In this document: piece after piece, positions 1 through 33,716 of the stretch
How positions within the stretch are numbered: position 1 is the first letter of the stretch
Layout: each line of letters begins with the position of its first letter
Source of the DNA: Planctomycetia bacterium
Lineage (GTDB): Bacteria > Planctomycetota > Planctomycetia > Gemmatales > Gemmataceae
Length of the DNA stretch: 33,716 bases
Assembly: GCA_005799265.1 (NCBI GenBank)
Contig: SYHD01000230.1
Location: 1 to 33,716 of the forward strand
Direction of reading: 5' to 3'
Made by a program: the position numbers and the translations under genes
The notes under the pieces: model-generated
What the model was told of the DNA's origin: nothing
Databases searched by the model: none
What the model saw: the letters and a program-made list of their open reading frames with translations, nothing else

Positions 1-373
1 GAAGAGAACCCAGGGGCTTGATCGAGAACTCGCCCGAGCGCGGGTTGTAGATCTGCGTGCCGATCACGTCCGAGGGCAATAGATCGGGCGTGAACTGGAT
101 GCGCTGAAACGTCAGGTGCAGCCCCTGCGCGAGCGTGCGCACTGCCAGAGTCTTCGCTAATCCCGGCACACCTTCGAGCAGCATGTGCCCGCCCGTGAGC
201 AGGCCAAGCACCAGCCGATCGAGCAATTCACGCTGCCCGATGATGACGCGGCCAATCTGCGCGAAGAGCGGATCGAGCTTGCCGCGCATGGCTTGAACTT
301 GGCGATTGCGTTCGTCGAGCATTTGTTCGTGGTCCGTTAGCGAAGGATGAAGGATGGAAAAATCGTCTTTCAT
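1..373 (-). CDS. MoxR family AAA ATPase, N-terminal part (runs off window)
   Basis: The reverse strand encodes the beginning of a MoxR-type AAA+ ATPase, a chaperone-like ATPase usually encoded beside DUF58 and von Willebrand-factor proteins and thought to help assemble or activate partner proteins. Visible features are the family lead-in with [18 protein letters not shown], the Walker A segment [11 protein letters not shown], and the following [20 protein letters not shown], all typical of MoxR. The Walker B, sensor and C-terminal lid lie outside the window. Two in-frame ATG starts are possible, at 373 and 322. The first has an AAGGATG-like purine stretch upstream, but it lies inside a simple repeat, so the start is uncertain. 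The family assignment is firm; the substrate is unknown. Confidence 0.9.
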
Positions 374-411
374 CCGATTCATCCTTCATCCTTCATCCTT
401 CATCCTTTTTT
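344..411. repeat. TTCATCC heptamer repeat with inverted GGATGAA copies
   Basis: Four perfect tandem copies of TTCATCC occupy 378-405 and are followed by a run of T. Inverted copies (GGATGAAGGATGG) lie at 344-356. Together they can fold into a hairpin ending in poly-T, and they overlap the proposed 5' end and translation start region of the MoxR gene. This may be a slippage-prone simple repeat or a 5' regulatory hairpin; the sequence alone does not decide. Confidence 0.6.
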
Positions 412-527
412 ACTTGACTCCCGCGTCCGAAGGCTTGATGGTATCATACATGTGGTGGGTCGCCTTGGCATAGGGCGCCCGAGTATGGTTTCCAATCGCC
501 GAACAACCTGCATGGGCGGAGGCGGCA

Positions 528-719
528 ATGATCAATCCCATTGACGAACCGCAAGAAGACTTCAACCAGACGCGTGAACACGAATACCAGGACGCGCACT
601 ATCATGACGAGGAGGCCGAGATCGTCAACGACGAGTTCGGTCGTCAACCGGTCAAGGCCGGAGACAAGAAAAAGGCGTCGCGCATTCCGCCGCCCAGGCC
701 TCGGCACTACGAAGAATGA
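528..719 (+). CDS. small acidic hypothetical protein (63 aa)
   Basis: This is a short reading frame starting at an ATG preceded by a GGAGGCGGCA ribosome-binding site. The product is strongly charged: an N-terminal half rich in Glu, Asp and His (segments such as HEYQDAHYHDEEAEI) and a basic, proline-rich tail (KKKASRIPPPRPRHY). No signal peptide, membrane segment or recognisable domain is visible, and it is probably a soluble or disordered cytosolic protein. It is co-oriented with the next small gene and the ABC permease, and may share their transcript. No function can be assigned. The His/acid cluster could bind metal, but that is a guess. Confidence 0.55.
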   Translation: MINPIDEPQEDFNQTREHEYQDAHYHDEEAEIVNDEFGRQPVKAGDKKKASRIPPPRPRHYEE

Positions 720-773
720 ACCTCAATCGCGAAGGGGCCTGCGGCGCGCTGACTGATTGAAACTGGAACTCTC

Positions 774-1217
774 ATGCACATCGACTTCTACGGCCTGCGT
801 TTCGAGGCATCGCGCGTCACCTGCTACCTCTGGACTCCATGGCGGGCAGCGGCGCTCGAACATCGGCTCTTCAACGAGGTTAAGCAACTCCCGGGCGTCC
901 ATCTCGAATCCACGCCGGAAGAATTGCGTTTGCAGATCGCCGACCTCAAGATCTGGCGGGACGCGCTTGCCAACATGTCGCGTCTCCTCAAGGGCTGGCA
1001 GGAGGAAGCGACCGACGGCGGCGGCAAGGAGCAACGCGTCTACCGCTGGCTCTTCGAAGGCGACACCGACGAGCACGGCTACGATCACGCCAACGAACTC
1101 GCGTGCCTGTGGATCTACCTGCGCGTCGGCCTCGACCGCGGCGACATGGGCGAAGAACCCAGCGAGTGGATCGATCTCGACGGCTTCGGGCTGCGCTTCT
1201 GGCCGATGGCGAAATGA
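774..1217 (+). CDS. conserved-looking hypothetical protein (147 aa)
   Basis: This frame of 147 codons has GC-biased third positions and a protein-like composition: alternating amphipathic segments, a middle helix around residues 55-75 (IADLKIWRDALANMSRLLKG) and an aromatic C-terminus (GFGLRFWPMAK). It has no signal peptide or membrane helix, so it is likely cytosolic. The start follows 54 nt after the preceding small gene and suits an operon with it. The stop codon is followed after 8 nt by an inverted repeat. I do not recognise a family. The overlapping antisense frames look like shadows. Confidence 0.6.
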   Translation: MHIDFYGLRFEASRVTCYLWTPWRAAALEHRLFNEVKQLPGVHLESTPEELRLQIADLKIWRDALANMSRLLKGWQEEATDGGGKEQRVYRWLFEGDTDEHGYDHANELACLWIYLRVGLDRGDMGEEPSEWIDLDGFGLRFWPMAK

Positions 1218-1225
1218 CGAGCTTC

Positions 1226-1285
1226 TTTGTTTAGCGTTCGGAAGCGCCAAACCGCTTTGGCGCTTTACTGCAAACGCTAAACGAA
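1226..1285. repeat. intergenic palindrome, family A copy 1
   Basis: The outer arms at 1226-1240 and 1271-1285 carry the family A core (GTTTAGCGTT / AACGCTAAAC, with one mismatch). An inner stem pairs AAGCGCCAAA (1242-1251) with TTTGGCGCTT (1256-1265). It begins 8 nt after the stop of the preceding gene and ends 14 nt before the permease start. The same outer motif recurs at 2303-2355 and 8318-8368. Confidence 0.85.
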
Positions 1286-1299
1286 TACTGGGATCCGCA

Positions 1300-2301
1300 A
1301 TGAATGCGACCGAAACCGCCCCCTCCGCCTGGCGCGCCTGGCGCTACCTCGTTTGGCTCAGCTTCCAACGTCAGGCGCGCGCTCACCTCATGGTCTGGAT
1401 CGCCCTCGGTTTGCTCGGCCTATCCTGCCTCATCGTCATCGTCAATACCTATGTCGCGCCTGAACCCGCGGCCAAGCGACCTACGGCCCTTCAAGCGCGA
1501 TCCGATTCCCAGCACGTCGGCCGCTGGACCATGGCGCACTGGACCCACCCCCGTGGCAAGGGGCCGAAGTACGAGGTGCATCACGAACAACTCGAGCTCA
1601 TCACCCACCTCCCCTGGCAAGGACCGGATGCCGCCGTTTGTCAAATGGCTCAGGCTGCCTACGGCGCGGCCCTTTACGAAGGGACCGGCTTTCCGATCTT
1701 CTCCGAATGGATCGTCTTTCAGTTGTTCACGACGTTCTTGCTGCCGATCTGGAGCGTCAGCTTCGCCACCGAAGGACTGGGCCGAGAACGCGAGGCACAA
1801 AACCTTCTCTGGGTGCTGACGCGACCGATTCCACGCCCCGCGATCTTCCTGGCCAAGTACGTCGCGCTGTTGCCATGGTGTCTCGCACTCAATCTCGGCG
1901 GGTTCGTTTTGATCTGTCTGGCGGGTGGTCAGCACGGGCGGCTGGCGTTGACGCTCTATTGGCCCGCCGTATTTTGGGGGACGCTGGCGTTCTCGGCCCT
2001 CTTTCACATGATGGGCGCCATCCTGCGCCGGGCGTCGATCGTCGCCTTGTTGTACGCGTTCTTCCTCGAAACGATCATGGGCAACATGCCGGGGCAATTC
2101 AAACGGCTGTCGATCAGCTTCTACACGCGCTGTCTGATGTTCGATCGCGCCCACGATTTCGGCATTCACCCGGAACGCCCGCATATTTACATGCCCGTCA
2201 GCGGCACGACGGCATGGCTCGTTCTGGCGGGTATCACCGTCGTGTGTTTGATTGTTGGGGCAATCGTGTTCGCGCGGAATGAATACCTGGATGTGAATTG
2301 A
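1300..2301 (+). CDS. ABC-2 type transporter permease subunit
   Basis: The 333-residue product is an integral membrane protein with about six hydrophobic spans. The first follows a short cytosolic N-terminus (LMVWIALGLLGLSCLIVIVN, about residues 30-50). A long extracytoplasmic loop comes next, then a cluster of spans from about residue 135 to the C-terminus. The segment after the second span, FATEGLGREREAQNLLWVLTRPIPRP, matches the conserved cytosolic loop of ABC-2 permeases (E..G....LL.RP..R). The reading frame stays open upstream to 757, but the ATG at 1300 is chosen because hydrophobic, family-like sequence starts there and the upstream part shadows another gene. No ATPase partner lies in the window; it may be encoded elsewhere. 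Substrate unknown. Confidence 0.82.
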   Translation: MNATETAPSAWRAWRYLVWLSFQRQARAHLMVWIALGLLGLSCLIVIVNTYVAPEPAAKRPTALQARSDSQHVGRWTMAHWTHPRGKGPKYEVHHEQLELITHLPWQGPDAAVCQMAQAAYGAALYEGTGFPIFSEWIVFQLFTTFLLPIWSVSFATEGLGREREAQNLLWVLTRPIPRPAIFLAKYVALLPWCLALNLGGFVLICLAGGQHGRLALTLYWPAVFWGTLAFSALFHMMGAILRRASIVALLYAFFLETIMGNMPGQFKRLSISFYTRCLMFDRAHDFGIHPERPHIYMPVSGTTAWLVLAGITVVCLIVGAIVFARNEYLDVN

Positions 2302-2302
2302 T

Positions 2303-2355
2303 TTTCGTTTAGCGCTCGCAAGCAAATGGCGCTTGTATGCGAGCGCTAAACGAAA
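2303..2355. repeat. intergenic palindrome, family A copy 2
   Basis: Perfect 18-bp arms at 2303-2320 and 2338-2355 (core CGTTTAGCGCTCGCA) are separated by 17 nt. It starts 2 nt after the permease stop and ends 7 nt before the stop of the convergent AI-2E gene. It therefore fills the whole convergent gap and could act as a terminator in both directions. Confidence 0.9.
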
Positions 2356-2361
2356 GGCACA

Positions 2362-3507
2362 TCACCGATTGGATATCAACGTCGCGATCGGCTTCGTTTC
2401 CGGGATGTTGTCGAGAATGATCTTCACGCTCACAAGCAGCGGCACCGCCAGAATTGCGCCAACGATCCCCCACACGAAAAACCAGAACGCCAACGACAAC
2501 AGGATCAATAGCGGACTCACGTCCAGCCGTTGCCCGGCGATGCGCGGCTCGACGACCATGCCGATGGCCAGCTGGATACCGATGAGCAACGGCGCGATGG
2601 CAAGCCCTCGCCAGATTTCTTCGAACTGCACGAAGCTTAGCACAATGGGTAAAAGCAGGGCGATGAAACTGCCAAGGTAGGGGATGAAATTCAGCAGGAA
2701 GATCAGAATGCCCCACGTGGCGGCGAAATCGACTTCAAACGCCGCCAGCACGACGTACGACAACAGCCCGGCCATCGCGCTGACGAGTGTCTTCACCGCG
2801 ATGTACTGGCTTATCGCCTGATTGATGGACTCGACGATGTGCAGCACCTGGGCGCCATGTTGTTCGCCCAGCGCGAGACGCAAGCGATTTGGCGCACTGA
2901 CCTTTTCCGCGATCAGGAACAGCAGGTAGAGGAACGTCAGACCGGCCCAACTCGTGAATTCGTTGAATTGGCCCAGGGCCGCCCGGGCGGCGCTGGCGAG
3001 CTGCGCCGGCGCGATCTCGATCTCGCGTAGAAAATGCCCCTGCAAATGCGTGTCGTCGAACTGCAGCCGGTTGGCCCCCGTGCGAATCATTTCTTCCAGA
3101 CGTCTTTCGTATTCGGGCAGCTTGGGGGCCGCCTCCGTGAAGTTCGCATACAGCATTACTCCGATGCCGAGTGCGATCCCCAGAGCCAAAAATACTATCA
3201 CGCTGTAAGCGATGAGCGAACGCATCCCGCAGCGGACCAGCCAGCGATGGATCGGCTGCATCAGGAAGCCGAGGAACAGCGCCACGAAGAGCGGCTGCAG
3301 CAGCGTGCGGAACTGGACGAGCAGGTATAGGACGACGCCCAGGAGCACGAGGCTGTACGCCGCCATGCGCACGCGGCGGATGAAAATCGAGCCGTCGATG
3401 ATCGTCGGCCCTTCGGCGTCGGCTTGCTGACGTGACAGCTCCGTGGGAGACATCCGCAACGAGTCGGCCGGATGGATGACGATCGGTTCCTTTTTCGGCA
3501 GCGTCAT
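2362..3507 (-). CDS. AI-2E family transporter (PerM/YdiK-like)
   Basis: The 381-residue membrane protein belongs to the AI-2E (TqsA/PerM/YdiK) family. A cytosolic N-terminal tail of about 45 residues is followed by hydrophobic hairpins around residues 48-115, a large soluble loop (about 120-190), and a C-terminal block of spans. The C-terminal block includes the family signature region with NFIPYLGSFIALLLPIVLS and a late GMVVEPRIAGQRLDVSPLLI stretch. Members export small molecules or ions, and several work as Na+/H+ antiporters or in AI-2 export; the name does not prove a quorum-sensing role. The start has a GGGGAGACGCC ribosome-binding site. It is transcribed divergently from the S46 peptidase. 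Confidence 0.9.
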   Translation of the reverse strand: MTLPKKEPIVIHPADSLRMSPTELSRQQADAEGPTIIDGSIFIRRVRMAAYSLVLLGVVLYLLVQFRTLLQPLFVALFLGFLMQPIHRWLVRCGMRSLIAYSVIVFLALGIALGIGVMLYANFTEAAPKLPEYERRLEEMIRTGANRLQFDDTHLQGHFLREIEIAPAQLASAARAALGQFNEFTSWAGLTFLYLLFLIAEKVSAPNRLRLALGEQHGAQVLHIVESINQAISQYIAVKTLVSAMAGLLSYVVLAAFEVDFAATWGILIFLLNFIPYLGSFIALLLPIVLSFVQFEEIWRGLAIAPLLIGIQLAIGMVVEPRIAGQRLDVSPLLILLSLAFWFFVWGIVGAILAVPLLVSVKIILDNIPETKPIATLISNR

Positions 3508-3626
3508 GGCGTCTCCCCGAATTTGCGATCCGTACCCTGCGTTTTATATAAATCAACCAAGCCCAAGGGTGAGGTGCTCCGAATCCCTGGGGTTTTGCGC
3601 GATCATCCCTGGACTTGAGATTTCCT

Positions 3627-5672
3627 ATGAAACGCATCTTCTCGTTGATTGTCGTCAGCTTCTTTGTTGGATCCTTGCATGCCGACGAGGGCATGTGGGT
3701 CCTCAACAACTTGCCGAAGGACCTGCTCAAAAAAAAGTACGACTTCGATCTGACCGATGCCTGGCGCGAGCGCGTCATGAAGGCGTCGATCCGTTTCAAC
3801 AACGGCGGCTCTGGCAGCTTCGTCTCGCCCAACGGCCTGGCAATCACCAATCATCACATCGGCTCCGACCTGATCCAGAAACTCAGCACCAAGGACAAAG
3901 ACCTGCACAAACACGGTTTCCTCGCAAAAACGATCGAGGACGAACTCAAGTGTCCCGATCTCGAACTCAACGTCCTGCAAGAGATCGTTGACGTCACCAA
4001 GGACGTACAAAACGCCGTCAAGCCCGACATGAAACCCGCCGCCGCGCTCGCGGCCCGCAAGGCGATCATGGCGAAAATTGCCAAGGACTCGCTAGCCAAG
4101 ACCGGCCTGCGCAGCGACATTGTCACCTTGTATCACGGTGCCCAGTATCATCTTTATCGCTACAAGAAATACACCGACGTGCGGCTCGTGATGGCCCCGG
4201 AATATCAGATCGCCTTCTTCGGCGGCGACTCTGACAACTTCGAGTATCCGCGCTACAACCTCGACATCTGCTTCTTCCGCGTCTACGAGAACGGCCGACC
4301 CGCGGCGACGCCCGATTACTTCAAGTTTAGTCCGACCGGCCCCAAGGCGGACGAGCTCGTATTCGTGTCGGGCCATCCAGGCACGACGAATCGGCTGGAG
4401 ACGCTGGCGAGGCTCGAACATCGGCGCGACGTCCTGTTGCCGTATAACTTGCAAATGCTGCGGTATCGCGAAGCGCTGCTCTCACAGTACGCCGAGAAGG
4501 GCGCGGAGCAACGACGCCTCGCGCAGCGTGACTTGTTTCCGGTGGCCAACGCGCGCAAGGCGTTGACCGGCCAGTATCACGGCTTGCTCGATCCGGCCAT
4601 CATGAAACAAAAACGCGCTGCGGAAGTCGCGCTCAGGCCGGACAATCTCAAGCCGGAGGACGACCCCTGGCAACGAATCGCGGCCGCGCAAGAGAAGCTG
4701 CGCACGCTTGAGGTTGCCTATTACGTCCTCGAACGCGGCGATGCGATCGACAGCCGGCTGTTTCGCATCGCCCGGCATCTGACCCGCCTGGCCTACGAAC
4801 TTCCCAAGCCGGACGCGGAACGGCTCCCCGAGTACCGCAGCACGGCGCTCGAATCGCTCAAGTTTCAGCTCTTCTCCCCCGCGCCGATCTCCAAGGAGTA
4901 TGAGCAGATGAAGATCGCCGGTTCGCTGTATTTTGCTGCCGAGAAATTCGGCGCGGATGATGATTTCCTGCGGTCCGCCCTCGGCAGAAAAGCGATCCCT
5001 CAGCGCACACGCGAACTCATCGCCGGCACGAAGCTCGACGACGTTGCCGAACGCAAACGGCTCTTCGAAGGCGGCCAAAAAGCCATCGAGGCGTCCGATG
5101 ACTCGCTGATCCAATTCGCCCTGGATTGGGATATCAACGCGCTCGCCATACGTCAGAAATTTGACGAACTCGACGAAGTCCAGGCCCAAGCCTATGCCGA
5201 CATCGCCAAGATCCGTTTCAAGAAGCTCGGCACGTCGATCGCCCCGGACGCCACCTTCACGCTTCGTTTGGCGTTCGGAACCGTCCAGGGCTACGAGGTC
5301 GATGGCGTCAAGCTCGGCCACGCCACGACGTTCGCGCAAATGTACGCCCGTGCCAAGGAGCAGGAGCATCATCATCCCTTCGACTTGCCGAAACGCTGGC
5401 TCGACGGGCAGAAGAAGCTCGTCGGTGCTACGCCGTTCAACTTCGTCTCGACGGCCGACACCATCGGCGGCAACTCGGGCAGCCCGGTGCTCAATCGCGC
5501 CGGCGAGTTCGTCGGCATCAATTTCGACCGCAATCGCCACGGCCTGGTGCGCAATTTCGTCTACACCGATTTTCAAGCGCGGCACATCAGCGTGCATTCG
5601 CGCGCGATCGTGGAATCGCTGCAGAACCTGTACGCGGCGCAGGGCCTTGTGAACGAACTGATGGGCAAGTGA
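3627..5672 (+). CDS. S46 family dipeptidyl-peptidase, DPP11-like
   Basis: This is a secreted serine exopeptidase of the DPP7/DPP11 family that removes dipeptides from peptide N-termini. The start ATG at 3627 gives a signal peptide (MKRIFSLIVVSFFVGSLHA). Family landmarks are the catalytic-His motif ITNHHIG near residues 73-79, the acidic segment GGDSDNFEYPRYNLD at 199-213 expected to hold the catalytic Asp, and GGNSGSPV with Ser617. Residue 635, 18 after the serine, is Arg. In the family this position is Arg in Asp/Glu-specific DPP11 and Gly in hydrophobic-specific DPP7, so acidic specificity is inferred. The 681-residue length is usual. Its stop lies 7 nt from the stop of the convergent lipoprotein gene. 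Confidence 0.93.
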   Translation: MKRIFSLIVVSFFVGSLHADEGMWVLNNLPKDLLKKKYDFDLTDAWRERVMKASIRFNNGGSGSFVSPNGLAITNHHIGSDLIQKLSTKDKDLHKHGFLAKTIEDELKCPDLELNVLQEIVDVTKDVQNAVKPDMKPAAALAARKAIMAKIAKDSLAKTGLRSDIVTLYHGAQYHLYRYKKYTDVRLVMAPEYQIAFFGGDSDNFEYPRYNLDICFFRVYENGRPAATPDYFKFSPTGPKADELVFVSGHPGTTNRLETLARLEHRRDVLLPYNLQMLRYREALLSQYAEKGAEQRRLAQRDLFPVANARKALTGQYHGLLDPAIMKQKRAAEVALRPDNLKPEDDPWQRIAAAQEKLRTLEVAYYVLERGDAIDSRLFRIARHLTRLAYELPKPDAERLPEYRSTALESLKFQLFSPAPISKEYEQMKIAGSLYFAAEKFGADDDFLRSALGRKAIPQRTRELIAGTKLDDVAERKRLFEGGQKAIEASDDSLIQFALDWDINALAIRQKFDELDEVQAQAYADIAKIRFKKLGTSIAPDATFTLRLAFGTVQGYEVDGVKLGHATTFAQMYARAKEQEHHHPFDLPKRWLDGQKKLVGATPFNFVSTADTIGGNSGSPVLNRAGEFVGINFDRNRHGLVRNFVYTDFQARHISVHSRAIVESLQNLYAAQGLVNELMGK

Positions 5673-5679
5673 ACGTAGC

Positions 5680-6660
5680 TCAGGCCTCTTTCTCCTGCGT
5701 TGGCGGCAGCGCGGGGACCGGCACGACGGTCTTCACAGCAGGAACGCGTCCGCGGCGAACCAGAAGCCACAGCGTCAAGCCGGCGACCAGCGGAAACGGC
5801 AGCCATGGCGTGACCGCGATGGCCACGAGCGACACGCCTTGGCCGAAACTCAGCAGCGCTTCCCAGGAATCGTGCCAGGTCTTTCCGGCACGCATCCCGA
5901 AGGTCGGGTCTTCCTCCTTCTTGGCCTTGTCCTCGGGGATGTATTTCTGCTTCTCGTGCAGACTCACCGTGATGGTCGTCAGGTCGGTCAGATTGGCCCA
6001 GAGTCGAAGCTGTCCCTCGGCCCGGTCGATCTCGTCGCTCATTTTCTCGAGTTTGTCCCAGACCTCAAGGTAGTGCTTCATCTCCTTCTTGCCGACCTCT
6101 TTCAGCAAATCGCGCAGCGTTTCGCGGGCGGCCTGGCGGTTCTTGATATGCGCTTGCAGATCGTAATACTGGGCAGTGATGTCTTCCGATTGCAGCGTGT
6201 TTCGCTCGACTGCGCCGAGCTTGGCGACGGCTTCCCGGAATCCGTCGAACTGATCGAGCGGCACACGTACGCGCCAGGTCCCGACGCGCGGCGTGCCGGG
6301 CGAGGAGGTGATTGATTCTTCGGCGCGCAGCCCCTTGGCGGCGATAATCGCGGCATTCAGGTCCTTGGCCGCGTCGTCGAACTTATCAACGATGACGCGC
6401 ATGTCGGCCGTGAATTTGATCTTGCGCGGCTGGTCCACATTCGCTTTTTTTTCTTGGCCGGGCGGCGGCGGGGGTTTCAGATCCACGACCTGGGCATCGG
6501 GGGCGCCGACGAAGTGCTCCTTCATGGATTCGGACCGGTCTTTGTCCTTGTCGCCGCGCATCCTGCCTTCGACAGGCCTGAATGCTGTCCTTGACTCGCA
6601 TCCCACTGCCGGCAGAAACATCAAGAGGATCACGCCAAAGAAAATCGCGGATCGGCGCAT
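5680..6660 (-). CDS. DUF4349 domain lipoprotein
   Basis: The 326-residue product starts with a lipoprotein signal (hydrophobic FFGVILLMFLP, then lipobox AVGC), which predicts lipid anchoring. A Pro/Lys-rich linker with PPPPPGQEKK follows. A DUF4349-type domain comes next, containing a ferredoxin-like strand region with VGTWRVRVPLDQFDGF and a long coiled-coil stretch around residues 175-245 (ETLRDLLKEVGKKEMKHYLEV). A C-terminal hydrophobic span (LVAGLTLWLLVRR) precedes a basic tail. DUF4349 proteins are membrane-associated and of unknown biochemical role. The reading frame continues upstream into the broken dehydrogenase; the ATG at 6660 is preferred because the signal peptide begins there. 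Confidence 0.87.
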   Translation of the reverse strand: MRRSAIFFGVILLMFLPAVGCESRTAFRPVEGRMRGDKDKDRSESMKEHFVGAPDAQVVDLKPPPPPGQEKKANVDQPRKIKFTADMRVIVDKFDDAAKDLNAAIIAAKGLRAEESITSSPGTPRVGTWRVRVPLDQFDGFREAVAKLGAVERNTLQSEDITAQYYDLQAHIKNRQAARETLRDLLKEVGKKEMKHYLEVWDKLEKMSDEIDRAEGQLRLWANLTDLTTITVSLHEKQKYIPEDKAKKEEDPTFGMRAGKTWHDSWEALLSFGQGVSLVAIAVTPWLPFPLVAGLTLWLLVRRGRVPAVKTVVPVPALPPTQEKEA

Positions 6661-6750
6661 GGTCGACCTCCCAGGATAGAAATGGGGCAATGGAGTCGCC
6701 GCATTGATTGGATTCGCAGGGTCGCTTTTTATTCCCAATCCTTTGCACTT

Positions 6751-6786
6751 ATCGTTCACGATGCGCCGCGCGAACGCTGAACGAAT
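6751..6786. repeat. degenerate family A palindrome
   Basis: This short imperfect inverted repeat has ATCGTTCACG on the left and CGAACGCTGAACGAA on the right. It resembles a decayed version of the TTTAGCGTTCG / CGAACGCTAAACGAA arms seen at 1226-1285. It begins 6 nt beyond the stop of the dehydrogenase pseudogene (minus strand), again directly at a gene 3' end. Confidence 0.45.
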
Positions 6787-6791
6787 ACATG

Positions 6792-7824
6792 CTAACACCA
6801 CATTTTCTTGTCCACGACGTTCAGCAACGGCTGCCCCGACACGAACCGCCGTAGGTTCTCTAGCAGCGTCTCCAGATGCCGCTCCGGCACCCGCGGCGAC
6901 GCGGCGGCGCAGTGCGGCGTCAGGATCACGTTCTCCATCTGCCACAACGGGTGCGCCTTCGGCAACGGCTCGATCTCGTACACGTCCAGCCCGGCGCCGG
7001 CGATTTCGCCCGCTTGCAGCGCCGCCGTCAGGTCCGCGAGATCGACGATGACGCCGCGGCCGATGTTGATGAGGAATGCCGATCGTTTCATCCAGCGAAT
7101 GCGTTCGCGATTGAAGAGCTTGTACGTTTCCGGCGTGTGTGGGGCGGCGATGACGACGAAATCGCTCTGGGCGAGCACGTCTTTCAGTTGATCGGGGGGG
7201 AAGACCGTCACGCCCTCTGGCGTCTTTCCCCCCTCTCCCCCGGAGTACCGGGGGAGAGGGGGGAATACGCGGATCGACGCCGAGGACGCGCATGCCGAAC
7301 GCCAGGCCTCGCCGCGCCGTCTCCGCGCCGATGCCGCCAAGTCCAATGACCGCGAGCGTGCAGTCCGCGAGCGTGATGGCGGCCCGGTCCGACGGATGCA
7401 CCTCGCCCGGCCCGCCATAGCCCGGCAACTCGCCCGGGTCGCGGCCGAGCATGTGCCATTCCGATCGCAGCTGTTGACGCATGTAGATGTGGAAGTTCTT
7501 CGCGAACATCAAGATGTAGCCGAACACGTGATCGGCGATGACGTCGGAGAAGATGCCGCGCATGTTAGTTACGATCACGGGCGAGGCTACGAGATCGGCA
7601 TAGAGATACTTCTCCATGCTCGCAGTCGGCGATTGCGCCCAGCGCAGCTTCGGCGCTGCCTTGAGCAGACGCGGTGTCAAGTAGCCGAAGAGGGCGTCGG
7701 CGTCCTTGAGCTCGGCGGCGGCGTGCTCCTCGTCGCGCGCATTGACGACCTGCATCGGCGCGGCGGCGGCGCGGATTTTTTCGAGCCGCTGATCCAATAC
7801 GGACGGTGAAATCACGAGTTTCAT
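6792..7824 (-). pseudogene. D-isomer-specific 2-hydroxyacid dehydrogenase, frameshifted by a hairpin insertion
   Basis: The N-terminal half (from 7824, with a GGGAGAA ribosome-binding site) has the catalytic-domain lead and the NAD-binding Rossmann motif VIGLGGIGAETARR. It continues to GMRVLGVDPR. The second half resumes in another frame with TPEGVTVFPPDQLKDVLAQS and carries FLINIGRGVIVD, the GLDVYEIEPLP segment with the catalytic Glu, and LTPHCAA with the catalytic His. Between the halves lies a G/C-rich palindrome at about 7227-7266. Its 40 nt explain the +1 frame change, and deleting them gives a continuous GVDPRKTPEGVTV. As given, the gene cannot make a full enzyme. Because the palindrome consists of homopolymer G and C runs, a one-base assembly error that would keep it in frame is possible. 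Confidence 0.85.
7227..7266. repeat. G/C-run palindrome inserted in a coding region
   Basis: A near-perfect inverted repeat of about 40 nt has arms made of C-rich TTCCCCCCTCTCCCCCGG and its complement around a 4-nt centre (AGTA). It lies inside the dehydrogenase gene at the end of the second Rossmann strand, where family members have no extra sequence. The exact length of the G run on one arm is uncertain by one base. Confidence 0.8.
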
Positions 7825-7845
7825 TGCGTATGTTCTCCCTAGACG

Positions 7846-8338
7846 ATGAATCCGACCGATTATATTCTAAGTTTCCGCGCTCCGCCGCGCTTCCTGCCGT
7901 ACGTGTGGTTCGACGCTTGCGCACGCCGGTTTCCGATCGGCGCCCTTGTTATCGTCGTATTGGCTTCGAACCTGGCTGGCAGCTTCTTCAATTTTTTCTA
8001 TAACACGATGCTCATCGTGCCTCAGCTTAATCAGAATCAGCAGAATGTATTTTGGAACACGGCCCACATCTACAATATCGTCTCCTATCCCCTGTGCATG
8101 GCCGTCGGCTTCCGCACGCTCCGACTCACCATCCGCGCCCTGGGCATGCTGCGGCCGCGAATTCACCGCCATCGGCGGGCCGATCCTCATCAGCGACGAC
8201 ACGCGCGCCCGTCTGCGATGCGAATGGACGCTCATCTGCGTCGGACCGCAGGATCTGGCGGGCTCGCCGCAGCCGATGGTCGTCCACAAAGGTGGGGGGA
8301 TGAATAGAATGTGTTTACGTTTAGCGCTCGCAGGGTAG
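7846..8338 (+). pseudogene. class III adenylate/guanylate cyclase remnant, catalytic core deleted
   Basis: The first about 100 codons encode a membrane N-terminus: RFLPYVWFDACARRFPIGAL, then the span ALVIVVLASNLAGSFFNFFYN and a second hydrophobic segment, IVSYPLCMAVGF. This resembles the membrane regions I associate with planctomycete class III cyclases. After about 8150 the protein-like sequence continues in another frame with GGPILISDDTRARL and LAGSPQPMVVH. These match the last about 45 residues of class III cyclases (ILIS..T...L, then L.G..QPV.VY). The whole catalytic core, including the metal-binding Asp residues, is absent, so this is an internal deletion with a frame change. The residual frame stops inside the following palindrome. 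It starts only 21 nt from the divergent dehydrogenase start. Confidence 0.65.
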
Positions 8339-8368
8339 TGCCCGAAGCTTCATTGCGAGCGCTAAACG
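8318..8368. repeat. intergenic palindrome, family A copy 3
   Basis: Perfect 15-bp arms CGTTTAGCGCTCGCA (8318-8332) and TGCGAGCGCTAAACG (8354-8368) are identical to the core of the copy at 2303-2355. The 21-nt centre is unrelated in sequence. It contains the stop codon of the cyclase remnant and ends 16 nt before the mtaB start. Confidence 0.9.
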
Positions 8369-8384
8369 AATTCGGAAGGCCCTC

Positions 8385-9713
8385 ATGTTGACTGCCGAAC
8401 GCACTTGCCGTCTCGTCACGCTAGGCTGCAAGGTGAACCAATATGAAACGCAGTACGTGAAAGAGGCGCTCGAGCTCAACGGCTATCGCGAGGCGGCGGA
8501 CGGGGAACGCGCCGACCTGTGCGTCGTCAACACGTGCACCGTCACCGGCGAAGGGGACGCCAAGAGCCGCACTGCCGTCCGCCGGCTGCACCGGGGTAAT
8601 CCCAACGCTCCGATCGTCGTCATGGGTTGCTATGCGACGCGCGATCCCGACGCTGTTGCGAAATTGCCTGGCGTGGCGCGCGTCATTGCCGACAAGGCGT
8701 TGCTCGCGGACGAGCTGCGCGAATTCGGCGTCACGACCCTTCCCACGGGTATCACACGCTTCGACGATCACCAACGCGCTTTTGTCAAGGTGCAGGATGG
8801 CTGCCTGCTGAACTGCACCTACTGCATCATCCCCTCGGTTCGGCCTAACGTGCGCAGCCGCGTTCCGGACGAGATCGTGCGCGAGATCGCCGAACTTGTC
8901 GCCGGCGGGTATCACGAGATCGTCCTGACCGGCGTGCATCTGGGACATTACGGGTTGGACCTCAGCAAGGGGAAGCCAAAGAGCGAATGGCGGCGGCTTT
9001 GGCATCTGCTCGAACGGCTCGAGGGCGTATCGGGAGATTTCCGTATTCGCCTGAGTAGCCTCGAAGCGGCCGAGGCGCGCGACGATCTGGTGCGCGCCAT
9101 GAGCCAATCGCGGCGCGTCGTGCCGCACTTGCATTTGTGCTTGCAGAGCGGTTCGGATCGTATTCTGCGGGCCATGAAGCGGCGCTACACGTCGGGCGGG
9201 TTTCTGCGCCGCATCGAACGATTGCAGCAAGCGCTCGACGCGCCGGCGTTCACGACGGACGTGATCGTCGGCTTCCCCGGCGAAACGGACGCGGATTTCG
9301 AGGCGACGTGCCGGGTGGTGCGCGAGGTCGGGTTCGCCAAGGTGCATATTTTTCCGTACAGTCCGCGCGCCGGAACGCCCGCGGCGCTGTTGCCAAACAC
9401 GATCCCGCATGGAATGATTAAGGAAAGACGGGCACGCTTACTTGAAGTCGAGAACGAATGTGCCCGCGCATATCGGGAAGGCTTGCTTGGCCGTCGGCTG
9501 GACGTGCTCGTCGAAGGCGCCGATCCGACGCGCCCTGGACATGCCCAAGGAACGTCGTGCCGCCATGTGCCGGTGTCGTTTCGCGGGCATGCGCCGACCC
9601 TCATGCGGCGGATTGTGCCGGTACGCACGACCCACATCGAGGACGGCATGCTCCTGGGAGAGCCCGAAGTCGAGACGCCGGACCGAGTCGCGTTGCCGTT
9701 GATCGGGTGTTGA
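8385..9713 (+). CDS. mtaB: tRNA t6A37 methylthiotransferase MtaB
   Basis: This radical-SAM methylthiotransferase adds a methylthio group to C2 of t6A37 in tRNAs reading ANN codons. The N-terminal MTTase domain has its three cluster cysteines at C15 (TLGCKVNQYE), C51 (VVNTCTVT) and C82 (VVMGCYA). The radical-SAM CxxxCxxC is C140, C144 and C147 (GCLLNCTYC). The segments IVLTGVHLGHYG, LHLCLQSGSDRILRAMKR and TTDVIVGFPGETDADF match MtaB rather than MiaB or RimO. A C-terminal TRAM-like region follows. At 442 residues it is full length. The STAS gene follows after 18 nt and is probably co-transcribed. Confidence 0.96.
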   Translation: MLTAERTCRLVTLGCKVNQYETQYVKEALELNGYREAADGERADLCVVNTCTVTGEGDAKSRTAVRRLHRGNPNAPIVVMGCYATRDPDAVAKLPGVARVIADKALLADELREFGVTTLPTGITRFDDHQRAFVKVQDGCLLNCTYCIIPSVRPNVRSRVPDEIVREIAELVAGGYHEIVLTGVHLGHYGLDLSKGKPKSEWRRLWHLLERLEGVSGDFRIRLSSLEAAEARDDLVRAMSQSRRVVPHLHLCLQSGSDRILRAMKRRYTSGGFLRRIERLQQALDAPAFTTDVIVGFPGETDADFEATCRVVREVGFAKVHIFPYSPRAGTPAALLPNTIPHGMIKERRARLLEVENECARAYREGLLGRRLDVLVEGADPTRPGHAQGTSCRHVPVSFRGHAPTLMRRIVPVRTTHIEDGMLLGEPEVETPDRVALPLIGC

Positions 9714-9731
9714 TGCCATGGAGAGAAACCA

Positions 9732-10097
9732 ATGTCACGCCCTTACGAATTCATCGCGTTCGAGCGCAACGGCGAAGTGTTCTGCGTGCGCCTACAGCGG
9801 CCACGCATCGCGGACCATGAAATGGAAGACCTCGGCGCCGAACTCGCGCGCCTGATCGACGACGAGAATTGCCGGAAGATGGTGTTGAACCTGGGCCCCG
9901 AGGAACCGGAGTGCCTGATCAGCGTGCTGCTGGCGAAGTTGATCAACCTGGCGCGCCGCCTGGCGCACCTCGGCGGCGCGCTGGCCCTGGCGCAAACCAG
10001 CACGCACACGCGCACGATTTTCCGCGCCGCGGGCATCGAGAAGTTCTTTCACTTTTATCCCGATCAAGCGTCCGCGCTTCAGGCGATTGCCTCGTAG
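9732..10097 (+). CDS. STAS domain protein (anti-anti-sigma factor-like)
   Basis: The 121-residue protein has the length and pattern of a single STAS domain: N-terminal strands (FIAFERNGEVFCVRLQ), a central MVLNLGPEE strand, the helix ISVLLAKLINLARRLAHLGG, the strand ALALAQ, and a final helix after FRAAGIEKFFHFYPD. Such proteins bind anti-sigma kinases or act in stress signalling. The usual phosphorylatable Ser region (D-S/T-x-G) reads ECLISVLLAK, so classical regulation by phosphorylation is uncertain. It has a GGAGAG ribosome-binding site 18 nt after mtaB, suggesting one transcript. Confidence 0.8.
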   Translation: MSRPYEFIAFERNGEVFCVRLQRPRIADHEMEDLGAELARLIDDENCRKMVLNLGPEEPECLISVLLAKLINLARRLAHLGGALALAQTSTHTRTIFRAAGIEKFFHFYPDQASALQAIAS

Positions 10098-10131
10098 TGT
10101 AAGCGTCTCGCGTGCACCGGCGGCCAAACGC

Positions 10132-10329
10132 TCAGTCAGGTTTCGGTTCCGCCGCCTTGGGGCCTGCGGATTTGGCTTCGAGCAGGCACATCCACCTCGG
10201 CCGATCGGCGCCTTCGCAGCGACACGCCAGGCTGGCGACGCGCGCCGGCGCGAACTCGCGTTTCTTGCACGCCGGGCATTCCCAGACGCGCAGCACGTTG
10301 AACTTGTGGCGGGAGCGCGGGCCTTTCAT
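10132..10329 (-). CDS. small zinc-ribbon-like protein (65 aa)
   Basis: The ATG at 10329 is preceded by a strong GGAGAGGAGG ribosome-binding site, which supports a real gene despite its size. The product begins MKGPRSRHKFNVLRVWECPAC and has two Cys pairs, C18xxC21 and C36xC38, with a further Cys48. This fits a small zinc ribbon that could bind nucleic acid or protein. A short variable tail rich in Ala, Lys and Pro follows. It is convergent with the STAS gene and lies downstream of the cytochrome gene on the same strand, with a palindrome between them. The function is unknown. Confidence 0.75.
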   Translation of the reverse strand: MKGPRSRHKFNVLRVWECPACKKREFAPARVASLACRCEGADRPRWMCLLEAKSAGPKAAEPKPD

Positions 10330-10358
10330 GGGTGCCTCCTCTCCAACGAGCCGCGACT

Positions 10359-10392
10359 GTCAGGGAGCAGGATTGGGCATCCGCTCCCTGAC
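10359..10392. terminator. hairpin downstream of cytochrome gene
   Basis: The arms GTCAGGGAGC (10359-10368) and GCTCCCTGAC (10383-10392) form a perfect 10-bp stem with a 14-nt loop, 25 nt beyond the cytochrome c stop on the minus strand. No T-run follows, so it may be a factor-dependent terminator, an mRNA-stabilising hairpin or another member of the palindrome population. Confidence 0.6.
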
Positions 10393-10417
10393 GGCCGCAG
10401 CTTGTTAACATACCATG

Positions 10418-10864
10418 CTATTTCTTCTTGGGCTGCTGCTTCGCTTCGATGTCGTCCACGAACTTGCGGAGCAACTCGGCGTCGGCCTTGGTCCAAGGTT
10501 TGCCTTTTTCGGGGGGCGGCATCATTTGCTTTTTGTTGCGTGAGATGATGCGAGTGTGCATGCTTCCCGGGTCGTCGGGAATGAAGAAACCGTCCTTGAC
10601 GAGCATGCGGAAATCTTTCTCGGCATTGCCGGACATTTTGAGGGCGGAGACGATACTGCCCCCTTTGCCGCTATGGCAGCCGACGCAGCCGTTCTTGCCG
10701 TCGCGTTCGAGGAGGGGCCAAATTTCTTTCGCAAAACGCTCTTGAAAGACTTTGCGGTCAGCGTCAGAAAGGTAGTCGAAATTGCCGCCGCCCCCGGCCA
10801 GCGCCACGGCAAGGCTCGAGGCAGCGAAGGCGAGCAACACAGCCAAGATGTAGATGGTCTTCAT
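10418..10864 (-). CDS. secreted c-type cytochrome domain protein
   Basis: The ATG at 10864 (GGAGAAAAATC ribosome-binding site) starts a signal peptide, MKTIYILAVLLAFAASSLAV, with cleavage near the following ALA. The mature protein of about 125 residues has one haem c site, GCVGCHSGKGG (CxxCH), and a distal MMPPPEKGKPWT segment whose Met is the likely axial ligand. This is the small planctomycete-type cytochrome usually fused to or encoded near DUF1549/DUF1553 proteins, which are absent here. The product is probably extracytoplasmic and acts in electron transfer. The C-terminal tail is Lys-rich (EAKQQPKKK). Its 5' end overlaps the tail of the truncated response regulator in another frame. Confidence 0.88.
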   Translation of the reverse strand: MKTIYILAVLLAFAASSLAVALAGGGGNFDYLSDADRKVFQERFAKEIWPLLERDGKNGCVGCHSGKGGSIVSALKMSGNAEKDFRMLVKDGFFIPDDPGSMHTRIISRNKKQMMPPPEKGKPWTKADAELLRKFVDDIEAKQQPKKK

Positions 10865-11315
10865 GATTTTTCTCCACGTGGAACTTGTTTCGATGAACAT
10901 TTCGCATGGCGTCATGCGAGCAACTGGGAGGGCGAGGCGGATCTGAAACCGCTCTAGACCAATCAGGCGCACGCAGGCATTGCAGCGCGCTATCGACGGA
11001 CGGAGACGCGGTGACGACGATGATGCTGGCGTCCGGTTGCGTTTCCTGGATCAGCTTGAGGACGGTCTCGGATTCCAAACCCGGCAACACATCGTCGAGG
11101 ATGACGACCTGATAGATCTGCCCGCGCAAGGTTGGTTCGACCTTCTTCGGATCGCTGACGATGTCGATCGAGAACTCGTGCCCAACCAAAGCTGCCTGGA
11201 CGAGTCGGCCGACGGCGGGATCGTCGTCGAGCACCAGGAGGCGCACGTCGCCTGCGCTGTACATGCGGCCGCCGTCGTGGCGAGCTTTTTCCTGGTGTGG
11301 CTGCATGTCTACCAT
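10764..11315 (-). CDS. response regulator receiver domain, C-terminally truncated
   Basis: The start at 11315 has an AAGGGA ribosome-binding site. A further start at 11339 is also possible and would overlap the upstream gene. The product has a receiver fold: VRLLVLDDDPAVGRLVQAAL (acidic pocket), then VVILDDVLPGLE with the phosphoacceptor Asp, and IIVVTASPSVDSALQCLRA with the switch Thr. Homology stops there. The expected last strand with the invariant Lys-Pro is missing and is replaced by low-complexity sequence that runs 101 nt into the cytochrome gene in another frame. This looks like a 3' deletion or rearrangement, so the protein is probably nonfunctional, or has at most a partial receiver. 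Confidence 0.6.
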   Translation of the reverse strand: MVDMQPHQEKARHDGGRMYSAGDVRLLVLDDDPAVGRLVQAALVGHEFSIDIVSDPKKVEPTLRGQIYQVVILDDVLPGLESETVLKLIQETQPDASIIVVTASPSVDSALQCLRAPDWSRAVSDPPRPPSCSHDAMRNVHRNKFHVEKNHEDHLHLGCVARLRCLEPCRGAGRGRRQFRLPF

Positions 11316-11329
11316 CGGGCATTCCCTTT

Positions 11330-11581
11330 TCAAAGGCATCGGGCGGATTTCCCCGATTCCGATTTACCAGGCGAGGGTGCATGGACGGCCTGGACGGATT
11401 GCACGAAAGTGGACGCATCGGTCGGCCTGCGCAAGAGCGGAAAGCGTCGCAGCAACTCTTCGTCCGCAAGACCGTAGACGGACGACTGGGCGAATAGGCC
11501 CGACTGTGGACGTACTTTGCTGTCCGCCAAGTCGTGAAAAAACTTCAACAAGGGCATGGGATTGTTCGCGGACTTTGACAT
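11330..11581 (-). CDS. hypothetical small protein (83 aa)
   Basis: The frame from 11581 has coding-like composition and ends 10 nt after the earliest possible start of the response regulator, so the two genes could be translationally coupled. The product (MSKSANNPMPLLKFFHDLAD at the start, then a helical LADEELLRRFPLLRR segment) has no signal peptide, membrane span or domain I recognise. Its own ribosome-binding site is weak and the true start may lie elsewhere. It is arranged divergently to truD. This may be a small signalling partner or a chance open frame. Confidence 0.4.
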   Translation of the reverse strand: MSKSANNPMPLLKFFHDLADSKVRPQSGLFAQSSVYGLADEELLRRFPLLRRPTDASTFVQSVQAVHAPSPGKSESGKSARCL

Positions 11582-11643
11582 GGGGGTACAATCGGGGTAA
11601 ACCGGTACCTTCACCACTGGAAGCCCGGGTGGCGATTCATTCC

Positions 11644-11659
11644 CTACAATAAATTGTAG
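11644..11659. promoter_or_regulatory. perfect 16-bp palindrome upstream of truD
   Basis: CTACAAT and ATTGTAG flank an AA centre. It is AT-rich against a GC-rich background and lies about 85 nt upstream of truD, in the divergent region with the response regulator operon. A dimeric repressor operator is a reasonable guess. No factor is identifiable. Confidence 0.4.
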
Positions 11660-11744
11660 GTCGTCCTGGTACAATCCAACATGAATTGCCAAGATTTTTT
11701 GCCAGGCCCTGAATTTTCTTGAGAATCTACCGCAACCGACCCCC

Positions 11745-12923
11745 ATGCATATCAAGCAAAAACCAGAAGACTTTCGCGTCGAAGAGATCACCAATCGCGA
11801 GGTAGGCCACGCTGGTGACTTCGCCCTGTATCGCCTCGAAAAGCGTGGCTGGACCACGCCCGACGCCATCCAGATCATTCGCAAGCGTTGGAAGCTCGAT
11901 CGCCAACGCATTTCATGCGGCGGATTGAAGGATCGCCATGCCGAGACGGTACAGTATCTCACCATCTTCCACGGGCCTGAACGGAAATTGACGCACGCCA
12001 ATCTCCACTTGACGTATTTGGGCCGCGTCCCGGAAGCGTACGTCTCGGAGCACATCGAGGCCAATCGCTTCGCGCTGACGGTGCGTGCCATGACCGAGCC
12101 GCAGATCGACGCCGCCCTGCGTGCTCTGGACGAAGTTCGCGAAGTGGGCGTGCCGAATTACTACGACGATCAGCGTTTCGGCTCCGTGAGCGAGGGGGGC
12201 GAGTTTTTCGCGCGCCAGCTCATCGCCGGCGAACATGAAGCCGCTCTGCGCAACGCGCTGACGGCGCCCTACGCTTTCGAGCGCGCTGGCCAAAGGAAAG
12301 AGAAAACGATCCTGCGGCAGCACTGGGGCGACTGGAAAAACTGCGTCAGACTCATGCAACGCGGCAATGCGCGCGACATCGCCTCGTTTCTGACGACGCG
12401 CCCGCAAGATTTCCGCGGCGCCCTCGAACGCTTGCCTCCCGACGTGCGCACGCTCTACCTGTCCGCGTATCAGAGCCATCTCTGGAATCACATGCTCGCG
12501 GATTGGCTGCTCGATCATGTCAAAGCCAAAGACCTGACCTCGATCCCGCTGCGGCTCGGCGAAGTGCCGATGCCGCGCCGGCTCGATACGGACCTTCGCG
12601 CGGAACTGGACACGCTGCAATTGCCGCTGCATTCGGCTCGGATCCATCTTGAGGCCGACGATCCGCGCAAGCCGTACTTCGACCGGGTTCTGAGTGACGA
12701 GGGGTTGACGCTTGAGCAATTCAAGTTGAAGGGCATGCGCAAGCTATTCTTCTCGAAGGGAGAACGCCCCGCGTGGTGTTTCCCGGTCGATTTGAAAGCC
12801 CGCGATGCCCGCGACGAGGAGCATCCCGGCAAACAAAAGCTGACACTGCGTTTCGACTTGCCGCGCGGCTGTTACGCGACGCTGGTCGTGAAGCGCATCA
12901 CGCGAGTCGAAGAGCGGGATTGA
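11745..12923 (+). CDS. truD: tRNA pseudouridine(13) synthase TruD
   Basis: TruD isomerises uridine 13 of tRNA to pseudouridine. The motif CGGLKDRHAETVQ holds the catalytic Asp63. The N-terminal MHIKQKPEDFRVEEI lead and the second conserved motif NYYDDQRFGS (about residues 136-145) are typical. The TruD insertion domain lies around residues 155-290, and the late segment KGMRKLFFSKGERPAW fits the family fold. At 392 residues it is slightly longer than the Escherichia coli enzyme. The start ATG at 11745 aligns with the family N-terminus. It stands alone on the plus strand, and a long inverted repeat follows 50 nt after its stop. Confidence 0.95.
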   Translation: MHIKQKPEDFRVEEITNREVGHAGDFALYRLEKRGWTTPDAIQIIRKRWKLDRQRISCGGLKDRHAETVQYLTIFHGPERKLTHANLHLTYLGRVPEAYVSEHIEANRFALTVRAMTEPQIDAALRALDEVREVGVPNYYDDQRFGSVSEGGEFFARQLIAGEHEAALRNALTAPYAFERAGQRKEKTILRQHWGDWKNCVRLMQRGNARDIASFLTTRPQDFRGALERLPPDVRTLYLSAYQSHLWNHMLADWLLDHVKAKDLTSIPLRLGEVPMPRRLDTDLRAELDTLQLPLHSARIHLEADDPRKPYFDRVLSDEGLTLEQFKLKGMRKLFFSKGERPAWCFPVDLKARDARDEEHPGKQKLTLRFDLPRGCYATLVVKRITRVEERD

Positions 12924-12973
12924 TCGGATGGAGCTGCCTATTTTGGCTGTCCGCCGAGTTGATGGAAGCAAGA

Positions 12974-13072
12974 ATCTCACGCAAAGGCGCAAAGGCGCAA
13001 AGAAAATCCGGGACACTTGAGGCATGAACTTGTGTCAATTCCTCTTTGCGCCTTTGCGCCTTTGCGTGAGAT
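12974..13072. repeat. 30-bp inverted repeat built from GCAAAGGC units
   Basis: The arms at 12974-13003 and 13043-13072 are perfectly complementary over 30 nt and separated by 39 nt. Each arm consists of the 8-nt periodic unit GCAAAGGC flanked by an ATCTCAC end. A shorter partial copy (GACGCAAAGGCGCAAAG) occurs near 23177. It lies between truD and the papain-like peptidase gene. Confidence 0.9.
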
Positions 13073-13179
13073 CGCATTGAAGGCGGCGAATTTGCCGTAT
13101 TTTCGCTTGCATTCGTGCCGCGGATGCGTTGAAATCGTACTATCCCGCAAACAACCACATTCCTCCCAAGAGTGGCTCC

Positions 13180-14682
13180 ATGAAACGCGTTCCTTGGTTG
13201 CGAAGTCTTTTCCTCATTCTCTTTCTCGCGTCGGTAGTCAGCGCCCAGGATGCCCCGTTGCCCAAGCAGTACGACCTGCGCAAGGTCAACGGCGTCACGC
13301 CCATCAAGCTACAGCAAGGCGGCACCTGCTGGGCACACGGAACCTGTGCCGCCATCGAGAGCAATCTCCTCGTCAGCGGCACCTGGAAGAAGCTCGGCGC
13401 CAAGGATCTCCCCAGCCTCTCCGAGTATCATCTCGACTGGTGGAACGGCTTCAACCGGCACAAGAACAACGACCTCGACGACGTCGCCAAAAGCCCGACG
13501 GGGCTCACGGTCCACAACGGCGGCGACTATCGCGTCTCCGCCGCCTACATCACGCGTGGCGACGGCATCGTTTGCGCTCCCATGAAACCCGACAACAGCG
13601 CCGACACCACGAGTTGGTACAAGGCGATCCCCGAATTGCGCCATCCCGAATACAAACGCTTTTACGTCCGCGATATCGAATGGTTCACACTTGGTGACAA
13701 TCTTGAGAACATCGACGTCATCAAACGCCGCATCATGACCGAAGGCGCCATCGGCACCGCCTACTGCGCTAGCGGCCTCGCGCCCAAGGGGTTTGTCTCC
13801 AAGGATTTCGTCCATTACCAGCCGATCGGGCACAAGGCGAAGCCGAACCATGCCGTCGCAATCGTCGGCTGGGACGATGAGAAGGTTAGCGCCGATCCCA
13901 ACCAGAAGCTGCCGCAGCCGGGCGCCTGGCTCATCAAGAATAGCTGGGGCACCAAGCGCGGCGACCAGGGCTACTACTGGATCAGCTATTATGACAAGGT
14001 CTGCTGCCGTGATGCCGAGATGGGGGCCGCCTCCTTCCGCAACGTCGAGCCGATGAAGTATCACCACGTCTACCATCACGACTATCACGGCTGGCGCGGC
14101 ACGATGAAGGAAATCACGAAGGCCGCCAACATCTTCAAGGCGACCACGAAGCAGGACATTCAGTCCCTGAGCTTCTACACGACGGCGGACAACGTCAAAT
14201 ACACGGCCACGATCTACAGCAAGTTCGAGAACGGCAAACCGACCGGCGAGCGTGCGGCGCAGACCGGCGAATTCAAGCACACCGGCTTCCACACGATTGA
14301 CCTCGCAAAGGCGATTCGTGTCGAGAAAGACGAGACGTTCGTCATCTGCGTCGAGGTATCGGGCGGCGGTCAGGCGATTGACCGCACATCGGAGATCGAA
14401 GTGCTGCTCCGACAACCAGAGCCGAAGAAACTCGTCATTCAGCCGAAGAAGATCATCATTCAGCCCAAGCCGGACGTCAACCAGCCGAAGAAGGAACCGC
14501 CGCCGCGCGGACCGAACGGCGGGCCGATTGTCGTCTCCAAGGCGAATCCTGGCGAGAGCTTCTATTTCGACGGCGCCATGTGGCGCGATCTGTACGACCA
14601 TCGCTTCGACAATCCAACCTGGGCCGTCTTCGATCGCTCGGCGAACTTCTGCATGAAGGCGCTGACGGTCAACGTCAATTAA
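13180..14682 (+). CDS. secreted papain-like (C1) cysteine peptidase with C-terminal lectin-like region
   Basis: A signal peptide (MKRVPWLRSLFLILFLASVVSA) leads into a C1A-type peptidase domain. The catalytic Cys50 lies in QQGGTCWAHG. The catalytic His is in KPNHAVAIVGWDD and the Asn in LIKNSWGTKRGDQGYYWISY. Relative to papain the segment before the Cys is one residue shorter, shifting the oxyanion Gln. No propeptide of usual length is visible, since the mature-like start YDLRKVNGV follows the signal directly. The C-terminal half (from about residue 310) is a beta-rich lectin-like region with FHTIDLAKAIRVEKDETFVI, interrupted by a Pro/Lys-rich repeat (IQPKKIIIQPK). The product is probably extracytoplasmic; the substrate is unknown. 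Confidence 0.88.
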   Translation: MKRVPWLRSLFLILFLASVVSAQDAPLPKQYDLRKVNGVTPIKLQQGGTCWAHGTCAAIESNLLVSGTWKKLGAKDLPSLSEYHLDWWNGFNRHKNNDLDDVAKSPTGLTVHNGGDYRVSAAYITRGDGIVCAPMKPDNSADTTSWYKAIPELRHPEYKRFYVRDIEWFTLGDNLENIDVIKRRIMTEGAIGTAYCASGLAPKGFVSKDFVHYQPIGHKAKPNHAVAIVGWDDEKVSADPNQKLPQPGAWLIKNSWGTKRGDQGYYWISYYDKVCCRDAEMGAASFRNVEPMKYHHVYHHDYHGWRGTMKEITKAANIFKATTKQDIQSLSFYTTADNVKYTATIYSKFENGKPTGERAAQTGEFKHTGFHTIDLAKAIRVEKDETFVICVEVSGGGQAIDRTSEIEVLLRQPEPKKLVIQPKKIIIQPKPDVNQPKKEPPPRGPNGGPIVVSKANPGESFYFDGAMWRDLYDHRFDNPTWAVFDRSANFCMKALTVNVN

Positions 14683-14697
14683 TTTAAGCCGCTTGCC

Positions 14698-14753
14698 GTA
14701 TAGCGATTGCAGGGCAGCGTCGGGTGAGTGGCGCTGCACGGCGAGCGCTATAC
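14698..14753. repeat. intergenic palindrome GTATAGCG...CGCTATAC
   Basis: Outer arms GTATAGCG (14698-14705) and CGCTATAC (14746-14753) enclose inner complementary blocks (GCAGCG / CGCTGC). It begins 15 nt after the peptidase stop and ends about 30 nt before the next start. The architecture is like family A but the sequence differs. Confidence 0.75.
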
Positions 14754-14784
14754 CCCAAGCGACGATTCTTTGGATGCACCCGCC

Positions 14785-17385
14785 ATGCGCCGCTTCTGTC
14801 TGCACGCTTGCCTCCTCGCATTCACGCTCTGTACGCCGTTCTTGCTGCAAACCGATCCGCTGCGCGCGCAAGAGCAGGTCGTCGTCGATGCGAAGCTCTT
14901 CGACGTCTTTCAGGCACGCAACATCGGCCCGGCCAACATGGGCGGACGCATCGTCGAACTCGCCGTCGTCGACAAGAACCCGGACACCTACTACATCGCG
15001 GCGGCGACTGGCGGCGTTTGGAAAACCACCGACGCGGGTACGACCTGGAAGCCGCTCACCGATCACCTGACGTGCAGCATCGGCGCTATCGCGGTCGCGC
15101 AGTCCAACCCGGACATCGTCTGGATCGGCGGCGGCGAAGCGAACCCGCGCAACAGCGTCACCTATGGCGACGGCGTTTACAAATCGACTGATGCCGGCAA
15201 GACGTGGACGCACATGGGCCTCAAAGAGACGCACCACATCGGCCGTATCGTCATCCATCCGACCAATCCCGACATCGTTTACGTCGCGGCGCTCGGCCAC
15301 GTCTGGGGCGCGAATCCGGAGCGTGGCCTTTTCAAAACGACCGATGGCGGCAAGACCTGGCAGCACGCTCTTGCTCTCGACGCTGATACGGGCTGCATCG
15401 ACGTCGCCATCGACCACGCAGAACCGGAAATCCTTTACGCCTCAGCCTGGGCCGTCAGACGCGACGCGTTCTCCGGCGGCGACCCGGCCAAACAGTATGG
15501 TCCAAAGGCTGGGCTGTACAAGACGATCGACGGCGGCAAGACTTGGGACAGGATGGTCAAAGGACTGCCCGAGAATCCGTATGGCCGATGCGGCCTGTCG
15601 ATCTATCGCAAGAATCCGAAAGTCGTCTACGCCGTCGTGCAGACGGACAAGACCGGCGTCGGCACAAAAGGCAATGCGCCGAACAAGGGGCTTAACGTCG
15701 CCGACGGCGGCGTCTTCCGCTCCGACGATCGCGGCGTCTCGTGGACGCAGGTCAACACCGTCGTGCCGCGTCCTTTCTACTATGGCCAGGTCCGCATCGA
15801 TCCGAACGACGATCAACGCATCTACGTTCTCGGCACCGCGTTTTACGTCTCCTCCGACGGCGGTAGAAAGTTCGCGTCCGCCGCGCCCAAAGGCGTCCAT
15901 GTCGATCACCACGCTTTGTGGATCAATCCCGCCGACTCCAGGCACCTGATCCTCGGCAACGACGGCGGGCTCTACACGTCCACCAATCGCGGCACGACCT
16001 TCTACCACAATCGCGGCATGCCGTTGGCGCAGTTTTATGGCGTCGCCGTCGATATGCGCAAACCCTACCGCGTCTACGGTGGCCTGCAAGACAACGGCTC
16101 CTGGGGCGGCCCCAGCGCGACCCGGAGCGCGGAAGGCATTACCCTCGCTGACTGGAAGAAAATCCTCGGCGCCGACGGCTTCTCCTGCCAGTGCGATCCG
16201 TCCGACGTCAACATCGTCTACGCCGAAGCCCAGTACGGCAAACCCGCGCGCATTAACGTCTCGACCGGCAAAAGTATCGGGATTCAACCGCAGGCGCCGA
16301 AGGACAAGAGCGACTCCTACCGTTTCAACTGGTCCGCGCCGATCCTGCTTTCCCCACATAACCCGAAGACGCTCTTCTACGGCGGCAACTATCTCTTCCA
16401 GTCCGACGACCGCGGCGACTCCTGGCGCAAGCTCAGCCCCGACCTCACCGCCGGCAAGCCAGGTATCATTTACAAGAGCACCGGACACACGCTGACGACG
16501 ATCGCCGAATCGCCGAAGAAGCCCGGCCTCATCTACGTCGGCTCCGATGACGGCCGAGTCCACGTCACCAAGGACCGCGGCCAAACCTGGTATGACGTCT
16601 CCGCCAACTTCCCGGGCATGCCGAAGAATCGCTGGATCACGCGCGTCGAATGCAGCCATCACGATGCAACGACCGCCTACGTGACGATCGATCGGCATCG
16701 CAACGACGATCAAAAACCGTACGTCTTCAAGACCACCGATCACGGCGCGACCTGGACCAGTATCGCGAGCAACCTGCCTGCCGATGGCCCGGTTCACGTC
16801 ATCCGCGAATCGTCGCGAAATCCGCACATCCTTTTCGTCGGCACCGAATCCGCCGTCTTTGTCTCGCTCGATTCCGGCAAAGTCTGGCATCGCCTGAAAG
16901 CGGGCTTGCCGAATGTGCCGATGCACGATCTGGTGATTCACCCGCGCGATCGTGAGCTGGTAATTGGGACGCACGGCCGCGGCGTCTACGTGATGGACAT
17001 AGGCCCTCTGGAAGAGATGACGCCGAAGGTGCTGTCGCAGCCGGCGCATTTGTTTAGCGTTCGCACGGCGCAAGCATTCGTTCCCCTGAATTCTGATGCG
17101 AAATCGAAGTCCTACGTCGGCCCAAATCCGCAATTCGGGGCGACGATCTGGTATTATTTGAAGGAACCCGCGAAGAAGGTGACGTGCCTCATTCGCGACA
17201 ACGGCGGCGAAGCGGTCGAGACGAAGCCGTGCAATGCCGAGCCAGGTTTACGCCGCATCTCGTGGGACCTGACCGATTTTCGAGCGGCGCGCACAAAACT
17301 CGTCGCTCCGGGCGAATACACGATTGAATTGGATATCGACGGCCAGCGCTTCACGCAAAAGTTGCTGGTCGAGGCGACGGAATGA
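14785..17385 (+). CDS. secreted Asp-box/BNR beta-propeller protein (sortilin-like)
   Basis: The chosen ATG at 14785 gives a signal peptide (MRRFCLHACLLAFTLCTPFL). The mature protein is made of repeated Asp-box units of the form S/T-x-D-x-G-x-x-W. About eleven are visible, for example TTDAGTTWKPL, STDAGKTWTHM, TTDGGKTWQHA, TIDGGKTWDRM, SDDRGVSWTQV, QSDDRGDSWRKL, TKDRGQTWYDV, TTDHGATWTSI and SLDSGKVWHRL. These fold as one or two beta-propellers of the sortilin/VPS10 or BNR class. Such proteins are often named glycosyl hydrolases, but no catalytic sialidase arginine triad is evident, so the name is not supported. The last about 110 residues (from GPNPQFGATIWYYLKEPAKK) form a separate beta-sandwich-like domain. 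A family B palindrome starts 4 nt after the stop. Confidence 0.9.
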   Translation: MRRFCLHACLLAFTLCTPFLLQTDPLRAQEQVVVDAKLFDVFQARNIGPANMGGRIVELAVVDKNPDTYYIAAATGGVWKTTDAGTTWKPLTDHLTCSIGAIAVAQSNPDIVWIGGGEANPRNSVTYGDGVYKSTDAGKTWTHMGLKETHHIGRIVIHPTNPDIVYVAALGHVWGANPERGLFKTTDGGKTWQHALALDADTGCIDVAIDHAEPEILYASAWAVRRDAFSGGDPAKQYGPKAGLYKTIDGGKTWDRMVKGLPENPYGRCGLSIYRKNPKVVYAVVQTDKTGVGTKGNAPNKGLNVADGGVFRSDDRGVSWTQVNTVVPRPFYYGQVRIDPNDDQRIYVLGTAFYVSSDGGRKFASAAPKGVHVDHHALWINPADSRHLILGNDGGLYTSTNRGTTFYHNRGMPLAQFYGVAVDMRKPYRVYGGLQDNGSWGGPSATRSAEGITLADWKKILGADGFSCQCDPSDVNIVYAEAQYGKPARINVSTGKSIGIQPQAPKDKSDSYRFNWSAPILLSPHNPKTLFYGGNYLFQSDDRGDSWRKLSPDLTAGKPGIIYKSTGHTLTTIAESPKKPGLIYVGSDDGRVHVTKDRGQTWYDVSANFPGMPKNRWITRVECSHHDATTAYVTIDRHRNDDQKPYVFKTTDHGATWTSIASNLPADGPVHVIRESSRNPHILFVGTESAVFVSLDSGKVWHRLKAGLPNVPMHDLVIHPRDRELVIGTHGRGVYVMDIGPLEEMTPKVLSQPAHLFSVRTAQAFVPLNSDAKSKSYVGPNPQFGATIWYYLKEPAKKVTCLIRDNGGEAVETKPCNAEPGLRRISWDLTDFRAARTKLVAPGEYTIELDIDGQRFTQKLLVEATE

Positions 17386-17388
17386 ATT

Positions 17389-17448
17389 TCAGAGCCTGAA
17401 GCGTTAGCGAAGGAATTCCGCATCCTTCGCTAACGCTTCAGGCTCTGA
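17389..17448. repeat. family B palindrome, copy 1 (left flank of transposase)
   Basis: Perfect 26-bp arms at 17389-17414 and 17423-17448 surround an 8-nt centre. The arm starts TCAGAGCCTGAAGCG and ends AGCGAAGGA, with T at the variable central position (GCGTTAGCG). The transposase start lies 11 nt beyond it, and its GAGGAAA ribosome-binding site is partly formed by the palindrome edge. Confidence 0.95.
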
Positions 17449-17458
17449 GGAAAATGCC

Positions 17459-17983
17459 ATGGCTTCATCACCACTTGCATACTTCATCACGTTCTCCACG
17501 TACGGCGCCTGGCTGCACGGACGCGACGTCGGATCCATCGACAAGGAGCACAATCAGTTCAGTACGCCATTTCTCGAATCGGATTCAAAGCGGGAGGAAA
17601 TCGAACGAACCAACATGCGCGAATCCGCGTATGTCCTAAACGCGGAGCGACGAAAAATCGTGCTCGTCACCGTCCGCGAAGTCTGCAGCCACCGCCACTG
17701 GCGATTGTGGGCATGCCACGTTCGCAGTACGCACGTCCATGTCGTCGTAAGCGCCGATGAAAAACCGGAAAAGATCATGAGCGACCTGAAAGCGTATGCG
17801 AGCCGAAGATTACGCGAACAATTGAACGAACGCCCCGACGCCAAACGTTGGACGCAGCACGGCAGTACCCGTTATCTCTGGAAAGAGCCCGAGGTCGCGG
17901 CGAGCATCGAATATGTGCTGCGCGGTCAAGGCGACCTCATGGAATGTTACGATGGAACAGAAACTTCAGAGCCTGAAGCGTAA
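17459..17983 (+). CDS. Y1/HUH transposase, REP-associated (RAYT-like)
   Basis: The 174-residue single-strand-DNA transposase belongs to the Y1_Tnp superfamily. The N-terminus YFITFSTYGAWLHGRD is typical of the family. The HUH metal-binding motif is H92-V-H94 (RSTHVHVVVS), and the nucleophilic tyrosine is Y113 in SDLKAYASRRL. A C-terminal segment (WTQHGSTRYLW, then EYVLRGQGD) is shared by RAYT-like members. All catalytic residues are present, so the enzyme could be active. It is flanked by family B palindromes. The last codons (SEPEA and the TAA stop) are read from the left arm of copy 2. The enzyme is expected to nick and join at the foot of such hairpins; partner and target site are inferred from the family. 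Confidence 0.92.
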   Translation: MASSPLAYFITFSTYGAWLHGRDVGSIDKEHNQFSTPFLESDSKREEIERTNMRESAYVLNAERRKIVLVTVREVCSHRHWRLWACHVRSTHVHVVVSADEKPEKIMSDLKAYASRRLREQLNERPDAKRWTQHGSTRYLWKEPEVAASIEYVLRGQGDLMECYDGTETSEPEA

Positions 17984-18024
17984 GCGAAGGAAACTCTATC
18001 CTTCGCTTACGCTTCAGGCTCTGA
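17966..18024. repeat. family B palindrome, copy 2 (right flank of transposase)
   Basis: Perfect 26-bp arms at 17966-17991 and 17999-18024 surround a 7-nt centre. It differs from copy 1 by a paired change (GCGTAAGCG against GCGTTAGCG) on both arms. The left arm encodes the C-terminus and stop of the transposase. The next gene starts 20 nt after the right arm. Confidence 0.95.
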
Positions 18025-18044
18025 CGATATCGCGAGGCATCCAA

Positions 18045-20243
18045 ATGTCCCTCATTCGCATTGTGCTGCAAGCCCTTGTTCTTCTTCCTTCGATGGCGAC
18101 GGCACAAGACGACGCCGACGCGTTCCCCGGTTATTCCCATCAGGGCGAAGCCTTCAACGAAGGTCCGCGCCAGCGCGCCTATCTCATGGGCAAGACGGGC
18201 AACATTCGCTTCCCCATCACCACGTCCTCAAAGGACGCCCGGTTGTTTTTCGAGCAAGGCGTCGGCCAACTGCACGGCTTCTGGTACTTCGAGGCCGAGC
18301 GCTCCTTCCGCCAGGTCGCATTGCTCGACCCCGATTGCGCGATGGCTTACTGGGGCATGGCGATGGCCAACCACGAAAACGAAAAACGGGCCATCGGTTT
18401 CGCCAAGAAAGCCCGCGGCCTATTGCGCGGCGTCTCTGCCCGCGAACTCCTTTACATCGAAAGCATGACCGAGCAATTGCTTACCGTCGGCGACAAACGC
18501 AAACGCCAGCAGACGGCCCTAGACATATTCAAAAAGATCGCGACCGAATATCCCGACGACATCGAAGCCAAGGCGTTTTTCGTTGTGCGGTCCTGGCAAT
18601 GGAAGATCGGCGCCCAAGGAGCGGCGCTTGACAAGACGATCGACGAGATCTTCAAGGCCAACCCGTTGCACCCCGCCCATCACTTCCGCATCCACATCTG
18701 GGACGGCGCCAATCCGGCGAACGCACTACAATCGGCGGCCCAGTGCGGGGAAGCAGCGCCGCATATCGCCCATATGTGGCACATGCCGGGGCACACCTAT
18801 GACAAGCTCAAACGCTACGCCGAGGCCACTTGGCAGCAGGAAGCGTCGAGCAGGGCCGATCATTTTCACATGATGCACGATCGCGTCCTGCCCGATCAAA
18901 TCCACAACTATGCCCACAATCAGGAATGGCTCATCCGCAACCTCAGCCACATCGGCCGCGTCAATGACGCCGTCGCGCTCGCCAAGAATCTCATTGAGCT
19001 GCCGCGCCATCCGAAGTTCAACATGCCAAACAAGGGCAACAAGTCGGCCGGCTATGGCCGCACGCGCCTGTTCGAGTTGCTCGACCGTTATGAGCTGTGG
19101 GACGAAACACTCAAGCTCGCCGACACGATGTATCTCGATTCAACCGAATCGCCTGGCGAGCAAGTCAAACGGCTGCGGCTCATCGGCCTGGCGCACGCGG
19201 GCAAGGAAGATAAAGAAAAGCTCGCCAAGACGATAGACTTGCTCGACAAGCAAGTCGCCAAGGGGAAGCCGCCCGAGACGAAGGACAAGAAGCCCGATCT
19301 CAAGGGCAAGTTCGGCAAGGGGCCGCCCGCCCTTGACGCCATCGCCGCGCGCGAGAATGCACTCAAAGAACTGCGCATGCTCGAAAAGCTTCTCGCCGGC
19401 GATCAGAAAGAAGCCCTCGAAATGCTCAAGTCGCTCAAGGGCCTGAGCCAGACCCGGCAAGCGCGCTACTATCTGCAAGCCGGCGACAAGGCGAAGGCCG
19501 AACAACTCGCCAAGCAGGCGTCCGACGCGAATAAGACGCAGGCCGCGCCGCTGGCCGTCTACGTCGAGACGCTGCACGCCGCCGGCAAGACGAAGGAATG
19601 CGCCGAGGCGTTCGAACGACTGCGCAAGATGTCGGGCACGATCGATTCCCTCGAGACGCCGGTGTTCAAGCGATTGGGCGAAATTGCAAAGGAAATGAAG
19701 CTGCCAGCCGACTGGCGTGTCAAGTTGAAGTATCCCGCCGACTTCGGCAAACGTCCGTCGCTGGAATCGATCGGTCCCCTGGTTTGGCAGCCGACGTCCA
19801 GTCCCGCCTGGACTCTCCCCGACGCCTCTGGCAACTTGATTGCCTCGAAGAAGTACGACGGTAAACCGACGCTGGTCGTCTTCTATCTCGGCTACGGCTG
19901 TGCCCATTGCATGGAGCAAGTGGTCAAGTTCTCCGCGGAGGCGAAGCGCTTCGAGGAGGCGGGCATCGCGATCGTCGCCATCAGCACCGACTCGAAGGAC
20001 GCGCTGACGCGTTCGCTGAACGGCGACAAGAAGATCGCCTTCCCGGTCGTATCGGATCCGTTGTGCGAAAGCTTCAAGGCGTATCGTGCCTACGACGATT
20101 TCGAGCAAACGCCGCTGCACGGGACGTTCCTCATTGACGCCGCTGGCCTGGTGCGCTGGCACGACATTGGCTACGAACCGTTCATGGACACAGCGTTTGT
20201 GCTGACGGAGGCGAAGCGTTTGTTGTCGTTGCCGATGCGTTAA
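18045..20243 (+). CDS. secreted TPR-rich protein with C-terminal peroxiredoxin-like domain
   Basis: The ATG at 18045 gives a signal peptide (MSLIRIVLQALVLLPSMATA). An all-helical TPR-like region spans about residues 50-560 and includes ARLFFEQGVGQLHGFWYFEA and CAMAYWGMAMAN. A low-complexity Lys/Pro insert lies near 405-425. The C-terminal about 145 residues form an AhpC/TSA-type redoxin with WTLPDASGNL, then FYLGYGCAHCMEQ carrying Cys619-x-x-Cys622, and GIAIVAISTDS. It is probably an extracytoplasmic thiol-disulfide or peroxide-active protein coupled to a protein-binding scaffold; the substrate is unknown. An open frame extends upstream through the palindrome but is not coding-like. A family B hairpin follows 12 nt after its stop. 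Confidence 0.87.
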   Translation: MSLIRIVLQALVLLPSMATAQDDADAFPGYSHQGEAFNEGPRQRAYLMGKTGNIRFPITTSSKDARLFFEQGVGQLHGFWYFEAERSFRQVALLDPDCAMAYWGMAMANHENEKRAIGFAKKARGLLRGVSARELLYIESMTEQLLTVGDKRKRQQTALDIFKKIATEYPDDIEAKAFFVVRSWQWKIGAQGAALDKTIDEIFKANPLHPAHHFRIHIWDGANPANALQSAAQCGEAAPHIAHMWHMPGHTYDKLKRYAEATWQQEASSRADHFHMMHDRVLPDQIHNYAHNQEWLIRNLSHIGRVNDAVALAKNLIELPRHPKFNMPNKGNKSAGYGRTRLFELLDRYELWDETLKLADTMYLDSTESPGEQVKRLRLIGLAHAGKEDKEKLAKTIDLLDKQVAKGKPPETKDKKPDLKGKFGKGPPALDAIAARENALKELRMLEKLLAGDQKEALEMLKSLKGLSQTRQARYYLQAGDKAKAEQLAKQASDANKTQAAPLAVYVETLHAAGKTKECAEAFERLRKMSGTIDSLETPVFKRLGEIAKEMKLPADWRVKLKYPADFGKRPSLESIGPLVWQPTSSPAWTLPDASGNLIASKKYDGKPTLVVFYLGYGCAHCMEQVVKFSAEAKRFEEAGIAIVAISTDSKDALTRSLNGDKKIAFPVVSDPLCESFKAYRAYDDFEQTPLHGTFLIDAAGLVRWHDIGYEPFMDTAFVLTEAKRLLSLPMR

Positions 20244-20255
20244 GGAATTTACTTG

Positions 20256-20313
20256 TCAGAGCGTGAAGCGTAAGCGAAGGACGCGCGTTCTTCGCTTACG
20301 CTTCAGGCCCTGA
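20256..20313. repeat. family B palindrome, copy 3 (solitary)
   Basis: 26-nt arms at 20256-20281 and 20288-20313 surround a 6-nt centre. It shares the GCGTAAGCG variant of copy 2 but has three arm mismatches, so it is older or relaxed. It lies 2.2 kb from the transposase, between the TPR-redoxin and cyanophycinase-like genes, with no transposase of its own. Confidence 0.92.
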
Positions 20314-20334
20314 CGCCAATCATGGAATCCTGCC

Positions 20335-21849
20335 ATGAAATTGATTTCGCGATGGTCCGTGATTTTGCTTGTCTTTCTGGGCGCCGCCTGGCCGGCATTC
20401 GCCCAGACGCCGCGCATCGATCCGGCGGGCGTTCCGGGAGCACTCTTTATTTGCGGTGATCGCGATGTCTCCGCGGCGGCCTTCGTGCGCTTCTTCGAGC
20501 TTGCCGGCGGCGCGAAGGCCAAAGTCGCGGTGATCCATGCCCATGATGAAAAGTCGGCGGCAACTGTGCTGGAAGGATTGAGCATGCATGCGAAACGGCT
20601 TGACGCTGCCGCGCCGCGATTGCTGACCTGGAAAGACGCCAAAGCAGCACTCCCGGAACTAACAGGCGTCTGGCTGATCGCCGGGAACGATCGTCGCGCC
20701 TGGGAGGATGAAGTCGCGACGAACATGCTTCGCGCCGAATGCCTCGCCTTGCTGAAGCGCCCGGGCGTCGTGGCGGTCTCGGGACGCGCATCGGCGCTCA
20801 TCGGGCCGGGCGCACTGAAGCTGCTCCCCGTTGTCGATCATGCCTGGTCGGAAAAGAAAAAGCCGTTTTACGACGGCGTCGTCACTATCCAACTCACTCC
20901 CGATGCTGCCCTGGAGATTCGCGGCCGCACGCTCAGCGCCGTCGGCCCGGGCGCGACGCACCTGGTGCACTGGTCCAAGGGGGATGCCGTGCGCTCCGTC
21001 AAGCTCGAAGGCAAGACCAATGAAGACCTGACTGCGTGGCTCCGCGCCGCGCGCGATCGGTCGGAGAACTTTCCGCCTGCGCGACCGGAGGTTCCATTTG
21101 TTGAAAAAGGCATGCTCGTCATCGTCGGCGGCGGCGGTTCGCCCGATAACCTGTACACGAAGTTCGTCGAATATGCCGGCGGCGCAGGCAAGGCGAATAT
21201 CGTCATCTTCCCCACTGCCAGCGAGCCGATCGTCAAACGCGAATCTCTCGCCGTGCTCTTCAAGAAAGCCGGCGCCAAGAAAGCCACGCTCTTATACGGC
21301 AAGACGCAGGCCGAAGTCGAAAGCAAGGAGTTTCTCGATACGCTCAAGGAAGCGACGGGCCTGTGGTTCGACGGCGGCCGGCAGTGGCGCTTCGTCGATT
21401 GCTATGAGAACACCAAGGCCCTGCCGCTGATGTTCGACGTGCTCAATCGCGGCGGCGTGATCGGCGGCACCTCCGCGGGCGCCACCATCCAGGGCGACTA
21501 TCTGGCGCGCGGGGGCGTCTTCAATAACGTCGACATTCGCTACGAAGGCTACGAACGCGGCCTCGGTTTCCTCAAAGGCGTCGCCATCGATCAGCACTTC
21601 ACGCAGCGCAAACGCCATGCCGACATGACGCAACTCATGAAGATTCACCCGCAATACCTCGGCATCGGCATCGACGAGGCGACCGCGCTTGTCGTCAAGG
21701 GTTCGATCGCCGACGTGATCGGCAAGGGCAAGGTACATTTCTACGACACGAATCGCAAATTTGACAAGGGCGAATCCGATTACGAGGCGCTGTCCGCTGG
21801 GGGGCGGTATGATCTGACGGCGAGAAAAATTCTGTCAACGGAGAAATGA
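20335..21849 (+). CDS. cyanophycinase-like S51 peptidase with duplicated domain
   Basis: A signal peptide (MKLISRWSVILLVFLGAAWPAFA) precedes two tandem S51-type Rossmann-like halves. The second half (from about residue 255) has GMLVIVGGGGSPDN, VIGGTSAGATIQG with nucleophile Ser380, and DQHFTQRKRHAD, which match cyanophycinase. The first half repeats the pattern (GALFICGDRDVSAAAFVRFF, then GVVAVSGRASALIG) but lacks the GTSAG nucleophile, so it is a degenerate copy. Cyanophycinase hydrolyses the Asp-Arg polymer cyanophycin; secreted homologues in other bacteria may cut other iso- or Asp-containing peptides. At 504 residues it is about twice a minimal S51 enzyme. It is convergent with lptB. Confidence 0.88.
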   Translation: MKLISRWSVILLVFLGAAWPAFAQTPRIDPAGVPGALFICGDRDVSAAAFVRFFELAGGAKAKVAVIHAHDEKSAATVLEGLSMHAKRLDAAAPRLLTWKDAKAALPELTGVWLIAGNDRRAWEDEVATNMLRAECLALLKRPGVVAVSGRASALIGPGALKLLPVVDHAWSEKKKPFYDGVVTIQLTPDAALEIRGRTLSAVGPGATHLVHWSKGDAVRSVKLEGKTNEDLTAWLRAARDRSENFPPARPEVPFVEKGMLVIVGGGGSPDNLYTKFVEYAGGAGKANIVIFPTASEPIVKRESLAVLFKKAGAKKATLLYGKTQAEVESKEFLDTLKEATGLWFDGGRQWRFVDCYENTKALPLMFDVLNRGGVIGGTSAGATIQGDYLARGGVFNNVDIRYEGYERGLGFLKGVAIDQHFTQRKRHADMTQLMKIHPQYLGIGIDEATALVVKGSIADVIGKGKVHFYDTNRKFDKGESDYEALSAGGRYDLTARKILSTEK

Positions 21850-21864
21850 ATCAAGCCGATGCCA

Positions 21865-21905
21865 TTTTAGCTTTCGCATGGCGCCGCACGAACGCTAGGC
21901 GAAAA
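21865..21905. repeat. degenerate family A-like palindrome
   Basis: TTTTAGCTTTCG on the left and CGAACGCTAGGCGAAAA on the right resemble eroded family A arms. It fills the convergent gap between the cyanophycinase-like gene (stop 15 nt before) and lptB (stop 5 nt after). Confidence 0.45.
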
Positions 21906-21909
21906 CCAG

Positions 21910-23088
21910 TTACCCCGCTTTGCGTTCGAACAGGTCGCGCAACGCCAAGAGTTGCTGCTTGCGCAGCGCCTCGGGCGCGAAGGCGTCAAACGGGATCGGA
22001 TGGCTGATGATCGCCTCGAGCACCTCGACCGCGTTCTGCCTAAGCTCGGCGTCGCGGCGTTCCAGCGCGTCCAAAAGCGCTGGGACCGCGGTCATGCCCT
22101 TCACAACCAATTCTTGCGCGGCTCGGGTCTGCTCGGCTGTCTTCAAGCTCTCGACGAGTCGAATGATTCTCTCCTGCTCCAGGACTATCTTCGCGGGCGC
22201 TACCTTGGGCGCCGGTCGGCTGGGGAACTCCAGAGTATGCGGCGGCGCGCTGACGGCGGGGGGCGCGGGTTCGAGCTTTGGCGGCGCGGGGAGCGGCGAC
22301 GGCTGATAGCGCGGCTGAGGCGCCTCGGACGCGCCGTAGTTGCGGTCGTTGAAGCTGACGCCCAGATATTCGGCAATCGCGATCGGGTCGCGGACGATCT
22401 CGCCCGGCGTGCCTTGCGTGCGCACCTTGCCGTCCTTGATGAGGTAGCTACGCGTTGTGATCTTCAAGGCTTCGTGTACGTTATGATCGGTCAAGAGAAT
22501 GCCGATCCCCTCAGCGCACAATTCGAGGATGATTTGACGTATCTCGGCTATGGTGATCGGATCGATGCCGGTAAACGGTTCATCCATGAGGATCAAGAGC
22601 GGCTCGCAGACCAGACAGCGGGCGATCTCCAGCCGGCGTTTTTCGCCGCCGGAGAGCCGGGCCGAGACGGTCTTGCGCACCTTCTCCAGCCCGAATCGCT
22701 TGATGGCGGCTTCCATGCGTTCGTGGCTTTCCTGTTTCGTGAGCGGCCGGCCCAGCGTGCGTGATTTGGGCATCAGTTCGAGGATCGCCAGGATGTTGTC
22801 TTCGGCGTTGAGCTTTCGAAATATGCTCGATTCCTGAGGCAGATAGCCCATGCCGAGGCGGGCGCGCTGATACATGGCGAGCGTGGTGACTTCTTCGCCG
22901 TTAAAGTAGACCGCGCCTTCGTTGGGAGTGACCTGCCCAGTCGCCATGCGAAAGCTAGTCGTCTTGCCGGCGCCGTTGGGGCCCAAGAGACCGACGACCT
23001 CGCCGACGTTGACTTCGAATTCGACGCCATTGACGACCGGGCGGCTGCCGTAGTATTTGACCAGTCCCTGGACCTTCAATAGCGACAT
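21910..23088 (-). CDS. lptB: LptB-like ABC ATPase with HEAT-like C-terminal extension
   Basis: Residues 1-247 match LptB, the cytosolic ATPase that powers lipopolysaccharide transport by LptFG. Visible motifs are Walker A GPNGAGKT (36-43), the Q-loop YLPQESSIF, signature LSGGEKRR (145-152), Walker B LLILMDEPF (164-172) and the H-loop TDHNVHE. LptB is normally about 240 residues; this protein has 392. The extension has a Pro-rich linker (about 250-300) and helical repeats resembling HEAT units (about 305-392, with VVKGMTAVPALLDALERRDA). The ATG at 23088 has a GGAGGAG ribosome-binding site. No other lpt gene is nearby. The ATPase part is firm; the role of the tail is unknown. Confidence 0.9.
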   Translation of the reverse strand: MSLLKVQGLVKYYGSRPVVNGVEFEVNVGEVVGLLGPNGAGKTTSFRMATGQVTPNEGAVYFNGEEVTTLAMYQRARLGMGYLPQESSIFRKLNAEDNILAILELMPKSRTLGRPLTKQESHERMEAAIKRFGLEKVRKTVSARLSGGEKRRLEIARCLVCEPLLILMDEPFTGIDPITIAEIRQIILELCAEGIGILLTDHNVHEALKITTRSYLIKDGKVRTQGTPGEIVRDPIAIAEYLGVSFNDRNYGASEAPQPRYQPSPLPAPPKLEPAPPAVSAPPHTLEFPSRPAPKVAPAKIVLEQERIIRLVESLKTAEQTRAAQELVVKGMTAVPALLDALERRDAELRQNAVEVLEAIISHPIPFDAFAPEALRKQQLLALRDLFERKAG

Positions 23089-23433
23089 CGCGACTCCTCC
23101 GTGAGTATTTCCTGATTGGTATATACCGCAGATAGGCAAAACGGGTCAAGAGAGAGAAACGCCCGCCAAATCAACTGACGCAAAGGCGCAAAGTCCTAGC
23201 CGCGTCGAAACCGGGTGACCGGGTAACCGAGAACCGAGAATGGACGCGCAACAATGAACTTCGCTGGTGTATCATTCTCCGTTCTCGGTTACCCGGTCAC
23301 CCGGTTTGTCTCGCCACCGAGAATTAATCGCTTGCATGAACGCAGTCCCTGAAGCATCTCGTTGATAGCAACACGAAGCGGATTCCCGGCTGGACTGCCT
23401 TGCCGCTCTGTGTCTTTCCGTGCAGTAATGCAA
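23089..23433. other. 345-nt gene-free interval holding a long inverted repeat
   Basis: No convincing gene is seen here. It contains a partial GCAAAGGC-type repeat near 23177-23193 and the long palindrome at 23208-23307. It lies downstream of the DUF1028 gene and upstream of lptB, so the lptB promoter is expected in 23090-23200. Confidence 0.6.
23208..23307. repeat. 35-bp inverted repeat (GGTGACCGGGTAACCGAGAAC arms)
   Basis: The arms at 23208-23242 and 23273-23307 match at 34 of 35 positions and are separated by 30 nt. The arm begins AAACCGGGTGACCGGGTAAC, which itself contains direct repeats of GGGT(G/A)ACC. It is the longest palindrome in the window and lies between the DUF1028 and lptB genes. 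Confidence 0.92.
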
Positions 23434-24222
23434 TCACGGTCGTTTGGGCGCAGGCCGATTTGGACACGGATGCTCATACTTCTGCTTGCCCCATTCGCCG
23501 CGCGCTTCGTGATCGGATTCGAGATATTGCTTGTGCAGCGCCACCACGGCGTCGTCGCTTTTGTCCACGTGCATGTCGAGCCAGTAACCATCGACGCCCT
23601 TCTTGCACACGCGAATGCCGGCGGCGAGCCGGCCACGATGATCGCCCCCCGCGCAATCCCCGGCGATCAGCGCCGCCATCAAGCGATCGGCCAGGCTTCC
23701 CTTCGTCTCCTCATATGCCTTGGCCATCGCGACGATTACCTCTCGGCCATTGAGCGTGTTCCCCTGGCAGACGTAGAACTTCCCGCTCATGCCGCCCCAG
23801 TAATGGCTCGCCGCCGGCGCGGTGACCGGATGATGCTGCGCGCCGCGGCCCTGCATGTCGATGATGCCGAGCTGACGGCCTCCGGGGTTGCTGTCCTTCT
23901 TGAGCAGCTCGGTCAGCACTTCCTCCGGCAACTTCTTGCCGGCGAGCGCATCGAGCGCCTTGACGCCCCAGGCCTGCACGCCGTAGTGTTGCGTGCAGAA
24001 GGCGCCGACGTCGGCACGGGCGTGTGCGACGACCTTGCCGACGGCGGGATACTTGCTCGCCACCGCGGCGCCGCACTGTCCCGTAATGGGATCGACGGCC
24101 GCGATTGAGAAGGTCGCGATGACCTCTTGCTTTGGCGCGCCGGTGTTGGGTTCGCCGCTGGACAACATTGCCGACAAGAACGCGAAAGCGCCGGCGCTCA
24201 TGAGACAGACGATCCGATTCAT
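23434..24222 (-). CDS. secreted DUF1028 domain protein (Ntn-hydrolase-like)
   Basis: The ATG at 24222 (AAGGAA ribosome-binding site) begins a signal peptide, MNRIVCLMSAGAFAFLSAML. The mature part is a DUF1028 domain, with TFSIAAVDPITGQCGAAVAS at its start, and VGAFCTQHYGVQAWGVKALD, RQLGIIDMQGRGAQHH and GKFYVCQGNTLNG following. DUF1028 has an Ntn-hydrolase-like fold; members are often secreted and of unknown substrate. At 262 residues it is of usual size. The C-terminal tail is basic and Pro-rich. It probably forms a single-gene transcript. Confidence 0.88.
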   Translation of the reverse strand: MNRIVCLMSAGAFAFLSAMLSSGEPNTGAPKQEVIATFSIAAVDPITGQCGAAVASKYPAVGKVVAHARADVGAFCTQHYGVQAWGVKALDALAGKKLPEEVLTELLKKDSNPGGRQLGIIDMQGRGAQHHPVTAPAASHYWGGMSGKFYVCQGNTLNGREVIVAMAKAYEETKGSLADRLMAALIAGDCAGGDHRGRLAAGIRVCKKGVDGYWLDMHVDKSDDAVVALHKQYLESDHEARGEWGKQKYEHPCPNRPAPKRP

Positions 24223-24766
24223 GCTGACTTCCTTTTTGATAGAGCCTGGCATTCATCGAGGGATGCTAGCAAAGACAAGCGGTTTCAGCCCTACAGCAAG
24301 AAGACGGCCATGAACCGAATTGCCGCGTAAGTCGTAACTGTAGTTTGCCCGCTGCTTGGACATCTCACTTCCCTGTCCGTGTGCACCTCCTTGACGAAGG
24401 GTTTTTTATTGACGCGACACGCAATGGAAATTGAGCATGCCCACTTCGACGCAATTCGATGCCGTTCGCTGGCAGGTATCCTATCGCTTTGTGTAGCGGG
24501 AAACATGGTCCGTCTTGCACATCACCCGCAAGGAGTCGAGTACTCGAAACGGCCCATTTCTGGGGCTGCCGGTTTGCGCCGATACGTGCTTGACGTTCAA
24601 ATTCGTCGCGGTTTGAATGGCCGTGTTAGTGCTCGCATCGGATTGGGCCTTACGGTCAACAAGAAATGGCGGTCAGGCTCAGAATTCTCGAAGGCGCCGA
24701 TATTCAGCAAAAGCAGTGCCTCAAACTCGTGAACGGCCACTCATCGACCTGGCCGAAAGCAAGAAA
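24223..24766. other. gene-free interval of about 540 nt
   Basis: Base composition is more balanced than in the surroundings. A few short open frames on both strands (for example minus 24291-24506 and plus 24379-24732) lack ribosome-binding sites and recognisable protein features. I see no tRNA cloverleaf, insertion sequence or repeat. It should contain the promoter of the DUF1028 gene (minus strand). Confidence 0.5.
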
Positions 24767-24796
24767 AAAACCCGATCCTGCGAGGGATCGGGTTTT
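24767..24796 (-). terminator. intrinsic terminator for the thioredoxin-fold gene
   Basis: The arms AAAACCCGATCC (24767-24778) and GGATCGGGTTTT (24785-24796) form a perfect 12-bp stem with a 6-nt loop. On the minus strand it is followed by a run of T. It lies 23 nt after the stop of the minus-strand gene ending at 24820. Confidence 0.85.
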
Positions 24797-24819
24797 CTCG
24801 AACCGCGGGGGTCGGCTCG

Positions 24820-26688
24820 TTATTGCGCGTTTTTCAGGGCGGCTTCGATGTCGCCGACTTGCACGTTGTTGTTGGTGACACGGCCATCACGTCCGATCAC
24901 GAAAATCGTCGGTAGCATATGGATGCCGTACTGGGTCGCCAGCGGACTATTGAGGCCGGCGGCGTTGTTGGTCGCCTGGAACAGGTGGATGCCAGGGAGC
25001 TGCCCCTTGATGACGGCCTCGCTCGCCCGATTGGCGGACTCGTCGAGGTTGATGCACACCAGCTCGACTCCCTTCGCGGTTCCGACTTGATCGATCACGC
25101 GTTTCAGGCGAACGAAATCGTCCTTGTACTGTTCGGTGTAGCTGCCCCAGTAATGGACCACGACGACCTTATTTCTGAGCTGGGCGATGTCGAATCGCTT
25201 GGCGCCGTCGGCCAAAAGTGGGGCCGCGAGGAGAAACGCGCTGCCGACGAGGTTGAGTCGGGCTTCCGAACCGCGCGCCCGCGGGGCGAGGTTGTGGTCC
25301 GGGAAGTTCTCATAGAGCTGCCGATACCAGCGTTTGCCTTCCTCGTTCTTGCCATCGAACTCGCAGCCGATGGCGAGCTGGTGCAGAGCTTCGGGGGTAT
25401 CGTCGGCCTTGGGGTAACTCTTGACGAAAGAGGCCAGATCGGCGAGCCACTGGTCCTGGAATTTCTTGACGTCATCCGGCTTCGGCGGCGGGAAGACCAT
25501 CCTGATCGAGTATCCAGTCCACAGATAACGGTAAGTCGCATAGGCGGCAAGGTTGCTGCCTGGCATGGCCCTGACGACGTCGTCCTTCAACTGGGCCAAC
25601 ATGTCAATCGCCACTTTCTCACCGGAGTTCTGCGCCAAGGCCATCATGTTGTCGAAGAGCTGCTTGTACCAGCCATCACGTTCTTTGTCCTCCACAAGCT
25701 TGATGATGGCTTGCACGTAGGGGATGCGCTTGCGATAGTATTGATCGATGGGTCCATTCTTGGCCAGTAGCGGCTGCTCCGGTGGCCGACGCACGTCGAG
25801 ATCGGCCAAGATTTGCAGGAGTTTTTGCAGCTCGCCGTCCGGCCGCACCTCGATGGGGCCGAAGACCGGGACATCCGCCAAGCGCCAGGCCATGCCGACC
25901 TGGATCATCTCCTGGGTGTTCAGAAATTCGTATTTCCCTTGGCGATCGAGGCGAACTTGCCGGTCGGGATGATGAATGATTTCGACGTCACCTGTCGTGT
26001 CGCACTGCGGGACGGCGCCTTCTACCATGTCGAACTTGACCCCCGCGCCTAGCTTCTTGCACACCAACGCGAATTTTTGCTGGGCCGGCTGCAGATTGGC
26101 GCGGACCGCGTTGATCTTGGCGTTGGGCAGCTTGATCGCCTGCATCTCGGCGTCGGTGATGAACAGCACTTGCAGGCGGCCGAAGTCTTGGCGGGCGATC
26201 GCCTGGAACGCTTCGAAGCCGACTTCTTCGGCGGAGATCATGCGCCAGGAGGTGACGTAGCCGCGGCCGTTGTTGACGGCGCCGAGGGCCCATTTCATGC
26301 CGTTCGAGTTGAGCCAGCGGAAGTTGTTGGGCAGCCCCTTGCCGGCGGTGTCGAACTCGCGATACACTTCGATGCCGTCCTTGTAGTAGCTCCAGGTATC
26401 GACTTTCTTATCGCCGCTGGAGTCGAAGAAGCGGCGCAGCGGCTGCCCCTTGGAATCCTTGAGCAGCCAGCCGCTGGCGCCTTGTGCGCCGCCCTGGACC
26501 AGCTCGACTTTGCAGAGAGGCAGCTCGTCGGCGGTGGGAACGCTCATGTTGACATCATCGAACTTCGGCCCCAGCTTCGGATCGAGCATCTGGGCCGGGC
26601 TCGGATTTTGCGCGTAGGCGTGGGTGACGCTGCACGCCAGAAGCGCGAGGCCGGCGAAAAGGCCTCGGAGCGCGGCAGTTTTGGTCAT
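24820..26688 (-). CDS. secreted protein with thioredoxin-like domain lacking CxxC
   Basis: The ATG at 26688 (AGGAGAATCAGGG ribosome-binding site) gives a signal peptide, MTKTAALRGLFAGLALLACS. A beta-rich region (about residues 60-260) includes GDKKVDTWSYYKDGIEVYRE, a toxin-repeat-like motif used in planctomycete secreted proteins. A helical TPR-like middle region (about 300-480) follows. The C-terminal about 130 residues form a thioredoxin-like fold with VVVVHYWGSYTEQYKDDFVR, then VELVCINLDES and HMLPTIFVIGRDGRV (cis-Pro present). The usual WCxxC is replaced by WGSYTE, so it cannot do dithiol exchange at that site. It may be a chaperone-like or adhesive domain. An intrinsic terminator follows. 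Confidence 0.85.
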   Translation of the reverse strand: MTKTAALRGLFAGLALLACSVTHAYAQNPSPAQMLDPKLGPKFDDVNMSVPTADELPLCKVELVQGGAQGASGWLLKDSKGQPLRRFFDSSGDKKVDTWSYYKDGIEVYREFDTAGKGLPNNFRWLNSNGMKWALGAVNNGRGYVTSWRMISAEEVGFEAFQAIARQDFGRLQVLFITDAEMQAIKLPNAKINAVRANLQPAQQKFALVCKKLGAGVKFDMVEGAVPQCDTTGDVEIIHHPDRQVRLDRQGKYEFLNTQEMIQVGMAWRLADVPVFGPIEVRPDGELQKLLQILADLDVRRPPEQPLLAKNGPIDQYYRKRIPYVQAIIKLVEDKERDGWYKQLFDNMMALAQNSGEKVAIDMLAQLKDDVVRAMPGSNLAAYATYRYLWTGYSIRMVFPPPKPDDVKKFQDQWLADLASFVKSYPKADDTPEALHQLAIGCEFDGKNEEGKRWYRQLYENFPDHNLAPRARGSEARLNLVGSAFLLAAPLLADGAKRFDIAQLRNKVVVVHYWGSYTEQYKDDFVRLKRVIDQVGTAKGVELVCINLDESANRASEAVIKGQLPGIHLFQATNNAAGLNSPLATQYGIHMLPTIFVIGRDGRVTNNNVQVGDIEAALKNAQ

Positions 26689-26836
26689 CCCTGATTCTCC
26701 TTGCGTGTTGGTGTTGCCAGCGATACGGACCGTACTACTTCGGCAATCGGTGCGGTCGGCATTGAAGGAAAAACCGGAATAGTCCCAACAGTCAGGCACA
26801 GTTTGGCATGGCGAGAAGCGGTGAAGAGCCACAGAT

Positions 26837-26858
26837 GGAACACGGATGGAACACGGAT
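26837..26858. repeat. tandem GGAACACGGAT repeat
   Basis: Two perfect 11-nt copies occur in tandem in the 198-nt gap between the zeta-type toxin stop and the start of the thioredoxin-fold gene. It is probably a minor simple repeat. Confidence 0.6.
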
Positions 26859-26886
26859 AAATGGGGAAGGATAGGGAGAGGCTCTC

Positions 26887-27525
26887 TCACCGTTTGGCAA
26901 ACGTGGACAAGGCTGCCTTCATTTCAGGAAAGGCCGTCGGGTCGAGGTAATCGAGCGAGCCGAATTTCCCTGATGCCAGCAGCGGCGGGGCGTTGGCGGA
27001 AGTGGAATCGGAATTGTCGATAATCCAGAAAGTCGTGACGTTCGCCGCGAACCAGCTCAGATTCTCAAGCGAGCGTTGCCAGCGGGCCGCGATCTTGTCA
27101 TCGGGAATGCCGTGTCCACCCCGACGAACCCACGCGCCGACTCGTTCCTTGGCGATTGCAGGGGATGACAAGGCCACGTAGATCAGGCCGCTGAATCCCT
27201 TCTTGGCGAGGACCAACTCGAGCAAGGGACGATACTTCGCTGAACTGAGTACCGTTTCGACGCCGACCGCTTTGGCTTGGGCGAGAGCCACCTCCAGTTC
27301 CGCGTAGACTTCGTCCGCACTTTCGATAAAGCTGCGTGTTTGCACCTCAAGCGGGGCGTCCACGAATCCTCGGTAATTCAGGGACCGCAATTTCAGCAAC
27401 GTGCGATCATCCGGATTGAAGAACGTGACGGGCGGAAGGAGGGAAGAGATCGGCTCCTTTTGAACGCAGGTCGTTTTACCCGCGCCATTCGGGCCGGCGA
27501 CAATCCAGAACTGCGGAAGCTTCAT
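26887..27525 (-). CDS. zeta-toxin-like P-loop ATPase/kinase
   Basis: The 212-residue protein is of the zeta toxin/COG4185 class. The P-loop is AGPNGAGKTT (residues 10-19), followed by FFNPDDRTLLKLRS, EVALAQAKAVGVETVLSS, and the distal family signature RVGAWVRRGGHGIPDDKIAARW. It ends with FWIIDNS, equivalent to the conserved iyDNS segment. Zeta toxins phosphorylate UDP-N-acetylglucosamine or related substrates; the specific target here is unknown. The start lies 7 nt after the stop of a small upstream gene, whose last codons form an AGGAG ribosome-binding site. This organisation supports a two-gene toxin-antitoxin-like module. Confidence 0.87.
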   Translation of the reverse strand: MKLPQFWIVAGPNGAGKTTCVQKEPISSLLPPVTFFNPDDRTLLKLRSLNYRGFVDAPLEVQTRSFIESADEVYAELEVALAQAKAVGVETVLSSAKYRPLLELVLAKKGFSGLIYVALSSPAIAKERVGAWVRRGGHGIPDDKIAARWQRSLENLSWFAANVTTFWIIDNSDSTSANAPPLLASGKFGSLDYLDPTAFPEMKAALSTFAKR

Positions 27526-27532
27526 GCGCCGC

Positions 27533-27727
27533 CTACTCCTGGCTTTCGAGCGCCGCTTGCTTGGCCCGGTGCATGTGTTTGAGAAGCCGCTGCGTGAAGT
27601 TCGGCTGCAGATACTTGTAAAATTGTTCGGCGACGCTCTGGTCGGCGTTGGGCGCCTCCGGAGCGCGTTCGCTGTTTTTTCGCGTTCGAGGTTTGGTCCG
27701 GGGTTTCACGGCAGTTTTTCGTTTCAC
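27533..27727 (-). CDS. small basic protein, putative antitoxin partner of zeta-like gene
   Basis: This short frame with a GTG start at 27727 gives a 64-residue product. The basic N-terminus (KRKTAVKPRTKPRTRK) could bind DNA, and the C-terminal helical half (SVAEQFYKYLQPNFTQRLLK) could bind the toxin. It precedes the zeta-like gene by 7 nt, and its final codons CAG GAG TAG supply the downstream ribosome-binding site. A sigma70-like promoter lies 44 nt upstream. The GTG start is chosen because the region further upstream is AT-rich promoter sequence. Its role as antitoxin is inferred from position and size only. Confidence 0.6.
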   Translation of the reverse strand: MKRKTAVKPRTKPRTRKNSERAPEAPNADQSVAEQFYKYLQPNFTQRLLKHMHRAKQAALESQE

Positions 27728-27770
27728 TGTAAAATCCAAATGAGAGATAGAGGCGATTATCAGTGGTGTT

Positions 27771-27800
27771 ATTATAGCCCGCGCGTGCCCAATCATACAA
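27771..27800 (-). promoter_or_regulatory. sigma70-type promoter for the zeta-like module
   Basis: On the minus strand, TTGTAT (27800-27795) and a perfect TATAAT (27776-27771) are separated by 18 bp. This places the transcription start near 27764, some 37 nt before the GTG start. The -35 box matches the consensus at four of six positions. It overlaps the region just downstream of the OFA transporter stop. Confidence 0.65.
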
Positions 27801-27818
27801 CAGCGGCAATGGCAATCC

Positions 27819-29174
27819 CTACGCGCGCGGCGTGATTGCGCCTTCTCCCGCCGCGATCGGCCGGCGCGTGATCAGGCACACGATGACCGCGGCGATAAGC
27901 AATCCGCCTGAAAGATAAAATGCGTAATCGAGGCGGCCTTCGTCCAAGTCCTCGATGTAGCCCGCGACTTGCGGGGTGCCGAAGGCGAGGCCCCAGCCGA
28001 TGAACACCAGGCCGTAGTTGAAGCCGAGGTTTTTCGAGCCAAAGTAATCGGCGGTGAACGCGGGCAAGAGCGCCAGCCCGCCGCCGTATTGCCAGTAGGC
28101 GATGCCGACAACGGCGAACAGCAAGTAGACGTTGCCCGACCGCATGATCCACGGCGTCAATAACAGACAGAGCGCGGAGACGACGCCGTTGGCCAGGTAG
28201 GCGTTGGTGCGGCCGATCTTGTCGGAATACATGCCGGTGCCGACGCGGCCGACGGCATTGACGAGGCCGCCGTAGGAGGACAGGATCCATGCATTACTCG
28301 CCAGGAAGACGACCGTCGCGGTGGCGGTTGTCGCGTCCAGAAGGGCGCTGCGCGTAGTGTCGCCGAGCATGCGCGTCGCGTTGCCGATCACGAGCAAACC
28401 GGACTGCGCGGAGCCGAAGAAGAGAATGACCAGCGCGTAGAACTGCACGGTTTGAAGCATCGCAGGCGCCGGCCAATCGACGCCCGTCATCTGCGTTTTT
28501 CCCGACGAGCCGGGAGCGTTAGCGACCGGAGGGCTGGGCGGCACGTAGCCGGCATCAGGCCATTTCAGAAGCTGTCCCGCGATGACGACGACGACGGCGA
28601 AGAAAATCCCCAGGCCGATGAAGCTGCCGGAGATGCCGTAGCCGTCGATGAGATAGCGTGCCAGCGGTGAAATGTAGATGGCCGCCCCGCCATAGCCGCC
28701 GACGACCAGGCCGACGATGAGCCCGCGCTGATGCGGCCCGAACCACTTGACTGCGGCCGGCGTGGTCGCCGCATACGCCAACCCCATGCCGACGCCACCC
28801 AGGATGCCGAAACCGAGGATCAGGCCTGTGTAGCTTTTCATTAGGCCAGCGAGGATGCAGCCCGCCGCGAGAAAGAGCCCGCCGGAGGTCGCGCCGATCT
28901 TGGGGCCATAGCGATCCTGAATGCGTCCCCCCGCGATCATCGACAGGGCGAAGACGAACCCGCAGATCGAATACGCCCACGTCCCCTCGGCCCTGGTGAG
29001 ATAAATCCAGCCCTCGTTGAGCTCGGTCATCTTCGAGCCGGGCGGATGCAGGTCGCTGCCGATGAGGCTGTTCTTCCAGACGTTCCAGGCGTAGAGGATG
29101 CCCAGGCACAGGTTGATCGCCGTCCCCGCGAAGGTGACGACCCAGGCTTGCGGCGGGACTTTTTGCGTTGTCAT
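27819..29174 (-). CDS. MFS transporter, OFA (oxalate/formate antiporter) family
   Basis: The 451-residue product has about twelve hydrophobic spans in two halves. Typical OFA features are WVVTFAGTAINLCLGILYAW in the first span, GGRIQDRYGPKIGAT (the MFS loop 2-3 motif), GLAYAATTPAAVKWFGPHQRG, and GRVGTGMYSDKIGRTNAYL in the loop between spans 8 and 9. Substrates in the family are small carboxylates; the substrate here cannot be read from the sequence. The ATG at 29174 lies 7 nt after the DUF5615 stop, so co-transcription with the toxin-antitoxin pair is likely. The first span begins right after this start, which supports it. Confidence 0.9.
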   Translation of the reverse strand: MTTQKVPPQAWVVTFAGTAINLCLGILYAWNVWKNSLIGSDLHPPGSKMTELNEGWIYLTRAEGTWAYSICGFVFALSMIAGGRIQDRYGPKIGATSGGLFLAAGCILAGLMKSYTGLILGFGILGGVGMGLAYAATTPAAVKWFGPHQRGLIVGLVVGGYGGAAIYISPLARYLIDGYGISGSFIGLGIFFAVVVVIAGQLLKWPDAGYVPPSPPVANAPGSSGKTQMTGVDWPAPAMLQTVQFYALVILFFGSAQSGLLVIGNATRMLGDTTRSALLDATTATATVVFLASNAWILSSYGGLVNAVGRVGTGMYSDKIGRTNAYLANGVVSALCLLLTPWIMRSGNVYLLFAVVGIAYWQYGGGLALLPAFTADYFGSKNLGFNYGLVFIGWGLAFGTPQVAGYIEDLDEGRLDYAFYLSGGLLIAAVIVCLITRRPIAAGEGAITPRA

Positions 29175-29181
29175 GCTCACG

Positions 29182-29541
29182 TTACCCGCGATAAGGAAGG
29201 AACACGACAACTTGATCTCGGATCTCCTCTGCGGGCATATTTTCGGCAACGAGCAGGATGTCGTCGATGGCTGATCCGCTGGATTGCTCGTTCGTGGTCA
29301 CAAGCAAGCCGGGCACGGATACGCCGGCCGCCACTCTCTGATATGCGAAACCGATCATCGTGTTCCGGTCATTCGTAGTAAGGACTCGGTTCTCCGTCAC
29401 TGCCCACGCCAGTACCGCAACGTCGGGCGTGCCTTCGGGCAACTCATCCTGGGCGCGGACCAGATCGATCTCCGGCAGACGTCGACGCAAGCCGCGGATG
29501 ATCCCGCCGTTGACGTCGGCGTCACTTGCCAGCCGCAGCAT
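29182..29541 (-). CDS. DUF5615 PIN-like toxin candidate
   Basis: The 119-residue product has the features of DUF5615, a PIN-like nuclease family. These are LASDADVNGGIIRGLRRRLP at the N-terminus with acidic residues, PDVAVLAWAVTENRVLTTND in the middle (the conserved D..il..A...gRvllT.D pattern), and a C-terminal strand-rich tail. Such proteins pair with DUF433 proteins as toxin-antitoxin systems. Its start at 29541 overlaps the end of the DUF433 gene by 20 nt in another frame, consistent with translational coupling. RNase activity is predicted from the family only. Confidence 0.85.
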   Translation of the reverse strand: MLRLASDADVNGGIIRGLRRRLPEIDLVRAQDELPEGTPDVAVLAWAVTENRVLTTNDRNTMIGFAYQRVAAGVSVPGLLVTTNEQSSGSAIDDILLVAENMPAEEIRDQVVVFLPYRG

Positions 29542-29881
29542 CGGCTTTCTCCCTGGCGCCGGCGCGGGCAAGCAACTCGTCTCGCGCGATGCGCGGACGC
29601 TCGGCCTCGATCTTGGCTCGTAATGCGTCGGCTTCGTCCTGACGCCGCTTCAGATAGGCAACCACTTCGTTCTTGTGCCGCAGATAGTAGGCGATGACAG
29701 CGTGGACATCCGCCAACGCCAGCGCATCGTAGGCGCGGATGATGTTTTTCGGCGTCATGCCATTTTCATATTGCGCGACGACGAGATCGAGGCTGACACG
29801 GCTCTTACCGACACGCACGGCGCCGCCTTCGTCAATGCGCAAGGGCGGAGGGTCGGCGTGGATGTACATCGTCTCGTTCAT
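29522..29881 (-). CDS. DUF433 protein, putative antitoxin
   Basis: The 119-residue protein has a DUF433 winged-helix-like core: DEGGAVRVGKSRVSLDLVVA, then YENGMTPKNIIRAYDALALADVHAVIAYYL, which match the family pattern G.P.i.GtRi.v..i......G.s..ei......l....v.aal.yy. The C-terminal coiled, charged segment (KRRQDEADALRAKIEAERPR) probably wraps the toxin. It overlaps the DUF5615 gene by 20 nt. ATG codons at 29881 and 29869 are both possible; 29881 is used here. The pair is probably autoregulated, but no operator was identified. Confidence 0.85.
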   Translation of the reverse strand: MNETMYIHADPPPLRIDEGGAVRVGKSRVSLDLVVAQYENGMTPKNIIRAYDALALADVHAVIAYYLRHKNEVVAYLKRRQDEADALRAKIEAERPRIARDELLARAGAREKADAAAGK

Positions 29882-30038
29882 TTGATGCTCGTCCAGTTTC
29901 GATGCGTTACGGGAATCAGTTGGTTCAATTCCCATTGACAGTGTACACCATCGGCACCTGAGCGGTAGGGCGAATCCGGCGCTGGGTGATTAACTTCCAA
30001 TACGCGCGAGTACTTCCTCGCGGAGAAATGGACAGAAA

Positions 30039-30066
30039 ACCCCAGGGTCGGTTGTCGCCCTGGGGT
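30039..30066 (-). terminator. intrinsic terminator of the molybdenum hydroxylase operon
   Basis: The arms ACCCCAGGG (30039-30047) and CCCTGGGGT (30058-30066) form a perfect 9-bp stem with a 10-nt loop, followed on the minus strand by TTTT. It lies 57 nt after the FAD-subunit stop. A second weaker hairpin (GTGGGT/ACCCAC, 30084-30107) lies between them. Confidence 0.75.
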
Positions 30067-30122
30067 CTTGATGCTTCGATCCTGTGGGTTCGCTTTTGCC
30101 TACCCACGGGCTTGGAGTTTTT

Positions 30123-31127
30123 CTACGCTTCCCAATAGCGAGGCAATCCCGCCGCGAGCATGAGCGCTCGCTTGACGGCGACCTCGACGAGGCGCACCTT
30201 GTAGCCGTTCTGCGGCAGCGGTTTGGCGCCCTCGACAGCGGCGCGGCCGGCAGCCGTGGCGATCTCGTCGTTGATGGCGCGGTTCTCGATGGCGCGACCG
30301 GCAGCTTCCGCGAGCAGCGGGGTCGGGGCCACGTGCGAGAGGACGATCTTGACGCCTGTCGCCTTGGCGCCATTGCGGCCGCCCGCGAACGCCACCGCGC
30401 ACTGAACGATCGGCCAATCGGTCGCCTGCTTCTGCCGGACTTCGTAGGCCGCGTTGGCAAGGCCGCGATTCGGGATCGTCACGCTTGTCACCAACTCATT
30501 GGCGGCGAGGGTGTGCTCGCGATCGTTGGGGCCCACCGGAGCGAAGAAGAACTTCGCAAGTTCGATCGTGCGGCGGTTGTTCTTGGGCCCAAGGATTTCC
30601 GCCGATGCGCCCAGAGCGATCAGGCCGGTCGCCAGCGTGGACGGCGAAGCGATGACGCAGCGATGGTTGGCCGTGAAGATGGCGTGATACTTGTTCTCGC
30701 CTTCGATGGCCGAGCAGCGATTGCCGCCGCGCAGGAGGCAGGGGGAATGTTCGTCGCGGAAATACCAACAGCGATTGCGCTGGCACAGGTTGCCGCCAAG
30801 CGTGCCCATGTTGCGGATTTGCGGACCGCCGATGTCCCCTGCGGCGGAGGTCAAGGCGGGGAAGAGACGGCGCAGGTCGGCGTGATCGGCGATCATCGCC
30901 AGCGTGGCGCCGGCGCCGATGGTGACGGCGTTGGCGGCAATGGTGATCGTGCGCAGGGCGGCGATGCCATTGAGGCTGACGACGCGGCCCGGCTGGGCGA
31001 TGTAACCCTTTTGCAAGGCAAGCAGATCGGTGCCGCCCGCGAGCAGTTCGGTGTTGCCCCGGTTCGCTTCGAGCAAGGCGACGGCTTGTTCGGGCGTGTT
31101 CGGGCGGAAGTATGCGAAGTTTTTCAT
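30123..31127 (-). CDS. molybdenum hydroxylase FAD-binding subunit (PaoB-like)
   Basis: The 334-residue subunit carries FAD between the iron-sulfur clusters and the acceptor in xanthine dehydrogenase-family enzymes. FAD-binding segments are LLAGGTDLLALQKG (about 27-40) and IRNMGTLGGNLCQRNRC (about 104-120). An insert with four Cys spaced over about 40 residues (C115 and C120, then SPCLLRGGNRCSAIEG) corresponds to the extra 4Fe-4S-binding region of Escherichia coli PaoB. NHRCVIASPSTLATGLIALG follows. It is third in a minus-strand operon after the 2Fe-2S and Moco subunit genes and ends at an intrinsic terminator. The substrate is probably an aldehyde or N-heterocycle, by family inference. Confidence 0.9.
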   Translation of the reverse strand: MKNFAYFRPNTPEQAVALLEANRGNTELLAGGTDLLALQKGYIAQPGRVVSLNGIAALRTITIAANAVTIGAGATLAMIADHADLRRLFPALTSAAGDIGGPQIRNMGTLGGNLCQRNRCWYFRDEHSPCLLRGGNRCSAIEGENKYHAIFTANHRCVIASPSTLATGLIALGASAEILGPKNNRRTIELAKFFFAPVGPNDREHTLAANELVTSVTIPNRGLANAAYEVRQKQATDWPIVQCAVAFAGGRNGAKATGVKIVLSHVAPTPLLAEAAGRAIENRAINDEIATAAGRAAVEGAKPLPQNGYKVRLVEVAVKRALMLAAGLPRYWEA

Positions 31128-31154
31128 CGGGTAGGTTCCTCGTGTTCGGATTAC

Positions 31155-31225
31155 GTTTAGCCCCGCGTCGCAGACGCGGGCGGGGTCACGACTATCGCGC
31201 CCGCGTCTGCGACGCGGGACTAAAC
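31155..31225. repeat. intra-operon palindrome, family C
   Basis: The 28-nt arms at 31155-31182 and 31198-31225 match at 27 of 28 positions around a 15-nt centre. The arm begins GTTTAGCCCCGCGTCGCAGA. The outer GTTTAG/CTAAAC ends are shared with family A. It lies between the Moco and FAD subunit genes, beginning 4 nt after the Moco-subunit stop. Confidence 0.92.
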
Positions 31226-31229
31226 CGCA

Positions 31230-33461
31230 TTAGTTCCGCCGCGTCGCCAGGGCGGCCAGCACACGTTCGGGAGTGAACGGGGCGTGTGCGACGCGGACGC
31301 CGATCGCGTTGAAGACGGCATTGCCGACCGCCGCCGCAGTCGAGATCGTCGGCGGTTCGCCGATGCCGATGACGCCGCGCTCGGGCATGTCATGCATGTG
31401 AACGTAGATCTGCGGCATATCCGCGATGCCGCCGAGCTTATAGAACTCCATGTCGGGATTGACCTGCCGGCCGGTCGCGCGGTCGTAGATGCACTCTTCG
31501 TAGATGGCGTAATTGATGCCCATGATGACGCCGCCAGCGACCTGGGATTCGCAAGCGAGCTTGTTGATGATGAGGCCGCAGTCCTGCACGGTCCAGAAGC
31601 GCGTGCACTTGACGACGCCCGTCTCGGTGTCCACTTTGACTTCGGCGATTTGCACGCCGCCGACGCCCTGATTGGTGAGGCGGGTCGACCATTCGTCGCG
31701 CAACGGAGCGCTATCTTGCAGTTCCTTCGCCGTGGGCCAATCGGCGTTGCCCTGAATGTTTGGCACGCCCAACTTCGCGCACGCCTGGGCGAACGGGATA
31801 CGGGCGTTGTTGTTGGCGCGATTGACGATGACGCCCGGCTCGATGGAGAGCATATTTGCTTGCGTGCCAAGCTGGCCCGCCAGTGCGGTCAGGAAAGCGT
31901 CGCGTGTCGTCTCGGCCGCCTTCAAGATCGCGGCTGAAGTCCCGGGCGCGGTCGTCGATCCGCCAGACGGCGTTGAAGGGCCATGCGAGCTATCGCCGAG
32001 GATGATCGTGATGTCGGTCGGCTGCAAGCCCAGCACTTCGGCGACGACGATTGCCATGAGGGTGCGTTGAGCGGTGCCGAGGTCCTGCGACGACGACTGT
32101 GCGACAACGCTGCCGTTGGCGTTGATAGTGATGCGGGTCGGGTTGGGGCCGCGTCCGCCGCCGCCCCAGGTGTGCAGGGCCACGCCGAGGCCGGTCTTGA
32201 TGACACCTTTGTCCTGACCAGGCGGATGCCAGGCGCGATCCCAGTTGCACATCTTGCGGATGATCTCGATCTCCGTCCGATAGATGGAGGCACGCTGGCC
32301 GGTGAAGTTGCGCGGATTGGCTTTCGCTTCCGCGACATCGTTCGGCGGCAAGTTGAGGAGTCGCATCGCCAGCGGATTGACGCCGAGGCGGGCGGCCAAG
32401 TCGTCGATCGCCTGTTCGGTGAGGACGCAGTTTTGCGGATGGCCGGGAGCGCGCATGGCACGGGCGGTCTGCACGTTGGTGCGCGCGATGCGATGGCCGC
32501 GTTTGATGTTGGGGACCGCGGGGCCATAGACGTAAGGGAGCAGACCGAAGTTGACGGTGGCGCCGCGGTTGACACCGCCGGTGCCGAAGCAATCGACTTC
32601 GTAGGCGTGGATGCGCCCTTCCTTGGTGCCGCCGATGCGGACGGTTCCATACGCCGACGGCCGGATGCCGCCGACGGTCACTTCCTCGGCGCGATCGAGC
32701 ATGAGCTTGACCGGTTGCCGCGTCGTCTTCGCCATTTCGGCAGCGGCGATGCCCTGGATGTCGGGGCCGAACTTGCTGCCGAACCCGCCGCCCATGTAGT
32801 TGCAAATGCACTTGACCTGGCCGGGCTTCAGTTTGAAGTGGACGCGCAACCCCTCGGCCGTATTGGGAACGGCTTGCGTCGAGGCCCACACGGTCAGGTT
32901 CTCTTGCTTGTCGTCCCACTCGGCGACGAGTCCGTGCGATTCGAGGCACTGGTGCGAGATAACCGCGATGCCGTAGGTTCCCTGATGGGTCTGCGCAAGT
33001 CCGTCGAAGGCCGTCGCGAAATTGTCGGTGACGAACTCGGCGACGGCGACAACGTTGTTCATGCCGGGAGCGCCGGCGGTGTTCGTGGTCGAGCGCAATG
33101 AGTCTTCTTCCTTGACGTGATGCGGCAGGACGGCGTACTCGACGCGGATGGCACGCAGGCAATCCTCGGCGTGCTCTTCCGTGTCGGCGCAGACGGCGAT
33201 GATTTCATCGCCTGCGAAGAATACCTCGGCGCCCGCCTTCTTGATGAGATAGAACGCGCGGAAGCCGGCGACTTTCTCGGCCGGCGCCGTGTCGATGGAC
33301 TTGATCGTCGCATGCGCGTGCGGCGAACGCAGGATCCTCGCGTGCAACATGCGCGGGCGGTTGATGTCGAAGCTGTATTTGGCGCGGCCGGTCGACTTCT
33401 CGACACCGTCCAGACGCTGAATCTTCGTGCCGATCAGTCGGCGATTGACTGGCCATGGCAT
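31230..33461 (-). CDS. xanthine dehydrogenase-family molybdopterin-binding subunit
   Basis: The 743-residue large subunit holds the molybdenum cofactor and the substrate site. The N-terminal a/b hammerhead domain has STGRAKYSFDINRPRMLHAR. Moco-binding segments are CNYMGGGFGSKFGPDIQGIA (about 245-265), MRAPGHPQN and QSSSQDLGTAQRTL. The catalytic Glu lies in GVIGIGEPPTIST near the C-terminus. The start ATG at 33461 has an AAGGGGGAACGAACC ribosome-binding site. Order and length resemble PaoC or YagR-type aldehyde oxidoreductases. Hairpins lie in both flanking intergenic gaps. Substrate not determined. Confidence 0.93.
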   Translation of the reverse strand: MPWPVNRRLIGTKIQRLDGVEKSTGRAKYSFDINRPRMLHARILRSPHAHATIKSIDTAPAEKVAGFRAFYLIKKAGAEVFFAGDEIIAVCADTEEHAEDCLRAIRVEYAVLPHHVKEEDSLRSTTNTAGAPGMNNVVAVAEFVTDNFATAFDGLAQTHQGTYGIAVISHQCLESHGLVAEWDDKQENLTVWASTQAVPNTAEGLRVHFKLKPGQVKCICNYMGGGFGSKFGPDIQGIAAAEMAKTTRQPVKLMLDRAEEVTVGGIRPSAYGTVRIGGTKEGRIHAYEVDCFGTGGVNRGATVNFGLLPYVYGPAVPNIKRGHRIARTNVQTARAMRAPGHPQNCVLTEQAIDDLAARLGVNPLAMRLLNLPPNDVAEAKANPRNFTGQRASIYRTEIEIIRKMCNWDRAWHPPGQDKGVIKTGLGVALHTWGGGGRGPNPTRITINANGSVVAQSSSQDLGTAQRTLMAIVVAEVLGLQPTDITIILGDSSHGPSTPSGGSTTAPGTSAAILKAAETTRDAFLTALAGQLGTQANMLSIEPGVIVNRANNNARIPFAQACAKLGVPNIQGNADWPTAKELQDSAPLRDEWSTRLTNQGVGGVQIAEVKVDTETGVVKCTRFWTVQDCGLIINKLACESQVAGGVIMGINYAIYEECIYDRATGRQVNPDMEFYKLGGIADMPQIYVHMHDMPERGVIGIGEPPTISTAAAVGNAVFNAIGVRVAHAPFTPERVLAALATRRN

Positions 33462-33484
33462 GGTTCGTTCCCCCTTGTGATATT

Positions 33485-33534
33485 GTGGCACGACGCTCCG
33501 CGTCGTGGAATTGCGACGCGGAGCGTCGCACCAC
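33485..33534. repeat. intra-operon palindrome, family D
   Basis: The 21-nt arms at 33485-33505 and 33514-33534 (core CGACGCTCCGCGTCG) match at 19 of 21 positions around an 8-nt centre. It starts 8 nt after the stop of the 2Fe-2S subunit gene and lies upstream of the Moco-subunit start. The core is itself self-complementary. Confidence 0.88.
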
Positions 33535-33542
33535 ATTGCGGT

Positions 33543-33716
33543 TTAGATTGTTCTCTTCTGGTTGCACAGGGCGTAGATGGCATCACGCATTTGTTCATAA
33601 GTGCCGCAGCGGCAGATGTTGCCTTGCAGGCCTTTTTCGACCTGGGCCGGCGTCGCTTGCGGATTGGCTTCGAGCACGGCTTTCATCGCGACCACGAAGC
33701 CCGGCGTGCAGAAACC
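33543..33716 (-). CDS. 2Fe-2S subunit of molybdenum hydroxylase, C-terminal part (runs off window)
   Basis: The last 57 residues of the small iron-sulfur subunit are present. GFCTPGFVVAMKAVLEANPQ gives the first Cys of the alpha-helical 2Fe-2S domain, and the final motif NICRCGTYEQMRDAIYAL carries CxC. The N-terminal plant-type 2Fe-2S domain, and any Tat signal that would place the enzyme in the periplasm, are outside the window. It is the first of the three visible operon genes (2Fe-2S, Moco, FAD). Confidence 0.93.
   Translation of the reverse strand, partial: GFCTPGFVVAMKAVLEANPQATPAQVEKGLQGNICRCGTYEQMRDAIYALCNQKRTI

Follow-up and report, generated by a model that had tools for sequence, protein, structure and literature searches.

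The closest described relatives of the system analysed here belong to class 3 of the TnpAY1 transposases (Quentin et al. 2018, PMC6006769), a rare class with 11 of its 24 members from Planctomycetes. As far as the class-3 passages of that paper go, these proteins have about 178 aa and the motifs Y----Q, W[TA] and NHVH, and they are flanked by atypical structures with a CnGA foot and a high copy number. Class 3, with these structures described by hand as "atypical", has so far been a loose end, and experiments on REP-associated transposases concern, as far as the surveyed literature shows, proteobacterial systems with a GTAG foot. Within the open-licence PMC literature that was searched, this class-3 description is the only one found in print for a repeat rule of the class.

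The window, i.e. the whole analysed stretch of 33,716 nucleotides, contains a Y1/HUH gene (tnpA) between two palindromes (Table 1). Both have perfect arms and bracket the open reading frame, as the initial annotation had stated, and the third copy it had seen after the next gene was located as well, though with imperfect arms (90% complementary over 30 nt); this third palindrome is absent from the same gene junction in the sister species G004. The locus shares with class 3, as described in PMC6006769, the protein size, the positions Y152-Q157 and W131-T132, the origin from Planctomycetes, the many-copy flanking structures and a CAGA foot, but differs from that description in having THVH instead of NHVH. 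Copy number, matched flanks and placement speak for the RAYT/REP-like layout proposed earlier, and we consider it highly probable that the locus represents a class-3 TnpAY1 REPtron, in which a Y1/HUH gene is accompanied by its own dispersed palindromes, the 26-nt arm being the unit and the palindrome a REPIN. The suggestion of a distinct planctomycete type was thus right in kind, but such a type had already been recorded as class 3 (PMC6006769). As far as the searched literature shows, the matched private flanks of class-3 genes, the class-wide unit and the reading of the window's palindrome as a doublet are new.

Table 1 Features of the tnpA locus (positions within the window).
Feature	Position	Strand	Remarks
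Palindrome 1, putative REPIN-like doublet	17389..17448	.	upstream of tnpA; 26-bp perfect arms, 8-nt loop
Single arm, putative REP-like unit	17389..17414	+	read in window; unit pattern taken from relatives
Arm foot TCAGAG	17389-17394	+	read in window
Arm stem, 5' side: CCTGAAGC	17395-17402	+	
Arm loop GTTA	17403-17406	+	
Arm stem, 3' side: GCGAAGGA	17407-17414	+	
tnpA, Y1/HUH transposase, 174 aa	17459..17983	+	Pfam PF01797, E 4.7e-8; alignment; model and fold search
Palindrome 2, putative REPIN-like doublet	17966..18024	.	26-bp perfect arms, 7-nt loop; overlaps 3' end of tnpA
Palindrome 3, imperfect arms	20256..20313	.	between TPR/redoxin gene and S51-like gene

The transposase and its relatives

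The protein carries THVH (residues 91-94) as its HUH motif, which it shares with two other alignment rows (L035 and L038), the remaining 6 of 9 rows having NHVH, followed by W131-T132 and Y152-V-L-R-G-Q157. Regarding the catalytic residues, H92 and H94 had been assigned correctly, but Y113 had not: its column contains Y, T, R or W and Y113 is therefore ruled out as the catalytic tyrosine, whereas the column of Y152 is occupied by tyrosine in all 8 rows reaching it (alignment A2). Y152 is located within the last helix of the predicted structure (residues 143-155) and is, judging from alignment and model, most likely the catalytic tyrosine.

A sequence search of solved structures gave weak matches (best E 0.036). 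The fold search with the model retrieved ISDra2 transposases as best matches and E. coli TnpAREP/RAYT (PDB 4er8) at rank 4. With the latter (see also PMC8266576) the locus has in common the fold, a foot-plus-hairpin unit and a foot whose last letters are AG, like those of GTAG; it departs from it by Y----Q in place of Y---NP, by a foot that reads TCAGAG and not GTAG, and by a score of 23.4 bits on the NCBIfam RAYT model (NF047646; cut-off 80), so that a canonical RAYT with GT[AG]G REPs was rejected. With the IS200/IS605 family (ISDra2, IS608) it shares the fold and a glutamine after the catalytic tyrosine, but it lacks near-identical copies, its repeats disperse without the gene, and with 35.8 of the 55 bits required it stays below the cut-off of the IS200 model; an ordinary IS200 element was rejected on this cut-off and on the copy pattern. 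One could still regard the palindrome-tnpA-palindrome block as an insertion sequence of the IS200/IS605 type with solo palindromes as MITE-like deletion products, in keeping with the class-1-like Y----Q motif, the ISDra2 fold matches and the compact layout of one palindrome just upstream and another at the gene end. We regard this as unlikely, given the IS200 score, the identities of only 36, 38 and 28% of the other three tnpA matches in the genome (assembly 87% complete) and the presence of the gene at the same junction in the window's genome (G000) and in G004. Between these two species, tnpA differs with a dN of 0.149 and a dS of 1.80, the latter being saturated. The intergenic DNA of the sister species can hardly be aligned.

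For TIRYTs, Di Nocera 2013 (PMC3733652) likewise describes long inverted repeats next to Y1 genes, which in part are self-complementary and in part belong to repeated families, and the locus might accordingly be a TIRtron, whose long terminal inverted repeats are unrelated to REPs. However, 20 of 26 TIRYTs are placed in subclass 2.1, which according to PMC6006769 has Y---NP and an extra C-terminal domain, whereas in the window's protein Y----Q is followed closely by the C-terminus, and its flanks carry a directional foot plus hairpin, which makes this assignment very improbable.

A mostly intergenic palindrome family

In the 6.47-Mb draft genome of the window, a search with the leading 15 nt of the arm, one mismatch being allowed, gave 39 + 33 occurrences, compared with 1 + 0 for the reversed control. 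A covariance model built from 20 copies gave at least 138 matches on both strands, merging to at least 76 distinct places, a lower bound, as scoring covered 150 of the 3463 candidates; the places of a related family that differs in its outer letters are counted in. Among the matches scored, palindrome 1 is the best of the genome. Its DNA fold has -33.4 kcal/mol (shuffled mean -7.7, sd 1.9). Palindrome 2 reaches into the 3' end of tnpA, so that the C-terminal five residues and the stop of the protein (SEPEA plus stop) are encoded by its arm.

Of the 24 palindromes flanked on each side by 300 nt or more, 19 are intergenic and 1 overlaps a gene end (random 60-mers: 35 and 38 of 400), and copies lie mostly just after genes; the 21 copies for which genes were called on either side comprise 9 cases between two plus-strand genes, 7 convergent, 4 between two minus-strand genes and 1 divergent. 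This orientation, together with the many palindromes in genomes without a close gene, would also fit if the palindromes served the host at the 3' ends of genes, as terminators or stabilisers of mRNA, with tnpA lying between two of them by chance. Such an origin is improbable in our view, as it leaves unexpected the private repeats matched to 29/34 and 23/25 class-3 genes and the rarity of the unit at ordinary RAYT genes (see below), but a function for the host at 3' ends might exist alongside mobility.

The 7 genomes of the genus were compared for arm matches and for a close gene copy (above 51% identity). Genomes with a close gene have 72 (G000) and 194 (G004) arm matches, those without one 45 (G001), 276 (G002), 19 (G003), 25 (G005) and 100 (G006). 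Within the genus, the copy number of the palindrome thus does not track the close gene, which counts against a tight link of gene and repeat; the palindrome being equally frequent in genomes without a related transposase had been named beforehand as an observation that would speak against the pairing, and it partly applies here, to 5 of 7 genomes with 19-276 matches. Of 52 genomes from outside the genus, 50 have 0-6 arm matches (exceptions: G022 with 17 and G031 with 8), from which we conclude that the repeat is lineage-specific. This pattern of presence and absence confounds an effect of the gene with shared ancestry.

The arms co-vary: in 75 of 89 palindromes, which were used for this and the spacer analyses and in which G002 is represented by part of its copies, the loop base is complementary to its mate in the opposite arm in 56 cases (shuffled mean 22, maximum 37). 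A test for recent copies revealed no identical spacers among 579 same-length pairs. Since 27 pairs are nevertheless at least 80% alike (mean of 0.3 in shuffles), with a weak shared consensus, the spacers share ancestry and are not freshly made.

Matched flanks and the unit of class-3 loci

Class-3 genes are flanked by their own matched repeats at 29 of 34 loci, as compared to 48 of 1122 mismatched pairings (34 of 41 loci used; 2 duplicates, 4 with short flanks and 1 with a short match dropped), and at 23 of 25 loci of a further set, as compared to 22 of 600 (25 of 29 used; 4 from genomes seen before dropped). Many loci in these sets are related or from one genome and hence not independent. The class-wide unit corresponds to one arm and consists of an AG foot, a stem of roughly 8 nt in which GA mismatches are frequent, and a GNNA loop. 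Newly fetched loci carry it in 15 of 20 cases (at most 2 in shuffles), and its strict pattern is missing from 17/39, 7/25 and 5/20 loci, the first of these sets comprising 39 of 41 loci after removal of duplicates, with short-flank loci retained. Shuffles for the unit search moved letter pairs and approximate the dinucleotide content; those for CGYNAG and CnGA moved single letters. Using flank positions derived from locus length and leaving aside clipped loci, the unit is present at 31 of 45 class-3 loci (of 56) vs 4 of 28 ordinary RAYT loci (of 30), and the AG foot at 1 of these 28 ordinary RAYT loci. Among loci bearing a unit, 42 of 55 have the AG foot directly 5' of the stem.

Two earlier formulations of the unit were given up. 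A CnGA foot, present in the form CAGA on both palindromes flanking the window's tnpA, is not above chance as a class-wide mark (23/29, shuffle mean 23.5; 16/23, mean 18.6) and gave way to AG immediately 5' of the stem. A CGYNAG core fell from 26/29 in the first sample to 13/23 in the next and was thus widened to a GNNA loop closed by any pair. GNNA loops of the d(cGNNAg) type are unusually stable in DNA. Relative to the class-3 description in PMC6006769, in which the foot is given as CnGA only, the present analysis contributes the AG foot, the 8-nt stem, the GNNA loop and the doublet form.

Since the unit is one arm, two short hairpin units joined as an inverted doublet, i.e. a REPIN, describe the window's palindrome better than the long, almost loop-free palindrome initially proposed, of which the 26-bp arms hold true. 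Like REPINs (as described in Bertels and Rainey 2011, PMC3116915), it has two inverted conserved ends, a variable spacer, a single hairpin and intergenic dispersal; unlike them, its foot and loop are not of the proteobacterial GTAG type and its arms pair almost uninterrupted. A single arm of the family folds like shuffled sequence (-1.7 kcal/mol, z -0.02).

A putative two-part address

Cleavage, binding and mobility may be modelled on IS608 and TnpAREP. Each 26-nt arm, read as one REP-like unit, has an AG-ending foot, a stem interrupted by GAA-type mismatches and a GYNA loop; the enzyme would bind this unit in single-stranded form (on the lagging strand, for instance), Y152 would attack at a C|T dinucleotide that the AG foot selects, and copying or movement of the doublet would take place in trans. 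With evenly divided confidence, we propose for class-3 enzymes of Planctomycetota in general that they read a two-part address, in which the AG foot directs the C|T cut and the stem of about 8 nt with its GNNA loop forms the second part. Stem letters would drift into gene-private families with foot, stem length and loop fixed, so that each gene keeps its own mobile palindromes, and some lineages, the present one included, would copy an inverted doublet, the arms of which may have been kept complementary via a hairpin intermediate after the single-unit hairpin weakened.

For the window, the palindromes can now be named and the catalytic residue is corrected. The rule for the unit is simple and directional, held for newly fetched loci and seldom applies at ordinary RAYT genes; it opens recognition and the choice of the cut site in class 3 to direct testing with short oligonucleotides, and as a pattern it can serve to annotate palindromes of planctomycete genomes that have so far lacked an explanation.

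The transposase gene and its flanking palindromes

As the initial annotation had proposed, a Y1 transposase gene, tnpA, lies between two palindromes with 26-bp arms, and a third copy follows beyond. The overlap of palindrome 2 with tnpA comprises the codons for the last five residues and the stop (SEPEA-stop), and a protein alignment shows the same C-terminal ending in the ortholog from G004, a genome of the same genus (L035, Planctomycetota MAG), which is the closest named relative (77-78% identical protein) and supports an origin of the window from this phylum. The folding energy of palindrome 1 is -33.4 kcal/mol compared to -7.7 for shuffled sequences, i.e. the arms pair far better than chance.

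Coordinates of tnpA and the associated palindromes in the window.
Feature	Position	Characteristics	Location
tnpA	17459-17983	174 aa; Pfam Y1_Tnp match, E 4.7e-8	
Palindrome 1	17389-17448	perfect 26-bp arms	one side of tnpA
Palindrome 2	17966-18024	perfect 26-bp arms	overlaps tnpA end
Palindrome 3	20256-20313	imperfect copy	

According to the description of TnpAY1 class 3 (Quentin et al. 2018, PMC6006769), the tnpA product has in common with this class the Y----Q motif, W[TA], a length of about 178 aa, the occurrence in Planctomycetes and high-copy flanking structures, but it carries THVH where the table of that study gives the HUH motif NHVH. Its scores with the NCBIfam models for IS200 (35.8 bits, 55 required) and REP-associated transposases (RAYTs; 23.4 bits, 80 required) are below the respective thresholds. 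The predicted structure (mean pLDDT 74.8) matches the folds of ISDra2 (best, E 1.4e-4), TnpAREP (4er8, 2.2e-4) and IS608 (7.1e-4). Y113, which had been suggested as the catalytic tyrosine, has to be replaced in this role, since its column is unconserved. The catalytic residue is most likely Y152, located in the last predicted helix: all 8 alignment rows reaching that column have tyrosine there. The gene occupies the same junction in G004 and in the window's own genome, G000 (dN 0.149, dS 1.80, the latter saturated; neighbouring gene of the same pair: dN 0.197, dS 0.969).

Matched repeats and a common unit at class-3 loci

For each relative, the upstream flank of the gene was compared with the downstream flank. 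The own flanks shared a repeat scoring ≥ 15 in 29 of 34 usable loci (41 in total), whereas mismatched flanks did so in 48 of 1122 pairings, with the strongest cases involving similar genes. The own opposite flank was strictly the best partner in 28 of the 34. A second set from a phylum-wide search, in which 27 of 246 genomes had a match at E up to 1e-20, revealed a matched repeat in 23 of 25 further loci versus 22 of 600 mismatched pairings. Gene relatives within G000 (contigs C120 and C190) are accompanied by palindromes of other sequence.

The motif CGYNAG was found in 26 of 29 matched repeats (in shuffles 5.5 on average and at most 12; with four permuted versions of the motif 1, 4, 2 and 10) and in 13 of 23 in the second sample (mean 4.3, maximum 10); many repeats without it have a GNNA loop with a different closing pair. 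Judged by its title, a study by Nakano et al. (2002, cited in PMC5090098) describes d(cGNNAg) as a stable DNA tetraloop. Among perfect hairpins with stems ≥ 6 and 4-nt loops, GNNA or its complement accounted for 22/34 and 22/26 near the genes versus 6/36 and 3/23 further away, counts that are based on 8/39 and 9/25 loci. A fixed pattern (stem, optional GA/GAA/TGAA mismatch, 2 bp, GNNA) occurred in 22/39 and 18/25 loci of the discovery sets and in 15 of 20 newly fetched loci (in shuffles 0.5 on average and at most 2). These new loci represent additional gene copies from previously sampled genomes. AG directly precedes the 8-nt stem in 42 of the 55 strongest units (one per locus with a unit), while the 3' side has no such mark (mirror-position CT in 4/55); the unit is therefore directional and REP-like, i.e. 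a foot followed by a hairpin. The same script detected the unit in 31/45 class-3 loci, its AG-foot form in 26/45 and a hairpin with GT[AG]G foot in 7/45; for ordinary RAYT loci in this phylum (28 usable of 30), the respective counts were 4, 1 and 13. In an acidobacterial relative (L040, Terriglobia MAG), about 50 nt before the gene, CAG-CCCTGCCC-GTAA-GGGCGGGG fits the unit with one G-T pair and is missed by the strict pattern.

An inverted doublet dispersed in the genome

Each arm of palindromes 1 and 2 reads TCAGAG-CCTGAAGC-GTNA-GCGAAGGA, with an AG foot, GC beside the loop, GAA-type mismatches and a GTNA loop. By its sequence, the window palindrome is a putative REPIN, i.e. two such units in inverted orientation (Bertels and Rainey 2011, PMC3116915). 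A single arm does not fold better than its shuffled versions. Among 75 palindromes of three species, 56 have a free loop base that is complementary to its counterpart in the opposite arm (in shuffles 22 on average and at most 37). Since four pair types occur, this requires no fewer than three double changes. The adjacent pattern position lacks a complementarity excess (70 vs 68) because it hardly varies, and the remaining arm-to-arm matches may be due to shared descent. The covariation score of a 20-copy alignment is 0.097 versus 0.051 when shuffled; we read the arm-to-arm covariation as suggesting that the doublet passes through a hairpin form. Inside-out doublets, with central instead of terminal foot letters, are located in the upstream flank at L038 and the downstream flank at L045, both loci of gene relatives.

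A search of G000 for the initial 15 nt of the arm (≤ 1 mismatch) gave 39 + 33 occurrences (control 1 + 0). A covariance model of 20 copies yielded at least 138 matches, a lower bound with 150 of 3463 candidates scored, merged to at least 76 places, some of which represent a related family that differs in its outer letters. The 24 copies with enough flank, using our own simple codon model for gene calling, were intergenic (19), over a gene end (1) or inside called ORFs (4), compared to 35, 38 and 327 of 400 random 60-mers of the same loci. For 21 copies, a gene was called on either side: 9 of these copies are located between +/+ genes, 4 between -/- genes, 7 between convergent and 1 between divergent genes.

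Other elements were observed in G000. A second, MITE-like family, ACCAACCCGAAGCGTNAGCGAGGG within a longer imperfect palindrome (TTAGGCGAGCGGCAG...), was read at L133, L134 and L135 (C58, C138, C354), sites which match the covariance model, as do C308 and C355. A 129-nt end of an apparent insertion sequence is identical seven times (L195-L201; C295, C354, C349, C228, C226, C124, C122); three begin 3 nt outside a TCAGAG palindrome, counted from its outer edge, and two more directly follow AGAGCC, the beginning of a unit. This element may target TCAGAG repeats, as some insertion sequences target REPs. The starts of C100 and C121 (L131, L132) share about 110 nt running into a palindrome without outer foot; these nucleotides probably belong to a further mobile element that directly adjoins the repeat. 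C150 and C372 have matches at equal positions.

Distribution in the genus and proposed mechanism

Among 59 genomes, all seven of the genus contain 19 to 276 arm matches, while the other 52 have 17 (G022), 8 (G031) or 0 to 6. The close gene is present in G000 (72 matches) and G004 (194). The expectation that the repeat would be absent where the gene is absent is partly contradicted: five genus genomes without a gene relative above 51% identity carry it (G001 45, G002 276, G003 19, G005 25, G006 100); the relative in G003 is 51% identical and has palindromes of other sequence. Drafts are prone to fragmentation at repeats. Assembly gaps, or gene loss after repeat spread, could hypothetically underlie these cases in this genus; such loss is described for REPtrons, transposases with their own dispersed palindromes (Di Nocera 2013, PMC3733652).

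Palindrome turnover at shared junctions is visible: palindrome 3 is absent from the same junction in G004 (its gap has 31 nt, while the flanking DNA in the window amounts to 33 nt), and the tnpA junction carries an unrelated palindrome in G002 (L126, C28, between VPS10-like and TPR genes). Unrelated palindromes also occupy the palindrome-3 junction, between TPR and S51-like genes, in G003 (L127) and G005 (L128).

In the Marinomonas system, as reported in PMC8266576, the GTAG foot contributes to determining where the DNA is cut, and the selection of its two final positions was carried out with a substrate containing CT. By analogy, the AG foot predicts cutting between C and T. The enzyme would bind the unit in single-stranded state, cut by means of Y152 and rejoin the ends. 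We consider a REPtron of TnpAY1 class 3 with inverted-doublet repeats the best explanation and likely to be correct, with some reserve because of the five genomes without a close gene. The RAYT/REP-like layout originally suggested was right in substance, but class 3 is a kind already described. Within this known kind, two aspects are new: a testable rule for the class-3 repeat unit, and the interpretation of the long palindrome as a doublet.
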